A stretch of 64,000 nucleotides of DNA, taken from assembly GCF_001718695.1 (NCBI RefSeq), contig NZ_CP013422.1:62001-126000 (forward strand). The letters are read 5' to 3'. The notes below the pieces were generated by a model that ran no database searches, had not been told where the DNA came from, and worked only from the letters and a program-made list of their open reading frames with translations. Origin of the DNA: Burkholderia ubonensis. GTDB taxonomy: Bacteria > Pseudomonadota > Gammaproteobacteria > Burkholderiales > Burkholderiaceae. Each line of letters starts with the position of its first letter. Position 1 is the first letter of the stretch. The position numbers and the translations under genes were made by a program. This document shows positions 1 to 64,000 of the stretch, in pieces.

Positions 1-380
1 CGATGGACCGGATGCGTGCGACGCGCGTCGTCGGCGGCATGTATGCGGGCATCGTGCTGTCGCTCGCCGCGCTCGCGGCCGCGCCGGGCTTCGCGTCGCT
101 CGCGGCGGCCGCGTTCGCGGCCGGCATGTTCGTGATCGGCGGCCAGTCGGTGCTGTATGCGCTCGCCGCGATCTACTACCCGACCGCGATGCGCGGCACC
201 GGCGTCGGCACCGCGGTCGCGGTCGGCCGGCTCGGCTCCGTCGTCGGGCCGCTCGCCGCCGCGCAACTGCTCGCGATGGGCCGCAGCGCGCCGGTCGTGA
301 TCGGCGCGAGCATCCCCGTCACGCTGGTGGCCGCCATCGCCGCGCTGGTGCTGATCCGGCGCCCGGCCGCGCAGGACTGA
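1..380 (+). CDS. MFS transporter, C-terminal fragment (aromatic acid:H+ symporter type)
   Basis: The open frame enters from the left window edge and stops at 380, so only about 126 C-terminal residues are visible. They form the last four hydrophobic segments of a major facilitator protein. The segment IYYPTAMRGTGVG followed by GRLGSVVGP is typical of the AAHS family, which imports aromatic acids with protons across the inner membrane. A porin and a tannase/feruloyl esterase follow on the same strand, which fits uptake and processing of plant phenolics. The exact substrate cannot be read from this fragment. Confidence 0.75.
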   Translation, partial: MDRMRATRVVGGMYAGIVLSLAALAAAPGFASLAAAAFAAGMFVIGGQSVLYALAAIYYPTAMRGTGVGTAVAVGRLGSVVGPLAAAQLLAMGRSAPVVIGASIPVTLVAAIAALVLIRRPAAQD

Positions 381-447
381 GGCTTTCCACTTTCAACCAC
401 GAGCGCCGTCAGAGCGCGAATTCGACGCAGGTATGGAGACAATCGAC

Positions 448-1587
448 ATGAAGCACACCAAAGCCTTGCTGGCCGCCGGCGCATGCGCGCTGGCCGCGGC
501 GAGCGCGCATGCGCAGTCGAGCGTGACGCTGTACGGAATCATCGACACCGGCATCGAATACGTGTCGCACGCGAACGCGGCCGGCGACCACGTCGTGCGC
601 ATGCCCGCCGTGACGGGCGAACTGCCTTCGCGCTGGGGCCTGCGCGGCACCGAGGATCTCGGCGGCGGCTACCAGGCGGTGTTCGTGCTCGAGAGCGGCT
701 TCAACGTGCGCGGCGGCGATCTCGGCCAGGGCGGCCGGCTGTTCGGCCGGCAGGCGTTCGTCGGGCTGAAGAGCGGCTTCGGCACGCTCGCGTTCGGCCG
801 TCAGTACATGATGACCTACCTCGCGCTGCAGGGCGCCGACATCGTCGGCCCGGACATCTACGGCCTCGGTTCGCTCGACGCCTACGTGCCGAACGGCCGC
901 GCGGACAACGCGGTCACGTACGACGGCACGAATTACGGCTTCACGTTCGGCGCCGGCTATTCGTTCGGCCGCGACGGCGCGGGCACCGGCAATTCGCCGG
1001 GGCAGGGCACGTGCGCGGGGCAGGTGCCGGGCCACGCGGTCGAATGCCGCGACTGGTCGGTGATGCTCAAGTACGACAGCGCGCTGTTCGGCATTGCCGC
1101 GTCGTACGAGGAGCAGCGCGGCGGCGCGAACGCGGCGGCGAGCTTCTTCGACGGCGTCGCGCCCGCCGCCTTCACGACCCGCGCGGACAAGGATGCGCGC
1201 ACGCACGTCAGCGGCTACGTGAACGTCGGCCATGCGCGCATCGGCGCGGGCTGGCTCGGGCGGCGCGTGACGACCGAGGCGCCTGCCGCGCCGGGCGCAC
1301 GTTCGGACCTGTTCTTCGTCGGTGCGTCGTATGCGTTCACGCCGCTGTTCACCGTCGACGGCCAGGGCTACCGGATCGTCAACACCGCGCACGATACGCG
1401 CGCGACGATGGCGACGCTGCGCGCCACCTACGCGCTGTCGAAGCGCACGTCGGTCTACGCGCAGACCTCGTATCTGTGGAACAGCGCGCACGCGCGCTAC
1501 GCGGTCAGCGGCGGCGGCCCCGGCACGACGCCCGGCGCCGGGATGAACCAGCTCGGCGCGATGATCGGCGTCAAGCATTTCTTCTGA
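448..1587 (+). CDS. Gram-negative porin (OmpC/Omp32-like, Burkholderia type)
   Basis: A 379-residue outer-membrane porin expected to form a trimeric 16-strand barrel for diffusion of small hydrophilic solutes. It begins MKHTKALLAAGACALAAA with a Sec signal cut after AHA, followed by QSSVTLYGIIDTGIEY, the usual first strand of betaproteobacterial porins. It ends GVKHFF with the C-terminal Phe recognised by the BAM machinery. An in-frame ATG lies 15 bases upstream at 433, but GGAG at about 436-439 sits 8 bases before 448, so I chose 448. It lies between the MFS fragment and the tannase family gene on one strand with short gaps, so it is probably co-transcribed and supplies outer-membrane passage for the same substrates. 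Confidence 0.9.
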   Translation: MKHTKALLAAGACALAAASAHAQSSVTLYGIIDTGIEYVSHANAAGDHVVRMPAVTGELPSRWGLRGTEDLGGGYQAVFVLESGFNVRGGDLGQGGRLFGRQAFVGLKSGFGTLAFGRQYMMTYLALQGADIVGPDIYGLGSLDAYVPNGRADNAVTYDGTNYGFTFGAGYSFGRDGAGTGNSPGQGTCAGQVPGHAVECRDWSVMLKYDSALFGIAASYEEQRGGANAAASFFDGVAPAAFTTRADKDARTHVSGYVNVGHARIGAGWLGRRVTTEAPAAPGARSDLFFVGASYAFTPLFTVDGQGYRIVNTAHDTRATMATLRATYALSKRTSVYAQTSYLWNSAHARYAVSGGGPGTTPGAGMNQLGAMIGVKHFF

Positions 1588-1615
1588 GCCACGTTCCTGA
1601 CGAAACGGAGACACC

Positions 1616-3334
1616 GTGAACAAATCCGTACTCCTTTGCGTTGCGCCGCTGTCCGCCGCGATCCTCGCCGGCTGCGGCGGCGACGATTCGATCTTGCCGG
1701 CTTCCCCGCATTTGAGCGCCGCGACGCCGGCCGCGATGACGCAGACCTGCGACGCGCTCGCCGCGCGGCTCGCGTATGCGAACACGTCGTTCACGTCGGT
1801 GACGACCGCCGCCGCGGGCGCGCTGACGGTGGCCGGCAAGCCGATCGCCGAACACTGCGTGATCGCCGGGAAGATGAACGAGCGCGTGAGCCCCGTGGAC
1901 GGCAAGACCTACGCGATCGGCTTCGAGATGCGCCTGCCGAAGGCGTGGAACGGCCGCTTCTTCTACCAGGCGAACGGCGGCCTCGACGGCAACGTGCTGA
2001 CGGCGACCGGCGAGATCGGCGGCGGCGGGCCGCTGACGAATGCGCTGAACCTGGGCTTCGCGGTGATCAGCTCGGATTCCGGGCACAGCGGCGCGCAGAA
2101 CCCGCTGTTCGGGCTCGATCCGCAGGCGCGCCGCGACTACGGCTACGCGGCCGTCGATGCGCTGACGCCGATGGCGAAGCAGGTGATCCGCGTCGCCTAC
2201 GGGAAGGGGCCGGACCGCAGCTATTTCGGCGGCTGCTCGAACGGCGGGCGTCACGCGATGGTGACGGCGGCGCGCAATGCGGCCGACTACGACGGGATCA
2301 TTGCGGGCGATCCGGGCTTCCATCTGCCGAAGGCGGCGATCGGCGAGATGTATGGCGCGCAGCAGTTCGCGAAGATCGCGTCGGCGACCGGCGCGAACGG
2401 GCTGCCGGACCTTCGCAGCGGCTTCACCGACGCGGAGCGGCAGTTCGTCGGCGCGAAGATCGTCGAGAAATGCGACGCGCTCGACGGCGTCGCGGACGGC
2501 ATGGTGCAGGATGTCGCCGCGTGCCAGGCGCATTTCAGCGTCGACGCCGACATCCCGACCTGCGCGAACGGCGCGCGCACCGGCGCGTGCCTGACGGGCG
2601 CGCAGAAGACGGCGCTCGCCAACGTGTTCGCGGGCGCGCGCAACAGCGCGGGCGCGGCGCTGTACGCGAGCTTTCCGTACGATCCGGGCATCGCCGGCGG
2701 CGGTTGGGCTGCGTGGAAGCAGGCGAATTCGGTCACGCTCGACCCGGCCGCGATGGCGTTCACGTTCATGACGCCGCCGAAGCCCGCGGCGACGCTCGCG
2801 AACCTGCCCGGCTTCGCGCTCGGCTTCGACATGGATAACGACGCGCCGGCGATCTTCGCGACGAGCGGCGTGTATGCGGAGTCCGCTTGGTCGTTCATGA
2901 CGCCGCCCGACGAGACGAACCTGTCGGCGCTGAAGGCGCGCGGCGCGAAGCTGCTCGTCTATCACGGCACCGGTGATCCGGTGTTTTCGTTCAACGACAC
3001 GCGCGACTGGTATGCGCGGCTCGCGCAGGCGAACGGCGGGGATGCGTCGGATTTCGCGCGGTTCTATCCGGTGCCGGGGATGAATCATTGTTCGGGCGGG
3101 CCGGCGGCGGATCAGTTCGATATGTTGACGCCGCTGGTTGCGTGGGTCGAGCAGGGGCAGCCGCCGGCCGCGATCGTCGCGACTGCGCGCGACGCGAGCA
3201 ACGTGCTGCCGAATGCGGAGGTGCCGACGTCGTGGGGCGCGGGCCGCACGCGTCCGTTGTGTCCGTATCCGCAGGTCGCGCGCTACAACGGCTCGGGCGA
3301 CGTGAATTCGGCGGGGAGTTTCAGTTGTCGTTGA
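1616..3334 (+). CDS. Tannase/feruloyl esterase family lipoprotein
   Basis: A 572-residue alpha/beta hydrolase of the tannase/feruloyl esterase family, which cleaves ester bonds of phenolic acids such as gallate or ferulate. The start is GTG at 1616 with GGAG at about 1607. The N-terminus is a lipoprotein signal with lipobox LAGC, so it is probably anchored to a membrane on the periplasmic or outer face. The nucleophile motif is GGCSNGGRH near residue 205. The acid lies in YHGTGDPVF and the base in GMNHCSGGP. The Cys before the Ser and the Cys after the His form the family's CS-D-HC arrangement. Porin and MFS genes lie just upstream. The true ester substrate is unknown. Confidence 0.88.
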   Translation: MNKSVLLCVAPLSAAILAGCGGDDSILPASPHLSAATPAAMTQTCDALAARLAYANTSFTSVTTAAAGALTVAGKPIAEHCVIAGKMNERVSPVDGKTYAIGFEMRLPKAWNGRFFYQANGGLDGNVLTATGEIGGGGPLTNALNLGFAVISSDSGHSGAQNPLFGLDPQARRDYGYAAVDALTPMAKQVIRVAYGKGPDRSYFGGCSNGGRHAMVTAARNAADYDGIIAGDPGFHLPKAAIGEMYGAQQFAKIASATGANGLPDLRSGFTDAERQFVGAKIVEKCDALDGVADGMVQDVAACQAHFSVDADIPTCANGARTGACLTGAQKTALANVFAGARNSAGAALYASFPYDPGIAGGGWAAWKQANSVTLDPAAMAFTFMTPPKPAATLANLPGFALGFDMDNDAPAIFATSGVYAESAWSFMTPPDETNLSALKARGAKLLVYHGTGDPVFSFNDTRDWYARLAQANGGDASDFARFYPVPGMNHCSGGPAADQFDMLTPLVAWVEQGQPPAAIVATARDASNVLPNAEVPTSWGAGRTRPLCPYPQVARYNGSGDVNSAGSFSCR

Positions 3335-3547
3335 CGCAGCGGCGAGCGGCGATGCGGTGCTCGGGTCGATGGGCGTGCGCATCGCCGCGGTTGCTTGTGG
3401 GTGCGCGCTGGCGACGGCGGCGGCTCCGCGCCTGCGTATGCGCGCGGCAGTTGCGGCCGGTGGCCGTGTCCCGGGATACTATGGCGCCTTTCCGTCGGCG
3501 CGACGCGTCGCGACCGACACGCCACGTATCTTTCCGTTGATTCGCGC

Positions 3548-4165
3548 ATGCAAACCGTAGCGGTACTCGACTTCGAAACAACCGGGCTTTCCCCGAACCT
3601 GGGCGACAGGGCGACCGAGATCGCCGTGATCCTGCTGCGCGACGGCGAGATCGTCGACCGCTATCAGAGCCTGATGAACGCGGGACGCCGCATTCCGTCC
3701 GACGTCGTCGCGCTCACCGGGATCACGAACGAGATGATCGCGACGGCGCCGCCGGTGTCGAAGGTGATGAAGGAAGCCGCCGCGTTCGTCGGCAGCCATC
3801 CGGTCGTCGCGCACAACGCGGGGTTCGACAAGCGATTCTGGCAGGCCGAACTCGGCTCGCTCGGCGTCGCGGCCGACCATCCGTTTGCATGCACGATGCT
3901 GGTGGCGCGGCGCCTCTACCCGCATGCGCGCAGCCACCGGCTGTCGAGCCTCGCCGACCTGCTGCGCTTGCCGCAGGCCGGCCGCGCGCACCGCGCGATG
4001 GTCGACGCGGAGATCGCGAGCCATCTGTGGTGCCGGATGCAGCGCGACATCGGCGAAACTTACGGGCTGCGGCACGTCGATCACAGGCTCATGTCGCGTC
4101 TGCAGACGACGAGCAAGGCGAAGGTTGCGACGTTCTTCGGTTCGTTGTCGGCGGCGGGGCGGTGA
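3548..4165 (+). CDS. DnaQ-like 3'-5' exonuclease (DEDDh)
   Basis: A 205-residue single-domain exonuclease related to the epsilon subunit of DNA polymerase III. ExoI is DFETTGLSP (residues 8-16), ExoII is HNAGFDKRF (about residues 97-105) and ExoIII is HRAMVDAE (about 153-160). Together these supply the four acidic metal ligands and the catalytic His of the DEDDh class. The open frame extends upstream to 3395, but that part looks like non-coding translation and the family starts a few residues before ExoI, so ATG 3548 is chosen. It stands alone, convergent with the aminotransferase. A role in nucleic-acid turnover or repair is inferred; it is too short to be a full polymerase-associated protein with a tau-binding tail. 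Confidence 0.85.
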   Translation: MQTVAVLDFETTGLSPNLGDRATEIAVILLRDGEIVDRYQSLMNAGRRIPSDVVALTGITNEMIATAPPVSKVMKEAAAFVGSHPVVAHNAGFDKRFWQAELGSLGVAADHPFACTMLVARRLYPHARSHRLSSLADLLRLPQAGRAHRAMVDAEIASHLWCRMQRDIGETYGLRHVDHRLMSRLQTTSKAKVATFFGSLSAAGR

Positions 4166-4399
4166 TTCTGCTTGCGGGTGGGGGGAGCGCGGTGGAGTGG
4201 GTCCGCTCACGTTAGCTCGCCAGCGCCGCCAGCCGAACGTTCATGCGCATTCTCGCGCGCATTCTCGTGCGTCACGTCCATCGCGCTACTGAGCGCATGA
4301 CTTCGTCGATCTCACCGAACGCCGCACGCGCGTCTCGCGACGTGCGGCCGCTTCGACGCGGCCGGCACCTTCCCGCGACGTCGAGCGCGCGTCACCGCA

Positions 4400-5830
4400 T
4401 CACACGAGTTCGCCCAGGCACGCGTCGAACTGCGCGACCAGCTTGTCGACGTCGTCGGCAGTCGTCTGCGGGCACACGAGCATCATGTTGTGGAACGGCG
4501 TGATCAGCACGCCGCGGTTCAGCAGGTACAGGTGCACGATGTGCTCGAGCTCGCTGTCGAGCTGCCGGCCGGCGATCGTGCCGTTGCGCGGCGGCGTCGG
4601 CGCGAACTGGAACTCGGTGCGCGCGCCGATGCGCGTCACGCACCACGGCAGCCCGCGTGTCGCGATCGCCTGTTCGAGCCCGGACGCGAGCCGTGCAGCC
4701 AGTTCGAACATGTGCGCGTAGGCCGCGTCCGTTGCCACTTCGTTCAGCGTCGCGCGCATCGCATGCATCGCGAGCATGTTCGCGGTGAGCGTCGTGCCGA
4801 TGCCCGAATGCCCGGGCGGCGCGTTCAGCTTCGCCCGTTTCGCGCGCTCCGCGAATGCCGCGCTGAACCCGTAGACCGCGCACGGCACGCCGCCGGCAAT
4901 CGGCTTGCCGACCACCAGCACGTCGGGATCGAGCCCGTGCGCCACCGCATAGCCGCCGGGCCCGCTGCTGATCGTGTGCGTCTCGTCGATCACGAGCAGC
5001 GTGCCGTAGCGGCGCGTCAGCGCGCGGGCTTCATCCCAGAAGCCGGGTTCGGGCAGCACCATCCCGATGTTCGTCATCGCGGGCTCGGCGAGCACGCACG
5101 CGACGTCGCCGTCCTTCAGCGCCGCTTCGAGCGCCCCCAGATCGTTGAACTCGACGACGCGCGTGCCCGCGAGCAGGTCGTACGCCTGCCCGAGCAGGCT
5201 GTCGCGCTGCACGGGGCGGCCGTCGACGAGATCGACGAACACGTCGTCGACCGTGCCGTGGTAGCAGCCGTTGAACACGACGATCGTGTTGCGGCCGGTG
5301 GCCGCGCGCGCCCAGCGCAGCACGAAACGGTTCGCATCGCTCGCGCTCAGCGCGAACTGCCAGACCGGCAGCCCGAAGCGGCGCGCAAGTTCGCGCGACA
5401 CCCAGGCGGCGTCCTCGCTCGGCAGCATCGTCGTGTAGCCGCGCGTCGCCTGCTCGGCGAGCGCACGGGCGACGGGTTCCGGCGCATGGCCGAACATCGC
5501 GCCCGTGTCGCCGAGACAGAAATCGGCATAGCGATGGCCGTCGACGTCGGTGAAGGTCGCGCCGCGCGCTTCCTTCACGTACAGCGAGAACGGGGTCGAC
5601 CAATCCTGCATCCAGTGCAGCGGGACGCCGAACAGCAAGTGCTCGGCGGCTTCCGCGGACAGTGCGCGGGATCTCGGCATCGCTTCGGCGAACGCGCGGC
5701 GCTCGCGGTCGAACAGCGCGCGGGCGCGGGTGAGGTCGACTCCGTGGCGGGAAGGCAAAGGCAGCTCCTGGTGGTGAAGGTGGAGCAACGATAGCGCGAC
5801 GGGCGGGGCGTTGAACAGAGGCGGAATCAC
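4400..5830 (-). CDS. Class III PLP-dependent aminotransferase (glutamate-1-semialdehyde aminomutase-like)
   Basis: A 476-residue fold-type I PLP enzyme. The FNGCYHGTVDD segment binds the cofactor region, VIDETHT carries the Asp that contacts the pyridine nitrogen, and VVGKPIAGG contains the Schiff-base Lys. The overall pattern resembles glutamate-1-semialdehyde 2,1-aminomutase and related amine:oxo-acid aminotransferases. This organism would also carry a housekeeping hemL elsewhere, so this is probably a catabolic paralogue. The gene is monocistronic and convergent with the exonuclease. The first 20-25 residues are not clearly homologous and a later start is possible. Substrate unknown. Confidence 0.8.
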   Translation of the reverse strand: MIPPLFNAPPVALSLLHLHHQELPLPSRHGVDLTRARALFDRERRAFAEAMPRSRALSAEAAEHLLFGVPLHWMQDWSTPFSLYVKEARGATFTDVDGHRYADFCLGDTGAMFGHAPEPVARALAEQATRGYTTMLPSEDAAWVSRELARRFGLPVWQFALSASDANRFVLRWARAATGRNTIVVFNGCYHGTVDDVFVDLVDGRPVQRDSLLGQAYDLLAGTRVVEFNDLGALEAALKDGDVACVLAEPAMTNIGMVLPEPGFWDEARALTRRYGTLLVIDETHTISSGPGGYAVAHGLDPDVLVVGKPIAGGVPCAVYGFSAAFAERAKRAKLNAPPGHSGIGTTLTANMLAMHAMRATLNEVATDAAYAHMFELAARLASGLEQAIATRGLPWCVTRIGARTEFQFAPTPPRNGTIAGRQLDSELEHIVHLYLLNRGVLITPFHNMMLVCPQTTADDVDKLVAQFDACLGELV

Positions 5831-6265
5831 GGAGGCAGGTAGGCGATTCGAAGGGCGCTGCGCGTAGGTGTTGCAGAGTTATGGCCGATTGGCGACATGG
5901 CGACACCGCCAGATGTCGGACGTACGCGAAGCCGTTGGCGCGGTGAAGGTGTTCATACGTGGCGCTCGAGTCTTTCACAAGCCGGCTCGCATGAGGAAGG
6001 TGCCCGAGAACCGTCCCGATTCATCGAACGCGATGGGGGCGCAGGCAGCAATTTGTGCGCATAAACATACGACGACATATCTCACCGACGCTCACGGATC
6101 TCACGTGAGTGCGCGCACACATCCGAATTTGTGCAGCGAGAATCGAGGGTAAACGACAAATACATGCCCGACCACGAACGCGCCTAGACTTGCCCATGTG
6201 ATACGACGACGTACGAATATGGTCGCGTCGCACACGACCCGATACCCCCTTCCGGAGAAATGCCC
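5831..6265. promoter_or_regulatory. Divergent intergenic region between aminotransferase and GH28 gene
   Basis: About 435 bases with lower G+C than the neighbours and no convincing gene. It contains a perfect 10-base palindrome CTCACGTGAG at 6100-6109 and two copies of AATTTGTGC at 6050-6058 and 6126-6134 that flank it roughly symmetrically. This could be an operator for the exported glycosidase. It is inferred from symmetry only. Confidence 0.35.
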
Positions 6266-8260
6266 ATGGCCGCAAGCCGTCGCCGTTCGTCTTTGCCCGC
6301 CCGTTCGCCTTCTTCGAAGCGGCTGACGCGCCGCGACTTCATCGGCTGGACCGGCACGCTCGCCGGCGGGGCAGTGTTCGGCGGTCCACTCGCGGCCACC
6401 CGTGCGTTCGCCCACGTCGCCGCAGCCGATGTTGCGCCCGACGCGATCTGGGGCGAGCACGGCGCGGCCGCGCGTATCGCCGCATCGCTCGCGCATGTGT
6501 CGCGGCGCGCGTTCCGCCACCGCGAATTCGACGTGACGCACTATGGCGCGCGCTCGTGCGCGACCGTCGCGCAGACGTCGCCGTACCCGTCGGCCAAATC
6601 GCCGGTGAGCCCCGGCGCCGAACTGACGACCGCGCCCGGCGCGTTCGACTCGCGCCCGGCATTTCTCGCGGCGATCGACGCATGCGCGCGTGAAGGCGGT
6701 GGCAGTGTGATCGTGCCGGCCGGCAACTGGTACTGCGCGGGGCCGATCGTGCTGCAGAGCAACGTGAATTTCCATCTGAGCGTGAACTGCACGATCTACT
6801 TCAGTCCGAACCCGGCCGATTACGCGAAGGACGGCCCGGTCGACTGCGGCGCGAACGGCCGGCTGTACTACAGCCGTTGGCAGGCGAACGACTGTCTGAA
6901 CTACGGCGCGCCCGTCTACGCGCGCAATGCGACCAACATCGCGCTGACCGGCGAAGGCGCGACGTCGGTGCTGAACGGGCAGGCGATGACGCCCTTCGCG
7001 GGTAGCGGAGCCGGCAGCGTCTGCTGGTGGACCTACAAGGGCTCGTCGGGCGCGTATGGCGGGAACGCGTCCGTGCCGAGCCAGGCGTTCGCGAATCCGA
7101 ACAACGTGGATCTGCGGCTCGTCGCACCGGCGATTCCGGACGCGCTCTACGCGCTGCTCACCTCGCCGGTCACGCCGTGGCAGCAGGACCAGAACTACCT
7201 GCCCGCACTGTCCGAAGCCGGCGTGCCGGTCGAGCGGCGCATCTTCGGGCTCGGCCACTATCTGCGGCCGTGCATGGTCGAATTCATCGGCTGCACGAAC
7301 GTGTTGATGGAGAACTACCAGACGCAGAACACGCCGTTCTGGCAGCATCATCCGACCGCGAGCCGCAACGTCGTGATCCGCGGCGTGACGACCAACAGCA
7401 TCGGTCCGAACAACGACGGCTTCGATCCCGACGCGTGCACCGACGTGCTGTGCGAGCGCTGCACGTTCAACACCGGCGACGATTGCATCGCGATCAAGTC
7501 GGGCAAGGATCGGGACACCGAATACGGGCCCGCGAAGCGACACCTGATTCGCGACTGCACGATGAACAGCGGCCACGGCGGGATTACGCTCGGCAGCGAA
7601 ATGGGCGGCGGCGTCGAGCAGATCTATGCGACCAACCTGTCGATGCTGAACGCGAACTGGCAGACCAATCCGCTGAACATCGCGATTCGCGTGAAGACCA
7701 ACATGAACCGCGGCGGTTACGTGAAGGACTTCCACGTGAAAGGCGTCGTGCTGCCGAACGGCGTGAACCTGAAGGGCGGCGGCTACGGCAGCGCGCTGCT
7801 CGCCGGCAGCCCGATCAACGCGAGCGTCGCGCTCGGCGTCGTCACGGCGGCGGCCGGCAATCCGTCGGCCGCACAGGGCGGCATCGTCACGTTCGACTGC
7901 GACTATCAGCCGGCCAACGACGCGGTGCGCACGCGGCCGCCCGTCGTGCAGAACGTGACGATCTCCGACGTGAAGGCGAGCAACGTGACGTTGAACGGCG
8001 TGAGCGCGTCGTGCTTCCAGGCGATCGTCGCGCAGGGGCCCGTCGCGTTCGACTACAACGGCGCGCCGCCGACGCCGGCCGTGCAGCCGATTTCCGGCGT
8101 GACGATCAGCAACTGCGACTTCGGCACGCCGGTCGCGTCGGGGGTGGCGACGGTCACGTCGCCGGGTCCGATCTACGCGTTCAACGTGAGCGCGATGACG
8201 CTCGCGAACGTGACGATCGCGGGGCAAGTCGTCGACACGTCGATCACCGATCGGCGCTGA
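6266..8260 (+). CDS. Tat-exported glycoside hydrolase family 28 (polygalacturonase-like)
   Basis: A 664-residue protein with a Tat signal, TRRDFIGW followed by a Gly/Ala hydrophobic stretch, so it should fold in the cytoplasm before export. The right-handed beta-helix carries all GH28 signatures in order: NNDGFDPD near residue 382, GDDC near 404, GHGG near 435 and IRVKTN near 474. These supply the catalytic Asp residues, the His and the substrate-binding Arg-x-Lys. GH28 enzymes hydrolyse galacturonan or related alpha-linked uronides. An ATG at 6260 lies only 2 bases from the GGAG at 6254-6257, whereas ATG 6266 has 8-base spacing, so 6266 is preferred. The protein is longer than simple polygalacturonases because of an extended N-terminal part and loops. 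Substrate specificity (pectin, rhamnogalacturonan or another) is open. Confidence 0.88.
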   Translation: MAASRRRSSLPARSPSSKRLTRRDFIGWTGTLAGGAVFGGPLAATRAFAHVAAADVAPDAIWGEHGAAARIAASLAHVSRRAFRHREFDVTHYGARSCATVAQTSPYPSAKSPVSPGAELTTAPGAFDSRPAFLAAIDACAREGGGSVIVPAGNWYCAGPIVLQSNVNFHLSVNCTIYFSPNPADYAKDGPVDCGANGRLYYSRWQANDCLNYGAPVYARNATNIALTGEGATSVLNGQAMTPFAGSGAGSVCWWTYKGSSGAYGGNASVPSQAFANPNNVDLRLVAPAIPDALYALLTSPVTPWQQDQNYLPALSEAGVPVERRIFGLGHYLRPCMVEFIGCTNVLMENYQTQNTPFWQHHPTASRNVVIRGVTTNSIGPNNDGFDPDACTDVLCERCTFNTGDDCIAIKSGKDRDTEYGPAKRHLIRDCTMNSGHGGITLGSEMGGGVEQIYATNLSMLNANWQTNPLNIAIRVKTNMNRGGYVKDFHVKGVVLPNGVNLKGGGYGSALLAGSPINASVALGVVTAAAGNPSAAQGGIVTFDCDYQPANDAVRTRPPVVQNVTISDVKASNVTLNGVSASCFQAIVAQGPVAFDYNGAPPTPAVQPISGVTISNCDFGTPVASGVATVTSPGPIYAFNVSAMTLANVTIAGQVVDTSITDRR

Positions 8261-8299
8261 TACGCCCGGTGGGCGGCGTTTCGTACGCGCGCGATCGCG

Positions 8300-8806
8300 T
8301 CACGCGAGAATCTTGACCATGTGGTGTTCATCGTAGAAGCGGCCGTCCACGAACAGCGACCGGGGCTCCGTTCCGAATCGGACGAACCCTTGCGATGCAT
8401 ACAGCCGTTCCGCGGTGCCGTTGATCTCGTTCACGCACAGCAGCAGTTGGCGGCATTGCCACGCCTGCGCCGCATGCGCGGTCGCACGTTCGAGCAGCGA
8501 CTGGGCGATCTCGCGCCCGCGATACGCGGGATCGACGAACACGCCCCAGATCGTCGCCTTGTGCGCGACCTTCGTCCGCGCATCGCGGCGCACGCCGGTG
8601 ATGCCGACGAGCGTGTCGTCTTCGAATGCGCCGAACACCGCGCGCTCATGCGTGGGTGCGATGCGCGCTGCGAATGCTTCGAGCGGCACCACGACTTCTT
8701 CGGCGTGGGTAGGCAGGAATGAGGTCGGCGACGTGTCGATAGCGCGAAGGCGGACGGATTTGAATTGCGCCGCGTCGGCGGCGTCGAGCAGGCGAATCGT
8801 GATCAT
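8300..8806 (-). CDS. GNAT family N-acetyltransferase
   Basis: A 168-residue single GNAT domain starting MITIRLLD. The acetyl-CoA pyrophosphate loop is seen in VFVDPAYRGREIAQSLL (about residues 92-108), and the late beta-strand/helix motif is NGTAERLYASQGFVRFG. GNAT proteins transfer acetyl from acetyl-CoA to amino groups of small molecules or proteins; this one's acceptor is unknown. The open frame extends 29 residues upstream, but MITIR is the conventional family start. It is convergent with the GH28 gene and stands alone. Confidence 0.85.
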   Translation of the reverse strand: MITIRLLDAADAAQFKSVRLRAIDTSPTSFLPTHAEEVVVPLEAFAARIAPTHERAVFGAFEDDTLVGITGVRRDARTKVAHKATIWGVFVDPAYRGREIAQSLLERATAHAAQAWQCRQLLLCVNEINGTAERLYASQGFVRFGTEPRSLFVDGRFYDEHHMVKILA

Positions 8807-9221
8807 CGGTCGGGGTCGTCGCTGGTTTGCGGAACGGGCAGCTGCGGCGCGCGACGCGCAGCAGCGCATTGCGATGCCAAGGCCGGCTGACACAGGTCAT
8901 CGACGAAGCGTGAGCAGATGACGGCAGTAGCCGGCGAGAGCAATGCAGCAAGAACGTCGAGATGACGCTCGAAACGAATGCATAGTCTACCGAAACTGCC
9001 GGCAAAGCAGGCATGCGTGCGTTCGGCGACCCAGCGGTGCCGTTCAGGTCGCTCCTTGCTTTCCGCGGCTCGTCCTTTCCAGGCGAGACGAGCCGCATTT
9101 CCGCGCCGCGTCGGGTCACGTCGGCAGCGGGCAAATTGAACCGAGCAGCCTGTTCAATCCACCTTCGGAAGAACGAAACCGGCTGAAACAGCGCTCGCCG
9201 GACACCAGCCAATGCGCGCTC
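8807..9221. other. Intergenic gap, no gene recognised
   Basis: About 415 bases between the acetyltransferase start and the end of the NCS1 permease gene. Open frames here have no family resemblance. It should hold the acetyltransferase promoter and the end of the pxp operon transcript. I see no strong hairpin with a T tract. Confidence 0.5.
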
Positions 9222-10577
9222 TTACACGTTCCGCACGAACCACGTCCGCTTCGCCGCGCCCAGCAGCGCGCGATACGCGAGCCACGACACCACGAAGGTC
9301 GCCGGCGCCGATAGCGACGCGGCGAATCCCGACGCCTGGTTCAGCGCGAGTCCGGCGAACGCGCCCGCGAACCACGCAATCAGGCCGCCCGGATTGAAGG
9401 TCGGCACGTGCGCGTCGCGGCATTCGATGTCGTCGCCCACGAGTTGTCCGTAACGGTCCGAGAGAATGTGCGCGAGCGCGACTGCGACCCACGCGACGAC
9501 GAAGATGCCCTGATACGCGAGCGCCTGCAGAATCCGGGAAAAGACGTCGGCCATCATCAAGCCGTACACCACCGCGCCCACCACGACCGCCCACACGAAC
9601 TTCGGTGCGCGCAGCCCGGCCACTTTCTGAAAGAACGCCTGCATGTTGACCGTCGCGAGATAGTAGTTCGCGGTGTTGATGCGCGACTGCGTGACCCACA
9701 CGAACAGCAGCCCCCACACGCCCATCAGCTTCAGCAGCGCGAGCACGACCGATACTTCGGACAGCGTGCCGAGCCCCGGCGTCGTGCTGACGACGTAGAT
9801 GCCCACCGCGCCGTTCAACAGGAACGTCACGAGATAGAACGGCATGCCGAAGTTGAAGCGGCCGTGATAGCTGGCGTCCTCCTTGCGGCCGAAGCGCGCG
9901 TAGTCGAACGTGAACATCATCAGCACCCACACGCCCATGTAGTAGACGAAGCACTGCCACCAGCCGCCGGCCGGCGCGCCGCCTGCCGGTCCGAAATCGA
10001 GCCAGGCGGCGTTGTAGCCGTACTCCGCCGTCGTGAGTCCGACCGCGGCACACAGGCCGATCAGGTAAAACGGCAGCAGCGTGCCGTTGAACTTGTCGAG
10101 CCAATGCTGCACGCTGCCGAACACGAGCGGCACGCTGTAGCACACCACGATCAGCGCGACCCACTTGTAGTCGAGCGCGGGGAACTGGTGATGCGCGGCG
10201 ACCGCGATCACCGAACCCTCGAACACCGCGTAGTAGATTGCCGTCGCGAAGAAGATCAGGGTGGCGAGCGCCGCGCCCGCGCTGCCGAACAGCACGCGCG
10301 AGAACAGCGCGACCGACAGGCCCGTGCGTATCGCGTAGCGGCTGATGATCGAATTGACCACGCCGTACGACACGACCGACAGCGCCATGCCGATCAGTGC
10401 GTTGCGGGCGCCGTAGCTGAGCGCGAGCGTCGCGCCGACGACGATGTAGAACACCGCGCTGCACACGGCCCACCACGCCATCGTCAGCGAGAAGGGCGGC
10501 ATGCGCGCGTGATCGGGAATGGCGAGCGTCGACAGGTCGAGATCCTCGTCGGCGTCGGCATGAGCCAGGTTGGCCAT
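9222..10577 (-). CDS. NCS1 family permease (purine-cytosine permease-like)
   Basis: A 451-residue polytopic inner-membrane protein with about 12 hydrophobic segments. The N-terminal region AWWAVCSAVFYIVVGATLALSYG and the loop RYAIRTGLSVALFSR resemble nucleobase:cation symporter-1 members (codB, allantoin and hydantoin permeases). ATG 10577 is preceded by GAGGAG at good spacing. The gene is last in the pxpA-carrier-carboxylase-pxpB-pxpC run on the minus strand, after a gap of 194 bases. It probably imports the compound processed by that cluster, such as 5-oxoproline or a ureide or lactam. The transported substrate is inferred only from context. Confidence 0.82.
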   Translation of the reverse strand: MANLAHADADEDLDLSTLAIPDHARMPPFSLTMAWWAVCSAVFYIVVGATLALSYGARNALIGMALSVVSYGVVNSIISRYAIRTGLSVALFSRVLFGSAGAALATLIFFATAIYYAVFEGSVIAVAAHHQFPALDYKWVALIVVCYSVPLVFGSVQHWLDKFNGTLLPFYLIGLCAAVGLTTAEYGYNAAWLDFGPAGGAPAGGWWQCFVYYMGVWVLMMFTFDYARFGRKEDASYHGRFNFGMPFYLVTFLLNGAVGIYVVSTTPGLGTLSEVSVVLALLKLMGVWGLLFVWVTQSRINTANYYLATVNMQAFFQKVAGLRAPKFVWAVVVGAVVYGLMMADVFSRILQALAYQGIFVVAWVAVALAHILSDRYGQLVGDDIECRDAHVPTFNPGGLIAWFAGAFAGLALNQASGFAASLSAPATFVVSWLAYRALLGAAKRTWFVRNV

Positions 10578-10771
10578 GGTGGTGCTCCTCGATGAGCAAA
10601 GCTGCGAACGACGTCCTGGCCGCGGCAACTGCTTCCGCAGGGTTGCCCCGACGTCGGATGGGCAACCGGTCCGGCTGAAACGGCGCGCACGCATCCGCCG
10701 CGCGGCACGCGGTCGCGCGGGAATGAATGCGGAGCGAGAAAAGGTGCCGGCGGCGCCGGGCCGCGCGGCGT

Positions 10772-11767
10772 CTAGCCCTGAAGCGCGGCGCGCAGCAACG
10801 CCAGGCGCTGGCGGTACGCGCGGCGTGCCGCGAGCGCGTCGGCCATCGTCACGGGCACGAAGCGCGCGCGATGGTTCGGCTGCATCTGTCCGATCAGGTC
10901 CATGTCGGCGCTGATGACCGTGCCGATGGTCGCGTAGCCGCCGCCGGAGACCGCATCGCGATGCAGGATGATCGGCTCGAGCCCGGCCGGCACCTGGATC
11001 GAGCCGACCGGATAGCATGCGTCGACGATGTTCGACGGATCCGCGCCCGCGCCGAACGGTTGTTCGCGCGGCCGAAACTGCAGCGGCCGCCCGTTCTTGT
11101 AGCGGTAGCCGATGCGGTCCGCCTCGGGCGCGACGGTCCACGCATCGTCGAAGAACGTCTGCGCCGACGCGTCGGTCAGCCGGTGGTGGTACAGGCCCGT
11201 CAGCACGCGCAGGGCGACGTGGCTGTCGAGCGGCCGGCGCATCGATGCCGGCAGTTCGCGCCCTTCGCGCGGCGCGCCGTGCACGGCGCCGACCGGCAGC
11301 CGATCGCCTTTCTGCAGGCGCCGGCCCGCAAGGCCGCCGATCGCGCCGAGCGTATAGGTCGAACGGCTGCCGAGTACGACCGGCACGTCGATGCCGCCCG
11401 CGACGGCCAGATACGCACGCGCGCCGGCCTTCACGTACTGGAACGACAGCACGCTGCCCGCGCGAATCCGGAGCGCGACGTCGCAGCTTTGCGCGATGCC
11501 GTCGATCTTCGGCGTCATCTCGGCGCCGGTGACGGCGATGAGCGCGTCCATATGGAACAGCAGTTCGGGGCCGAGCAGCGTGCATTCGAGCACGGCCACC
11601 TCTTCGGGATTGCCGACCAGCAGGTTCGCCGCGCGCGACGCGTACTGGTCGAGCGAGCCCGACGGCGGAATGCCGACGTGATAGCAGCCTTGCCGGCCCA
11701 TATCCTGGACGGAGGTGGCGAGGCCCGGTTTCAGAACCTCGATCAGATCGTGCGGATCAGTCGGCAT
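10772..11767 (-). CDS. pxpC: 5-oxoprolinase subunit C / biotin-dependent carboxyltransferase AHS2 domain protein
   Basis: A 331-residue KipA/AHS2-type protein starting MPTDPHDLIEVLKPGLATSV. The motifs VQDMGRQGCYHVGIPPSG and the run AYLAVAGGIDVPVVLGSRSTY are diagnostic of the family. It pairs with PxpB. In E. coli PxpABC hydrolyses 5-oxoproline to glutamate with ATP. ATG 11767 lies inside the end of pxpB, with an 11-base overlap, indicating translational coupling. The same fold forms half of the carboxyltransferase domain of urea carboxylase, which matters here because biotin carboxylase and carrier genes are in the same operon. Confidence 0.88.
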   Translation of the reverse strand: MPTDPHDLIEVLKPGLATSVQDMGRQGCYHVGIPPSGSLDQYASRAANLLVGNPEEVAVLECTLLGPELLFHMDALIAVTGAEMTPKIDGIAQSCDVALRIRAGSVLSFQYVKAGARAYLAVAGGIDVPVVLGSRSTYTLGAIGGLAGRRLQKGDRLPVGAVHGAPREGRELPASMRRPLDSHVALRVLTGLYHHRLTDASAQTFFDDAWTVAPEADRIGYRYKNGRPLQFRPREQPFGAGADPSNIVDACYPVGSIQVPAGLEPIILHRDAVSGGGYATIGTVISADMDLIGQMQPNHRARFVPVTMADALAARRAYRQRLALLRAALQG

Positions 11768-12632
11768 GCAGCACCTCGACGAGAGAACGGTTATACGCAT
11801 CGGGATCGCGCCGGAACGCGTCGAGCGAGAACTTCACGGGGCGCACCCGCAGCGAGAAGGTTCCGGCGTCGACGGCCGCCACTGCTGCGTCGTACGCAGC
11901 GCGATCGATCGGCTGGAACTTCACGATGTCGCCGGGCCGGAAGAACACCATGAAGTCGTGCAGATAGTCGAGCCGCTGCGCGGGATCGAAGATCGGCGCC
12001 GGCGTCACGCCGAACATCTGGTAGCCGCCCGCGCCGCGCACCGAGTAGATGCAGCCGAAGCAGCCGCCGTGCCCGACCGTGAGCTTCGGCGTGTCGGTGC
12101 GCGGCCGCAGGTATTTCGGCACTTCGAGCTGGCGCGCGCGTTCGACCATCTGATACATGAACGGCAGCCCCGCGACGAAGCCGACCATCGAGACGAACCA
12201 CGGCGAACCGGAGTGCGCGGCGATGAATTCGTCGACGTCGCGCTTGCCGTTGATGCGCGCGGCGTACTCGAGATCGGTCGACGTCGGATCCTGATGACGC
12301 TCGCGAAACCGCATCATCGTCTCGTGCGTCCACGGGTCGTTGTAGAGCACGGGCACCTCGACGATACGCGTGTCGAGTTCGAGCGGCGCATCGCCGGCCT
12401 CCGTCTCGATCGTCCGGAGCAGCGCGACGAGCGCGTCGGGCTCGATCACGTCGGGGTCGTAGCGCACCTGGTAGGACGCGTTCGCCGGACAGATCTCGGT
12501 GATGCCCGGCACCGCGCGGCGCTGCAGTTCGCGCGTGATCGCCGTGCCCTTGAAGAAGGCGTCGAGCGACATCGATTCGCTGATCTCGACGAACACGAAC
12601 TCGTCGCCGCCGAAGGTATAACGGGCCGTCAC
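11757..12632 (-). CDS. pxpB: 5-oxoprolinase subunit B / AHS1 domain protein
   Basis: A 291-residue KipI/AHS1 protein. Conserved stretches include FVSMVGFVAGLPFMY, LRPRTDTPKLTVGHGG and YSVRGAGGYQMFG. The start is GTG at 12632, overlapping the biotin carboxylase stop by 4 bases (GTGA), with a GGAGG-like site just upstream. It forms a complex with PxpC. The N-terminal 90 residues precede the usual AHS1 core and include the CPANASYQVRYDP segment common to this family. Role: 5-oxoprolinase subunit or, given the operon, a carboxyltransferase half. Confidence 0.88.
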   Translation of the reverse strand: MTARYTFGGDEFVFVEISESMSLDAFFKGTAITRELQRRAVPGITEICPANASYQVRYDPDVIEPDALVALLRTIETEAGDAPLELDTRIVEVPVLYNDPWTHETMMRFRERHQDPTSTDLEYAARINGKRDVDEFIAAHSGSPWFVSMVGFVAGLPFMYQMVERARQLEVPKYLRPRTDTPKLTVGHGGCFGCIYSVRGAGGYQMFGVTPAPIFDPAQRLDYLHDFMVFFRPGDIVKFQPIDRAAYDAAVAAVDAGTFSLRVRPVKFSLDAFRRDPDAYNRSLVEVLHAD

Positions 12633-14092
12633 TGTGCCTCCCCGACGCGCGTGGCGTCTGCTTCCGTATCCGCGTGTTGCCGGGCGCGGGCCGTCACGGC
12701 CTCGCGCCATTGCGGCATCCACGCTTCGAGAAAATTGGTGTGGTAGCGGCCGGCCCGCACGTCGTCGTCCGCGAGCAGCGCGAGGTGCAACGGTGCGGTG
12801 GTCTTCACGCCGCCGACGTGCAGCTCGCCCAGCGCGCGCGCGAGGCGTTGCAGCGCGGCCGCGCGGCTCTCGTCGTGCACGATCAGCTTGGCGAGCAGGG
12901 AGTCGTAGAACGGCGGCACGACGTAGCCCGGATAGAGCAGCGAGTCGATGCGTGTGCCGGCGCCGGTCGGCCACACGAGCGTATCGATGCGTCCAGGGTT
13001 CGGACGGAAATCCTGCAACGGATCTTCCGCGTTGATCCGGCATTCGATCGCCGCGCCGCGCATCGCGATGTCTTGCTGCGCGAAACGCAGCGGCTCGCCG
13101 TCGGCGATGCGCAGCGTCTCGCGCACGAGATCGATGCCCGTGATCGCCTCGGTCACCGGATGCTCGACCTGGATGCGGGTATTCATCTCGATGAAGTAGA
13201 ACTCGCCGCGGGCGTCGTCGTACAGATATTCGAGCGTGCCCGCGCTGCGGTAGCCGACTTCTCGCGCGAGACGCGTCGCCGACTCGCACAGCGCGTCGCG
13301 CTGCGCCGGCGTAAGCGAAGGCGACGGCGCCTCCTCGAGAATCTTCTGGCGTCGCCGTTGCAGCGAACATTCGCGCTCGAACAGGTGCACGACGTTGCGG
13401 CCGTCGCCCAGCACCTGCACCTCGATGTGCCGCGCGCGTGCGATGAAGCGTTCGAGATAGACGCCGCCGTTGCCGAACGCGGCCTGCGCCTCGCGCTGCG
13501 CGAGCGGCAGCTCGGCCTCGAGTTGCGCGGCGTCGTGCGCGACGCGGATGCCGCGCCCGCCGCCGCCCGCGGCCGCCTTGATCATCAGCGGATAGCCGAT
13601 GCGCGCAGCGACTGCCTGCGCTTCTTCGAGCGAGTGCACGACGCCGTCGCTGCCGGGCACGGTCGGCACGCCGGCGCGCTGCGCGGTTTCGCGTGCGCGG
13701 GCCTTGTCGCCCATCGTCGCGATCACGTGCGCGTCGGGGCCGACGAAGATCAGGCCGGCCGCCTCGACCTGCGCGGCGAAGGCCGCGTTCTCGGACAGAA
13801 AGCCGTAGCCGGGATGAATGGCGTCTGCGCCGCAGCGGCGCGCGGCATCGAGAATGGCCGCGGGATTCAGATAGCTCTTCGCCGCATGCGACGGGCCGAT
13901 GTGGATCGCTTCGTCGGCCATGCGCGCGGCGAGGCTGTCGCGGTCGGCGTCGCTGACCACGGCGACCGCGCGCATGCCGAGCTCGTGTGCGGCGCGGATG
14001 ATGCGCACCGCGATCTCGCCGCGGTTCGCGACCAGCACGGTCCGGATCCGCGACGGGCGATAGAACGTGCCGGAGGAAGTTGCGAGGCTCAT
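12629..14092 (-). CDS. Biotin carboxylase (AccC-like) of the pxp operon
   Basis: A 487-residue ATP-grasp biotin carboxylase. It shows VLVANRGEIAVRIIRAAHELG at the N-terminus, HPGYGFLSEN, the glycine-rich ATP loop KAAAGGGGRGIRV, ERECSLQRRRQK and the catalytic EMNTRIQVEHPVTE. It carboxylates biotin on a carrier protein using bicarbonate and ATP. The neighbours are an 81-residue biotinyl carrier 4 bases upstream and pxpB overlapping downstream, so it is a dedicated paralogue rather than the fatty-acid accC. The N-terminus SGTFYRPS echoes the GTFYRRPS in the adjacent carrier protein. Confidence 0.9.
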   Translation of the reverse strand: MSLATSSGTFYRPSRIRTVLVANRGEIAVRIIRAAHELGMRAVAVVSDADRDSLAARMADEAIHIGPSHAAKSYLNPAAILDAARRCGADAIHPGYGFLSENAAFAAQVEAAGLIFVGPDAHVIATMGDKARARETAQRAGVPTVPGSDGVVHSLEEAQAVAARIGYPLMIKAAAGGGGRGIRVAHDAAQLEAELPLAQREAQAAFGNGGVYLERFIARARHIEVQVLGDGRNVVHLFERECSLQRRRQKILEEAPSPSLTPAQRDALCESATRLAREVGYRSAGTLEYLYDDARGEFYFIEMNTRIQVEHPVTEAITGIDLVRETLRIADGEPLRFAQQDIAMRGAAIECRINAEDPLQDFRPNPGRIDTLVWPTGAGTRIDSLLYPGYVVPPFYDSLLAKLIVHDESRAAALQRLARALGELHVGGVKTTAPLHLALLADDDVRAGRYHTNFLEAWMPQWREAVTARARQHADTEADATRVGEAQ

Positions 14093-14096
14093 CGCG

Positions 14097-14342
14097 TCAC
14101 TCCTCGATCCGCATCAGCACCTGGCCTGCGTCCACCGGCTCGCCGTCTTCGACGAGCAGCTCGGCAACACGCCCCGACACGTCGGCTTCGATCTCGGTGA
14201 ACTGCTTCATCACTTCGACGAGGCCGACGACCGCACCCGCCATCACGGGCGCGTCGACGGCGACGTAGTAGTCCGCGTCGGGCGACGGACGGCGGTAAAA
14301 GGTGCCCGGCAGCGGGCTGACGATATCGTGCAATGCCATCAT
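14097..14342 (-). CDS. Biotinyl carrier protein, minimal (BCCP-like)
   Basis: An 81-residue lipoyl/biotinyl domain. The expected biotinylated Lys is in EVMKQF (about residues 43-48), a variant of the usual EAMKM hairpin. The N-terminus SPLPGTFYRRPSPD matches the linker found before biotinyl domains of AccB. It is half the length of AccB because it lacks the N-terminal dimer region. It lies between pxpA (13-base gap) and the biotin carboxylase (4-base gap), so it should carry carboxyl groups for this operon's own complex. Confidence 0.87.
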   Translation of the reverse strand: MMALHDIVSPLPGTFYRRPSPDADYYVAVDAPVMAGAVVGLVEVMKQFTEIEADVSGRVAELLVEDGEPVDAGQVLMRIEE

Positions 14343-14355
14343 GCGTCTCCTTGAA

Positions 14356-15138
14356 TCAGTGATGTGCGGCGAGCGGTAGCGGGGCGGCGGTGCGAATGCC
14401 TTCGCGAACCAGCGCGTCGCGCGTTCTGCGCACGAGTTCGAGCGCGCCCGGCGTGTCGCTATGGATGCAGACGGAGTCGAAATCGATGTCGATGTCGTCT
14501 CCTTCGATCGTATGCACCTTGCCGTCGATGCAGGCGCGCAGCACCTTGTCGGCGACCAGGCCGGGATCCAGGCGTCCGACGCGGCGCGTGAACACGATCG
14601 AGCCGCTGCGGTCGTAGTCGCGATCGGCGTAGAACTCGCGCACCACCGGCTGACCGTATTCGGCGGCGACGCGGTACGTCGCCGACGCTTCCATGCAGTA
14701 CAGCCACAGGCCGGGATCGACGCGCTGCAGCGTCTCGATCAGCAGCCGCGAGAACGCCTCGTCGGCCGCCGCGTGCATGTAAAGCGCGCCGTGCGGCTTC
14801 AGATGCTGAAGGCGCACGCCGTAGAGCCGCGCGAACTCGCGCAGCGCGCCGAGCTGGTAGACGATGTCGTTGACGAGCGCCTGCGGCGTTTCGGCGATCG
14901 CGCGGCGGCCGAAGCCGACCAGATCGCGAAAGCCCGGATGCGCGCCGATGCCGACGCCGGCGGCGCGCGCCAGCTGCACCGTGCGCGCCATGATGTTCGG
15001 GTCGCCGGCATGAAAGCCGGTGGCGATGTTGGCCGAGCTGATCAGCGGCATGATCTGTTCGTCGACGCCGTCGCCGATCGTCCACGGGCCGAAGCCTTCG
15101 CCCATGTCCGAATTCAGGTCGACGCTTTGCTTGCTCAT
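14356..15138 (-). CDS. pxpA: 5-oxoprolinase subunit A (LamB/YcsF family)
   Basis: A 260-residue YcsF-type TIM-barrel-like protein beginning [15 protein letters not shown], with [28 protein letters not shown] and [11 protein letters not shown]. These Asp and His residues form the presumed metal or catalytic site. In E. coli PxpA is the subunit that, with PxpBC, opens 5-oxoproline. It is the first gene of the minus-strand operon, and the divergent LysR regulator starts 254 bases away. Confidence 0.9.
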
Positions 15139-15392
15139 GCTTGGGGATCCTCCAGGTTCTCGGTCGATGCGCGCTGCTGCGCGAGCCGAAGCAGTGTCGA
15201 AAGGAGGTTAGCCGCGCACGGGACGTCAAAATAGTTCTATTTTTGTATGCGACGTATCGATTTTTTCGATATCGACGAGAACGGGCGCGAGCCCGGCCCC
15301 GGCTGGACTTCGGGGCCTTCATGGATCCCCGCCGGTGGCGGTCGCGCGATCGATATGATATTTATTGCGCACCGCTCCGCTTCCCGTCGGCC
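15139..15392. promoter_or_regulatory. Divergent pxpA / lysR control region with inverted repeat
   Basis: An AT-rich 254-base region between pxpA and the divergent LysR gene. TATCGA at 15255-15260 and TCGATA at 15266-15271 form a perfect inverted repeat around five T residues. Inside it, T15257 and A15269 define a T-N11-A LysR box. A TATGAT at 15354-15359 could be the -10 element of the lysR gene. This is the expected position for autoregulation plus control of the pxp operon. Confidence 0.55.
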
Positions 15393-16307
15393 ATGGCCCT
15401 GACCCTCAGACAGCTCAAATACTTCGTCGCCACGGCCGAGCTTGGCCAGATCTCGCAGGCCGCGATCCAGCTCACGATCTCGCAGTCGGCCGTGACGAGC
15501 GCGATCAAGGAGCTGGAGGAAAGCCTCGGCACGCAACTGTTTCTGCGCACGTCCGCGGGCGTGACGCTCACCGACACCGGCTGGCGCTTTCTCAATCACG
15601 CGTATGCCATCCTGTCGTCGGTCGACGAGGCGATGCGGGTTCCGAACCTCGCAAGCACGGTGACGGGCACGCTCGCGATCGCCGCGAGCTACACCGTGCT
15701 CGGCTATTTTCTGCCGCAACATGTGCTGCGCCTGAGCACACTTTATCCGCGGCTGACGATCAACCTGCACGAACTGAACCGCGAGTCGATCGAAGAGGGG
15801 CTGATCGCGAGCCGCTACGACATGGCCGTGCTGCTGACGTCGAACGTGTCGAATCCCGAACTCGTGCTGGAGCCCGTGATCCATTCGGTGCGTCGGTTGT
15901 GGGTCGGCGCGCATCATCCGCTGCTCAAGCGCGAGAGCGTCACGTTCGCGGAGGTGGCGAACGAACCGTTCGTGATGTTGACGGTGGACGAGGCCGGCCA
16001 GACCGCGCTGCGCTACTGGAGCGAGACGCCGTATCGGCCCAACGTGATCCTGCGCACGTCGTCCGTGGAGGCCGTGCGCAGCATGGTCGCGAACGGCAGC
16101 GGCGTCGCGATTCTGTCCGACATGGTGTATCGGCCGTGGTCGCTCGAGGGGCGGCGCATCGAGACGATCGTGTTACGCGACCCGGTGCCGCCGATGAGCG
16201 TCGGCCTTGCGTGGCGCAAGAACATCGAGCTGAGCCCCGCGATGCACGCGCTGCGCGACTATTTCGTCAGACCAGCGGAAATCGGTGGGCCGCCCAAGCG
16301 GAAGTAG
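15393..16307 (+). CDS. LysR-type transcriptional regulator of the pxp operon
   Basis: A 304-residue LysR protein starting MALTLRQLKYFVATAELG. The helix-turn-helix reads QISQAAIQLTISQSAVTSAI, followed by a LysR substrate-binding domain from about residue 90. An in-frame extension upstream to 15141 crosses the control region and is not coding. Transcription diverges from pxpA, the usual layout for regulation of the adjacent operon. The inducer is probably the imported substrate or 5-oxoproline (inference). Confidence 0.88.
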   Translation: MALTLRQLKYFVATAELGQISQAAIQLTISQSAVTSAIKELEESLGTQLFLRTSAGVTLTDTGWRFLNHAYAILSSVDEAMRVPNLASTVTGTLAIAASYTVLGYFLPQHVLRLSTLYPRLTINLHELNRESIEEGLIASRYDMAVLLTSNVSNPELVLEPVIHSVRRLWVGAHHPLLKRESVTFAEVANEPFVMLTVDEAGQTALRYWSETPYRPNVILRTSSVEAVRSMVANGSGVAILSDMVYRPWSLEGRRIETIVLRDPVPPMSVGLAWRKNIELSPAMHALRDYFVRPAEIGGPPKRK

Positions 16308-16426
16308 TAGGTGGGGCTGATTGCGCGAAGCCTGAATCCGTTTTGCCGTGCTGGCTGGATAGGGCATCCCATCCGTCTGACGAGCCATGCCGGCGACGCC
16401 TGGAGCCGTAAACGCAACCAGACAGT

Positions 16427-16447
16427 GCGCCCGAGCCGTTCGGGCGC
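16427..16447. terminator. Hairpin between convergent lysR and lipoprotein genes
   Basis: GCGCCCGA at 16427-16434 pairs perfectly with TCGGGCGC at 16440-16447 around a 5-base loop. It lies between convergent genes. It has no clear T tract on either side, so function as an intrinsic terminator is uncertain. Confidence 0.4.
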
Positions 16448-16458
16448 GCGCCGCCCGC

Positions 16459-17076
16459 TCAATAACGCGACAACTGATTGCCGTCGATCCGCACGCGGTC
16501 GCCCGGGCGCAGGTCGCCCGGCGTCGGCACGTCGAACGCGCGCGTCGAGCCGTCGCTGACCTGCACGTCGACCCGGTAGCTGCTCGGCGCCTGCTGCGCG
16601 CCCATCTGCTGGCCGATCTGGTTGCCGGCCACCGCGCCGCCGAGCGCGCCGATCACGGTCGCCGCGTCGCGGCCGTGGCCGCGGCCGAACTGGTTGCCGA
16701 TCACGCCGCCGAGCAGCGCACCGACCACGGTGCCGGCCACACCCGACGTGCCGACCGATCCGTTGACCGGCTGGATGTTCGAGACGGTGCCGTATTGCGT
16801 GCCGTAGCCGTTGCCGTACTGGCCGCCGTACGGCTGCTGATTGCCGTATTGATCGTACTGCGGCGCCTGAGCCGGATAAGCCGGCTGCTGCGGCTGCACG
16901 TAGCCCGGTTGCGCATAGGCGGGCTGCGCGTAGCCAGGCGTCGCGTACGGCTGCTGTTGATAGGGTTGGGTGCCGTACGGGCCATAGCCCGGCGCGACGC
17001 AGGCAGTCAGCGGGAGCGCCGCCACGGCGACGAGCGAGGCGAACAGAACGGTCTTCGTGGAGGGCATGCGCTTCAT
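16459..17076 (-). CDS. Glycine-zipper 2TM lipoprotein (SlyB/OsmB-like) with Tyr/Gln/Pro-rich linker
   Basis: A 205-residue outer-membrane lipoprotein. The signal ends LTACV (lipobox) near residue 26. A low-complexity region rich in Y, Q, P and G covers residues 30-95. The glycine zipper follows, GTVVGALLGGVIGNQFG and VIGALGGAVAGNQIG, which typically inserts into membranes. The C-terminal 45 residues, RVDVQVSDGSTRAFDVP and beyond, form a small beta domain. ATG 17076 is preceded by AGGAAA. A TATACT on the minus strand at 17142-17147 could be its -10. Likely an envelope integrity or stress lipoprotein. Confidence 0.85.
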   Translation of the reverse strand: MKRMPSTKTVLFASLVAVAALPLTACVAPGYGPYGTQPYQQQPYATPGYAQPAYAQPGYVQPQQPAYPAQAPQYDQYGNQQPYGGQYGNGYGTQYGTVSNIQPVNGSVGTSGVAGTVVGALLGGVIGNQFGRGHGRDAATVIGALGGAVAGNQIGQQMGAQQAPSSYRVDVQVSDGSTRAFDVPTPGDLRPGDRVRIDGNQLSRY

Positions 17077-17284
17077 GATGTTTCCTGCATCGGCAACGTG
17101 TTCGCCGGGGGGATCAAGGGACGGGGGGCGAACTCGGCGTGAGTATAAGGAATGGCCGCAGGCACGTCCGGAGCGGCCGGGTAACAACGTGTAAAGTCTG
17201 TTGCGGAGGAAATCGGCGGCGCGCGGCCGCTCCGCCCCTTCCATCGCTCAGCGCTGCGCAATCACCCGATCGGCCCCGCCATAC

Positions 17285-18505
17285 TCACGTAGCGCGTATC
17301 GCGGCCGGCGCGGCGGCCAATGCGTCCCGTGTCGACGTCGGGTACGAATCGCCGTGACCCATGTGCGGCTCGCACGGCGAGTGCCCGGGCTTTTCGAGCG
17401 CGGCGACGATGCGCTCGCTTGCATGCCCGTCGCCGTACGGGTTCACCGCGTGTGCCATCTGCTCGTATTCGTGGCGATCGTTGAGCAGCGCTTCGACCTG
17501 CGCGACGATCCGGCCGCGGTCGGTGCCGACCAGACGTGCGGTACCGGCTTCCAATGCCTCGGGCCGCTCGGTCGTATCGCGCGTCACCAGCACCGGCACG
17601 CCGAGCGCTGGCGCCTCCTCTTGAATTCCGCCCGAATCGGTAATGATCAGATGCGCCTTCGACATCAGATACACGAACGGCAAATACTCTTGCGGACCGG
17701 TGAGCGTGACGTTGCGGAGGTCGCCAAGAATCGCTTTCACCGGTCCCGTCACGTTCGGATTCAGATGCATCGGATAGACCAGCTCGATGTCGTCGTGGCG
17801 GGTCGCGAGCTCACGGAGCGCATGGCACACATGTTCGAGCGGCTCGCCGAAACTTTCGCGGCGATGACCGGTGACGAGGATGAGCCGCCGTGCCGGATCC
17901 AGAAACGGAAATCCTGCGGCGATGCGCTCCGAGAGCCACGGGTCAGCGGCCAGCTTCTCGCGTGTCTGCAGCAGCGCGTCGATCACGGTGTTACCCGTCA
18001 GAACCACCTGTTCCGGCGTCATGCCTTCGCTGTACAGGTTCTGCGCCGCGCGCTTCGAAGGCGCGAAGTGCCACGAAGACACGGCGTCCGTCACACGCCG
18101 GTTCAGTTCCTCCGGCCACGGCGACCAGATATTGCCGGTACGAAGCCCGGCCTCGACGTGTCCGATCGGGATGTGCCGATAGAAGGCGGCCAGGCTCGCC
18201 GCCAAGGTGGTGGTCGTATCGCCGTGAACCAGCACGATGTCGGGCCGGGCCGCATCGAACACCGGGCCGATGCCGTTCAGGATGTTCGCGGTCAGCTCGG
18301 ACAGCGACTGGTTTTGACGCATCAGATCCAGATCGAAGTCGGGAACGATGTCGAACAGCGACAGCACCTGGTCGAGCATCTGCCGATGCTGGGCGGTGAC
18401 ACATACGGTGACGTCGAATTCAGGGTGCTGCTTCAGCGCGCGCACGAGCGGCGCCATCTTGATCGCTTCGGGACGTGTGCCGAACACGGTCAAAACTCGT
18501 TGCAT
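17285..18505 (-). CDS. wecB: UDP-N-acetylglucosamine 2-epimerase (non-hydrolysing)
   Basis: A 406-residue enzyme interconverting UDP-GlcNAc and UDP-ManNAc, the first committed step for ManNAc-containing glycans. It has [18 protein letters not shown] at the N-terminus, [36 protein letters not shown] and [11 protein letters not shown], the hallmark set of WecB/MnaA. The tail after about residue 375 is longer than in E. coli WecB (376 aa). It is the third gene of the nfrB-nfrA-wecB run, 50 bases after nfrA. This ties it to the polysaccharide made by NfrB rather than to enterobacterial common antigen. Confidence 0.93.
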
Positions 18506-18555
18506 ATCGATTTTCTCTATTTGATTTCCGGTCTTCTCGTCGGTCCGCGACACGC

Positions 18556-20658
18556 TTAAAACCACAACGTTGCGCGAACCACCAAGCCTTTGGCGCGGTC
18601 CGCGTCGGTCAACCGCACGCGATACTGGACGTCGAGGTCGATCCAGCTCGCCGGCGCCCGATACGCGCTTTCGCGGAACCAGTAGCGCATGCCGATGCCG
18701 GGGCCGATGCCGAGTGCGAGCTTGTGCAACGCGCGGGTGTCGTAGTCGCCGGCGATCGCCGCATGCGGGAACATCACCAGATGGCTGCTGATCGAATCGA
18801 TCCGCCATGAATGGCCGTAGCGCAGCTCGACCGGTTGAACGAGCCGTTGCTGTCTCACGAAGTACGCGCTCTCCGTGTAGAACTGCCATGTCGTCCAGTC
18901 GGGCTTGACGGGATGCAGATCGATGCCGTCGTCGATCGAGTAACCGACGCGGAACAGCCAGTCGTCATACGCGTAACGTCCGCCCGTCATCAGTTTCTCG
19001 GCGGTGAACACCAGGTTTTGCGACGAAAGCGGCTTGTAGCGGGCGCCGACCGACCACTGCAAGGTCGGCAACCCGGTGATGCCGCCGCTGCGGTCGTACA
19101 GCGTCGAGTACTGGCGCGCGAACACCTGGAAAATGCGCCCGTTGTCGTAGCCGATCTTCGGCGGCTGCCAGTAGACCTCGGTGCCGCCCTGCAGAATCCC
19201 GATGGTTTCCTGAGGCCTGAACCCGCCGGATTGATACGCGACGTTGACGATCGCGCCGACGCGCCGCTCCGCGTCGTCGACCGCGCGTCGGTATGCGTAA
19301 GCCTGTTCGGCGTCGTATTGCGGCGCCTGCGCGTTCGCGTCGATGCTGTCGTGAAAGAACCGATCGGCAAGTTCGTTCTCGCCCAGGCCGCGCGCCGTGT
19401 ACGCGGCGTCCGCATATTCGAGCGCGGACTCGTGCTGGCGGGTGAAGCCCGCCGCAAAATAGCGGAGCGCGTCCTTCTCGTACGCCGGGTAGTCGCGGCC
19501 CACGCGCCGGGCCGTGTAGGCCGCATCGAGGTATTGATGCGCGGCGCCGGGTTGCACGGCGAAGCTCGCATCGAAGAATCGAAGCGACAGCTTGTCGTAG
19601 GCCGGGTCGCGCTCGCCGAGACGGCGCGCCGTATAGGCGGCGTCGAGGTACTGCTGCGCGGTGCCGGGTTGCAGCGCGAAGCTCGCCTCGAAGTACCGGA
19701 GCGCCAGCTTGTCGTAGGCCGGGTCGTTCTGGCCGAGACGACGTGCCGTGTACGCTGCATCGACGTATTGCAGCGCCGTGCCCGGTTGCAGCGCGAAGCT
19801 CGCGTCGAAGTAGCGGAGCGCGAGCTTGTCGTACGCCGGGTCGCTGTTGCCGAGACGGCGTGCCGTGTACGCTGCATCGACGTATTGCAGCGCCGTGCCC
19901 GGCTGCAGCGCGAAGCTGGCGTCGAAGTAGCGGAGCGCGAGTTTGTCGTAGGCCGGATCGTTCTCGCCAAGACGACGTGCCGTGTACGCCGCATCGACGT
20001 ATTGCAACGCCGTGCCCGGCTGCAGCGCGAAGCTGGCGTCGAAGTAGCGGAGCGCGAGTTTGTCGTAGGCCGGGTCGTTCTTGCCGAGCCGGCGCGCCGT
20101 GTACGCGGCGTCGACGTACTGCAACGCGGTGCCGGGCTGCAGCGCGAAGCTCGCTTCGAAGAACCGCATCGCTTGCCGGTCGTAAGCGGGATCGCTGTCG
20201 CCCAGGCGGCGCGCGATATAGGCGGCATCGATGTATTCGAGCGCCGTGCCTGCGTGCCTGGCGAAGCTCGCCTCGAACAGCTGGAGTGCCTGCCGGTCGT
20301 AGGCCGGATCGTTCTTGCCGAGACGGCACGCCGTGTACGCGGCATCGACATATTGCCGCGCGGTACCCGGCTGCTGCGCGAAGCTCGATTCGAACAGCCG
20401 AAGCGCCTGCTTGTCGTAGGCCGGGTCGTTCTGCCCGAGACGGTGCGCCGTATAGGCGGCATCGACATACTGACGCGGGGTCGCCCGACGGCGAGCGAAG
20501 CTCGTCTCGAACAATTGCAGCGCGCCTTTGTCGTCTCCGGCGCGAATGTGCGCATAGCAGCTCTCGAGCAGCCGGTCGGGCTCGCCTTGCGCGCATGCGC
20601 TGCCGGCCGCGATACCGAGTGCGATCGCGATGCAGGTCGGTCGTGCATGGACTTTCAT
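18556..20658 (-). CDS. nfrA: NfrA-like outer-membrane protein with ten 39-residue repeats
   Basis: A 700-residue protein with Sec signal [19 protein letters not shown] ending ACAQ. Residues 42-428 are ten tandem 39-residue helical repeats of the type [17 protein letters not shown] plus [20 protein letters not shown]; the first and last are degenerate. The remaining 270 residues resemble the C-terminal domain of bacteriophage N4 adsorption protein A and end ATLWF, with a terminal aromatic residue as in outer-membrane barrels. E. coli NfrA is longer (about 990 aa). Its start is 1 base after the nfrB stop, so the two are translationally coupled. Likely role: periplasmic scaffold and outer-membrane export channel for the NfrB glycan. 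Confidence 0.85.
19375..20535 (-). repeat. Tandem 117-bp coding repeats in nfrA
   Basis: Ten consecutive units of 117 bp encode the 39-residue helical repeats. The central units are nearly identical at DNA level: the wording CGTGCCGTGTACGC and GCATCGACGTATTGCA recurs about every 117 bases between 19740 and 20110. The near identity of units 5, 6 and 7 suggests recent duplication or gene conversion, so copy number may vary between strains. Confidence 0.9.
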
Positions 20659-20659
20659 G

Positions 20660-22594
20660 TCAGGCCACCCCCGACAGCGTGCCGTGCGATTCGGCCGACG
20701 CGCGCAGCTCGTCCAACGCCGCGACGATCTCGTGCTCGGCGGCAATGAAGCACTGCACGTCCACACCGGCGGCCGCCCGCAACTGCGCGAGCGCCGTATC
20801 GGAAAGCGGCGCCGCCACGGCGACGTTGAGCGCCGATCCTTCGCCGATACCGAACGGAATCGCACGATGCCGCACTTCGATGAAGTCCGGCAACCGGGTG
20901 GCGAACGGCCGCCAGTCGCGACGCGCCAACTCGACACGCGGCAATCCCGCCTGCCATGCAACGGCGTCGGCGAGCGTTTCGGGATCGAGCCCGGCTTCGT
21001 TGACCAGCAGTTCGCCCAGCCGCGTGCCGGCGTCGGTGCGCTGCATTTCGAGCGCATCGTCGAGCTGCTCCTGGCTGATCGCATGCCACGAGAGCAGCAG
21101 CTCTCCCAGGCGGCGATGCACCAGTCGAAGATCCTCGCGCGACGGATACGAATGCTTGGTCTTGTCCCAGCCGATCGGTTGCCCGGTCACGGTCGACACG
21201 ATGAACAATCGCCACGCACGACACACTGCGAAGAAGTTGATGAAGTTGTTGACCACCAGCCGCGGGATCGACAGCAGCCCCTGATGAAATCCGTTCAGTC
21301 TCGTGACGAAGTACACGCGCTGCAGCACGCGGTTCACGAGCAGCGCAGTATTCGCGGCCATCATGTACTCGAGCCACTTCGGCGAGGCCTCGAGCAAGGT
21401 CTGTCCGGCCGGCAGCCAACCGCGCGCGATCGCGAACCGCAGCAGCAGGTGATTGACCAGCAGCAGGTAAGCCAGAATGGTGACGAGCGACGTGACGGTG
21501 CCCTTCCGGTCGCGCAGATACATGTACTTCGTCGCGATCGAGCCGTGCCAGCCGAGGCGCTGCGCGCCCTGGAACGCGATGCCGATGATCCAGCGTGCAC
21601 GCTGCCGGTAGGCGGTGCGGAACGTGCCGGGAAACAGCTCGCGAGTCGCAATGATGCTGCGCGCGTCGATTTGCCGACGCTGGCCGCCGAACATGTGACG
21701 ACGTGTCGTCTTGTATTCGAGCGGCAGCCAGACGAAGGCCATACGCGCGCCGATGCGCTTCATCTGGAAGCTCGTGTCGTAGTCTTCGGTCAGGCTGTCG
21801 GTGCAGAACGGCTGGTTGTTCGCGCCTTCGAGCAGGCGATCGAGGATGCGGCGGCTGTAGCACGACGCGACGCCCGCGCCCGGTATGCAACCCGTCAGGC
21901 TTTCGCGCACGACCAGATCCTTGGAATGCCACTCGCTGAAGTCGTCGAGATAGGTGCAGCCCACCCAGTCCTTCCAGTCGCGTTCGAGCGACAGCACCGG
22001 CAGTTGAAGAAACTCCTTCCGTTCGATCAGGTGATTGAAGAGTTTCAGTTCGAGCGGATGAATGATGTCCTCGCAATCGTGCATCGCGACGCCGGCAAAG
22101 CGCATGCCGTTCTCTTGCTCGTAGGCGAGAATCGACTGGACGATCCAGTTCAGGCAATCGGCCTTGCACGTCGGGCCGTCGTTGCGGACGATCGCCCGAC
22201 GCACGACGTTCGGATAGCAGCGCGCCATGCGATCGGCTTCGATCGTCGTATCGGGATCGTTCTGATAGGTGCCGACGAAGATGACGAACTTGCGATATTC
22301 GAGCGTCGCGATGGTGTGCTCGATCATCTGCGCGAGCACCGCGTACTCCTTCCACGCGGGCACCATGATCGCAAACCAGCGCTCGTCCTCGCCGCGCAAT
22401 TCCTGAGCGGTGAGCCGCGGATAGCGGCGGTGGATGACGAAGCGCCGGTACGCGGCGCGGATCCAATAGAAAGCGTCGATGTACAGGTCGTCGAGCGACG
22501 ACACGAGGATGACCGTGCATACGACCACGACCACCGCATTGAATGCATCGAAGTACGCCGCCTGCAGCGGATGAAGCGCGGGAGCCAACGTCAT
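20660..22594 (-). CDS. nfrB: NfrB-like glycosyltransferase (GT2) with MshEN c-di-GMP-binding-type domain
   Basis: A 644-residue inner-membrane glycosyltransferase. N-terminal TM segment (residues 12-33), GT2 domain with VGTYQNDPDTTIEADR, MHDCEDIIHP, SLTEDYDTSFQMK and RQRARWIIG (the D, DxD-like, TED and QxxRW set of processive synthases), then further TM segments to about residue 470. The C-terminal part holds two tandem MshEN-type motifs: RLGELLLSWHAIS then QEQLDDALEMQ, and RLGELLVNEAGL then DPETLADAVAWQ. The second matches the consensus fully; the first has His in place of the Gly. In E. coli NfrB binds c-di-GMP through such a domain and makes the phage N4 glycan receptor. First gene of the operon; nfrA follows after 1 base. 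Confidence 0.88.
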   Translation of the reverse strand: MTLAPALHPLQAAYFDAFNAVVVVVCTVILVSSLDDLYIDAFYWIRAAYRRFVIHRRYPRLTAQELRGEDERWFAIMVPAWKEYAVLAQMIEHTIATLEYRKFVIFVGTYQNDPDTTIEADRMARCYPNVVRRAIVRNDGPTCKADCLNWIVQSILAYEQENGMRFAGVAMHDCEDIIHPLELKLFNHLIERKEFLQLPVLSLERDWKDWVGCTYLDDFSEWHSKDLVVRESLTGCIPGAGVASCYSRRILDRLLEGANNQPFCTDSLTEDYDTSFQMKRIGARMAFVWLPLEYKTTRRHMFGGQRRQIDARSIIATRELFPGTFRTAYRQRARWIIGIAFQGAQRLGWHGSIATKYMYLRDRKGTVTSLVTILAYLLLVNHLLLRFAIARGWLPAGQTLLEASPKWLEYMMAANTALLVNRVLQRVYFVTRLNGFHQGLLSIPRLVVNNFINFFAVCRAWRLFIVSTVTGQPIGWDKTKHSYPSREDLRLVHRRLGELLLSWHAISQEQLDDALEMQRTDAGTRLGELLVNEAGLDPETLADAVAWQAGLPRVELARRDWRPFATRLPDFIEVRHRAIPFGIGEGSALNVAVAAPLSDTALAQLRAAAGVDVQCFIAAEHEIVAALDELRASAESHGTLSGVA

Positions 22595-23489
22595 CGTGCG
22601 GTTCCCCCGCCGCCGAAGCGAGACGGTTGGCGAATCGCACGCATGCAGCGCGCTGCCCGCAAATTTCCACCCCGTGCGACTTCGGTCGCACCGTCGTTAT
22701 TTTTTGTGTTCATAGCCTTCCCCGTTCGAAGCGATCGCGCCGTCACCGCAAGGTTTCGCGAGACCGTGTCGCTCCTTTAATGATTCGAATCTATGGGCGC
22801 GCTTCGTTGCGCAATTGATGTCGATCAACGGCGCTCGTGGCAATCGTTTGCCGTGTATCCGCACCTCTCTTCGCTTTGTGTTCCACGCCACATGTGGTTT
22901 TTGTTTGCAACCGGAAGTGGGAAAATCGCAGGATGAGGAGCAGACGAATTCCTCTGAGAAATTCGATGCGTGATCGACGCCGCGGTTACGCCGCGTTAGC
23001 CGAGATACGGCGCGCTGATGGCGTGATCTCGGACGTTGTGGGCCGTTGCAACAACATGAGTTGCGGCCCGGCAGACGACCCGCTCGCGCACGCCGGACTT
23101 CGACGTGCACGGATGCCGCGACGTGATGAATCGTTGCGTCGCGCCGCATTCGGGAAAGGTGTAATTCTGCGTGTTCGAGTGCCGCGCGAGCGGGGTGACG
23201 ATTGCCATCGGAAGGCAACTCGTGGCGCTATCCAAATCGTGCCGTTAGCGAAATGGAAATCGCATGGACGGCGTTTCGTCGATACGCATTGCTGCATGCG
23301 AACTTCGCATCTCGATGGTTTGTGAAACGTCCATTCGTCGGTCGCCGAATGGAGCGATATTGCTGTCATCCGACGGTTTCGAATCTGCGAATTAGTCGTT
23401 GCGCGAGGCTCCATCTTTCGCTTCACTTTCTTTCCGTACGCTCGACCTACCGAAAGACGCCGACACCGAATACCGATTCGAGCACTTCA
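22595..23489. other. Long gene-poor, relatively AT-rich region
   Basis: About 900 bases between nfrB and the ThrRS leader promoter with no gene I can support. Base composition is clearly less GC-rich than the neighbours. It contains several hairpins: 22674-22691, a structure at about 23040-23070 (GGGCC and GCAAC pairing with GTTGC and GGCCC), and CCATTCG/CGAATGG at 23331-23352. It must contain the nfrB promoter on the minus strand. Whether an untranslated RNA lies here cannot be decided by eye. Confidence 0.5.
22674..22691. other. Perfect stem-loop with TTCG tetraloop upstream of nfrB
   Basis: GTGCGAC at 22674-22680 and GTCGCAC at 22685-22691 enclose TTCG. It lies 80 bases upstream of the nfrB start and would be in its 5' leader. 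On the plus strand a T-rich stretch follows a few bases later (CGTCGTTATTTTTT), so it could instead end plus-strand transcription. Confidence 0.5.
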
Positions 23490-23518
23490 TTGACAGACGT
23501 CGATACGTCCACTAGATT
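23490..23518 (+). promoter_or_regulatory. Sigma-70-type promoter of the Thr leader / ThrRS transcript
   Basis: TTGACA at 23490-23495 is a perfect -35 element. A 17-base spacer leads to TAGATT at 23513-23518, a 4/6 match to the -10 consensus. Expected initiation is about 23524-23526, which coincides with the ATG of the leader peptide, so the message may begin at the start codon. Confidence 0.65.
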
Positions 23519-23524
23519 AGCCGC

Positions 23525-23605
23525 ATGCACGCACTTCTCGTTACGACCACCGCAACCACCACCACGACCGCCAATGGCGGGCCGAGGGGAGGTTGCACGT
23601 CGTAA
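23525..23605 (+). CDS. Threonine-rich leader peptide of a transcription attenuator
   Basis: A 26-residue ORF starting ATG 23525 and ending TAA 23603-23605. Residues 1-16 read MHALLVTTTATTTTTA, that is, eight Thr codons (ACC and ACG) in nine consecutive codons, plus one more Thr near the end. This is the design of ribosome-stalling leader peptides such as thrL, pheM and hisL: low charged tRNA-Thr would stall the ribosome in the run. No Shine-Dalgarno sequence precedes the ATG. It is in a different frame from the synthetase gene downstream, which begins 94 bases after the stop. The length, composition and position immediately before a terminator and a ThrRS gene make the function very likely. 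Confidence 0.85.
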   Translation: MHALLVTTTATTTTTANGGPRGGCTS

Positions 23606-23652
23606 GTCGTTGCGTCAAACCATCCCGAAGCCCCGCCGGAAACGGACGGGGC
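23568..23652 (+). promoter_or_regulatory. Attenuator: mutually exclusive stems controlling the second ThrRS gene
   Basis: Region 1 CCGCC (23568-23572) can pair with region 2 GGCGG (23576-23580) over a 3-base loop. Region 2, GGCGGG (23576-23581), can alternatively pair with region 3, CCCGCC (23632-23637). Region 3 lies inside the left arm of the terminator (23630-23652). A ribosome stalled in the Thr codons at 23543-23563 would cover region 1, free region 2 to pair with region 3 and prevent termination. Rapid translation to the stop codon would let the terminator form. The pairings are visible in sequence; the mechanism is inferred from classical attenuators. Confidence 0.7.
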
Positions 23653-23659
23653 TTTTTTT
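23629..23659 (+). terminator. Intrinsic terminator of the Thr attenuator
   Basis: AGCCCCG (23629-23635) pairs with CGGGGCT (23647-23653). An inner CCG/CGG extension leaves one bulged A and a GAAA tetraloop. Seven T residues follow (23653-23659). It sits 41 bases before the ThrRS start codon, so termination here would silence the synthetase gene. Confidence 0.88.
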
Positions 23660-23699
23660 CGCGCTCCGTTCGGCCGGCACCACGTTCGACGGAGAAACC

Positions 23700-24908
23700 A
23701 TGAACGATTTCGATCACCGCGTGCTCGGCAACAAGCTCGATTTGTTTCACCAGCAGGATGAAAGTCCCGGCGCCGTTTTCTGGCATCCGCGCGGAATGGC
23801 GCTTTATCGCGTCGTCGAGGAATATATTCGGGTCCGAATGCGGCAGGCCGGTTTTTCCGAAGTGCGGACGCCGCAGATCCTGTCTCGCGATCTGTGGGAA
23901 CGGAGCGGCCATTGGGAGAAGTTCGGCAGGAACATGTTCTCGCTCGACAGCGACGGGCAGCCGTTCTGCCTCAAGCCGATGAGTTGCCCCTGCCATGTGC
24001 AGGTATTCAAGAAGGGCAGCCGTTCATACCGCGATTTACCGATCCGATATTGCGAATTCGGCGCGGTCCATCGCGCCGAACCGTCCGGTGCATTGCACGG
24101 CCTCATGCGCGCGCGTGCATTTACGCAGGACGACGCTCATGTACTTTGCCTGCCCGACCAGATCGAAGATGAAGTCGCGCGGTTCTGCAAGCTGCTGAAG
24201 ACGATCTACGCGGATTTCGGGTTCGGGGAGTGCGACGTGGCGTTGTCGACGCGGCCGCCGGCGCGTGCCGGCAACGATGCGGTCTGGGATCGCTCGGAAG
24301 CGATGCTGGCGTCGGCCGCGCGGGCGGCCGGGCTGGAATTCGCGATCCTGGCCGGAGAAGGCGCGTTTTACGGGCCCAAGCTCGAATTCCATCTGCTCGA
24401 CCGCCAGGGACGGAAGTGGCAGTGCGGCACGATCCAGCTCGATTTCGTGCTGCCGGAGCGGCTCGGCGCAACGTATGTGTCGGAGAGCGGCGCGAAGGCG
24501 ACGCCGGTCATGCTGCATCATGCGGTTCTCGGGAGCCTCGAGCGATTCATCGGCATCCTGCTCGAGCACCATGAGGGATGGCTGCCGACGTGGCTTGCTC
24601 CCGACCAGATCGTCGTGGCCAACATCGGCGACGATCATCGCGCATTTGCCGATCACGCGGCATCCGCTTTCGAAGACATCGGCTGCCGCGTGCTGCGCGA
24701 TTTCCGCGCCGAGCGGCTGCCCCGCAAGATCTTCGATGCAACGGAACTCGCCGCGCCGATCGTCGCGATTGCCGGCCGCAAGGAAGCGCTGGCCGGCGAA
24801 GTGTCGCTGCGAATGAGGGGCGGCGAGCAGCACGTGATGACGATCGACGCTGCGCTGGCGTTTCTCAAGCAGCATGCGCGCGTTCCATCCGCGACGCGGG
24901 CGTGCTGA
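23700..24908 (+). CDS. thrS: Threonyl-tRNA synthetase, catalytic core plus anticodon-binding domain only
   Basis: A 402-residue class II synthetase. GGAG at 23690-23693 precedes ATG 23700 at 6-base spacing. Motif 1/2 region: HPRGMALYRVVEEYIR, then KPMSCPCH and RDLPIRYCEFGAVHRAEPSG. The core Zn ligands of ThrRS are present: Cys96 in SCPC, His147 in TQDDAH and His273 in VMLHHAVLGS. Motif 3 is GSLERFIGILLEHHEG. The C-terminal 110 residues form the anticodon-binding domain. The N-terminal TGS and editing domains (about 240 residues of the usual 640) are absent, so it cannot clear Ser-tRNA-Thr in cis. A full-length thrS is expected elsewhere. The upstream attenuator should raise its expression when charged tRNA-Thr falls. 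Confidence 0.9.
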   Translation: MNDFDHRVLGNKLDLFHQQDESPGAVFWHPRGMALYRVVEEYIRVRMRQAGFSEVRTPQILSRDLWERSGHWEKFGRNMFSLDSDGQPFCLKPMSCPCHVQVFKKGSRSYRDLPIRYCEFGAVHRAEPSGALHGLMRARAFTQDDAHVLCLPDQIEDEVARFCKLLKTIYADFGFGECDVALSTRPPARAGNDAVWDRSEAMLASAARAAGLEFAILAGEGAFYGPKLEFHLLDRQGRKWQCGTIQLDFVLPERLGATYVSESGAKATPVMLHHAVLGSLERFIGILLEHHEGWLPTWLAPDQIVVANIGDDHRAFADHAASAFEDIGCRVLRDFRAERLPRKIFDATELAAPIVAIAGRKEALAGEVSLRMRGGEQHVMTIDAALAFLKQHARVPSATRAC

Positions 24909-25126
24909 TACGAAAGGCAATGCAGTCGGCGGGGATTCTCCTCAGACCATTGATTCGTCTGAGGAGATGAACCTGTCGGCAGGCGGCCTTGCGTGCCGGA
25001 CGACGACGGCCTCGACGACTGACGCACTGCGCTACGCTGCGGCCCGGCCACTGTCAGCCCTATAATCCCGCACGGCAAAATCGCCGCCCCGTACCGATTC
25101 GCAAGCCTTCCATGGAGCTTCCCGCA

Positions 25127-25585
25127 ATGTCGCCGAACATCGACGTTCCCTTCTTCCGCATCCTGTCGGACAGCTACGGCCGGCTGCTCGGCAAGCCGCT
25201 GGTGCCGGCGGGGATGAGCGCCGCCGAAGGCGCGCGATGGCTGTACGAAGCCGCGCCGTTCGGGATTCTCGCGCACGGTGTCGCGGCAGATCCGGTGTTC
25301 GTCTACGGCAACGCGCGCGCGCAGGCGATCTTCGGATACGACTGGGACGAACTGACGGCGTTGCCGTCGCGGTTCTCGGCGGAGCCGATGGAGCGCAGCG
25401 AGCGCCAGCGCTTCCTCGAGCAGGTGGCGCGGGACGGCTTCGTGTCGGGATACCGCGGCATCCGCATCACGAAGTCCGGCACACGCTTCTGGATCGAGCA
25501 TGCGACCGTGTGGCAACTCACGGCCCCGGACGGCAATCATTGCGGTCAGGCGGCGATGATCCCGGAGATCCATCCCATCGGCTGA
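25127..25585 (+). CDS. MEKHLA domain protein (PAS-like)
   Basis: A 152-residue protein, almost entirely a MEKHLA domain, a PAS-related sensory fold. Typical segments are DSYGRLLGKPLVP, ARWLYEAAPFGILAHG, FVYGNARAQAIFGYDWDEL, LPSRFSAEPMERSERQ and RITKSGTRFWIEHATVW. ATG 25112 is an alternative in-frame start 5 codons earlier, but GGAG at 25114-25117 is correctly spaced for 25127. It is a single gene in its own transcription unit. MEKHLA proteins probably sense redox or small molecules; the partner is unknown. Confidence 0.82.
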   Translation: MSPNIDVPFFRILSDSYGRLLGKPLVPAGMSAAEGARWLYEAAPFGILAHGVAADPVFVYGNARAQAIFGYDWDELTALPSRFSAEPMERSERQRFLEQVARDGFVSGYRGIRITKSGTRFWIEHATVWQLTAPDGNHCGQAAMIPEIHPIG

Positions 25586-25798
25586 TGCCGTTGCGTGCGT
25601 CGCGCGTGCGCGGCGCGGGTCGGGCCGGATGCCGAAACCTGCGCCGGCCGGCGAGATAACGAATTCGTAATCGACGGCTCACCTTGCCGAAAGTGCCCGT
25701 TACCGAGAATGGAGTCTCACTCTTCATCGCACTGGGTGGAGAGCGAAGAACCGAAACCGCTCCCGGATACGGTCATACCACTCCAATAGGTGAACCTC

Positions 25799-26119
25799 AT
25801 GAAGAATCTGATCCGCGCCGTCCTGATCTCATGCGCATTGAGCGCGCCCGTCGTCGCCTTTGCGCAAAACACGAACGGTCCCGTCACGCGTGCCGAAGTG
25901 CGCGCCGACCTCGCACGCGTCGAACGGGCAGGGTACCGTCCGATCGGCAACGACCCGTTCTACCCCAGCGACATCCAGGCGGCCGAAGCGAAGGTCGCCG
26001 CCCAACGACCGGACGCATCGCCTGCGCAGTCGCACGCCGTTGCGTCGCAATCCGACGCGCAACGCGCGGCGGTGTCGTACGCGTCGAACGATACGTCGGG
26101 GCTGTACGAACATCACTGA
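25799..26119 (+). CDS. DUF4148 small exported protein
   Basis: A 106-residue protein with signal peptide MKNLIRAVLISCALSAPVVAFA, followed by the DUF4148 pattern VTRAEVRADLARVERAGYRP then DPFYPSDIQAAEAKVAA. The family is abundant in Burkholderia and its function is unknown. ATG 25799 has AGGTGA at 25788-25793. A GTG three codons upstream is less likely. A second member lies at 40470-40784 on the other strand. Confidence 0.85.
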   Translation: MKNLIRAVLISCALSAPVVAFAQNTNGPVTRAEVRADLARVERAGYRPIGNDPFYPSDIQAAEAKVAAQRPDASPAQSHAVASQSDAQRAAVSYASNDTSGLYEHH

Positions 26120-26239
26120 GCGCTTCGCGCGACTTGGCCGGCATGCGCTGCACGGCGAGGGAACGCACGATTCGACGCCGCGCGGCCGGCCGCATGCCGA
26201 TGGGCCGTGGGCCGCGATGCGCGCCGTAGCGGCGCGCGC

Positions 26240-27418
26240 TCAACGATGGAGCAGCGGGTAAGCCACCAGCCCGATCAACGCGGCCGCCGCGACCACTACC
26301 GGTTCCTGCAGCTTCTTGAAGCGCCACAGCAGCACGACCGTTGCAACGGCGACGATGGCGGTGGGGATATCGACGATCGAGCGCTTCGCGATGACGAGGA
26401 CGGAGCCCGTGATCGCGCCGACCGCTGCCGCCGTGATGCCGTTCACGAACGCCTTGACGTCGGGCCGGTGGCCGTACTTCTTCACGTAGGGCGCGGGGAT
26501 GATGGTGAACAGATAGCAAGGCAGGAACGTGCCCAGCGCGGCGACGCACGCGCCGGGCAGGCCCGCCACGAGATAGCCGATGAAGCCGACCGTGATCACG
26601 ACCGGGCCCGGCGTGATCATCGCGACAGCGACGGCGTCGACGAACTGCTTGTCGTTGAGCCAGTGATGCTCGGTCACGACGCCGCCGTACAGGAACGGCA
26701 CGATCGCGAGCCCCGATCCGAACACGAACGCGCCCGCCTTGGCAAAGAACGCGCCGATCTGCACAAGTTGCGGCAGATCGATGCCGCTCAGCAGGCCGGT
26801 TGCCGCCGGCAGGTTCGCGCCGGCGAGCGCGTTCAGCCCGCCCTTGTGCAGCCATTTCGGCGGGGCGCGCCAGAACCAGCCGATCAGCCCGGCGACGATG
26901 AAGAGCCACGCGATTTCCGATTCGGTGATGAACGTCACGGCGGCGAGCGTCAGGAAGATCGCCCAAAGCAGCTTGTCGTTGCCGACGGTCTTGGTGGTGA
27001 GCTTGTATGCGCTCATCGCGATGATGCCCACCACCGCCGCCCCGACGCCGTAGAAGACCGCCTGCATCCATGACAGTCCGCCGAAGTGCGCATACGCGAA
27101 CCCGAGCCCGAGGACCATCAGGAACGACGGCAGCACGAACGCGAGCCCGACGAGCGTCGCGCCGAGGATCCGGTAGTGGACGAAGCCGAGATAGATCGCG
27201 AGCTGGGCGGCCATCGGCCCCGGTGCGAGCTGGGCCAGCGTGAGCCCTTCCTTGTAGTCTGCCTCGGTGATCCAGCCGTGCTTCTCGACGAGATCGCGGC
27301 GCATGTAGCCGGCGAGCGCGACCGGGCCGCCGAAGCCGAACGCGCCGAGCCGCAGCATGTATCCGACCAGTTGGCCCAGCGAGTAGGTCGGCGTGTTCGT
27401 GGCAATCGTCGTGGTCAT
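26240..27418 (-). CDS. chrA: Chromate efflux transporter ChrA (two-domain CHR family)
   Basis: A 392-residue membrane protein with two homologous CHR halves. The first half has GYMLRLGAFGFGGPVALAGYM and EGLTLAQLAPGPMAAQLAIYLG, and the second repeats the pattern as AFFAKAGAFVFGSGLAIVPFL and VAVAMITPGPVVITVGFIGYL. It exports chromate from the cytoplasm. ATG 27418 overlaps the chrB stop by 4 bases (ATGA), so the two are translationally coupled. Confidence 0.92.
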   Translation of the reverse strand: MTTTIATNTPTYSLGQLVGYMLRLGAFGFGGPVALAGYMRRDLVEKHGWITEADYKEGLTLAQLAPGPMAAQLAIYLGFVHYRILGATLVGLAFVLPSFLMVLGLGFAYAHFGGLSWMQAVFYGVGAAVVGIIAMSAYKLTTKTVGNDKLLWAIFLTLAAVTFITESEIAWLFIVAGLIGWFWRAPPKWLHKGGLNALAGANLPAATGLLSGIDLPQLVQIGAFFAKAGAFVFGSGLAIVPFLYGGVVTEHHWLNDKQFVDAVAVAMITPGPVVITVGFIGYLVAGLPGACVAALGTFLPCYLFTIIPAPYVKKYGHRPDVKAFVNGITAAAVGAITGSVLVIAKRSIVDIPTAIVAVATVVLLWRFKKLQEPVVVAAAALIGLVAYPLLHR

Positions 27419-28392
27419 GAACGTCCCCCGGTTTCGCTCTTTCCATTCGATGCGAAGTGCGCGTACAGCGCGTCGAGCACCGCGCCCATCTGCTCCAGCA
27501 ACTGATCGTCGCTTTCGGCGCGCTGACGCGTGCCGGCCATCACGGCCTCGAAGCCGACCGCTTCGGGCACGGCCGGGCCGCCCACGTCGAGCGCGTGCAC
27601 GATCTCGCCGAGCCGCATCAGCGCCGCGTCCTCGTCGAGCCCGAAACTCGCGAGCAGCACTTCGAACGTCACGCGCTCGCCGACGTGGGTGAACGCGGCG
27701 CCGTCGAAATCGAAGCCGAGCGCGTCAGGCGGGCAATCCGCCGGCGACGCGAGCCAGATGAAGCGCGCTCGCGCATCGATGAAGCGGCGGATCAGCCACG
27801 CGCTGGCGACGCGATCGACCCACATGCGCTGTCGCGTCGCCCAGGTGCGCCCTTGGTACGCGTCGATCGCGAGCACGCGGATCGCGCGCTCCGCGGCGTG
27901 CGGCTCGCCCGGCGACAGCACGGTGTCGACGAGCGCGATGAAGTCCTGCAACGCGACTTCGGCGCGGGTTGCCGAGTCGCCCGGGAAGTAGTCGATCGCC
28001 CGGATCGCGTCGAAATCCTTGCGCAGGCGGCGCAGCAGCCGTGCCAGTTCCGTGGCGGACTGTCCGGCAAGCGTCTTGCGGGCGTCCGCGAGCGTCCGCA
28101 TGAACGCCGTGTAGTCGTCGCTGCGGTCGAACAGCGCGCGAAATGCCTGCTCCTGCGCCGCATCGGCGCTCGGCGCGCGCAGCAGATGCGCGCTGCCGCC
28201 GCTGTCGGCGATCGCGTCCGCCAGTTCGTCCAGCGTTCGGTGCTGCTCGTCCGAGTGCGGCAGCAGGTAGACGCCGTCGCGCAACACCGCGCAGCCCTTT
28301 GCCTTGAGCGCGCGCCAGAACCGCATGCGCGCCGTCGCGTTCTGGGTCGGGAGCGTCAGCACGAGCAGCGACCAAGTGGTGAATGAGTTCAT
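27415..28392 (-). CDS. chrB: ChrB-type chromate resistance regulator
   Basis: A 325-residue ChrB protein starting MNSFTTWSLLVLTLPTQNA. The N-terminal third (RMRFWRALKAKGCAVLRDGVYLLP) resembles a winged-helix ChrB N-domain, and the C-terminal half carries TWATRQRMWVDRVASAWLI and related ChrB motifs. In other proteobacteria ChrB senses chromate and controls chrA. ATG 28392 is chosen over an ORF start 9 codons upstream. It is the first gene of the chrBA unit, divergent from the dmeR-like gene. Confidence 0.87.
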   Translation of the reverse strand: MNSFTTWSLLVLTLPTQNATARMRFWRALKAKGCAVLRDGVYLLPHSDEQHRTLDELADAIADSGGSAHLLRAPSADAAQEQAFRALFDRSDDYTAFMRTLADARKTLAGQSATELARLLRRLRKDFDAIRAIDYFPGDSATRAEVALQDFIALVDTVLSPGEPHAAERAIRVLAIDAYQGRTWATRQRMWVDRVASAWLIRRFIDARARFIWLASPADCPPDALGFDFDGAAFTHVGERVTFEVLLASFGLDEDAALMRLGEIVHALDVGGPAVPEAVGFEAVMAGTRQRAESDDQLLEQMGAVLDALYAHFASNGKSETGGRS

Positions 28393-28532
28393 GTAGGGGA
28401 TGCTACTTCTGTGTCGCAAGTTCTACAAGTTTCTCGCTGCGATGTCGTCCTGACGCTCCGGGGCGCGCGCATCGTTTGGTCGGACCAATGGCCGAGATAC
28501 CCCTCCCCACTATCCGAACCCGCGATTTGATA

Positions 28533-28551
28533 TATAGTCCCCCCCGGTATA
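28533..28551 (+). promoter_or_regulatory. Candidate RcnR/DmeR-type operator
   Basis: TATAGT (28533-28538), a run of seven C (28539-28545) and GGTATA (28546-28551) give a dyad with A/T flanks around a C/G tract just before the CsoR-family regulator gene. RcnR and FrmR operators have the same build (A/T-rich half sites around a G/C tract). Autoregulation of the regulator-exporter unit is inferred. Confidence 0.55.
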
Positions 28552-28564
28552 TGAAGGGACCACC

Positions 28565-28837
28565 ATGAGCCACACCATCCAGGAAAAGCAGAAGCTGCTC
28601 AACCGGGTCCGCCGCATCAAGGGGCAGATTGAGGCGATCGAGCGCGCGCTCGAGGAAGAGCGCGGCTGCAACGAGATCCTGCAGCAGATCACGAGCTGCC
28701 GCGGCGCGATGAACGGGCTGCTGGCCGTCGTGCTCGAGGATCACATCCGCAGCCATCTGGTCGACGCGGAAGGTCACGACGACGAAGGCAGCGCGAGCGA
28801 GCAGCTGATCGAAGTCGTGCACAGCTACTTCAAATGA
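28565..28837 (+). CDS. CsoR/RcnR family metal-responsive repressor (DmeR-like)
   Basis: A 90-residue all-helical DUF156 regulator. The ligand set of the nickel/cobalt sensor RcnR is present: His3 (MSHT), Cys35 (RGCNE), His60 and His64 (DHIRSH). The signature RRIKGQIEAIERALEEE and LQQITSCRGAMNGLL fits the family. It lies 11 bases upstream of a CDF exporter and has an operator-like dyad in its promoter. It should repress the exporter until Ni(II) or Co(II) binds. An FrmR-like formaldehyde sensor is less likely because FrmR lacks His3 and His64. Confidence 0.87.
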   Translation: MSHTIQEKQKLLNRVRRIKGQIEAIERALEEERGCNEILQQITSCRGAMNGLLAVVLEDHIRSHLVDAEGHDDEGSASEQLIEVVHSYFK

Positions 28838-28848
28838 CCGGAGGCGCA

Positions 28849-30141
28849 ATGAGCCGTTTCAGCGATGAGGCCTTCGGCGCAGGGCACGACCACATTTTCC
28901 TGGGCGCGGCGCACGAGCAGAACGAACGCAGGACCTGGACCGTCATCGTGCTGTGCGCGGCGATGATGGTGGCCGAGATCGTCGGCGGGTCGATCTTCGG
29001 CTCGCTGGCGCTCGTCGCCGACGGCCTGCACATGTCCACGCACGCGGGGGCGATGCTGATCGCGGCACTGGCCTATACGTATGCGCGCAAGCATGCGGAC
29101 GACCGGCGGTTCGTGTTCGGCACCGGCAAGCTCGGCGACCTCGCGGGATTCACGAGCGCGATCGTGCTCGCGGTGATCGCGCTGCTGATCGGGTACGAGG
29201 CGGTGTCGCGTTTCCTGTCGCCGGTGCCGATTCGTTTCGGCGAAGCGATTCCGATTGCGGTGCTCGGCTTGCTCGTCAATCTCGCAAGCGTGTGGCTGCT
29301 GGGCGGCGACCATCACGGCCATGGGCATCATCACGGGCATGCCCACGGACATCATCACGACCACGACCACGAACATGAGCACGACCACGACGCGGAAGCG
29401 CACCGGATCGTCGACGGGCAGCACGCATTCGCCGTGTCGGTGTTCGAGGACGGCGTGCCGCCCGTGTTCCGGATCGCGCCGGCGACGCACGACGCGGCGC
29501 TCGTCGACGCGGCCGCCGTATCGATCACGACGCTGCGTCCGGACGGCAGCCGCCATACGTTCGCGATGCAAAGCCGCGACGGCTATCTGGAGTCCATCGA
29601 GACGATCCCCGAGCCGCATGCGTTCACGGCGATCGTCCGGCTGAACGGCCGCGAGCACGCGCTGACGTTCGCCGAGAGCGAGCACGAGCACGGCGCCTCG
29701 GCGGCGGCCCGCGATCACAACATCCGCTCGGCCTACATCCACGTGCTCGCCGACGCGGCGGTGTCCGTGCTGACGATCGCCGGCTTGCTGCTCGCGCGTG
29801 CGTTCGGCTGGCTGTGGATGGACCCGCTGGCCGGCATCGTCGGCGCGCTGGTGATCGCGAACTGGTCGTACGGGCTGATGCGCGACACGGGCCGCATCCT
29901 GCTCGACATGAATCCGGATCGCCGCCTGGCGGACAGCGTGCGCGCCGCGCTCGAAAGCACCGGCGACCGGATCCGCGATCTGCACGTGTGGCGTCTCGGG
30001 CCGGGCCACATGAGCGCGGTCGTGTCGGTGCTGACCGACGACCCGCAGCGCGATGCGCGCTACTACCACCGCGTGCTGCAACGCTTCGGCAGCCTGTCGC
30101 ACGTGACGGTCGAAGTCGTGCCCGTGACGCGAGGGCAATGA
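28849..30141 (+). CDS. dmeF: DmeF-like CDF divalent metal (Co/Ni) efflux transporter
   Basis: A 430-residue cation diffusion facilitator. TM segments begin at about residue 30. The metal sites are ADGLHMSTHAGA in TM2 and HVLADAAVSV in TM5. A His-rich loop (about residues 157-185, alternating H with G or D) separates the halves, and an extra domain of about 100 residues follows, as in DmeF of Cupriavidus. The C-terminal cytoplasmic domain has DLHVWRLGPGHMSAVV. ATG 28849 has GGAGG at 28840-28844; an ATG at 28834 overlapping the regulator stop is an alternative. Regulated by the upstream RcnR-like protein. Confidence 0.88.
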   Translation: MSRFSDEAFGAGHDHIFLGAAHEQNERRTWTVIVLCAAMMVAEIVGGSIFGSLALVADGLHMSTHAGAMLIAALAYTYARKHADDRRFVFGTGKLGDLAGFTSAIVLAVIALLIGYEAVSRFLSPVPIRFGEAIPIAVLGLLVNLASVWLLGGDHHGHGHHHGHAHGHHHDHDHEHEHDHDAEAHRIVDGQHAFAVSVFEDGVPPVFRIAPATHDAALVDAAAVSITTLRPDGSRHTFAMQSRDGYLESIETIPEPHAFTAIVRLNGREHALTFAESEHEHGASAAARDHNIRSAYIHVLADAAVSVLTIAGLLLARAFGWLWMDPLAGIVGALVIANWSYGLMRDTGRILLDMNPDRRLADSVRAALESTGDRIRDLHVWRLGPGHMSAVVSVLTDDPQRDARYYHRVLQRFGSLSHVTVEVVPVTRGQ

Positions 30142-30143
30142 CG

Positions 30144-30329
30144 ATGGCAGTCAAGTCGCCGTGCGTCGAGGTATGCTCGTTCGACGGCCGCACCGGCTAC
30201 TGCGTCGCGTGCCTGCGCACCCGCGACGAAGCGCGCGGCTGGAAGAAGATGACCGACCATCGGCGGCATCAGATCGTCAATGACCGTGCTCGGCGGCATG
30301 CCAGGCTCGCGCGCGACACACCCGATTGA
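30144..30329 (+). CDS. DUF1289 small Cys-rich protein
   Basis: A 61-residue protein with four Cys in the pattern CxxxC...CxxC (SPCVEVCSFDGRTGYCVACL), the DUF1289/YdhL family, probably binding a metal or an Fe-S cluster. GAGGG at 30131-30135 fits ATG 30144. ATG 30138, overlapping the dmeF stop, is possible. It sits in the same transcription unit as dmeF. Confidence 0.8.
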   Translation: MAVKSPCVEVCSFDGRTGYCVACLRTRDEARGWKKMTDHRRHQIVNDRARRHARLARDTPD

Positions 30330-30336
30330 TCGCACG

Positions 30337-31542
30337 ATGAACACGCCCGCACCGATTCGACGCAAGCAGCCGATCCCGCGTACCGTCTGGGCGCTGGGCC
30401 TCGTGAGCCTGTTCATGGATCTGTCGTCCGAACTGATCCATGCGCTGTTGCCGATCTATCTGGTGACGACGATGGGCATGAGCGTCGTCGCGCTCGGCGT
30501 GCTCGAGGGCGCGGCCGAGGCGACCGCGCTGATCGTGCGGATTTTCTCGGGCGCGATCAGCGACTGGCTCGGCCGCCGCAAGGCGCTGCTGCTTGCCGGG
30601 TACGGGCTCGCCGCGCTGACGAAGCCGCTGTTTCCGCTCGCGCACGGGCCGGGGCTCGTGATCGCCGCGCGCCTCGTCGACCGCTTCGGCAAGGGCATCC
30701 GCGGCGCGCCGCGCGATGCGCTCGTCGCCGACGTCGCCCCGCCCGAGATTCGCGGCGCATGCTACGGGCTGCGGCAGTCGATGGATACCGTCGGCGCGTT
30801 TCTCGGCCCGATGTGCGCGATCGTGCTGATGCTGGGGTTCGCCGACCACATCCGGATCGTGATGTGGTTCGCCGTCGTGCCCGCGTTCCTCGCGATCGCC
30901 CTGATCGTGTTCGGCGTGCGCGAGCCCGAGCATGCGGCGCCGCAGCGCGGCTTTCGTTCGCCGCTGCACTGGCGCGCGTTGCGCGAGTTTCCGCGCGCGT
31001 ACTGGTACGTCGTCGCGATCGGCGCGACGTTCACGCTCGCGCGCTTCAGCGAGGCGTTCCTGGTGCTGCGCGCGCAGCAGGCCGGGATGGAGCTCGCGTG
31101 GGTGCCGTCGGTGATGGTCGTGATGAGCGTCGCGTATACGCTGTCCGCGTATCCGGTCGGCGTCGTATCGGACCGGCTCGACCGGCGCGCGCTGCTCGCG
31201 ATCGGCATGGCGCTGCTGATCGCCGCCGACCTGCTGCTCGGTCTCGGCGGGTCGATGCCGACGATGTTCGCCGGCGTGGCCGTATGGGGGCTGCACATGG
31301 GGTTCACGCAGGGGATACTCGCGGCGATGGTGTCGGAAACATCGCCGGCCGCGCTGCGCGGCACCGCGTTCGGCGTATTCAATCTGGTCAGCGGGATCTG
31401 CATGCTGCTCGCCAGCAGCATCGCCGGCGCGCTGTGGACGCACTTCGGCGCATCGACCACGTTCGTCGCCGGCGCGGCGCTGGTCGTGGTGCCGCTCGCG
31501 CTGTGCCGCCTCATGCCGCGCGTCGCGCCGCCGGCGGCGTGA
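30337..31542 (+). CDS. MFS transporter
   Basis: A 401-residue protein with about 12 TM segments. The loop 2-3 motif is SDWLGRRKALLLAGYG and that of the second half is SDRLDRRALLAIGMAL. The first helix, WALGLVSLFMDLSSELIHALLP, is typical of the bacterial MFS group often annotated next to metal or nickel resistance genes. It starts 8 bases after the DUF1289 stop, so it belongs to the dmeR-dmeF-DUF1289 unit. Substrate unknown; metal or metal-chelate export is an inference from context. Confidence 0.82.
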   Translation: MNTPAPIRRKQPIPRTVWALGLVSLFMDLSSELIHALLPIYLVTTMGMSVVALGVLEGAAEATALIVRIFSGAISDWLGRRKALLLAGYGLAALTKPLFPLAHGPGLVIAARLVDRFGKGIRGAPRDALVADVAPPEIRGACYGLRQSMDTVGAFLGPMCAIVLMLGFADHIRIVMWFAVVPAFLAIALIVFGVREPEHAAPQRGFRSPLHWRALREFPRAYWYVVAIGATFTLARFSEAFLVLRAQQAGMELAWVPSVMVVMSVAYTLSAYPVGVVSDRLDRRALLAIGMALLIAADLLLGLGGSMPTMFAGVAVWGLHMGFTQGILAAMVSETSPAALRGTAFGVFNLVSGICMLLASSIAGALWTHFGASTTFVAGAALVVVPLALCRLMPRVAPPAA

Positions 31543-31883
31543 GGTGGCGTGAGGCGATGCACTGCGCGTGCGTCGGGCGGCGCTCGCGCTGACACAGCCG
31601 CGACTGCATCCGCGACCGGCGACTTTCCCCCAGTTGCCGAATCGATCCCCAGCCATTGAGCCGCGCTCTCCCCGTTGAGCCACGCTCCACCCGCAACTCC
31701 CCCTCCGCAATTTTTTTCGATTTATCTGCCGCTATTCTCGGCGTTGTCGAAGATCGGATGTACGCGCGATGTAATACCGACCGCGCCGGACGATTCCGCG
31801 GAAGTATTTACGCAACGCCGAGGTACGCACCGTCCGGCGCGCCCTTCACATGAGTGATTCCATCGTTCAGGAGAGCGTCTGCC
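31543..31883. other. Intergenic region before secreted propeller gene
   Basis: About 340 bases without a gene. It includes an A/T-rich stretch around 31708-31740 (CAATTTTTTTCGATTTAT) that is likely promoter DNA for the next gene, and AGGAGAG at 31869-31875 as its ribosome-binding site. Confidence 0.45.
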
Positions 31884-33815
31884 ATGGTTGCCGGAAAATC
31901 GCTTCGCGCCGTGCTGCTTGCCGTGTCGATCGCCGCGGTCGCGCCGCCCGGCCACGCGGGCAATACCACCGATTGGCTGGCGAACACCTACGGCACCCTC
32001 GCCGCCCACGTCGGCAACGCCGCGCGTTCCATGTGGGTCGCGCCCGAAGGCGTCATCTATACGGCTTCCAACTGGGACGAGGATGAAGGCGGCGTCGCCG
32101 TCTACCAGAACGGCAAGAGCCTCGGCTCGATCGGTGCACACGGCGAGTTTCAGGGCGGCGCGATCACCGGCAACGCGACGTCGTTGTTCGTCGCGCTGCA
32201 GCCGGGCAGCGGATACGGCAGCGGCGCGGTCGGGCGCTACAACCGCGCGACGCATTACCGCGACCGGCTGATCCTGGTCACCGCCGCGACGAACCAGCCG
32301 CGGGTCGACGTCGTCACCGGGCTCGCCACGGCGGGCTCGCTCCTTTATGCGAGCGATTTCTACGGCAATCGTGTCCGGGTCTTCACCACCGACGGCGTCT
32401 GGCAGCGGGACATCAACGTGTCGGGCCCGGGCGCGCTCGCCGTCGATGGCGCGGGCAACGTGTGGGTCGCGCAGAAGAGCGCGGGCACGATCGTCGCGTT
32501 CGGTCCGACCGGCGCGCTGCTGAACACCATCCGGATGGCCGGCGAGTCGCGGCCGTCGGCGCTCTATTTCGACGCGTCGTCGAAGCAGCTGATGGTCGGG
32601 GACGAGGGCCCCGACATGAACATCAAGCGCTACGACGTCGCCGGCACGCCGACGCTGGCCGGCACCTTCGGCATTCGTGGCGGCTATCTCGACACCACGT
32701 CGGGCATCAAAGGCCAGGTCGGCGCGCAGCGCTTCACCCGCGTCGCCGGCATCGGCAGGGACAGCGCCGGCAACCTCTATGTGCTCAACAACCCGTGGGG
32801 CGGCAGCTGGGACCTCGGCCGCAACGGCGCCACCGACATTCATGCGTACAGCAGCGCCGGCAACCTGCGATGGACGCTTCAGGCGCTCAACTTCGAGGGC
32901 ATCGCCGCGCCGGACCCGATCACGGACGGCGCGCTGTTCTATGGCGGCACCCACATCTACAGCGGCAGCGCAGGCGGCGCCTTCGTCGCGAACACCGTCG
33001 ATCCGTTCACCTACCCGTCGGACCCGCGCATCGACATGAACGACGTGCAGCGCGACGAGCATTTCGGGCTGCTCACGTCCGTCGGCACGCGCCGGATTCT
33101 CGTGGCGGCCGGCCAGAACCCGCCGATCTACTACTTTTTCCATTTCAACGCGGCGAACGGCTATATCGCGATTCCGGATGCATCGATTCCGGGGCCCGCG
33201 TTCAATACGACCCTGCGCGTCTCGAGCGGATTCAGCATCGACGGCAAGGGCGACGTCTGGGCCGGCCTCGACCACACCGGCGCGATCTATCACTATCCGC
33301 TCGCGAGCTTCGACGCGAGCGGCAAGCCTTCATGGGGCGCGGGCGTGCCGACGCCGATTCCCGCGAGCGTCCAGCCGCTGACGCGCATCGTCTATCTCGC
33401 GGACAGCGACACGATGATTCTCGGCCAGGGCATCGTCGGCAGTACGGACTGGACGGCGATCGGCACGCGGATCGAGGTGTATCACGGCTGGCGTGCGGGC
33501 AACACCACCGCCCCCAATCCGGTGATCACCCTCCCCAGCGGCGCCAAGTCGATGGACGCGGCCGGCAATCATCTGTTCGTCGGCTACTGGTTCGGCGGCA
33601 GCGGGCCGGCCAGGCCGAACGTCGACGCGTTCAATCTCGACACTGGCCGGCTCGACACGACGCTCGTCAATGCGAGCCCGGCGACCGTCGATACGAGTAG
33701 CGCGATCGACGCGATGTACAGCGTCCGCGCGTACCGCCGCGCGAACGGCGAGTACGTGGTGACGAAGAACAATGTCAAGGGCAACAGCATCACCGTTTAT
33801 CGGTGGACGCCTTGA
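31884..33815 (+). CDS. Secreted beta-propeller (NHL-like) protein of unknown function
   Basis: A 643-residue protein with signal peptide MVAGKSLRAVLLAVSIAAVA cut after GHA. The body is built of repeated strand motifs such as ALAVDGAGNVWVAQKSAG, IGRDSAGNLYVLNNP and FSIDGKGDVWAGLDHTG, the look of NHL/SMP-30-type six- or seven-blade propellers. No catalytic motif is evident. The start is fixed by AGGAGAG 9 bases before ATG 31884. The gene stands alone. It may be a periplasmic lactonase-like or carbohydrate-binding protein, but I cannot assign a role. Confidence 0.75.
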   Translation: MVAGKSLRAVLLAVSIAAVAPPGHAGNTTDWLANTYGTLAAHVGNAARSMWVAPEGVIYTASNWDEDEGGVAVYQNGKSLGSIGAHGEFQGGAITGNATSLFVALQPGSGYGSGAVGRYNRATHYRDRLILVTAATNQPRVDVVTGLATAGSLLYASDFYGNRVRVFTTDGVWQRDINVSGPGALAVDGAGNVWVAQKSAGTIVAFGPTGALLNTIRMAGESRPSALYFDASSKQLMVGDEGPDMNIKRYDVAGTPTLAGTFGIRGGYLDTTSGIKGQVGAQRFTRVAGIGRDSAGNLYVLNNPWGGSWDLGRNGATDIHAYSSAGNLRWTLQALNFEGIAAPDPITDGALFYGGTHIYSGSAGGAFVANTVDPFTYPSDPRIDMNDVQRDEHFGLLTSVGTRRILVAAGQNPPIYYFFHFNAANGYIAIPDASIPGPAFNTTLRVSSGFSIDGKGDVWAGLDHTGAIYHYPLASFDASGKPSWGAGVPTPIPASVQPLTRIVYLADSDTMILGQGIVGSTDWTAIGTRIEVYHGWRAGNTTAPNPVITLPSGAKSMDAAGNHLFVGYWFGGSGPARPNVDAFNLDTGRLDTTLVNASPATVDTSSAIDAMYSVRAYRRANGEYVVTKNNVKGNSITVYRWTP

Positions 33816-33903
33816 GGCGGCGCGACGGCCGCGAGCGTTCACTTCGCCGCCGCGGCGTTGCCGTCGATGGCTTGCGTTTGTAAAGAAGCGATGACGAGGA
33901 AAC

Positions 33904-33941
33904 GGGAAAGCGCGCGCCGGTCGGCCGGCACGCGCTTTCCC
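33904..33941. terminator. Long hairpin between convergent genes (bidirectional terminator)
   Basis: GGGAAAGCGCG (33904-33914) pairs with CGCGCTTTCCC (33931-33941), and an inner GCCGG/CCGGC stem continues across a single C-A mismatch. It separates the propeller gene (plus) from DUF3309 (minus). A GTTTCC tail follows on the minus strand. Confidence 0.75.
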
Positions 33942-33943
33942 AT

Positions 33944-34099
33944 TCAGATGCGACCGAGCAGCACCAGTATCACGACGATGACCACGATCAGGCCAACCGA
34001 ACCGGACGGCCAGTAACCCCAGCTCCGACTGTGCGGCCACGCCGGAAACGCGCCGATGAGCAACAGAATCAGAACGATGATAAGGATCGTACCGAGCAT
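33944..34099 (-). CDS. DUF3309 small membrane protein
   Basis: A 51-residue protein, MLGTILIIVLILLLIGAFP, then WPHSRSWGYWPSG, then a second hydrophobic segment ending LVLLGRI. This two-helix hairpin is the DUF3309 family, common in proteobacteria and often stress-associated, function unknown. The start at 34099 has GGAGG 6 bases upstream; the longer frame to 34207 has no such site. Confidence 0.85.
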   Translation of the reverse strand: MLGTILIIVLILLLIGAFPAWPHSRSWGYWPSGSVGLIVVIVVILVLLGRI

Positions 34100-34299
34100 C
34101 GCATCCCTCCTGAGATTGTTGGAAAAGACGATGTCTGGCGTCGCAATTCCTGTGCCGCGGCGAGCGGCGTGACGGTTGACGGGCGTGTTCACGCACCGGG
34201 GATTCACGCAATGAATGCCGATAGATTCAGAAAATAAATTTCAAAAATGCATACGCGATCGCTATGCTGGTCTTTCGGCACCGCTTCGATGGATACGCA

Positions 34300-34974
34300 A
34301 TGGCTGAACTCTATCTGGTACGGCACGGACAGGCGTCGTTCGGCACGGAGAACTACGACCGGCTCTCCGCGCTCGGCGAACGGCAAAGCGTCTGGCTCGG
34401 CGAATATTTCGCGCGCCAGGGCCTGACCTTCGACCGGGTGATCTGCGGGACGATGAACCGGCATGCGCAGACGGTCGACGCGATCCTGCGCGGGATCGGC
34501 GGCGAACGCGTGACGGTCGACCGCCACCCGGGCCTGAACGAATACGACTTCGAAGGGCTGTTCGCCGCGGCTGCCGCCGACTATCCGGAGCTCGCGCGGC
34601 TTGCGGCGGGCTCGATGAAGGAGCATTTCCGCGCGCTACGGCAGGTGCTGCATCTGTGGGCCGACGACCGGCTCGGCGACACGGCGCCCGAAACGTGGGC
34701 GCAGTTCCAGCAGCGCGTCGCCGACGCGCGCGCCGCGATCCGGCAGGGCGGCGGGCAGCGCGTGCTTGCGGTGAGCTCGGGCGGGCCGATCGCCGTCACC
34801 GTGCAGCAGGTGCTCGCGGCGCCGCCGTCGAGCGCGATCGCGCTGAACCTGCAGATCCGCAACAGCGCCATTTCGCAGTATTTCTTCAACGCCGATGCAT
34901 TCAACCTGGCGTCGTTCAACGGCATCCCGCATCTCGACGATCCCGAACGACACGCATGGCGCACCTACGGCTGA
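34300..34974 (+). CDS. Histidine phosphatase family protein (phosphoglycerate mutase-like)
   Basis: A 224-residue phosphatase with the phospho-His motif YLVRHGQASFG at residues 5-15, the partner region CGTMNRHAQT and the second His region VSSGGPIAVTVQQ (the usual GHG is replaced here by SSGG, so activity may be altered). First gene of a plus-strand run followed by a phosphotransferase, an SDR and an acyl-CoA dehydrogenase. Such quartets recur in Burkholderia and Pseudomonas and probably serve one catabolic route. Substrate unknown. Confidence 0.82.
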   Translation: MAELYLVRHGQASFGTENYDRLSALGERQSVWLGEYFARQGLTFDRVICGTMNRHAQTVDAILRGIGGERVTVDRHPGLNEYDFEGLFAAAAADYPELARLAAGSMKEHFRALRQVLHLWADDRLGDTAPETWAQFQQRVADARAAIRQGGGQRVLAVSSGGPIAVTVQQVLAAPPSSAIALNLQIRNSAISQYFFNADAFNLASFNGIPHLDDPERHAWRTYG

Positions 34975-34999
34975 CCCAACTCACGGAACGATCGCGACG

Positions 35000-36031
35000 A
35001 TGACCCATCCTGCCCCGCCCCTCGACGCAGCCCGCCTGACGCGCTATCTGGAAGCGCACGTGCCGGGCTTCGAAGGCCCGCTCGACCTGGAGAAGTTCGC
35101 CGGCGGCCAGTCGAACCCGACCTTCCTGCTGAACGCGAAGAGCGGCCGCTACGTGCTCCGGCGGCAGCCGCCGGGCGAGCTGCTGAAGTCCGCGCATGCG
35201 GTGGACCGCGAATTCCGGATCCTGACCGCGCTGTCGGGCACCGCCGTGCCGGTCGCGCGTCCGTATCACCTGTGCGAAGACCGCGACGTGATCGGCAGCC
35301 TGTTCTACGTGATGAGCTACGAGGACGGGCGGATCTTCTGGAGCCCCGCGCTGCCGGACCTGCCGAAGCCGGATCGTGCGATCTGCTACGACGCGGTGCT
35401 GCAGACGATGGTCGCGCTGCACGAGGTCGACGTCGACGCGGCCGGCCTGTCCGACTACGGCCGGCCCGGCAATTATTTCGAGCGGCAGATCGGCGTGTGG
35501 ACGAAGCAGTATCGCGCGGCGGAAACGGAGCGGCTCGACGCGATGGAGACGCTGATCGACTGGCTGCCGAAGGCGTGCCCGGCCGACACGGGCCGGCCGG
35601 CGCTCGTGCACGGCGACTTCCGGATCGACAACCTGATGTTCGAGCGCGACAGCTATCGCGTGAAGGCGGTGCTCGACTGGGAACTGTCGACGCTCGGCAA
35701 TCCGCTCGCCGATCTCGCGTATTTCTGCATGTGCCTGCGGCTGCCGTCCGCCGGCGACGTGCCGGGGCTCGCGGGCGAGGATCGCGACGCGCTCGGCATC
35801 CCGCACGAAGCGCAGATCGTCGCGCGTTATTGCGAGCTGCGCGGGATCGAGCCGATCGAGAACTGGCACTTCTATCTCGCGTTCAGCTTCTTCCGGCTCG
35901 CCGCGATCGCGCAGGGCGTGAAGGCCCGCGCGCTGAAGGGCAATGCGTCGAGCACGAAGGCGCGCCAGGTCGGTGAAATGGCGGGGCGGCTCGCCGAGGA
36001 AGCCGTGCGCGTGATCGACGCCCATCGCTGA
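35000..36031 (+). CDS. Phosphotransferase (APH family, ACAD10/11 kinase-like)
   Basis: A 343-residue aminoglycoside-phosphotransferase-fold protein starting MTHPAPPLDAARL. It has the nucleotide-loop segment KFAGGQSNPTFLL, the Brenner-type catalytic loop VHGDFRIDNLMF and the metal-binding LDWELSTLGNPLADL. This subgroup resembles the N-terminal kinase domain of eukaryotic ACAD10/11, which phosphorylates 4-hydroxyacyl-CoAs. Here the kinase and a separate acyl-CoA dehydrogenase (36928-38172) lie in the same run, which supports a role in hydroxy-fatty-acid degradation. The role is an inference from family and context. Confidence 0.83.
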   Translation: MTHPAPPLDAARLTRYLEAHVPGFEGPLDLEKFAGGQSNPTFLLNAKSGRYVLRRQPPGELLKSAHAVDREFRILTALSGTAVPVARPYHLCEDRDVIGSLFYVMSYEDGRIFWSPALPDLPKPDRAICYDAVLQTMVALHEVDVDAAGLSDYGRPGNYFERQIGVWTKQYRAAETERLDAMETLIDWLPKACPADTGRPALVHGDFRIDNLMFERDSYRVKAVLDWELSTLGNPLADLAYFCMCLRLPSAGDVPGLAGEDRDALGIPHEAQIVARYCELRGIEPIENWHFYLAFSFFRLAAIAQGVKARALKGNASSTKARQVGEMAGRLAEEAVRVIDAHR

Positions 36032-36090
36032 ACAACCCGAAGCAGATGCGGCGCTCGCCGCACGCACATACATACATGGAGGAGCAATAG

Positions 36091-36855
36091 ATGGCAACGA
36101 ATCTGTTCGACCTGACGGGGAAGATCGCGCTCGTGACCGGCGCGAGCCGCGGAATCGGCGAGGAAATCGCGAAGCTGCTCGCGGAGCAGGGCGCGCACGT
36201 GATCGTGTCGAGCCGCAAGATCGACGACTGCCGCGCGGTCGCCGACGAGATTGCCGCGGCGGGCGGCAAGGCCGAGGCGCTCGCGTGCCACGTCGGCCGG
36301 ATGGAGGACATCGCCGCCGCGTTCGAGCAGATCCGCGCGAAACACGGGCGCCTCGACATCCTCGTCAACAACGCCGCCGCGAATCCGTACTTCGGCCACA
36401 TCCTCGATACCGATCTCGCGGCCTACGACAAGACCGTCGAGGTGAACATCCGCGGCTATTTCTTCATGTCGGTCCAGGCCGGCAAGCTGATGCGGGCACA
36501 GGGCGGCGGCGCGATCGTCAACACCGCGTCGGTGAACGCGCTGCAGCCGGGCGACCGGCAGGGCATCTATTCGATCACGAAGGCGGCGGTCGTCAACATG
36601 ACGCGCGCGTTCGCGAAGGAATGCGGGCCGCTCGGGATTCGCGTGAACGCGCTGCTGCCGGGCCTCACGAAAACCAGGTTCGCCGGCGCGCTGTTTGCCG
36701 ACGAGGCGATCTACGAAGCCTGGAAGGCGAAGATCCCGCTGCGCCGTCACGCGCAGCCGCGCGAAATGGCCGGCACGGTGCTGTACCTCGTGTCGGACGC
36801 GTCGAGCTACACGAACGGCGAGTGCATCGTCGTCGACGGCGGGCTGACCCTCTGA
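36091..36855 (+). CDS. SDR family NAD(P)-dependent oxidoreductase
   Basis: A 254-residue classical short-chain dehydrogenase. The cofactor motif is TGASRGIGE, then NNAA, catalytic Ser in NTASVNA and YSITK, all in their usual order. The C-terminus ends ECIVVDGGLTL. It is preceded by GGAGGAG. It lies between the APH kinase and the acyl-CoA dehydrogenase. Likely acts on a hydroxyacyl or keto intermediate of that pathway. Confidence 0.9.
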   Translation: MATNLFDLTGKIALVTGASRGIGEEIAKLLAEQGAHVIVSSRKIDDCRAVADEIAAAGGKAEALACHVGRMEDIAAAFEQIRAKHGRLDILVNNAAANPYFGHILDTDLAAYDKTVEVNIRGYFFMSVQAGKLMRAQGGGAIVNTASVNALQPGDRQGIYSITKAAVVNMTRAFAKECGPLGIRVNALLPGLTKTRFAGALFADEAIYEAWKAKIPLRRHAQPREMAGTVLYLVSDASSYTNGECIVVDGGLTL

Positions 36856-36927
36856 GCGCGCGACGACCTACGACGGCCTGCGGGCCTTTTGAACCGAACG
36901 AACACGTGCAATTGCGAGGAATCGATC

Positions 36928-38172
36928 ATGGATTTTGGCTATACCCCGAAGGTGGAAGAACTGCGTGAGCGCGTGCGTGCGTTCATGGATGCGCACATCG
37001 TGCCGCGCATCCGCCAGTGGAACGACGAAGTGCATGCGGGGCACTACCCGGTGTCGTTCATGGAGGAATTGAAGGCGCGCGCGAAGGCCGAAGGGCTGTG
37101 GAATCTGTTCCTGCCGCATCTGAAGGAAGACGAGCCGGGCACGGCGCTGACGAACCTCGAATACGCGCCGCTCGCGGAGATCATGGGGCGCGTCGCGTGG
37201 GCGTCGGAGGTTTTCAACTGCAATGCGCCGGACACCGGCAACATGGAGTTGCTGCACATGTTCGCGACGCCGGCGCAGCGCGACGAGTGGCTGCTGCCGC
37301 TGCTGCGCGGCGAGATCCGCTCGGCGTTCGCGATGACCGAGCCTGCGGTGGCGTCGTCGGACGCGACCAACATCACGACGCGCATCGAGCGCGCCGGCGA
37401 CGAGTACGTGATCAACGGCCGCAAGTGGTTCATCACGAATGCCGCGCATCCGAACTGCAAGATCTTCATCGTGATGGGCAAGACCGACCCGGCGGCGGAA
37501 GCGCACCGGCAGCAGAGCATGATCCTCGTGCCGCGCGACACGCCGGGCGTGACGGTGGTGCGCAACATCACCGTGGTCAATCACTACGCGCCGGAAGGGC
37601 ACTGCGAGATCACCTTCGACAACGTGCGCGTGCCGGCGCGCAACCTGCTCGGCGACGAAGGCAGCGGCTTCGCGATCGCGCAAGGCCGCCTCGGGCCGGG
37701 GCGCATCCACCACTGCATGCGCTCGATCGGCGCGGCAGAGCTCGCGCTCGAGCTGATGATCGATCGCGCGCAGTCGCGCGAGGCGTTCGGCAAGCCGCTG
37801 AACCGGCACGGGACGGTCGGCGAATGGATCGCGCGCTCGCGCATCGAGATCGACCAGGCGCGGCTGCTCGTGCTGAAGGCCGCGTGGATGATCGACAAGG
37901 TCGGCGCGAAGGCCGCGCGCAAGGAAATCTCGATGATCAAGGCGCTCGTGCCGACCATGTACACCGACGTGTGCGACCGCGCGATGCAGGTGTTCGGCGC
38001 GATGGGCCTGAGCCCGGACACGCCGCTCGCCGATCTGTGGAGCTGGGGGCGCGCGCTGCGCTTCGCAGACGGCCCGGACGAGGTGCATCTGCAGTCGATC
38101 GCGCGGATGGAGATCAAGGGCGCCGTGCGCGGCGCGACCGAGCCGTATCTGACGCGCCCGCCGCGCGACTGA
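36928..38172 (+). CDS. Acyl-CoA dehydrogenase (ACAD10/11-like)
   Basis: A 414-residue flavoprotein with the FAD-contacting AFAMTEPAVASSDATNI and RKWFITNAAHPNCK, and the C-terminal helix bundle GPGRIHHCMRSIGAAE and MQVFGAMGLSPDTPLAD. The family introduces an alpha-beta double bond in acyl-CoA, passing electrons to ETF. The ATG at 36928 follows GAGGA. It closes a kinase-SDR-ACAD run; the kinase plus ACAD pairing mirrors the fused mammalian ACAD10/11 enzymes. Confidence 0.9.
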   Translation: MDFGYTPKVEELRERVRAFMDAHIVPRIRQWNDEVHAGHYPVSFMEELKARAKAEGLWNLFLPHLKEDEPGTALTNLEYAPLAEIMGRVAWASEVFNCNAPDTGNMELLHMFATPAQRDEWLLPLLRGEIRSAFAMTEPAVASSDATNITTRIERAGDEYVINGRKWFITNAAHPNCKIFIVMGKTDPAAEAHRQQSMILVPRDTPGVTVVRNITVVNHYAPEGHCEITFDNVRVPARNLLGDEGSGFAIAQGRLGPGRIHHCMRSIGAAELALELMIDRAQSREAFGKPLNRHGTVGEWIARSRIEIDQARLLVLKAAWMIDKVGAKAARKEISMIKALVPTMYTDVCDRAMQVFGAMGLSPDTPLADLWSWGRALRFADGPDEVHLQSIARMEIKGAVRGATEPYLTRPPRD

Positions 38173-38283
38173 ACGTGTCGCTGCGATGTCGCTGCGATGT
38201 CGCGGCGAGCGCGCGCGAGCGGACGCGAGGTGGCCGAACCCGACGCGCGCGCCGTATTAAGATGCCGGCAAGGAGATCCGGCG

Positions 38284-39189
38284 ATGCGCCTTTCGAAGAT
38301 TGACCTGAACCTGTTCGTCGTATTCGAGGCGATCTACGACAAGCGCAACCTGACGCGCGCGGCCGAGGTGCTGAGCATCACGCAGCCGGCCGTCAGCAAT
38401 GCGCTCGCACGGATGCGCAAGTCGCTGAACGACCCGCTGTTCGTGAGCACGCCGGCGGGCATGAAGCCGACGCCGATGGCCGAGAACATCATCGGCCGCG
38501 TGCGCGAGGCGCTGCAGCTGCTCGACTCCAGCGTGCACGAGGGCGACGTGTTCGATCCCGCGTCGTCCGCGCGCGTGTTCCGGCTGAGCATGAGCGACCT
38601 GACCGAGGCGCTGGTGCTGCCGGCGCTCGGCGAGCTGCTGCAGCAGCAGGCGCCCGGCATGCACGTGCACAGCTACTACACCGATCGGCGCGAGGTGGCG
38701 ACCGCGCTCGCGAACGGCTCCGTCGACATCGCGGTCGACGCGCCGCTGATCGACGATCCGTACCTGCACCAGGCCCAGGTCGAACGCGACCGCTACGCAT
38801 GCATGATCCGCCACGATCATCCGTTCAAGGGCAAGGTGCTGACGCTGGACGATTACCTGGCGATGGGGCACATCCACGTGTCGAGCCGCCGCACCGGCGC
38901 CGGCCACGTCGACGCGGAGCTCGCGCGCCTCGGGCGGCGCCGCAACATCCAGATGCGCGTGCAGCACTACATGGTCGCGCCGCTGATCGCGATGCGCGGC
39001 GATCTCGTGCTGACGGCGCCGGTCCGGCTGCTGCGCCGCTATCCGGCGCGCATTCTCGAGCTGCCGTTCGAGGTGCCCGACCTCGAATACTGCTGCTACT
39101 GGCATCGCAGTGCCGACCAGGATCAGGGCAGCCGATGGTTGCGCGAGCAGCTGATGACGCTGATGGGCGGGATCGGCGAGCCGCAGTGA
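38284..39189 (+). CDS. LysR-type regulator (NodD/LeuO-like subgroup)
   Basis: A 301-residue LysR protein starting MRLSKIDLNLFVVFEAIYD, with HTH NLTRAAEVLSITQPAVSNAL and the subgroup signature RMRKSLNDPLFVSTPAGMKPT. The effector domain spans residues 95-295. It follows the acyl-CoA dehydrogenase on the same strand by 111 bases and may control the upstream catabolic run. Confidence 0.87.
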   Translation: MRLSKIDLNLFVVFEAIYDKRNLTRAAEVLSITQPAVSNALARMRKSLNDPLFVSTPAGMKPTPMAENIIGRVREALQLLDSSVHEGDVFDPASSARVFRLSMSDLTEALVLPALGELLQQQAPGMHVHSYYTDRREVATALANGSVDIAVDAPLIDDPYLHQAQVERDRYACMIRHDHPFKGKVLTLDDYLAMGHIHVSSRRTGAGHVDAELARLGRRRNIQMRVQHYMVAPLIAMRGDLVLTAPVRLLRRYPARILELPFEVPDLEYCCYWHRSADQDQGSRWLREQLMTLMGGIGEPQ

Positions 39190-39230
39190 TGCATCGCAGT
39201 GACGTGCCGCAGTGATGTGCGCGCCGCTTG

Positions 39231-40334
39231 CTAACGGTCTTCGTCGAAGCGCGCCGATGCGGGGCGGCGCTTCATCTCCTTCAGCCAGCGCCGGACGTTG
39301 TCCGGATCCTCGAACTCGCGCAGCGTGACGGTCAGGTCCTGAATGCTGCGCTGCATGCCGGCGATGTCACGCGCGAGCAGGCGCACCACGGTGTCGGGCG
39401 CGATCTTCACGGACGGCGCGATGCCGTAGGTTCGGCGGAAATCGTTCTCCACGTGTTCGATCTCGCGGTCGAGCTCGCGCAGCTGCTCGTCGAGGATGCC
39501 GTTGTAGCGCGTCAGCCGCGCTTCGCCGAGGCCGGCGATCGCATGCCGGTCGATCTGTTCGATCTCAAGCTGAAGCTCCAGCAGCTGCAGCAGGTTGCGC
39601 TTCGCATAGGCGTGGTTGACCCGCTGCATCAGCGCGGTCTTGCGTTCCTGGTCGTGCGGATCGGTGGCGCGATCGGGATGCAGCGCGCTGGCCAGCTTGC
39701 GGTAGATCTCGCGGATCGACTTGCTCGATTCGGCCTGCTCCGCTTCGGCGCGCGCCTGCGCGGCTGTCTGCTTCGGCGTCTTCCTGCGCTTCGCGCGCTG
39801 CGCCTCGCGTGCCGCGTGCGCGGCCATGTCGCGCTCGAACTGCGCGTCGAGCTCGGCTTGGAGCCGTTGCGCCAGTTCGTCGGGTGACAGGGCATCGAGA
39901 TCGTCTGCCGCGTCGGCGCCGGGCGCGGGCTGCGGATCGGCCGCTGCGCTGCCGGCCGGCCCGCTTGCATGATGGCGATCGTAGACGCGCTGCAGCGCCG
40001 CGTCGTCGGCGGCGTCGAGCACGTCGCGGGCCATGTCCGCGATCAGGTCGGACAGCGTGCGCTGCTCGGCCTTGCTGAGTCCGCTACGCAGGAACGCGTC
40101 GTCGAGCAGATGAATCAGCCGCGTGCGCAGCGCCGCCGATTCGCGTTCGAGCGGCAGCAGCGCGTCCACGAACTTCTTCTGGAACGCCGGCGTGACGGCG
40201 TCCCACGCCGCGAGGCGCTCGCGCCGCTTGTCGATGCGCTCGACGAGCGTGTTGAAGGTCTTCTGGGCGTCGGACAGGCGGGCTGTCTCGTGACCGGGCG
40301 CGATCGCAATCGCGGCACCGCGGCGTGCGGTCAT
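39231..40334 (-). CDS. DnaJ-domain (J-domain) protein
   Basis: A 367-residue protein with one internal J domain, IREIYRKLASALHPDRATDP (about residues 202-221), including the HPD tripeptide needed to stimulate DnaK. Long charged helical segments, rich in Ala, Arg and Glu, flank it (coiled-coil-like residues 160-200 and 250-360). There is no Gly/Phe or zinc region, so this is a type III J protein with an unknown client. Convergent with the LysR gene. Confidence 0.82.
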   Translation of the reverse strand: MTARRGAAIAIAPGHETARLSDAQKTFNTLVERIDKRRERLAAWDAVTPAFQKKFVDALLPLERESAALRTRLIHLLDDAFLRSGLSKAEQRTLSDLIADMARDVLDAADDAALQRVYDRHHASGPAGSAAADPQPAPGADAADDLDALSPDELAQRLQAELDAQFERDMAAHAAREAQRAKRRKTPKQTAAQARAEAEQAESSKSIREIYRKLASALHPDRATDPHDQERKTALMQRVNHAYAKRNLLQLLELQLEIEQIDRHAIAGLGEARLTRYNGILDEQLRELDREIEHVENDFRRTYGIAPSVKIAPDTVVRLLARDIAGMQRSIQDLTVTLREFEDPDNVRRWLKEMKRRPASARFDEDR

Positions 40335-40469
40335 GATGTGGGGTCCTCCGGCCGCGGCGGGACGCGCGGCAGGCCGGTATTTTAGCTGGACGCGAGAGGC
40401 CGCTGTGCGGCGGTGTGCCCGCGCATGCGTCGATCTTCACGCGCGCACTGCGCATCGGCACCCCACACC

Positions 40470-40784
40470 TCATCGGTTCGCTGCCGCGACGGCCGCTGCG
40501 CCCGACGACGTGCGCGGTGCGCCGCCCGAGCCGTAGGCCGCTTCGCCGCTGCGGTGTTCGGCGGCGCGCTTCTCCTCGAGGCGCGCCTGCGCGGCGACGA
40601 TGCCTTCCGGGTAGTTGTCGGCGTCGCCGGCGGATGGATCGTAGCCGACCGATTCGAGGTCGAGCAATTCCTGGCGAACCTGTGCACGGGTGAGCGGCGA
40701 CTGCGCATACGATGCGCGCGGTGCGGCGAGCAGGACGGTCGCGGCCGCGCAGAGCGTCGCGAAGGTGACGATGATGGATTTCAT
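40470..40784 (-). CDS. DUF4148 small exported protein
   Basis: A 104-residue protein with signal MKSIIVTFATLCAAATVLLA ending ASYA, followed by PLTRAQVRQELLDLESVGY and DNYPEGIVAAQARLEE, the DUF4148 pattern. The tail is Gly/Ala/Ser-rich. ATG 40784 is preceded by GAGGAAA. Function unknown; a paralogue lies at 25799-26119. Confidence 0.85.
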   Translation of the reverse strand: MKSIIVTFATLCAAATVLLAAPRASYAQSPLTRAQVRQELLDLESVGYDPSAGDADNYPEGIVAAQARLEEKRAAEHRSGEAAYGSGGAPRTSSGAAAVAAANR

Positions 40785-40874
40785 GATTTCCTCGGAGGGT
40801 TTCGCTGCGGTTCGTCGCGCACGCGGCGGGCCGCAGCGACGAAACGAATCGATACGCGTGGAACGCAACGCACG

Positions 40875-41837
40875 TCACGCGGCGGCGGCCGTCGCCACGG
40901 TCATGTCCGGTCGCGCCGCCACCGCGCGCAGCATGCTGACCGACGGCAGCCTGAAGCGCTCGGCGGCGAGATCGACGAACGCGCGCACCTTGCCCGGCAG
41001 GAACTCGCGGCCGGGATACACGAGCGACACGGCGACGCCGTCGCTGACGAGTCGGTAATCGGCGAGCACGCGTTTCAGCGCGCCGCTGCGCAGATCGCTC
41101 GCCACCGCGAATTCGGGCAGCAGCGCGATACCGCCGCCCGCAAGCGCGAGCTGACGCTGCATCAGCGCGCTGTTCACTGTGACGCGCGGCTCGACGTGGA
41201 GCGCGTCCACGGTGCCGTCCGGGGCAACCCACCGGCACGTCTTCGCGCCTGTCGCGACGCCGACGATCCGGTGCGCGGCGAGGTCGGCGGGCTGCTGCGG
41301 CGCGGTCATGGCGAGCAGGTAGCCGGGCGATGCGACCGCGACGAGCGGCGCATGGGCCAGCGCGCGCGACACGACCGAGAGCGACGAGATCATCGTATCG
41401 GCGACGATCCCGCAGTCGAAGCCACCGCCGAGCAGATCGACTTCCGACTCGGTCAGCGTGATGTGCAGCGACACCTCGGGATGGCGCGACTGGTACTCGG
41501 CAAACAGCGCGGCCAGCTCCGGCGACATCAAGCTGTGCAGCACGACGACGTTCAGATCGCCGCCGATCCGGCTCGATTCCTGCGTCGCGCGCGACTCGAT
41601 CTCGGACAGGTCGGCGAGCAGCGAGCGGCAGCCTTGCGCATAGCGGACGCCGACTTCGGTGAGCACCGTCTTGCGCGTCGAGCGTTGCAACAGCTTCACG
41701 CCGAGGTGCGATTCGAGATCGCCGACATAGCGCGTCACGAGCGACGGCGACAGGTTCAGCTGGTGAGCGGCATGGGAGAAGTGATGCGTGTCGGCAACCT
41801 TGAGAAAGACCCGCATCGCACTGAACAGATGATTCAC
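40875..41837 (-). CDS. LysR-type transcriptional regulator
   Basis: A 320-residue LysR regulator. The HTH is HHFSHAAHQLNLSPSLVTRY, followed by RSTRKTVLTEVG. The effector domain resembles the DsdC/AaeR-like group with SLMSPELAALFAEYQSRHPEV. I place the start at GTG 41837 (VNHLFSAMRVF) because AGGAA lies about 7 bases upstream; an in-frame extension to 42032 runs through low-complexity sequence. The target is unknown; it is next to a small exported protein gene and upstream of the DUF4148 gene. Confidence 0.83.
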   Translation of the reverse strand: MNHLFSAMRVFLKVADTHHFSHAAHQLNLSPSLVTRYVGDLESHLGVKLLQRSTRKTVLTEVGVRYAQGCRSLLADLSEIESRATQESSRIGGDLNVVVLHSLMSPELAALFAEYQSRHPEVSLHITLTESEVDLLGGGFDCGIVADTMISSLSVVSRALAHAPLVAVASPGYLLAMTAPQQPADLAAHRIVGVATGAKTCRWVAPDGTVDALHVEPRVTVNSALMQRQLALAGGGIALLPEFAVASDLRSGALKRVLADYRLVSDGVAVSLVYPGREFLPGKVRAFVDLAAERFRLPSVSMLRAVAARPDMTVATAAAA

Positions 41838-41874
41838 GACGATTCCTGTTGGAAGGGGCGGTGGCGGCGGCGGA

Positions 41875-42189
41875 TCAGCTGCCGAAGTAGACGTTGCAGA
41901 AGCTCGCCGGGCCGATGCAGCCGGCCTCAGGTGCATTCGGTGCATCGGGCGTGCGGGTCGGGGCGACGCGCACCGGTGCGGCGACGGCCTTCGTTGCGGT
42001 GGCGCCGTGTGCGCATGCGTCATCGCCTGCATGCGCGGCGGCGACCGCTACGACAGAGGCGATGCTGCTCGATTGCTGCTGCGAGGCGGGCGCCGCCGGT
42101 TGCTGTTGCGCGGACGCGGGTGCGGTGACCGTGATGCCGCAAAGCGCGATGAAGGTGGCGAGAACGGAAAGGGAAGCGGACCGGGACAT
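41875..42189 (-). CDS. Small exported protein, unknown
   Basis: A 104-residue protein with a signal peptide MSRSASLSVLATFIALCGIT ending ASA. The mature part is low-complexity (Gln, Ala, Ser, Val) with two Cys near the C-terminus in GCIGPASFCNVYFGS. No family recognised. It lies 38 bases upstream of a LysR gene on the same strand. Confidence 0.55.
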   Translation of the reverse strand: MSRSASLSVLATFIALCGITVTAPASAQQQPAAPASQQQSSSIASVVAVAAAHAGDDACAHGATATKAVAAPVRVAPTRTPDAPNAPEAGCIGPASFCNVYFGS

Positions 42190-42576
42190 TCAGGATTCCA
42201 ATTAGACCAAATGGGTTTTACACGCGTTCGATTCGGGACGTGGGCATCGCCGACGCAGGCCGTCGATGGCCGGGAGCGTGTCAGATTCTTCTTGTCGAGT
42301 GTGTCGGCGTGCTACGGAAGGATCGTGCGACATGGGCGCCGGGCCCGTCGACGCCGCTATTCGGCGCGACCGATTCACATCGAATCGATGAGGGGAGAAT
42401 GATGGAAAACCCTGAGCGTGTCCAAGGCGTATTTCCGATGCGGTCGATAAGGCGGATCGATCGTTGATCGATGCATGCGCAACGAAACGACGACGCAAGA
42501 AACGACCGCCGCATCCGCGATGCGGCGGTCGATCGATCTGGCGATTGCGGTGGAGATTGCGGCGGCGCCGCCGCCG
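42190..42576. other. Intergenic gap with minus-strand terminator
   Basis: About 390 bases with no gene recognised. It holds the terminator of the CynR-like gene at 42496-42531 and presumably the promoter of the small exported protein. Confidence 0.5.
42496..42531 (-). terminator. Intrinsic terminator after CynR-like gene
   Basis: A perfect 13-bp inverted repeat, CGACCGCCGCATC (42503-42515) and its complement (42519-42531), with a 3-base loop. Reading the minus strand, TTTCTTG follows. It is 46 bases past the LysR stop codon. Confidence 0.7.
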
Positions 42577-43524
42577 TCAGCCCTGCTCGCGCGCCGTCAG
42601 CGTACGCAGCGACGACAGGCTGCCATGGTCGAGCATCTCGCGCACCAGCTCCGCGAATGCCGTCGACGCGACCGTGCGATACGCGCCCTTGCGGCGCAGC
42701 AGTGCGACGGTGCGCACCGGGAACGGCGGGTCGAGCGGCACGTATTGCAGATCGCGATGCTCGAACTCGATCGTGCCGGGCAGGATCGTCGCGATCTTGC
42801 CGCGGCTCACGATCTTCAGCACGGCGCTGATCGAATTGGCCTGCAATGCGACGTCGGGCTGCATGTCGTACGACTGGAAATAGCTGTCGACGTAGAAGCG
42901 CGACACGAAGCTCGTCGTCAGCAGTGCGAGCGGCGTATCGGCGAGCTGCGTCGGCGTGACGGGCTCGCGTTGCGCGGTCAGCGCATGCGTGCGGCCGACC
43001 ACCAGCATCAGCTGTTCGGGAAACAGCGCTTCGGCCTCGATTTCGTCGGAGCGCACATCGACGAAGCCGAACGCGAGGTCGACCTGGTCGTCGCCGAGTG
43101 CGGTCTCGACCGCATCGAGCGACATCTCGGTGATCTCGATCACGATGCCCGGATAGCGTTCGTGGAACTGCTCGATCACCGGCGCGACGAGGTATTCGGT
43201 GAAGGTCGGCGTGAAGCCGATCCGTAGTTGCCCGCGCGACAGGTCGTGCACGTCGTGCAGCGCGCGTTGCGCGGTGACCAGATCGTTGTGCGCGCGGCGC
43301 ACGTATTCGAGGTACACGCTGCCGAAGTCGGTGAGCTGTACCACGCGGCCGCTGCGATCGAACAGTTGCGCGCCGAGCTCGTCCTCGAGCTGGCGCACCT
43401 TCTGCGACAGCGCCGACTGCGACACGCTCAGCGCTTCGGCGGCGCGCGTGAAATTGCGATGCTCGTCGATCGCCAGCAAATAACTGATGTTGCGAAGCAG
43501 CGGGCTGCGTTGTGTGAACTTCAT
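42577..43524 (-). CDS. LysR-type regulator (CynR-like), next to FUSC efflux operon
   Basis: A 315-residue LysR regulator starting MKFTQRSPLLRNISYLLAID. The HTH region RNFTRAAEALSVSQSALSQK, then LFDRSGRVVQLTDFG, closely matches CynR. Longer in-frame starts (up to 34 residues more) exist. It is transcribed in the same direction as the efflux operon and begins 86 bases after it, so it is a plausible regulator of that operon. Confidence 0.85.
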   Translation of the reverse strand: MKFTQRSPLLRNISYLLAIDEHRNFTRAAEALSVSQSALSQKVRQLEDELGAQLFDRSGRVVQLTDFGSVYLEYVRRAHNDLVTAQRALHDVHDLSRGQLRIGFTPTFTEYLVAPVIEQFHERYPGIVIEITEMSLDAVETALGDDQVDLAFGFVDVRSDEIEAEALFPEQLMLVVGRTHALTAQREPVTPTQLADTPLALLTTSFVSRFYVDSYFQSYDMQPDVALQANSISAVLKIVSRGKIATILPGTIEFEHRDLQYVPLDPPFPVRTVALLRRKGAYRTVASTAFAELVREMLDHGSLSSLRTLTAREQG

Positions 43525-43610
43525 CTTGCGCGGATTGATTCGCGAGTCGCGTGGGGCGGGCATCCCGCCATTATGCGCCGGCCGCGCGAGCATCGGATCG
43601 TCGACGGTGC

Positions 43611-45023
43611 TCATTGCCAGCCGCCTCCGAGCGCGAGGAAGGTCGCGATCTGGTCGTCGTTCACCTGCTGCCGTGCCGCGGCGACGGCCGTTTCGGCCGC
43701 GAGCCACGTGCGCCGCGCATCGAGCGCGACGAGGCCGCCGACCCGGCCGCCATGGCGCAGTTCGTCGGTACGCTCCATCACGTCGCGCGCGGCGTCGCGC
43801 GCTGCCTGCAGACGTTGCAGGCGTTCGAGCGCGGCGGCGTACGTGTTCAGCGACGTCTCCGTTTCGCGCAACGCCGTGAGCACCGTCGCATCGAAATGCG
43901 CGAGGCTCGCGCGGCTGTCGGCGCGGGCCGCGTCGATGCGGTCGCGGATCGCGCTGCGATGCAGATCCCAGGTCACCATCGGCCCGACCGCGAAGCGGTT
44001 CGTCAACGGCGTGAGGAACGCGGCCGCGCCGCCGGTCGAGCCGATGCTCGCGCCGAGCTTGATGTCCGGATACAGCGCCGCGGTTTCGACGCCGATGCGC
44101 GCGGTCGACGCGGCAAGCCGGCGCTCGGCCGCGCGCACGTCCGGACGGCGCGCGAGCAGCGCGCGGCCGTCGCCGGACGGAATCGGCGCGGCCAGTTCGA
44201 GCGGCTTGCGGCACGACAGCAGCGCGCGATCGTAGTTCTCCGGCGGCTCGCCCATCAGCGTCGCGAGCCGGAACGCCGCATTCAGCCGGCGCGCCTGCAG
44301 CGGCGCGAGCGCCGCGCGGCTGTCGTCGATCGCACCGCTGTCGCGCTGCGCTTCGAAGCTCGGCGCGCGGCCGTTAGCGATCAACTGGCGCGTCAACGCG
44401 AGGCGCTGCTGCTGCAGCGCGATCGCCCGCTGCAGCACGTCGATCCGGTTTCCGGCATTGCACAGGTCCGAATACGCGCGCGCGACTTCGGCGGCGACGT
44501 TCACGCGCACCAGATCGCGCGCGGCGGCGACGGCCTCGTGGTCGGCGGACGCCGCCTCGATCCCGCGCCGGATGCCGCCGAACAGATCGAGGTCGTAGCT
44601 CATCGTGAAGCCGATGTTGTAGATCTCGTGCCGCGGCGGCTCGACGTGCGACAGCACCGCTGCGGCGGATTGCTGCGTGTAGTTCGTCGACGCGTCGAAG
44701 CCCGCGCTCGGCTCGCGCGCCGTGCGCGCCGCCGCGAGCAGCGCGCTGCTGCGCTCGAGGTTCGCCTGCGCGGCGCGCAGATCGACGTTGCTCGCGAGCG
44801 CCCGCTCGATCAGCGCGTCGAGCGCCGGATCGTCGTACAGCCGCCACCAGCGAGCGGGCAACGGCGCATTCGACGCGGCCGTTGCACCCGCAACGAACGC
44901 GCCGCTGGCGGCCGGCGCGTTCGCGAGCGCGGCAGGCGGCACGCGATAGTCCGGGCCGACCTCCGCGCAGGCGGCGAGCGCGAGGCCGAGCGCGGCGATC
45001 CACGCTTTGCGCACGCTCACCAT
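43611..45023 (-). CDS. Outer-membrane efflux lipoprotein (OprM/NodT family)
   Basis: A 470-residue TolC-like channel with lipoprotein signal ending LAACAEVGPDYRVP, the standard NodT/OprM start. Two OEP repeats follow: ARWWRLYDDPALDALIERAL early, and VTWDLHRSAIRDRIDAA later. It completes a tripartite exporter with the HlyD-type adaptor; its ATG lies inside the end of that gene (7-base overlap ATGGTGA). Confidence 0.9.
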   Translation of the reverse strand: MVSVRKAWIAALGLALAACAEVGPDYRVPPAALANAPAASGAFVAGATAASNAPLPARWWRLYDDPALDALIERALASNVDLRAAQANLERSSALLAAARTAREPSAGFDASTNYTQQSAAAVLSHVEPPRHEIYNIGFTMSYDLDLFGGIRRGIEAASADHEAVAAARDLVRVNVAAEVARAYSDLCNAGNRIDVLQRAIALQQQRLALTRQLIANGRAPSFEAQRDSGAIDDSRAALAPLQARRLNAAFRLATLMGEPPENYDRALLSCRKPLELAAPIPSGDGRALLARRPDVRAAERRLAASTARIGVETAALYPDIKLGASIGSTGGAAAFLTPLTNRFAVGPMVTWDLHRSAIRDRIDAARADSRASLAHFDATVLTALRETETSLNTYAAALERLQRLQAARDAARDVMERTDELRHGGRVGGLVALDARRTWLAAETAVAAARQQVNDDQIATFLALGGGWQ

Positions 45024-45916
45024 GGCAGGCTCCGGCGCACCGTGACGTCGCCGGCGCGTGCGTGAATCTCGACCGACGCGGTCTGCCCCGGCACGAGCCG
45101 CACGCCGGGCGGCACCGAATCGATCGCGATGCGCACCGGGATGCGCTGCGCGAGCCGCACCCACGTGAACGCCGGGTTCACGTTCGCGAGCTGCGCGTCG
45201 CCTCCCGCGCGCTCGCGGTCCTCGACGCCGCCCGCGACGCTCTGCACGTGGCCGCGAATCTCGCTCGCGACGCCCATCAGATAGATGCTGGCCGGATCGC
45301 CGACGTGAATCGCGGGCAGCTTGGTTTCCTCGAAGTAGCCTTCCACGCGCAGCGACGTGTCGTTGACCAACGCCATCGCGCCCTTGCCGGCGCTCAGGTA
45401 CACGCCGGGCAGCAGCCCGACGTTGGTCACGGTGCCGTCGACCGGTGCGCGCACGAGCGTCCGTTCGAGGTTCAGCGCCGCGAGGTCGCGCGCGGAATGC
45501 GCCTGCGCGAGCGCCGCGCGCAGCTTCTCGACGCGCGTCGCGCCCTGTTGCGCCGACTCCTCGGCCACCACGTCGGGCATCGCGCGATTGCGGCGGTCTT
45601 CGCGGATCGCCTCGTCGAGTTCGGCCTGCTCGCTCGCGAGGTTCGCATCGGCCTGTTCGAGCGCGATCCGGTAGCGGGACGGATCGATCACCAGCAGCAC
45701 CTGGCCCTTCGTCACTTTCTGGTTGTCGTGCACGCGCACGTCGGTGACGAGGCCGCTCACGTCGGGCGCGATCGGCACCACGTCGGCGCGCACCTTGCCG
45801 TCGCGCGTGAGCGGCTCGATCTGGTAACGCACCCATAGTCCGTAGATCGCGGCGACGATGCCGGCGAGGATGGCGGCCGTCAGCACGGTACGCAGCAGCG
45901 GAATGATTCGCTTCAT
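45017..45916 (-). CDS. HlyD family membrane-fusion protein (AaeA/FusB-like)
   Basis: A 299-residue periplasmic adaptor with an N-terminal TM segment (residues 10-29), a split biotinyl-lipoyl domain (VRADVVPIAPDVSGLV and NLERTLVRAPVDGTVT), a coiled-coil hairpin between them and a beta-barrel domain. It connects the FUSC inner-membrane protein to the outer-membrane channel. The nearest known system is AaeAB, which exports p-hydroxybenzoate, and the fusaric acid exporters of Burkholderia. Confidence 0.9.
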   Translation of the reverse strand: MKRIIPLLRTVLTAAILAGIVAAIYGLWVRYQIEPLTRDGKVRADVVPIAPDVSGLVTDVRVHDNQKVTKGQVLLVIDPSRYRIALEQADANLASEQAELDEAIREDRRNRAMPDVVAEESAQQGATRVEKLRAALAQAHSARDLAALNLERTLVRAPVDGTVTNVGLLPGVYLSAGKGAMALVNDTSLRVEGYFEETKLPAIHVGDPASIYLMGVASEIRGHVQSVAGGVEDRERAGGDAQLANVNPAFTWVRLAQRIPVRIAIDSVPPGVRLVPGQTASVEIHARAGDVTVRRSLPW

Positions 45917-45918
45917 GT

Positions 45919-46143
45919 TCAGGAGAGGAGTCGATGCGGGAGACAGGCGTCGGCAATGCGGGCGATACCCCACCACAGCGCGAAGAAGGCGGCCAGTTCG
46001 AGCAGTGCGGGCTGCCACAGCAGCAGGTGCAGGCGCAGCCGCACCAGCATCCCGCGCAGCATGAACGTGACGCCGAGCGCGACGACGGCCCAGGCGAGCG
46101 CGGATGGCATGTAGATGCCGAAAATGTGGATCTCTTCGATCAT
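45919..46143 (-). CDS. DUF1656 small membrane protein (AaeX-like)
   Basis: A 74-residue protein with two TM segments, MIEEIHIFGIYMPSALAW at the start and LAAFFALWWGIARI near the end. DUF1656 proteins (AaeX in E. coli) sit between the FUSC pump and its adaptor in these operons. Its ATG overlaps the FUSC stop by 4 bases and the adaptor starts 2 bases after it. Confidence 0.9.
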   Translation of the reverse strand: MIEEIHIFGIYMPSALAWAVVALGVTFMLRGMLVRLRLHLLLWQPALLELAAFFALWWGIARIADACLPHRLLS

Positions 46144-48206
46144 CGCGTCGTTCCTTCGACGAGTTGAACATGCGGAAACAGGTTGCAGCGCATGCCGACC
46201 AGCGCGAGCAGCGTGGCGTCGTCGCGGCCGGCGGGGTCGCGCGCGACGGCCGCGATCGCGCGATTCAGCGCGCGCATCAGCGTTGCGTCGGCTGCAATCG
46301 GATGGCGGGCGTCGGCGCGCGCGCGATACAGGTTCGACACCTGCGCGAGCGCGGCCTCGATTGCCGGGCGCGTATTCGCGTCGCCTCGATCGAGCCCCTC
46401 GCGCGCCTGGATGATGTTGCGGCCGATGCGCAGGTCGCTCAGCCCGTCGACCGCGTGCAACGCGTCGTCCGGATCGGCGAACGCCATGCGTGTTGCGACC
46501 TGACCGAGCCGGTCGATCGCGCGCGCCGTCCACGTGGCCGCATCGAGCGGCCGGCGCGGGTCGGCCATCTGCGCGAGATCGGCCCAGTTCTGGCGCACGA
46601 TCCGGTATGCGGTCCAGCGCGTGCTGGCCGAGCGGAACAGTTTGCTCACGACCAGCGTCGTGGCGATGCCGCCGACCTGCGCGAGCCCCGTGTTGAGGAA
46701 CAGCGCGAAGTCGGCCTGGAAACGATCGAGAAAGCCCATGGCGACGATGAAGCAGGAGAACATCGGAAACGCGCGCGCGGTGCGTGCGGGATCGGCCTGG
46801 ATGTAGCCCATCCAGACGAGCGCCGGCGCGAGCGTCAGGATCAGCATCCCGGCGCCGTCGACCCGCGGCAGGATCACGAACAGGTACAGCGCGGCGAGCG
46901 GAAACGTGACGAGCGTCGACACGAGGTAGCGGCTGATCATCGGCGCCGGATCGTCCTGCGCCGCGAACGAGCAGGTGACGAGCGCGGCGAAGGCGGCGGT
47001 CGCGGACCCGTTCGGCCAGGCGAGGAGAATCCACACCGCGCAGTAGATGACGATCGCGGTGGCCGTCGCCGCGCCGGCGAGCAGCGCGAGCCCGTGATCG
47101 CGCGCGAGCGCGAAGCGGCGCGTGGCGTCCGCGGGCGTCAGGTGGCGCGCGAGCTCGGCGTCGCTTGCGGCGAAGCTGCGCACCAGCGTGCGCGCCGCGT
47201 GCAGCGTGTCGATGAAATCGGCGGTGCGGTCGAACAGGCTCGCGGCGAGCAGCGACGTCCACGTCGAATCGTGCAGCCGCTCGGCGGCAAGGGCGCGGCA
47301 GCGCGCGGCGAGGCCGGCGTCGAGCGCGTCGCCGACCTCCTGCGACGCGTGCAGGTCGGCGATCACCGCGTCGACGAGCGCGGCGGTGTCCGCATCGACC
47401 GCGTTCAGCGCGCGCAGCTGGTCGAGCCGGTTCGCCGCGGCCGACGCGATCGACAGCAGCGCGGCAAGGCGGTGCTGCAATGCGGTGACGGTGTCGCGCG
47501 TCGCGAGCGCGAAGCGCTGATCGAACGGCAGCGCCGTCGCGATGATGCCGAGCTCCGTCACATCGGCGGCGAGCTTGCGGCGATGCGCGTGTTCGAGGCG
47601 CGCGTGGCGGGTGCCGAACGCCTCGGCGGTCCAGCGGCATGCATCGCCGAGAAACGACAGCGCGCGTTCGTGAATCACCGGCCGGTTGTTCGCGGGCTTC
47701 ACGACGCGGTGCGCGATCGTCACGCACAGGATCGCGACCGACATTTCCTCGACGCGCGACACGGCGGTGATGAAGATGTTGGTCGGATCGTCGAGATACG
47801 GAAAGCAGATCACGGCCGAGCTGAACGCCGCCATTTGGAACAGGAACGCGCGCGGCGTGCGATCGAGCACCGCGAGATAGATGCAGAAGCCGATCCACAG
47901 CGCGAGGCACAGCACCAGCAGCGCCGGCGAGTTCTGCAGATTGGGTGCGACCGCAACGGTGACGATCGCGCCGGTCGCGATGCCGGCCACGCGATAGATG
48001 GTCTTCGGTCGGAACGTGCCGGCCATCGGCTGTGCGGTCACGTATACCGTGAGCAGCGCCCACCACGGGCGCGGAAAGCTGACGGCGAACGAGATCAGCA
48101 GCACGAGCGCGGCCGCGACGAAGGTGGTGACCGAGAACAGCAGCTTTCTCGGATCGATGGAGAAGGGGGCGCGCGGCCGTAGCGGCGCGACGGTGGCTTG
48201 CGACAC
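46140..48206 (-). CDS. FUSC family inner-membrane exporter (AaeB / fusaric acid resistance-like)
   Basis: A 688-residue pump with two blocks of about six TM segments, beginning VTTFVAAALVLLISFAVSFP and AGAATATAIVIYCAVWILL, separated by a long cytoplasmic domain rich in helices. The start is GTG 48206 with GAGGAAA upstream. It is the first gene of the FUSC-DUF1656-HlyD-OMF operon. Family members export aromatic carboxylic acids such as p-hydroxybenzoate and fusaric acid. Confidence 0.9.
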   Translation of the reverse strand: MSQATVAPLRPRAPFSIDPRKLLFSVTTFVAAALVLLISFAVSFPRPWWALLTVYVTAQPMAGTFRPKTIYRVAGIATGAIVTVAVAPNLQNSPALLVLCLALWIGFCIYLAVLDRTPRAFLFQMAAFSSAVICFPYLDDPTNIFITAVSRVEEMSVAILCVTIAHRVVKPANNRPVIHERALSFLGDACRWTAEAFGTRHARLEHAHRRKLAADVTELGIIATALPFDQRFALATRDTVTALQHRLAALLSIASAAANRLDQLRALNAVDADTAALVDAVIADLHASQEVGDALDAGLAARCRALAAERLHDSTWTSLLAASLFDRTADFIDTLHAARTLVRSFAASDAELARHLTPADATRRFALARDHGLALLAGAATATAIVIYCAVWILLAWPNGSATAAFAALVTCSFAAQDDPAPMISRYLVSTLVTFPLAALYLFVILPRVDGAGMLILTLAPALVWMGYIQADPARTARAFPMFSCFIVAMGFLDRFQADFALFLNTGLAQVGGIATTLVVSKLFRSASTRWTAYRIVRQNWADLAQMADPRRPLDAATWTARAIDRLGQVATRMAFADPDDALHAVDGLSDLRIGRNIIQAREGLDRGDANTRPAIEAALAQVSNLYRARADARHPIAADATLMRALNRAIAAVARDPAGRDDATLLALVGMRCNLFPHVQLVEGTTR

Positions 48207-48683
48207 GTCGGTTTCCTCGGGCGAGACGGGGGAGTAGTGTTTGCTGCGGGCGCGTTACGGCGCCGGAGGCGGCGTGCCGCACGTCATGTCGTGCGGCACC
48301 GGTGGGCAGCATGCGTCGCGGCGGACGGAAACGGAGCGTGCGCGAACGCGGCGGCGCACGCAGGGATGGTTCGTTGGAGGCATTTCAAGCACGGCGAGCG
48401 CGCCTTTTCCTTGTTATTCAAGCGTGTGGCGATACGCGGTCGTTCAGCGCGGCGCCACGAAAACGCATTGCGAAGGATCAGGGTTTCATTCGATTGCGAT
48501 GGACGAAATTGTGCGCTGCGGCGTGCGCGCCGTCCAAGTCGGATTTCCGACCGGGTCGATCGGTTTTACTTATCGCTCGATGCACGCGGCCGTCGGAATG
48601 CCGATCGGCACACGGCGGATACAGGCGAGGCGGTTGCACGCGCAACCGTATGAAGGAACGGCCGCTCGCGCAGCCGCGCGACG
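48207..48683. other. Intergenic region upstream of FUSC efflux operon
   Basis: About 477 bases between the polB stop and the efflux operon start, both on the minus strand. No gene or clear terminator recognised. It should carry the efflux promoter and regulator binding site. Confidence 0.45.
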
Positions 48684-51059
48684 TCAGAACAATTGCCCCT
48701 GGCCGGAGATCACGCGTTCGAAATCGTCGCGCAGGAACGGCAGGATCGCATCGGCGACCGGCTGAAGCTGGCGGCTCAGATAGAACGCGTAGTCGATCGG
48801 CGAGCGCATCGTTTCGAGCGGCTCCGGGCCGGCCGTCGTCATCACGTAGCTGATCCAGCCGCCGCGCTGGTATTGCAGCGGCCGGCCATGCGCGTCGTTG
48901 AACGCGTCGGCGATGCGCGCCGCGCGCACGTGCGGCGGCACGTTGCGCTGGTATTCGCGCAGCGGCCGGCGCACGCGCTTGCGATAGACCAGCAGTTCGT
49001 CGAGCTCGCCGGCCAGCGTGCGGCGGACAGTGTCGCGAATGAAGTCCTGATACGGCTCCCGCCTGAAGACGAGCCGGTACAGTTCCCGCTGGAACTGCTG
49101 CGCGAGCGGCGTCCAGTCGGTCCGCACCGTCTCGAGGCCCTTGAACACGACGTCCTCGCTGCCGTCCGGCGCGACCGCGAGGCCGGCGTAGCGCTTCTTG
49201 CTGCCTTCCTGCGCGCCGCGCACGGTCGGCATCAGGAAGCGGCGGTAGTGCCGCTCGTACTGCAATTCCAGCGCGCTCTCCAGCCCGAAGCGCTCGCGCA
49301 GGTGCGTCGTCCACCAGCGATTCACGTGCTCGACGATCGCGCGCCCGGTGCGCGCGGCCGCGTCGTCGTCGTGCGGCTGGCCGAGCCAGACGAACGTCGA
49401 ATCGGTGTCGCCATAGATCACTTCGTAGCCCTGAGATTCGATCAGCGCACGCGTGCGGTGCATGATCTCGTGGCCGCGCATCGTGATCGACGACGCGAGC
49501 CGCGGATCGAAGAACCGGCAGCCGGTGGAGCCGAGCACGCCGTAGAACGCGTTCATGATGATCTTCAGCGCCTGCGACAGCGGCGCGTTGCGCTGGCGCT
49601 TCGCGACGTCGCGGCCTTCCCACACGCGCCGCACGATGTCGGGCAGGCAATGCCGCGTGCGCGAGAAGCGCGCGCCGAGGAAGCCGGGCACGGACGCGTC
49701 GTCGCCGGGCCGGGCGAGGCCCTCGATCAGCCCGACGGGATCGATCAGGAACGTGCGGATGATCGACGGGTACAGGCTCTTGTAGTCGAGCACGAGCACC
49801 GAATCGTAGAGGCCCGGCCGCGAATCCATCACGAAGCCGCCGGGGCTCGTCTGCCCGGTCACGTCGCCGAGGTTCGGCGCGACGTAGCCGAGCCGGTGCA
49901 TGCGCGGCATGTACAGGTGCGTGAAGGCCGCGACCGAGCCGCCGGTGCGATCGGCGGCGAGGCCGGTGACGGTCGCGCGCTCGAGCATGAACGACAGCAG
50001 GTCCGCCTTCTCGAAGATGCGCGTGACGAGCTCGCAATCCTTCAGGTTGTAGCGCGCGAGCGCGGGCTTGTCGTGATCGAAGCGGCGCTGGATTTCATCC
50101 ATCCGCTGATACGGGTTGTCGATCGCCTTGCCCTCGCCGAGCAGCGATTGCGCGACGTATTCGAGGCTGAACGACGGGAAGGTCCAGGTGGCGGATTTCA
50201 GCGCGTCGATGCCGTCGATCAGCAGTCGCCCGGCCGCCGCGGCGAAGAAATGGTCGGGCTGCTGGCTGTGCGCGCGCCAGTCGAGCACGCCGCCGCCGCG
50301 GCCGAGTTTCAGCGCGACGCCGTACTGCTGCGCGTGCGCGTGCAGCACGCGCAGGTCGAACTGGATCAGGTTCCAGCCGATCACCGCATCGGGATCGTGC
50401 TCGGCGAACCAGTCGTTCAGCCGCGCGAGCAGCGCGGGCCGGTCGTCGCAGTAGTCGAGCCGGAAGTCGAGGTCGCCCGGATTGCCCGCATCGCCGTTGG
50501 GCGGGCCGAGCATGAACACCTGCCGTTGGCCGCAGCCTTCCAGCGCGATCGAATAGAGTTCGCCGTGCGCGCTGGTCTCGATGTCGAGCGACACGCAGCG
50601 CAGCGCGGGACGATAGTCGTTCGCGGCTTTCAGCTCACCGTCGGACACCGCGCCGTCGCCGGCCGGCGTGCCGCGGAACCGGACCGGCGCGGTGATGAAG
50701 CGCTCCATCATGTAGCGCTCGGGCGGCAGCACGTCCGCTTCGTAGACGTCGACGCCGGCCTGGGCCAGCCGCTTCTGCAGGCCGGCCAGATGGCGATAGC
50801 GGCGGCAATAGAGGCCGACGACCGGACGCTGCCGGAAGTCGCGCAGCGCGAGCGGGCGCAGTTCGGCGCCGGTTTCGCCGGCCAGCACGCGCGCGGCCGG
50901 CTCCTGCTGTTCGGCCGGGATGAACGCGACGGCTTCCTGCGGGCGCAGCCGCACCTGGCGCGGACCGCGTTCGGTTGCCAGCCAGAACTCGATTTCGACG
51001 CCGGTTGCGGTGTCCCGCCAGTGGCGGGTGAGGATGAAACCCTGCTCGAATTCCGTCAA
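48684..51059 (-). CDS. polB: DNA polymerase II (family B)
   Basis: A 791-residue family B polymerase, close to the 783 residues of E. coli Pol II. The 3'-5' exonuclease has SLDIETS and [10 protein letters not shown] and the third motif YNLKDCELV. The polymerase has [10 protein letters not shown] (motif A), [12 protein letters not shown] (motif B) and YGDTDSTF (motif C with the two catalytic Asp). Pol II works in DNA repair and translesion restart and is SOS-induced in E. coli; I do not see a clear LexA box here. Confidence 0.95.
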
Positions 51060-51190
51060 AACGCGCGCTCGTCGTTGGTGCCCAGGCGGCGGATTTTAGC
51101 GCTTGCGCGTGCCGGCCGCCGCGCGTGCGTCGATGGCGTCAGGCGGCGCGGGCGGGCCGCGCGTTGCGCGTGCCGCATCGAGCAGCGTGC

Positions 51191-52783
51191 TCAACCTTGG
51201 CCGTGGCGCTGCGCAGCGGCGTCGACGCGCGCGAGCAACGCATCGAGCGCCTCGATCGGAATCGGCTTCGCGAAATGGTCGTCGAAGCCGGCGTCGGCGG
51301 TTTCCTTGCGATCGGACGAGCGCACGTGCCCCGACAGCGCGACACGGAATGCATCGGGCGCGATGCGCGTCGCGTTCAGTTCACGCAGCAGCTCGAAGCC
51401 GTTGACGTCGGGCATGCTCAGGTCGATCAGCATCAGCTGCGGTGCGAAGTCGCGCGCGAGCGATACCGCATCGCGTGCGTGGTAGGCGACACGCGCCGTG
51501 TGGCCCTTGATTTGCAGCAGGACGGCGAGGGTGTCGGCTGCCTCGCGATTGTCGTCGACGACCAGGATGCGCAGCGGGCGCGTCGTGAGCGGTGCCGGTG
51601 CGACGCGCGCCGGCTCGACGCGTTCGGCCGGCTGCGCGAGCGGCAGCCGCACGGTAAACGACGAACCCTTGCCGATGCCGGCGCTGTCGGCGGTGATGCT
51701 GCCGCCGTGCAGGCCGACGAATTTGCGGCAGATCGCGAGGCCGAGACCGAGCCCGCCGGCCGCAAGGCGGCCCGCGCTGCTGTCCTGTTCGAACAGCTCG
51801 AAGATCGACTCCTGCGCGCCGGGGACGATGCCGATCCCGCGATCGACGACGTCGATCGCGACCACGCTCGCCTCGGTGCGCACGTGGACTTCGATGTGCT
51901 CGCCGTTCGGCGAATACTTCGATGCGTTGTCGAGCAGGTTGTACAGCACCTGCACGAGCCGCACGTCGTCGCCGCGCACGATCACCGGCGCGGGTGGCAG
52001 GCGCACGACGATGCGCTGTCCGCGTGCATCGACCTTCGGCTGGATGCTCTGCACGCTGCGATAGACGATGTCGCGCACGTTCAGTGGCGCTTGCTGCAGA
52101 TCCACCTTGTCGGTCTTGATGCGGCCGATGTCGAGCAGATCGTCGACGAGCCGCACGAGCTGGCCGATCTGCCGCTCGGCGATGTCCTTGCATTGCGTGA
52201 GCGCGGGGCCAAGCCCGGCCGCCGGCAGGCTGTGAAGGATGCCGATCGTGTGCTGCAGCGGTGCGAGCTGGTTGCGCAACTCGTGCGCGAGTGTCGCGAT
52301 GAACACGTCGAGCCGCCGCGTGGCCGTTTCCAGTTCCTCGACGCGCTTGCGCTCGGTCATGTCGCGCGTGATCTTGATGAAGCCGCGTAGTGTGTTCGAC
52401 TCGTCGCGCACGGCCGTGATCGTCACGCTGGCCCAGAAGCGCGAACCGTCCTTGCGGACGCGCCAGCTTTCGTCCTGGAAGTGCCCGGACGCGACCGCGG
52501 TTTCGAGCGCCTGAGCCGGGCGGCCGGCGGCGATCGCGTCGGGCGGATAGAAGCGCGAGAAATGGCGGCCGACGATCTCGTCCTCGCGGTAGCCCTTGAT
52601 GCGCTCCGCGCCCGCGTTCCACGTCGCGACGTTGCCGTGCGTGTCGAGCATGAACACCGCATAGTCGGTGATCGACGAGACGACCGTCTGGAACCGGAAC
52701 TCCGCGTAGCGGTGGAGCAGCGGCTGATCGTGCGCGACCGGCTCGCGGTTCGAAGGGATGGGCGGCGGATGGTCTGGCGTCAT
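51191..52783 (-). CDS. PAS hybrid sensor histidine kinase / response regulator
   Basis: A 530-residue soluble hybrid kinase. A PAS domain (residues 30-145) contains TDYAVFMLDTHGNVATWN and the PAC end GFIKITRDMTERK. HisKA has the phospho-acceptor His167 in ATLAHELRNQ. The HATPase shows LLDNASKYSPNG, DRGIGI and GLGLGLAICRK. A C-terminal receiver domain has RILVVDDNREAAD and phospho-acceptor Asp in LMLIDLSMPD. No TM segments and no output domain, so signals must pass on to another protein. Downstream of an EAL-domain gene on the same strand, separated by a 235-base region with a hexamer repeat. Confidence 0.9.
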   Translation of the reverse strand: MTPDHPPPIPSNREPVAHDQPLLHRYAEFRFQTVVSSITDYAVFMLDTHGNVATWNAGAERIKGYREDEIVGRHFSRFYPPDAIAAGRPAQALETAVASGHFQDESWRVRKDGSRFWASVTITAVRDESNTLRGFIKITRDMTERKRVEELETATRRLDVFIATLAHELRNQLAPLQHTIGILHSLPAAGLGPALTQCKDIAERQIGQLVRLVDDLLDIGRIKTDKVDLQQAPLNVRDIVYRSVQSIQPKVDARGQRIVVRLPPAPVIVRGDDVRLVQVLYNLLDNASKYSPNGEHIEVHVRTEASVVAIDVVDRGIGIVPGAQESIFELFEQDSSAGRLAAGGLGLGLAICRKFVGLHGGSITADSAGIGKGSSFTVRLPLAQPAERVEPARVAPAPLTTRPLRILVVDDNREAADTLAVLLQIKGHTARVAYHARDAVSLARDFAPQLMLIDLSMPDVNGFELLRELNATRIAPDAFRVALSGHVRSSDRKETADAGFDDHFAKPIPIEALDALLARVDAAAQRHGQG

Positions 52784-52917
52784 CGGGATACTCGTTCTGC
52801 GTGGCGGTTGCGCCGCGTGCTCGGTCGCGGTGCGGTGGGTTCGTCGCTGGCTGGGCCGCGATGGGGATTGGTGCTCGCTTCGGCGTTGGCGTTGATGCTC
52901 GCGTGGGCGTTTGCAGC

Positions 52918-52959
52918 AGCACCAGCACCAGCACCAGCACCAGCACCAGCACCAGCACC
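52918..52959 (+). repeat. Hexanucleotide microsatellite (AGCACC)7
   Basis: Seven perfect tandem copies of AGCACC in the 235-base gap between the EAL gene stop and the sensor kinase start. In the other frames it produces artefact ORFs rich in Cys-Trp or Leu-Val. Copy-number change would alter leader or promoter spacing for the kinase by multiples of six without frameshifting a gene. A GC-rich hairpin (GCGCCCG/CGGGCGC, 52987-53004) lies close by, just after the EAL stop. Confidence 0.9.
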
Positions 52960-53018
52960 GCGGCCCGTCGGCGCCGCCTCGCGACGGCGCCCGCACGCGG
53001 GCGCGCGACGCGGCGCGC

Positions 53019-54665
53019 TCAGGCCGGCATCGCCGCGAAATCGCGCTTCAAATTCTCCGGGTCTTGCGGCCGGTGATACAGAAAGCCCTGCGCATATTGC
53101 ACGCCGACGGCGCGTAGTGCGCGATGCTGCTCCTCCGTCTCCACGCCCTCGGCGATGACGGTCACGTCGTAATGGCGCGCCAGCGCCGCGATGCCCTCGA
53201 TCAGCCTGGCGTTGCCGGTCGTCAGCTGCGAGATGAACTGGCGATCGATCTTCACGTAGTCGAACGGAAAGCGCGACAGCAGGTCGAGATTGCTGTGATG
53301 CGTGCCGAAATCGTCGATCGCGAACTTCGCGCCCGTCGCGCGCAGCGCGGCGAACATCTCCGTCGTGCGTGCATTCTTCTCGAGCAGGACGCGCTCGGTG
53401 ACTTCGAGCACCAGCGTGCATCCCGGCGGCAGCCGGCGAATCGCCTCGGCGACGAGGGCGACGAAGCGCGGCCGTTCGAGGTCCTGCGGCGCGATGTTGA
53501 TCGCGATGCGCAGCGGCGTCGACGGCGCCAGGTCGGCCAGTTCCGACACGGCCGTGCGCAGCACGAATTCGGTGATCTTCGGCAGGATCGAGCTCGACTC
53601 GACCTCGGGGACGAATGCCGCCGGACCGATGGCCCCCCATTTGGGATGCTGCCAGCGCAGCAGCGCCTCGACGCCGACCGTTCGGCGCGTCTCGACGTCG
53701 ACGATCGGCTGGTAGACGACGTGAAGCTCGCCGCGCTTGAGCGCGTGGCGGACCGCCTTCAGCAGCAGCCGGCGCGGCGCCATCGCCAGCAGGTACGCGG
53801 CCGCGACGAGACCGTTCACGAGCAGCGCGATCGTCAGGCAGACGAGCCGATAGCGCCGATACACCTGCGAGACGTACGGTTGCGACGCCGCGACCGACAC
53901 CGTGAACGGCCACGCGCTCGACGTGATCGCGCTGCCCGCCGGCGCGGCCGCCGGGTGCGGCGGCATGAAGCGGCCGCGCTGATCGAGGCCGCCCCAGCCC
54001 GCGACCGACAGCGTGGCCGTCGCCGCGCCGAAGCGCGCGCCGTACGCGAGCATGTCGGCCACATAGTCGCCTTCGATCAGGTACAGCACGCCCGAGCCCG
54101 GCGTTGCCGCCCGCACGACCGCGAGCACCGGCACGCCGCGCTGAAACGGCGTCTGCTCCAGCAGCGCGAGCGTCGTGCCGGCCGACGCCGGCGTGCGCGT
54201 GTAAACGTCGAGCGGAACATCGACCGGGCCGAGCGCGGACGAGCAGGTGACGCGGCCGCCGTTGACCAGTCCGACCGCACGGAGGTAGCGCAGGCGCGTG
54301 GCCACTTCGGCGAGCGTTCTGGACACGCTGGCGCAGGGCCGGCCGATCAGCGCGTCGAGTTCGCCGGGATGCCGTGAGCGCACGCCGTCGAGGATATGGT
54401 CGATCGAGATCGCGATATCGGTCGCGACCGTGCGCTCGTGGCGCGTGACCGAGTCGCGCGCCATGCGGTCGGCCATGACGAGCGCGAGGACGAGCACGAC
54501 GATGCAGGCGAGGAGGGCAATCGGCAACACGATGTGCTGCGCGGCGTCGGCGCGATGGAATACCGGCTTCGCGCCCGGCGTGGACGCGGACGTTCGTCGG
54601 GTCGCGCTCGTTGTTGTCCGTATGGGCATGCTCGTCGAACCGGTCGATGAATGGGCGCGAAGCAT
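53019..54665 (-). CDS. c-di-GMP phosphodiesterase with periplasmic CSS-motif domain and EAL domain
   Basis: A 548-residue protein (536 if ATG 54629 is used). TM1 at about residues 44-66, a periplasmic sensor of about 200 residues with the CSS motif TCSSALG, TM2 at about 270-292, and a cytoplasmic EAL domain. Its residues are VGVEALLRWQHP, NIAPQDLERP, LEVTERVLL, IDDFGTHHSN, VKIDRQFI and AEGVETEEQ. These are the metal and catalytic positions of active EAL enzymes. CSS-EAL proteins sense periplasmic redox through Cys and degrade c-di-GMP. It could influence the c-di-GMP-dependent NfrB system in this window. Confidence 0.92.
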   Translation of the reverse strand: MLRAHSSTGSTSMPIRTTTSATRRTSASTPGAKPVFHRADAAQHIVLPIALLACIVVLVLALVMADRMARDSVTRHERTVATDIAISIDHILDGVRSRHPGELDALIGRPCASVSRTLAEVATRLRYLRAVGLVNGGRVTCSSALGPVDVPLDVYTRTPASAGTTLALLEQTPFQRGVPVLAVVRAATPGSGVLYLIEGDYVADMLAYGARFGAATATLSVAGWGGLDQRGRFMPPHPAAAPAGSAITSSAWPFTVSVAASQPYVSQVYRRYRLVCLTIALLVNGLVAAAYLLAMAPRRLLLKAVRHALKRGELHVVYQPIVDVETRRTVGVEALLRWQHPKWGAIGPAAFVPEVESSSILPKITEFVLRTAVSELADLAPSTPLRIAINIAPQDLERPRFVALVAEAIRRLPPGCTLVLEVTERVLLEKNARTTEMFAALRATGAKFAIDDFGTHHSNLDLLSRFPFDYVKIDRQFISQLTTGNARLIEGIAALARHYDVTVIAEGVETEEQHRALRAVGVQYAQGFLYHRPQDPENLKRDFAAMPA

Positions 54666-54823
54666 TCGCCGTGCCTGGCCGGAGCGCGGCGGTCCGCGCC
54701 GGTAGCGGGACGTCAGTCGATTCTACGCTCGCGACACACGCGAAGCGATAACGATGCGGGGACACGGGTTCGACGCGGCTCTCCATAACATACATCGATT
54801 ATGCATATATATTGATGGCGCGT

Positions 54824-54855
54824 AAAAAAACCCGGCCGCATCGAATGCGGCCGGG
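54824..54855 (-). terminator. Strong intrinsic terminator, minus strand
   Basis: CCCGGCCGCA (54831-54840) and TGCGGCCGGG (54846-54855) form a perfect 10-bp stem with a 5-base loop. On the minus strand seven T follow (complement of 54824-54830). It could end the candidate small RNA or the transcript of the small exported protein gene at 55111-55401. Confidence 0.85.
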
Positions 54856-54890
54856 CGGAACCCACCTTCTCTTGGCACGAGGACGGTGTG
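54824..54890 (-). ncRNA. Candidate small RNA with strong terminator
   Basis: On the minus strand a TATACT at 54896-54901 with a weak -35 (TCAACA at 54918-54923, 16-base spacer) would start transcription near 54889. A perfect 10-bp terminator stem at 54831-54855 followed by seven T would stop it near 54824, giving about 65 nt. No ORF fits between. It is orphan DNA between unrelated genes. Confidence 0.45.
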
Positions 54891-55110
54891 CGGCAAGTAT
54901 ACGATGGATCCCTCAATTGTTGATCGTAGTTTGTTAATTGAATGCTGTGTCGTAGATTAACGTGTGATCGTAAATATTCGTGGGACGGCGCATACGTTGC
55001 CATCAGCCGCCTATCTCGTATGAACGTCGGTTATCTGGGTGATACCGCGGCCAATCCGGGAACGCCGCGTTATGGCGCGCTGTAGGCCGAAGCGTCCGGC
55101 GCGCCGGGAT

Positions 55111-55401
55111 TCAGAAATCGTCGCGCATCCGGTGCAACAGGGCGCGAGGCGATTGACGCGTGTCCACGGCGGTGAGCACGTCGGTGACGAACCACGGCAG
55201 GTTCAGCTGCGTGTCGGAATCGCCGACGCATACGCGGATCGGCGGCCGATTCGAAGGCTGACGCACGCTGGAGGACGGCACGCAGTTCTTCTGCTGCGGC
55301 GGAACCTGCGCGGTGGGGATGTTGGCGCTCGCGTCGGCGTATGCGGGCGAGCTGGCGGCAACGAGCACGAGCAGGATGGCGAGCGGGGCGGTGTGGTTCA
55401 T
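55111..55401 (-). CDS. Small exported protein, unknown
   Basis: A 96-residue protein with signal peptide MNHTAPLAILLVLVAASSPA cut near AYA. The mature part has two Cys (KNCVPS and VCVGDS) that could form a disulfide, and ends LLHRMRDDF. GGAG about 8 bases before ATG 55401 supports the start. No family recognised. Confidence 0.6.
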   Translation of the reverse strand: MNHTAPLAILLVLVAASSPAYADASANIPTAQVPPQQKNCVPSSSVRQPSNRPPIRVCVGDSDTQLNLPWFVTDVLTAVDTRQSPRALLHRMRDDF

Positions 55402-55947
55402 GTCACTTTCTCCGACGATGCTCGTTCGACCTCGCGGTGTCGGCGGAGTTTCGGCGCGGCCGCTGGCTGTTCGCATGCGGTTCCGCGTTGGACCGTAGCC
55501 GCGCGTGCGGCGTTGCCATGAAAGCGTTCTTCAGGCCCATGACGGATGCGAATGGGAGCGCAGCGTTGCGGCGCGTATCGGGCCGCCGAGTGCGATTGCA
55601 TCGACCACGTTGAAGAAATCGTCATGCAGCCGCTTTGTCATCCGGTACGTGACAGGCTCCGCGTCGCGGACGTTCAGCCTTTCCGATGACGGCGACCGTT
55701 CACCGCGTCGACCGCCGCAGCGATCTTCGTCTTGGTGTCACAACCTTCTGTGTATCGGTGAACCGGCGCCGTTGCGCGACGAGCGAGACGATGCACGCAC
55801 CGTCCCGCCTCGGGAAGAAATCGATCAAGCCGGCGAATGTCGCAGCCGACTTTGACGGCAAAAATGCCAGCGCGTCGTCAGACGATGATCGGCATGGCGC
55901 GCCATCGCGCCCGACCAGCCGAGTGTATCCGTATGAACGCGCGCGGT
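55402..55947. other. Intergenic region, no gene recognised
   Basis: About 545 bases between two minus-strand small genes. Short overlapping frames exist on both strands, none with family features or a ribosome-binding site I trust. Composition is slightly less GC-rich than its surroundings. Confidence 0.5.
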
Positions 55948-56382
55948 TCAGTGCACGCTTGCCGATGCGAGCGCGTGCATCGTATCGGTGACGCGCATGC
56001 ATCGCGACAGGCCGAAGATCTCGGCTTCGCGGCGCTCCGGCTCGCTGCTGGCGACGCCCACCGCGCATTCGGGCGGTACGCCGAGCGCTTGCAGCGCGAC
56101 GTCGAACGGATGGCGGTTCGCTGCGGCATCCTGCTGATCGGCGTCGGTCACGACGACCGCGAAGCGGTCGAGGGTCGCGCGGCCGAACTGCCCCTCGAAC
56201 ATGTCGCTGAGGCGGGCGGCCGGCAGCGTCGTGACGAGGCCGAGCCGATAGCCTTGCTCGGATGCGCTGTCGAGCCACTGGATGATGGCGTCGCGCTGGT
56301 TGCGTGCTTCGTGCGAATCGGGTGTCGCTTCGATCTGCGCGAATGCAGCATCGAGTCGGGTGACGATGGCTTCGATGACCAC
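55948..56382 (-). CDS. HAD-like protein lacking the N-terminal nucleophile motif
   Basis: A 144-residue protein. GTG 56382 with AGGAGAGG upstream is the likely start. The pattern YRLGLVTTLPAARLSDMF, FAVVVTDADQQ, HPFDVALQALGVPPECAVGV and AEIFGLSRC follows the order of HAD motifs II to IV of phosphoglycolate-phosphatase-like proteins. The DxDxT nucleophile loop is missing, and the motif III Lys and motif IV Asp pair are not evident, so it is probably inactive or a regulatory remnant. The resemblance is moderate. Confidence 0.55.
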   Translation of the reverse strand: MVIEAIVTRLDAAFAQIEATPDSHEARNQRDAIIQWLDSASEQGYRLGLVTTLPAARLSDMFEGQFGRATLDRFAVVVTDADQQDAAANRHPFDVALQALGVPPECAVGVASSEPERREAEIFGLSRCMRVTDTMHALASASVH

Positions 56383-56699
56383 GGTGATTCCTCTCCTGAC
56401 ACGTGACGATCCGTTCGCGGACGGGAATGCTCGACACCTTAGCGTCGATCCGGAATATGCGACCAATTAATATTTATATCCGACCCATACGATTCGACTA
56501 ATGAATGGCATCGCGGGCCATGACTGGTGCGGAAGTGCGCGATGCAGCACGACACGCAGGTTCGGCATCGGCGCGACGGCCTTCGCCCGATGCACCAAAC
56601 ATGCGCAGCCGATCGCTGCACCACGGCCGTGCGCCGCAGCGGGCCGCGTATCGCGTGGTGCGCGCGATACGCGGTGTTGCGGCACCGTGCAAGCCGCGC
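56383..56699. other. Intergenic region containing one copy of a conserved promoter motif
   Basis: About 317 bases. It holds the 27-base element at 56465-56491 that recurs at 58135-58161, then GC-rich DNA up to the ndh stop codon. No gene recognised. Confidence 0.5.
56465..56496. repeat. Conserved motif copy A (TTTAT..CCGACCCATA)
   Basis: A 27-base AT-rich block, 22 of 27 positions identical to 58135-58161, centred on CCGACCCATA and followed in both copies by ATTCG. It lies about 83 bases upstream of the HAD-like gene. It could be an operator or the decayed 5' end of a duplicated lysR gene. Confidence 0.7.
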
Positions 56700-58058
56700 T
56701 CAGTGCAGCTTGATCGACGGCTGGTTGCGACGCTGCAGCCAATGGCCGAACGCCTGGAGCAGCGCGCGCGTCACGCCGTGCACGCTGAACAGGTGCTTGC
56801 GATACAGAAACCGGTACAGCCCGGTCGCGGCGAGACCGTCGACGATCAGCGAGCGCGAGCGCATGCCGAGCTCCGCCTGATAGACCGCGCCGGCGTGGCC
56901 GAGCGACACGACGGTGCCGGCGTCGCGGAACGTGAAGCCGGCCACCGGCTTGCCGGACAGCCGCCGCGCGAACGCCTGGCTCAGGTACACGGCCTGCTGG
57001 TGCGCGACCTGCGCGCGCGGCGGCAGGAAGCCGTGCGCGCCGGCGGACGGGCAGGCCGCGCAATCGCCGAACGCGAACACGTGCGGATCGTCCGGCGTCT
57101 GCAGCGTGTCGGTCACGATCACCTGGTTCGCATTGTTGAGCGCAAGGTCGCCAATCGTCCGCAGCATTGCGGGGCCGGCCACGCCGGCGGCCCAGATCGT
57201 GATGTCGCTCGCGAGCCGCTCGCCGGTCGCGGTCGTGACCGCGTCGGCATCGACTTGCGCGACGCGCGTATCCGTCAGCACGTCGACGCTCAGCGTGCGC
57301 AACTGCGCATGCATGCGCGCCGACAGCCGCTCGTCGAGCACCGGCAGCACGCGCGGGCCGCCTTCGATCAGCCGGATGCGGACGTCGCGCGTGGACACCA
57401 GCGCCTTGAAGCGATACGTCGTCAGTTGCTGGACCGCGTGACGCAGCGCCGCGGCCAGTTCCACGCCGGTCGCGCCCGCGCCGATCACGTTGATGCAGAC
57501 GGGCGTCGCGCGCCGGTCCGGCTGCCGTTCCGCCAGATGGTTGGCCTTCGCGCACGCGGCGAGGAACTTGCGGCGAAAATCCTCGGCCTGCTCGACGTTT
57601 TCGAGCGGGAGCGCATGGCGGGACGCGCCCGGCACGTTGAAGAAGTTCGTCACGCTGCCGACCGCGAGCACCAGGTCGTCGTAGTGCACGTCCCGCGGCG
57701 GCAGGATTTCCGAGCCGTCGCCGTCGCGCACGGCGCCGATCGTCGCGACGCGCCGCGCACGGTCCACGCGCTGCAGCTCGCCCTGGACGAACTGAAAGCC
57801 GTGCCGCTTCGCCTGCGCCGCGTATTCGATCGTGTGGCTCGCCGGGTCGCGATGCCCGGAGGCCGCTTCATGCAGCAGCGGCTTCCAGAAATGCGTCGGA
57901 GAACGATCGACGAGCACGACGTCCGCCAGGCCGCGCTGCCCGACGGCGTCGCCGAGGCGCGTCGCCAGTTGCAGGCCGCCGGCGCCGCCGCCGACGATCA
58001 CGATGCGCGGAACGCGCGTCGCGCGATCCGTTGCTGGGGGGAAGAGGGGCGTGGCCAT
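56700..58058 (-). CDS. ndh: Type II NADH dehydrogenase (NDH-2-like FAD oxidoreductase)
   Basis: A 452-residue two-dinucleotide-fold flavoprotein. The FAD site is IVIVGGGAGGLQLATRLG, the NADH site INVIGAGATGVELAAAL, and the second FAD contact is VFAFGDCAACP. The C-terminal region FLYRKHLFSVHGVTRALLQ is the membrane-association segment typical of NDH-2. It passes electrons from NADH to quinone without proton pumping. It is divergent from a LysR gene, which probably controls it. Confidence 0.9.
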   Translation of the reverse strand: MATPLFPPATDRATRVPRIVIVGGGAGGLQLATRLGDAVGQRGLADVVLVDRSPTHFWKPLLHEAASGHRDPASHTIEYAAQAKRHGFQFVQGELQRVDRARRVATIGAVRDGDGSEILPPRDVHYDDLVLAVGSVTNFFNVPGASRHALPLENVEQAEDFRRKFLAACAKANHLAERQPDRRATPVCINVIGAGATGVELAAALRHAVQQLTTYRFKALVSTRDVRIRLIEGGPRVLPVLDERLSARMHAQLRTLSVDVLTDTRVAQVDADAVTTATGERLASDITIWAAGVAGPAMLRTIGDLALNNANQVIVTDTLQTPDDPHVFAFGDCAACPSAGAHGFLPPRAQVAHQQAVYLSQAFARRLSGKPVAGFTFRDAGTVVSLGHAGAVYQAELGMRSRSLIVDGLAATGLYRFLYRKHLFSVHGVTRALLQAFGHWLQRRNQPSIKLH

Positions 58059-58158
58059 GAGAGGCTCCTCGTTGTTGTCGATACGGATGACAGATTTCGA
58101 GATACGACGATATAGTTCGGCATCCGCTCAGACAATTTAATGTTTATCGCCGACCCAT
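58059..58158. promoter_or_regulatory. Divergent ndh / lysR promoter region
   Basis: A 100-base AT-rich interval with the motif copy B overlapping the lysR start codon. GATATAG at 58109-58115 may be part of a -10 element. This is the expected site of LysR binding. Confidence 0.45.
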
Positions 58159-58167
58159 ATGTATTCG
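58135..58167. repeat. Conserved motif copy B (TTTAT..CCGACCCATA)
   Basis: Second copy of the 27-base block, overlapping the ATG of the LysR gene at 58159 and followed by ATTCG. See copy A at 56465-56496. Confidence 0.7.
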
Positions 58168-59121
58168 CTTATAGGAAAGACCGCGACGTTCCGGCAGCTG
58201 AAGGCGCTGGACATGATCGCGCGGCTGGGCAGCGTGTCTCGCGCCGCGCAGGAGCTGAACCTGACGCAGCCGGCCGTGTCGCTGCAGATCCGGCTGCTGG
58301 AGGAGGCGGTCGGCGCGTCGGTGCTGCAGCGGGTGGGGCGCGGCGTGCAATTGACCGCGGCGGGCGAGATCGTCGCGCGCTATGCGCGCGAGATCCTGCA
58401 TCTGTGGAGCGAGGCGGGCGACGAGGTGGCGGCGCTGACCGGCGAGCTCGGCGGCACGCTGCGGATCGGCGCGATCACGACGGCCGAGTACCTGATCCCG
58501 CCGCTGCTCGTCAAGTTCACGGCGACGCGTCCGCACGTGAAGACGTATTTCAAGGTCGGCAACCGCGACGACATCATCCGCATGCTCGCCACGCATGAAA
58601 TCGATCTCGCGGTGATGGGGAGCCCGCCGAAGGAGCTGCGCACCCACGCGGTCGAGTTCGCGAAGCATCCGATGGTGTTCGTCGCTGCGCCGGGACATCC
58701 GCTGATGCAGCGCAAGCGCGTGTCGCTGAAGGATCTCGAATCGGCGCACCTGCTGGTGCGCGAGCGCGGCGCCGGCACCCGCACGACCGTGGAGAGCCTG
58801 TTCAAGTCGTCAGGGTTCAAGTTTCATGTGGGCTCCGAACTGTCGAGCAACGAGGCGATCAAGCAGATGGCCGAGGCCGGGCTCGGCGTCGCGTTCCTGT
58901 CGCTGCATGCGTGCGCGCTCGAATTGCGCACGGGGCTGTTGGGCCAGCTGCCGTATCCCGGCAACCCGATCGAGCGAGAATGGGTCGTGGTGACGCTGGC
59001 CGACCGGCGGATCTCGCAGGTGACCGGGCTGTTCCGCGATTTCCTGATCAAGCAGGGCGCGCCCGTCATCGACGGCGCGACAGTGGCGCCGCACGAGCGG
59101 CGGCGGAAGCAGGCGATGTGA
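58159..59121 (+). CDS. LysR-type regulator (CbbR-like), divergent from ndh
   Basis: A 320-residue LysR regulator with HTH GSVSRAAQELNLTQPAVSLQI and VLQRVGRGVQLTAAGE, then TLRIGAITTAEYLIPPLLVKF, which resembles CbbR/CysB-like effector domains. CbbR proteins respond to NADPH and other metabolites, which fits control of an NADH dehydrogenase. No good Shine-Dalgarno precedes ATG 58159; initiation may be unusual. Confidence 0.86.
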   Translation: MYSLIGKTATFRQLKALDMIARLGSVSRAAQELNLTQPAVSLQIRLLEEAVGASVLQRVGRGVQLTAAGEIVARYAREILHLWSEAGDEVAALTGELGGTLRIGAITTAEYLIPPLLVKFTATRPHVKTYFKVGNRDDIIRMLATHEIDLAVMGSPPKELRTHAVEFAKHPMVFVAAPGHPLMQRKRVSLKDLESAHLLVRERGAGTRTTVESLFKSSGFKFHVGSELSSNEAIKQMAEAGLGVAFLSLHACALELRTGLLGQLPYPGNPIEREWVVVTLADRRISQVTGLFRDFLIKQGAPVIDGATVAPHERRRKQAM

Positions 59122-59170
59122 GTGGGTGATGCAAGCGGCCCGATACGGGCCGTGCCGTGCGGCGCCGCCG

Positions 59171-59368
59171 TCAGACGATGCCGAAGTCGTCGTTGCTGTC
59201 GGGAATCGACGCGAGCAGTCGCTCGAGCCGGTGCCAGCCGATCACGCGCAGGCAGCGTTCGGCAAGGGTCGGGCTGTGGTCGCGCGACGCGCCAAGCGCA
59301 CGCAGGCGCACTGCGCGGGACGATGAAGTGGCGGCAAACGCCGCATGCGGCGGGCATGAACGGGGCAT
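59171..59368 (-). CDS. Possible small protein, unknown
   Basis: A 65-residue frame starting MPRSCPPHAAF and ending ASIPDSNDDFGIV. GGAGACC lies about 5-8 bases before ATG 59368. It is divergent from the AraC gene. The acidic C-terminus is unlike random GC-rich translation, but there is no recognised family, so it stays tentative. Confidence 0.35.
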   Translation of the reverse strand: MPRSCPPHAAFAATSSSRAVRLRALGASRDHSPTLAERCLRVIGWHRLERLLASIPDSNDDFGIV

Positions 59369-59560
59369 CTCGGTCTCCGTAGGTGTCGGATTCGCCCATC
59401 GTAGGCGGCGCGGCTGCGATTGGCGCGCACGCAAGGATTGGCCCGAGCAGAAACGGATGATCTTTTCCGACGCGACGTCGAAGTGACCGCGCAGGCCCGG
59501 CAAGCGCGCCGAAAAGGCGTCACAATGCGCGATCTGTATCCGCTTCGGTGGAGGGAAATC

Positions 59561-60436
59561 ATGAGCGATCCGATTCTCGCCGCGCCACCCGACGAAGGCG
59601 TCCCCATCACGCTGCGCTCCAGCCGGGGGCTCGGATGGTGCGGCTTCGGCGCGGCGCTGCTGGGCATCCGCGCGGGCACCCACCGGATTCCGGCGGCCGA
59701 CCATCACCGGGTCGGCGTGCACGTCGGCGCGCCCGTGCGCGCGCACTGCGTGTGCGACGGGAGCCGGTCCGCGCGCATCCAGGCGCACGGCGACGCCGAC
59801 GTGATCCCGGCCGGGCTGCCCGGCCAGTGGACCGACGACGGCGACTGCCGGATCCTGCGCATTTCGATCAGCGACACGTTCGCGCGCGCGACCTTCGACC
59901 AGCTCGAACTCAAGCCGTCGCAGGCGCAGATCCGCCGCCGCATGCAGGTGCGCGACCCGCGCCTGCAGCACATCGCGTGGGCGCTGTCCGCCGAGCTGGA
60001 AGCGGACGACGCATCGGACCCGCTCTACGCGGAAAGCCTGTGCACGGCGCTGGTCGCGCGGCTGGCCGACAGCCGTCCGGCGCTACGCGAGCGCACGCCC
60101 ATGCTGACGCCGAAGGCGGCGTCGCGCGTGATCGACTACATCGAGGGCAACCTCGAGCGGCGGCTGACGCTGTCCGAACTCGCCGCGCTGGCGGCGATCA
60201 GCGTGCCGCATTTCAAGGTGCTGTTTCGCGAGACGCTCGGCATGCCCGTGCATCAGTACGTCGTGCAGCGCCGCGTCGAGCGCGCGAAGGCGCTGCTGCT
60301 CGAAGGCCGGCTCAGCATCAGCCAGGTCGCGCTCGAAGCGGGATTCGCGCACCAGAGCCACATGGCGAACTGGATGAACCGCCTGCTCGGCGCGACGCCG
60401 ACCGAAATTGCGCGCGCGGGGGGAAGGGCGGGCTGA
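59561..60436 (+). CDS. AraC family transcriptional regulator
   Basis: A 291-residue regulator with an N-terminal cupin-like sensing domain (HRIPAADHHRVGVHVGAP) and a C-terminal double HTH. The first is LTLSELAALAAISVPHFKVL and the second is ISQVALEAGFAHQSHMANW, followed by LLGATPTEIA. ATG 59561 has GGAGG 7 bases upstream. It is followed by an NmrA-like gene on the same strand and may control it. Confidence 0.88.
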   Translation: MSDPILAAPPDEGVPITLRSSRGLGWCGFGAALLGIRAGTHRIPAADHHRVGVHVGAPVRAHCVCDGSRSARIQAHGDADVIPAGLPGQWTDDGDCRILRISISDTFARATFDQLELKPSQAQIRRRMQVRDPRLQHIAWALSAELEADDASDPLYAESLCTALVARLADSRPALRERTPMLTPKAASRVIDYIEGNLERRLTLSELAALAAISVPHFKVLFRETLGMPVHQYVVQRRVERAKALLLEGRLSISQVALEAGFAHQSHMANWMNRLLGATPTEIARAGGRAG

Positions 60437-60659
60437 CGCGGGCTTAGGAGGTTGATGGCGGTAAGGGCAGCGTGAATGGCAACGCCAACCTGACAGCGCG
60501 CCTCCGATAACATCCACCGAGCCGCAGCTCACGCCGTCCACCCGCGCGCGCCCCGACCATCGCGTCATCCATTCCTGCTCGCTTCATCCATCCGTGCGCG
60601 CCATCCGAGTCGCGCACCGCGACAATCACCGCAACGTCATCCCCCAACAGGAGCGAATC

Positions 60660-61547
60660 GTGTTCGTGATCTTCGGCGCAACAGGCAATGTCGGTTTGTC
60701 GGCCGTCACGGCCCTGCGCAGCGCAGGCCATCCGGTTCGCGCCGTCCTGCGCGACGCAAGCCGGTGCGAGCGCTTCGTGCAACTCGGCTGCGAGGTGGCG
60801 ATCGCCGACCTGACCGACGAGCGGTCGGTCGCCGCGGCGCTCGACGGCGCGCACGGCGTGCAGATGCTGTGTCCGGTGCCCGCCGCCGAGCGCGACCCGG
60901 CCGCGTCGATGGAGCGGATCATCGACGTCGTGACCGGCGCGCTCGTCGCCGCTGCGCCGCCGGCGCTGCTCGCGTTGTCGGATTACGGCGCGGAGCGTGA
61001 CGGCAACACGGGCATCACGCGGCTCTTTCATCGGCTCGAAGCGGCGTTCAAGACGATCCCGACGCAGCTCACGCTGCTGCGCTCGGCCGAACACCTGCAG
61101 AACTGGGCGCGGGTCATGCCGGTCGCGCTGGCGACGGGCGTCCTGCCGAGCCTGCACCATCCGGTCGACAAGGTGTTTCCGACGGTCTGGGCGCAAGACG
61201 TGGGCATCGCGGCCGCGCGGCTGCTGACCGAGCCGGCCGCGGCGCGTACGGCGTTGCGCATCGTCAGCATCGAGGGGCCGCGGCGCGTGAACGTGCGCGA
61301 CATCGCCCATGCGCTCGCCGAACGTGTCGGCCGCGCGATCGTCGCGCAGGAGCTGCCGCGCGACGCATGGACCGCTACGCTGTTGCGCGCCGGTCTCAGC
61401 GAACTTCATGCAAAGCTGATCGTCGATCTCTACGACGCGCACAACGCAGGACAGATCGACGTCGAGGCCGGCGTGTCGGAGCGCGTCTACGGCGCAACGT
61501 CACCGGAGCAGGCGATCGCGGCGCTGCTGCGCGAGCACACGCGCTGA
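60660..61547 (+). CDS. NmrA-like NAD(P)-binding protein
   Basis: A 295-residue atypical SDR. The Rossmann motif VFVIFGATGNVGLSAVTAL has GATGNVG in place of the classical TGxxxGxG. No YxxxK active site is evident, which fits NmrA-like redox sensors and quinone-oxidoreductase-like proteins. The start is GTG 60660 with AGGAG about 7 bases upstream. It lies downstream of the AraC gene by 223 bases. Confidence 0.83.
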   Translation: MFVIFGATGNVGLSAVTALRSAGHPVRAVLRDASRCERFVQLGCEVAIADLTDERSVAAALDGAHGVQMLCPVPAAERDPAASMERIIDVVTGALVAAAPPALLALSDYGAERDGNTGITRLFHRLEAAFKTIPTQLTLLRSAEHLQNWARVMPVALATGVLPSLHHPVDKVFPTVWAQDVGIAAARLLTEPAAARTALRIVSIEGPRRVNVRDIAHALAERVGRAIVAQELPRDAWTATLLRAGLSELHAKLIVDLYDAHNAGQIDVEAGVSERVYGATSPEQAIAALLREHTR

Positions 61548-61579
61548 GCCGACGTCTGCGCCGATGCGCGCGCGTCGCG

Positions 61580-62782
61580 TCACGCGTGGCGGCGCACCCG
61601 GCTTGACGCCGCATACGCGGCCGACCCGATCACGATGCCCCAGAACGCGGACCCGAGCCCCAGCCACGTCATCCCCGATGCGGTCGCGAGGAACGTGATC
61701 ACCGACGCGTCGCGGTGCGCGTCGTCCTCGAAGATCCCGTGCACGTTCGCGCCGATCGCACCGATCAGCGCGAGCCCCGCGAGGATCGCGACGAACGCCT
61801 TCGGCAGCGCGAAGAACAGCGTGACGATCGTCCCCGCGAAGATCCCGCCGATCAGATAGATCACCCCGTTCGCGATGCCCGCGACATAGCGGCGGTCCGG
61901 ATCCTCGTGCGCATCCTTGCCGGTGCACAGCGCCGCGGTGATCGCCGCGACGACGATCGTGATCCCGCCGAAGCAGGCGACGACGAGCGACATCACGCCG
62001 GTCGCGGCGATGATCGGCCGGGCGCTGGTGTGGTAGCCCGAGACGCGCAGGATCGTCATCCCCGGCAGGAACTGGCCGGTGAGACTGACGACGACCAGCG
62101 GCAACGCGAGGCTGAGCGTGGTGCCGAGCGTCCATTCCGGCGCGATGAACACGGGCCGCGTGATGCTCGGCGATACGTTGCCGATGTGCGCGATCCCCAG
62201 CAGCGTCGCGAGCGCGGCGCCCGTCAGCAGCACCAGCACGATGCTGTAGCGCGGCAGCAGGCGCCTGAAAATCACGTACGCGCCGATCATCCCGAAGCCG
62301 AGCACCGGCTGCGCGGTCGCGGCCGAGAACGCATGCATGCCGAACGGCAGCAGGATGCCGGCCATCATCCCGCACGCGATGCCGCGCGGAATATGGCGGA
62401 CCAGACGGTCGAAACCGCCGCTCACGCCGATCGCCAGCATGATCGCCGCGGCCGTCAGGTAGGCGCCGACGGCCTGGTTCAGCGACAGTTGCGGAAACAG
62501 GCCGACGAGCAGCGCGGTGCCGGGCGCCGACCACGCGGTGATCACCGGCACCTTCAGCTTCCAGCTAGCGAACAGGCCCGACACGCCCGCGCCGATCGAA
62601 ATCGCCCAGACCCACGACGCGACCATCTCGTTCGATACGTGCGCGGCCTGCGATGCCTGGAACAGGATCGCGAGCGGACCCGCATAGGAAATCAGCACCG
62701 CCAGAAAGCCCGCGGTGATCGCGGACACCGACCAGTCGTTGCCGATCGAGCGGACCGCGCCGGGTGAGGAGTTGGGTTGCAT
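61580..62782 (-). CDS. benE: Benzoate/H+ symporter family protein (BenE)
   Basis: A 400-residue inner-membrane protein with about 12 TM segments. Signature regions are SWVWAISIGAGVSGLFASW, VPVITAWSAPGTALLV and RPVFIAPEWTLGT. BenE proteins import benzoate with protons, though many are orphans with other substrates. Convergent with the NmrA-like gene. No ben catabolic genes are next to it in this window. Confidence 0.9.
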   Translation of the reverse strand: MQPNSSPGAVRSIGNDWSVSAITAGFLAVLISYAGPLAILFQASQAAHVSNEMVASWVWAISIGAGVSGLFASWKLKVPVITAWSAPGTALLVGLFPQLSLNQAVGAYLTAAAIMLAIGVSGGFDRLVRHIPRGIACGMMAGILLPFGMHAFSAATAQPVLGFGMIGAYVIFRRLLPRYSIVLVLLTGAALATLLGIAHIGNVSPSITRPVFIAPEWTLGTTLSLALPLVVVSLTGQFLPGMTILRVSGYHTSARPIIAATGVMSLVVACFGGITIVVAAITAALCTGKDAHEDPDRRYVAGIANGVIYLIGGIFAGTIVTLFFALPKAFVAILAGLALIGAIGANVHGIFEDDAHRDASVITFLATASGMTWLGLGSAFWGIVIGSAAYAASSRVRRHA

Positions 62783-63040
62783 CGTCGTTCGGAGAGGGCG
62801 GCGCGCGGCCGCGGGCGGAGGCGGAGCGAATGATCGTGGGCGGCTCCGGACGAGCCGTCATTCTGGCCATTGCCGACGCAATTGGCAATTCGGCGGTAGA
62901 GCGCCGCATTGCGCTGGCGTCGGCGTTTCGTAAGGAATGCGCAGGGGGCGTGGACGGCGCGCCGTTGCGCGCAACGGCCGCCGCAACGGGCGGCTTCGCG
63001 ACGCGACCGACGCGCTACGCGCTCGCGCGCATGACGTGCG

Positions 63041-64000
63041 TCAGGTACTGATCCGGAGATACCCGTCGACCACGGCGACCGTCGCGCCGCAGCCTGTGGA
63101 CAGCGATGCGGTGCCGCGCTCGAACGGATGCACCGGCGCATCGGTCGGCCGCCACGCGTAGCGCGCGAGCAATGCCCGGTAGCCGCCGCGGATCACGAAG
63201 CCGCCGCACTTGTCCGCATACGCGTCGCGCCGCATCCGGTACGCGCGCGGCAGGTCGTACCAAGGCAGCTTCGGGAGGTCGTGATGCACGAGGTGGTAGT
63301 TGTTGTTCAGGTACAGGAGCCGCATCGCGAAGCCGGCCTCGTTGATCGCGATGCGCGCCTTCGGATCGCGGGCGGCGCGATGCTCGTACAGCGAGCGGAT
63401 CATCGCGAGCGAGTGCGCGGGCCACGTGACCGCGAGCAGGTAGTACCACCAGGGCACGCCGATCGCGAGCTGCAGCCACGCGAGCAGCGCGACGACGCAC
63501 GCGACGTGCGCGGTCCACATCGGCAGATAGCGCAGGTCGCCGCGCCGGAACGCCGCGAACGACGCGGCGAACATCGCGGCGACGCTCGCCGGCGGGCCGA
63601 CCACGAGCCGCCCGATGAAGGTCTTGCGTGCGACCCACAGCGCGCGGCGCCAGCGCGGCAGCGCTGCCCATTGCCGGGGCGACAGGTAGTTCGTTTCCGG
63701 ATCGACGCCGGGCACGGTGAGGTCTTCGTCGCGATGATGGTCGAGATGCGTATCGCGATACAGCGTGTACGGATACCAGACCGACAGCGGCGGATAGCCG
63801 AGCAGTTGGTTCACGCGCGCCGAGCGCGTCGGATGGCCGTGCAGCAGCTCATGCTGCAGCGACAGGTGCCACGCGCACAGCAGGATCAGCGGCGGCGTTG
63901 CGGCGGCGAGCGGCAACGCGCCCGCGCGCACGAGCAGCAGTACGGCGAGCCAGCCGCCGTAGATGACGGCGATCAGAAGCCAGGTCGGCCATTCGGTGCG
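63041..64000 (-). CDS. Fatty acid desaturase family protein, C-terminal part
   Basis: The frame runs off the right window edge, so about 319 residues are seen. The His boxes of integral-membrane desaturases are present: HLSLQHELLHGHP, RDTHLDHHRDEDL and NNNYHLVHHDLP, supplying di-iron ligands. Hydrophobic segments lie between. This subgroup resembles beta-carotene ketolase/hydrocarbon monooxygenase-like desaturases. The substrate cannot be told from sequence. Confidence 0.85.
   Translation of the reverse strand, partial: RTEWPTWLLIAVIYGGWLAVLLLVRAGALPLAAATPPLILLCAWHLSLQHELLHGHPTRSARVNQLLGYPPLSVWYPYTLYRDTHLDHHRDEDLTVPGVDPETNYLSPRQWAALPRWRRALWVARKTFIGRLVVGPPASVAAMFAASFAAFRRGDLRYLPMWTAHVACVVALLAWLQLAIGVPWWYYLLAVTWPAHSLAMIRSLYEHRAARDPKARIAINEAGFAMRLLYLNNNYHLVHHDLPKLPWYDLPRAYRMRRDAYADKCGGFVIRGGYRALLARYAWRPTDAPVHPFERGTASLSTGCGATVAVVDGYLRIST

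What the first reader, a model, noticed from the sequence alone, without database searches (positions are those of the whole stretch)
23525..23700. Threonine attenuator controlling a second threonyl-tRNA synthetase
A 26-codon leader has eight Thr codons in nine consecutive codons (residues 7-15). Region 1 CCGCC can pair with region 2 GGCGG. Region 2 can instead pair with CCCGCC in the left arm of a strong terminator with seven T. The ThrRS gene starts 41 bases after the T tract. The stem positions fit ribosome-stalling control: a ribosome held at codons 7-13 masks region 1 and frees region 2. Thr-rich leaders are known for thrABC operons; PheRS (pheM) is the known case of a synthetase under such control. 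A Thr leader on a ThrRS gene in Burkholderia would be a new member of this class, as far as I know.
Basis: partly seen in the sequence, partly recalled or inferred. Interest (0 to 1): 0.85.

Follow-up and report, generated by a model that had tools for sequence, protein, structure and literature searches.

The report
Threonine-run attenuator of spare threonyl-tRNA synthetase
A tiny gene made largely of threonine codons most likely senses when threonine-loaded tRNA runs short and then switches on a stripped-down spare threonyl-tRNA synthetase; related bacteria keep the same switch and have also placed it in front of other genes.

Summary
A 26-codon leader (23525-23605) with eight Thr codons in nine precedes a terminator and a 402-aa threonyl-tRNA synthetase that has only the catalytic and anticodon-binding domains (ThrRS2); the full-length thrS lies elsewhere in the genome. 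All 47 distinct intact ThrRS2 loci examined in Burkholderia, Paraburkholderia and Caballeronia carry the leader and terminator, and so do 4 of 4 from another class of the phylum (weaker Thr runs). The antiterminator pairing (2:3) beats a synonymous-recoding null in 21 of 33 leaders; the 1:2 hairpin does so in 1 of 33. Promoter position predicts transcription starting at or next to the leader AUG (leaderless).

Homologous Thr-run leaders also precede isochorismatase-family hydrolases, ABM monooxygenases and an MFS transporter; non-Thr relatives precede DUF2917 genes. In two relatives ThrRS2 heads eight biosynthesis-type genes, as a self-resistance gene would.

Corrections: early Thr stalls need not mask region 1, and a spare synthetase under such control has a precedent (Streptomyces trpRS1). 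I call it a new variant of ribosome-mediated attenuation: about 0.9 that it is a leader-peptide attenuator, 0.8 that it senses Thr-tRNA charging. All evidence is computational.

The parts
23490..23518 (+). Promoter: TTGACA, 17-nt spacer, TAGATT; ends 6 nt before the leader ATG, so transcription is predicted to start at or next to the AUG
   Evidence: 10 of 12 matches; 0.6 promoter-like sites expected in the stretch scanned. Over 47 loci: TTGAC at the -35 position in 46; TAnnnT 6 nt before the ATG in 37, 7 nt in 9, neither in L060. No start-site mapping.
23525..23605 (+). Leader ORF, 26 codons plus TAA, MHALLVTTTATTTTTANGGPRGGCTS
   Evidence: leader found at 47 of 47 distinct intact ThrRS2 loci
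23543..23569 (+). Control codons: Thr at codons 7, 8, 9 and 11-15
   Evidence: 6-9 Thr in 9 codons in the 47 leaders
23568..23572 (+). Region 1, CCGCC (pairs GGCGG 23576-23580)
   Evidence: -8.6 kcal/mol, z -2.6; but not better than synonymous recodings (this leader p 0.72; 1 of 33 leaders p<0.05)
23576..23594 (+). Region 2, GGCGGG plus GGGGAGGTT (antiterminator left arm); Gly-Gly read as GGC GGG in 47 of 47 leaders
   Evidence: GGG is 250 of 1313 Gly codons in the 47 ThrRS2 genes.
23618..23637 (+). Region 3, AACCATCCC plus CCCGCC (antiterminator right arm; overlaps the terminator's left arm)
   Evidence: region 2-3 segment -30.4 kcal/mol, z -2.4, 2 of 200 shuffles as stable; better than synonymous recodings in 21 of 33 leaders
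23629..23659 (+). Intrinsic terminator AGCCCCGCCG-GAAA-CGG-A-CGGGGCT with T7
   Evidence: -19.6 kcal/mol, z -4.1. The T tract is weaker in Paraburkholderia (CCTTTGGCGTTT).
23664..23694 (+). Possible hairpin CTCCGT...ACGGAG that covers the synthetase's Shine-Dalgarno sequence
   Evidence: -14.5 kcal/mol, z -1.9; over 47 loci 20 have p<=0.05, median p 0.075: suggestive only
23700..24908 (+). Truncated threonyl-tRNA synthetase, ThrRS2, 402 aa: class II core plus anticodon-binding domain, no TGS or editing domain
   Evidence: C96, H147, H273 (Zn ligands by alignment to the E. coli chain), Y224, G225 invariant in 18 aligned sequences

Best explanation
A ribosome-mediated transcription attenuator. 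Shown from sequence: the leader, terminator and overlapping antiterminator exist and stay with the gene through evolution. Inferred: transcription starts at the leader AUG and a ribosome follows the polymerase. With enough charged Thr-tRNA the ribosome runs through the Thr codons into region 2, stops 2:3 from forming, and the terminator ends transcription. When Thr-tRNA is uncharged (threonine starvation, or the housekeeping ThrRS inhibited) the ribosome stalls in the Thr run, region 2 stays free, 2:3 forms before the terminator's right arm is made, and the spare synthetase is transcribed. ThrRS2 then recharges tRNA-Thr. That ThrRS2 also protects against an inhibitor of the housekeeping enzyme is a further inference (about 0.45).
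For: Leader and terminator at 47 of 47 distinct intact ThrRS2 loci and at 4 of 4 in another class; the 51 ThrRS2 form one clade (98/82). 2:3 pairing stronger than under synonymous recoding in 21 of 33 leaders, mean z -2.18. Co-transcriptional folds: a stall at the first Thr codon gives 2:3 at P 0.93-1.00 in all 47. Leader starts are ATG in 47 of 47, although 24 of the 47 genes start with GTG, and none has an AGGA/GGAG/GAGG motif before it, as fits leaderless starts. Thr codon choice: ACC 226 of 365 in leaders, 28 of 505 in ThrRS2 genes, 6 of 148 in 13 full-length thrS cores, 1904 of 5149 in 311 predicted neighbouring ORFs: the gene avoids the codon that the leader favours, as expected if the ACC-reading tRNA empties first.
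Against: No expression data. Equilibrium folds with the terminator complete give the terminator P 1.00 at every ribosome position in the 9 leaders tried, so the choice must be kinetic. A ribosome resting at the stop codon gives 2:3 above 0.5 in 15 of 47 leaders, the window's included (0.83), and ribosome-free RNA does so in 8 of 47. 12 of 33 leaders show no significant 2:3 excess and the 1:2 hairpin shows none in 32 of 33. T tract weak outside Burkholderia. The Thr run falls to 4 in 9 codons in the other class, and one leader (L031, B. seminalis) is frameshifted after the run. Genes behind other Thr leaders do not avoid ACC (hydrolase 209 of 555).
Confidence: 0.8

Rival explanations
1. The Thr run is a nascent-peptide sensor of a peptidyl-transferase drug of the chloramphenicol type, which stalls ribosomes after Ala, Ser or Thr codons, and not a sensor of tRNA charging. 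The same antiterminator then switches on downstream genes.
For: Stalling most pronounced after Ala, Ser or Thr codons is stated in PMC12121999 (passage). Some leaders swap Thr for Ala inside the run (L001, L002, L008, L009). Thr leaders also precede an MFS gene, hydrolases and monooxygenases, which suits a drug response better than threonine supply; those genes use ACC normally. DUF2917 leaders carry Ile/Ala-rich stretches instead.
Against: The most constant partner with a known job is a Thr-tRNA synthetase (51 of 51 loci). The ACC contrast between leader and synthetase gene is a codon effect that a peptide sensor does not predict. A run of 6-9 Thr is more than a drug needs.
Confidence: 0.12
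2. Control acts at translation: the hairpin over the synthetase's Shine-Dalgarno sequence is the switch and the terminator is secondary.
For: CTCCGT...ACGGAG type pairing between the terminator and the start in most loci; weak T tracts outside Burkholderia; the leader's GGAGG could pair with CCTCC.
Against: Only 20 of 47 loci exceed shuffles at p<=0.05. A strong terminator stem is present at all 47 loci.
Confidence: 0.05
3. A chance Thr-rich short ORF before an ordinary terminator, with no regulatory role.
For: The bare 8-Thr pattern is not rarer than its reversed control in this genome.
Against: Conservation at 51 of 51 loci with promoter spacing, leader, region 2 and terminator in the same order.
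Confidence: 0.02

Closest known systems
Streptomyces coelicolor trpRS1, auxiliary indolmycin-resistant TrpRS under ribosome-mediated transcriptional attenuation (Vecchione and Sello 2010; paper not held; title seen in the reference list of PMC4787780; TrpRS1 listed in PMC9437257)
   Same: A second, stress-induced synthetase gene under leader-peptide attenuation by its own amino acid
   Different: Tryptophan and Actinobacteria; the resistance is shown there, not here; no relation of the leaders was tested
E. coli thrABC leader (thrL) and pheM-pheST (both recalled, no call)
   Same: Leader peptide with repeated control codons before a terminator; pheST is a synthetase operon
   Different: thrL controls threonine synthesis; pheM controls the only PheRS; here a spare, truncated ThrRS with a predicted leaderless leader
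Bacillus subtilis second ThrRS gene (thrZ) under T-box antitermination (Putzer 1992, title in PMC4787780; gene name recalled)
   Same: A second ThrRS gene under transcriptional antitermination
   Different: T-box RNA binds the tRNA directly; no leader peptide
Sinorhizobium meliloti trpL (PMC7298713, passages)
   Same: Attenuator RNA that begins with the ATG of the leader ORF
   Different: Trp and trpE(G); start mapped there, only predicted here
ObaO, obafluorin self-resistance ThrRS (PMC11252418, passages)
   Same: Second ThrRS linked to a biosynthesis cluster
   Different: ObaO has Ser for Gly463 and Met for Leu489; the window ThrRS2 keeps Gly and Leu and lacks the N-terminal domains
Anabaena ThrRS T2 (PMC4787780, passages; PMC9437257, passages)
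   Same: Stress-induced second ThrRS with poor editing
   Different: T2 keeps an impaired editing domain and is induced by low zinc

Membership tests
Ribosome-mediated (leader-peptide) transcription attenuator | Short leader ORF with a run of control codons for the amino acid of the downstream gene | tested here: met
   8 Thr in 9 codons before a ThrRS gene; 47 of 47 loci
Ribosome-mediated (leader-peptide) transcription attenuator | Intrinsic terminator between leader and gene | tested here: met
   terminator arms located at 47 of 47 loci; weak T tract outside Burkholderia
Ribosome-mediated (leader-peptide) transcription attenuator | Antiterminator that shares the terminator's left arm and is open to a stalled ribosome | tested here: met
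   21 of 33 leaders beyond the synonymous null
Ribosome-mediated (leader-peptide) transcription attenuator | Protector hairpin 1:2 (classic trp-type scheme) | tested here: inconclusive
   Possible in the window, but no excess over synonymous recodings (1 of 33)
Ribosome-mediated (leader-peptide) transcription attenuator | Read-through rises on starvation for the amino acid and depends on leader translation | not testable with these tools
   Needs a reporter assay
T-box leader | Match to the T-box covariance model | tested here: not met
   No Rfam match in the window at gathering scores nor in L001 at E<=0.1
Threonyl-tRNA synthetase | Class II core, anticodon-binding domain and zinc ligands | tested here: met
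Threonyl-tRNA synthetase | TGS and editing domains of full-length bacterial ThrRS | tested here: not met
   Pfam lists only PF00587 and PF03129; TIGR00418 matched from position 172
ObaO-type inhibitor-resistant ThrRS | Substitution at Gly463 (E. coli numbering) | tested here: not met
   Y-G retained and invariant in 14 ThrRS2 and 4 full-length sequences (numbering)
Leaderless mRNA | Transcript 5' end at the start codon | not testable with these tools
   Predicted from promoter spacing only

The most novel reading that the evidence does not exclude
A portable, leaderless Thr-run attenuator defines a small regulon for defence against compounds that starve cells of Thr-tRNA: a spare editing-less ThrRS as immunity, an MFS pump as export, isochorismatase-family hydrolases and ABM monooxygenases as detoxification. 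The cassette spread across Pseudomonadota, and in two Burkholderia genomes it still heads the biosynthesis genes of such a compound (LuxR-type regulator, redox enzyme, desaturase-like enzyme, PGM1-like ligase, PLP enzyme and others). The same leader frame was refitted with other codons for DUF2917 genes.
Probability: 0.35. Interest if true: 0.88.

Novelty: new variant of a known kind. Interest (0 to 1): 0.72.

Why it matters
If true, it adds threonine and Proteobacteria to the few spare synthetases known to be run by leader-peptide attenuation, in a leaderless form, and shows one attenuator module placed before several unrelated genes. It points to an unknown compound that acts on threonyl-tRNA supply and to its resistance genes. 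It also makes testable an older idea (recalled): that genes needed during amino-acid starvation avoid the synonymous codon that their leader uses to sense it.

Tried and rejected
Equilibrium folding of the complete leader as a readout: useless, the terminator wins at every ribosome position in the 9 leaders tried. A selected 1:2 hairpin: not supported. Rarity of the Thr pattern as an argument: not supported. Known obafluorin/borrelidin resistance residues: not found. Zinc-type second thrS on plasmids: the four with an annotated thrS encode 625-660 aa (Acetobacter, Pantoea, Thioclava, Qipengyuania), so they are full-length and a different thing; I did not search them for leaders. The Gluconobacter match has no gene annotated. 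A conserved neighbour of ThrRS2 across genera: none stood out in 32 loci with 6-kb flanks, only repeats among near relatives. A known RNA family: none. A Shine-Dalgarno hairpin: suggestive only. The biosynthesis-type genes as a general partner: the ligase is in 3 of 329 family genomes (G011, G013, and fragments in G274), and no ThrRS2 was found in the two short G274 loci.

Full report
WHAT IS THERE. The window (G000:C3:62001-126000) holds on the + strand: a promoter TTGACA-17-TAGATT; six bases later the ATG of a 26-codon leader MHALLVTTTATTTTTANGGPRGGCTS (23525-23605); a terminator 23629-23653 with seven T to 23659 (-19.6 kcal/mol, z -4.1); and at 23700-24908 a 402-aa protein. It matches only PF00587 and PF03129 in Pfam and TIGR00418 thrS from position 172 on, so it has no TGS or editing domain. 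A longer thrS (open frame 674 aa) lies on contig C1 of the same genome, 52% identical over the shared part. The closest database protein listed is from Burkholderia vietnamiensis, 95% identical.

CONSERVATION. The truncated gene (ThrRS2) is in 19 of 65 genomes of the genus at E<=1e-146. From (one search returns only the best 80 of 434 relatives) I kept 54 ThrRS2 loci, dropped 5 copies of assemblies already held (L037-L041) and 2 without an intact 5' part (L078, L083), and looked at the other 47: 47 of 47 have leader and terminator. They span Burkholderia, Paraburkholderia and Caballeronia. TTGAC stands at the -35 position in 46 of 47; a TAnnnT hexamer ends 6 nt before the leader ATG in 37 and 7 nt in 9; L060 has neither. 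The leader starts with ATG in 47 of 47 although 24 of the 47 genes start with GTG, and no leader has an AGGA, GGAG or GAGG motif before it. L031/L037 (B. seminalis) has one extra G after the Thr run that shifts the leader frame. In 398 genomes sampled from the phylum 8 hold ThrRS2 at E<=1e-147: 4 are Burkholderiaceae, and the other 4 (L261-L264, labelled same phylum, so another class) all have the leader, with 4 Thr in nine codons. These four and the 47 form one clade apart from 18 full-length relatives (98/82; one further row, L082, and L261 are long branches).

STRUCTURE AND MECHANISM. Region 2 is GGCGGG plus GGGGAGGTT, region 3 AACCATCCC plus CCCGCC; together they fold at -30.4 kcal/mol (z -2.4) and use the terminator's left arm. 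With the RNA cut before the terminator's right arm and a ribosome footprint masked (18 nt before and 13 nt from the A-site codon; my assumption), stalls at the window's Thr codons 7-13 give 2:3 at P 0.99-1.00, codon 14 0.68, codon 15 0.33; ribosome-free RNA forms 1:2 (0.83). Over 47 leaders a stall at the first Thr codon gives 2:3 at 0.93-1.00; ribosome-free RNA favours 2:3 (above 0.5) in 8, and a ribosome at the stop codon in 15, the window's among them. With the terminator complete it always wins (9 leaders), so the decision must be kinetic. Against 400 synonymous recodings each, 2:3 is better at p<0.05 in 21 of 33 non-redundant leaders (mean z -2.18), 1:2 in 1 of 33 (mean z -0.35); against dinucleotide shuffles the window's 1:2 does look stable (z -2.6).

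CODON CHOICE. Thr codons: ACC is 226 of 365 in the 47 leaders, 28 of 505 in the 47 ThrRS2 genes, 6 of 148 in 13 full-length thrS cores and 1904 of 5149 in 311 predicted neighbouring ORFs. In four fetched thrS regions thrS has 4-15% ACC; in the three that reach pheS and pheT (named by recall from sequence and order) these have 23-45%. Genes behind other Thr leaders use ACC normally: hydrolase 209 of 555, MFS 26 of 84, ABM 7 of 17. So ACC avoidance goes with Thr-tRNA synthetases and not with the leader as such. The rows are related and I give no p value; RNA pairing may also favour ACC in leaders.

THE LEADER IS A FAMILY. A covariance model of 33 leaders (R1) hit 60 of 65 genus genomes at E<=0.01, 107 of 329 family genomes and 8 of 25 genera at E<=1e-8, and 17 of 398 phylum genomes at E<=1e-7. 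I chose 84 places without an intact ThrRS2: 46 precede an isochorismatase-family gene (PF00857), 41 of them with at least 4 Thr in 9 codons; 6 an MFS gene (6 Thr-type); 6 an ABM gene, PF03992 (6); 22 DUF2917, PF11142 (0); 1 GNAT (0); 3 unclear (2). Thr-type leaders before isochorismatase-like genes also occur outside the family (L272, L273, L277, L279; gene type by eye). Intact MFS proteins begin with about 20 residues that by eye resemble the ThrRS2 start, as if the pump had replaced the synthetase behind the same leader; the nearest named family is MdtH, at 59.5 bits against a cut-off of 469.

A BIOSYNTHESIS-TYPE GENE SET. In G011 and G013, whose ThrRS2 are the closest to the window's among the genomes searched (90-91%), ThrRS2 is followed on the same strand by eight genes in the same order (80-92% identical between the two). 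Typed in G013: LuxR-type autoinducer regulator; iron-containing redox enzyme (PF14518, below its cut-off); fatty-acid-desaturase-like enzyme (PF00487; nearest named guanitoxin GntB, 44 bits against 380); pre-ATP-grasp ligase (PF18604); MFS pump; Cys/Met-metabolism PLP enzyme; GFA protein; peptidase C26. Some database relatives of the ligase are named peptide ligase PGM1-related. Gaps of 104 and 233 nt precede the regulator and redox genes, so a single transcript is not certain. G073 has a decayed ThrRS2, a ligase fragment and the pump. A spare target enzyme at the head of such a set is the usual look of self-resistance, but ThrRS2 keeps Tyr462, Gly463 and Leu489, and none of the eight genes matched in the window.

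KNOWN OR NEW. Rfam has no match (window at gathering scores; six loci at E<=0.1). Paper searches on ThrRS or Thr-run attenuators, Burkholderia leaders, DUF2917 and isochorismatase leaders listed no paper whose title or abstract start describes this; I opened passages of eight papers or fewer, and the library lacks most subscription papers. A B. cenocepacia transcriptome paper reports 82 short 5'UTR transcripts, some before tRNA synthetase genes (BCAL3373, BCAL3436); the passages I saw do not name this element (PMC5688073). The mechanism class is known; the Thr version on a truncated ThrRS, its predicted leaderless form and its presence before other genes look new.

Noticed in passing
L144-L147, L149, L150, L161, L180-L185, L188, L189, L191, L228, L231, L233, L234; in the window's own genome L146 (G000:C3:1689899-1690044): Related leaders without a Thr run (often ..KLIAIAIN.. 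and ending ..ALVR) precede DUF2917 genes, sometimes as two copies about 700 bp apart. What they sense is unknown.
   Followed up: partly
L138-L142, L157, L160, L162-L164, L166-L178, L186, L187, L190, L216, L217, L219-L227, L229, L230, L232, L235, L272, L273, L277, L279: Thr-run leaders precede an isochorismatase-family hydrolase of unknown substrate; five of 46 such places have no Thr leader left by my test.
   Followed up: partly
L243 (G011), L244 (G013): Eight-gene biosynthesis-type set behind ThrRS2 with a PGM1-like ligase and an autoinducer-type regulator; product unknown.
   Followed up: partly
L274, L275, L276, L278, L281: In another class a leader ..HMTRFGWAVGGVAR with the same terminator core precedes small proteins that look like DUF1127 (label recalled, no family search).
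   Followed up: no
L117, L119, L120, L121 (plasmid records H4, H10, H17, H19): Plasmid-borne full-length thrS genes (625-660 aa); three of the four lie beside folE/folE2, hisI or dksA, which suggests zinc-stress paralogues (inference).
   Followed up: no
P0065, P0093, P0150, P0151: ThrRS2-length proteins named from Inquilinus, Acidiphilium, Ferrovibrio and Aliidongia; their upstream regions were not examined.
   Followed up: no
window 24936-24970: A hairpin CTCCTCAGAC...GTCTGAGGAG lies just after the ThrRS2 stop, without a T tract (read by eye).
   Followed up: no
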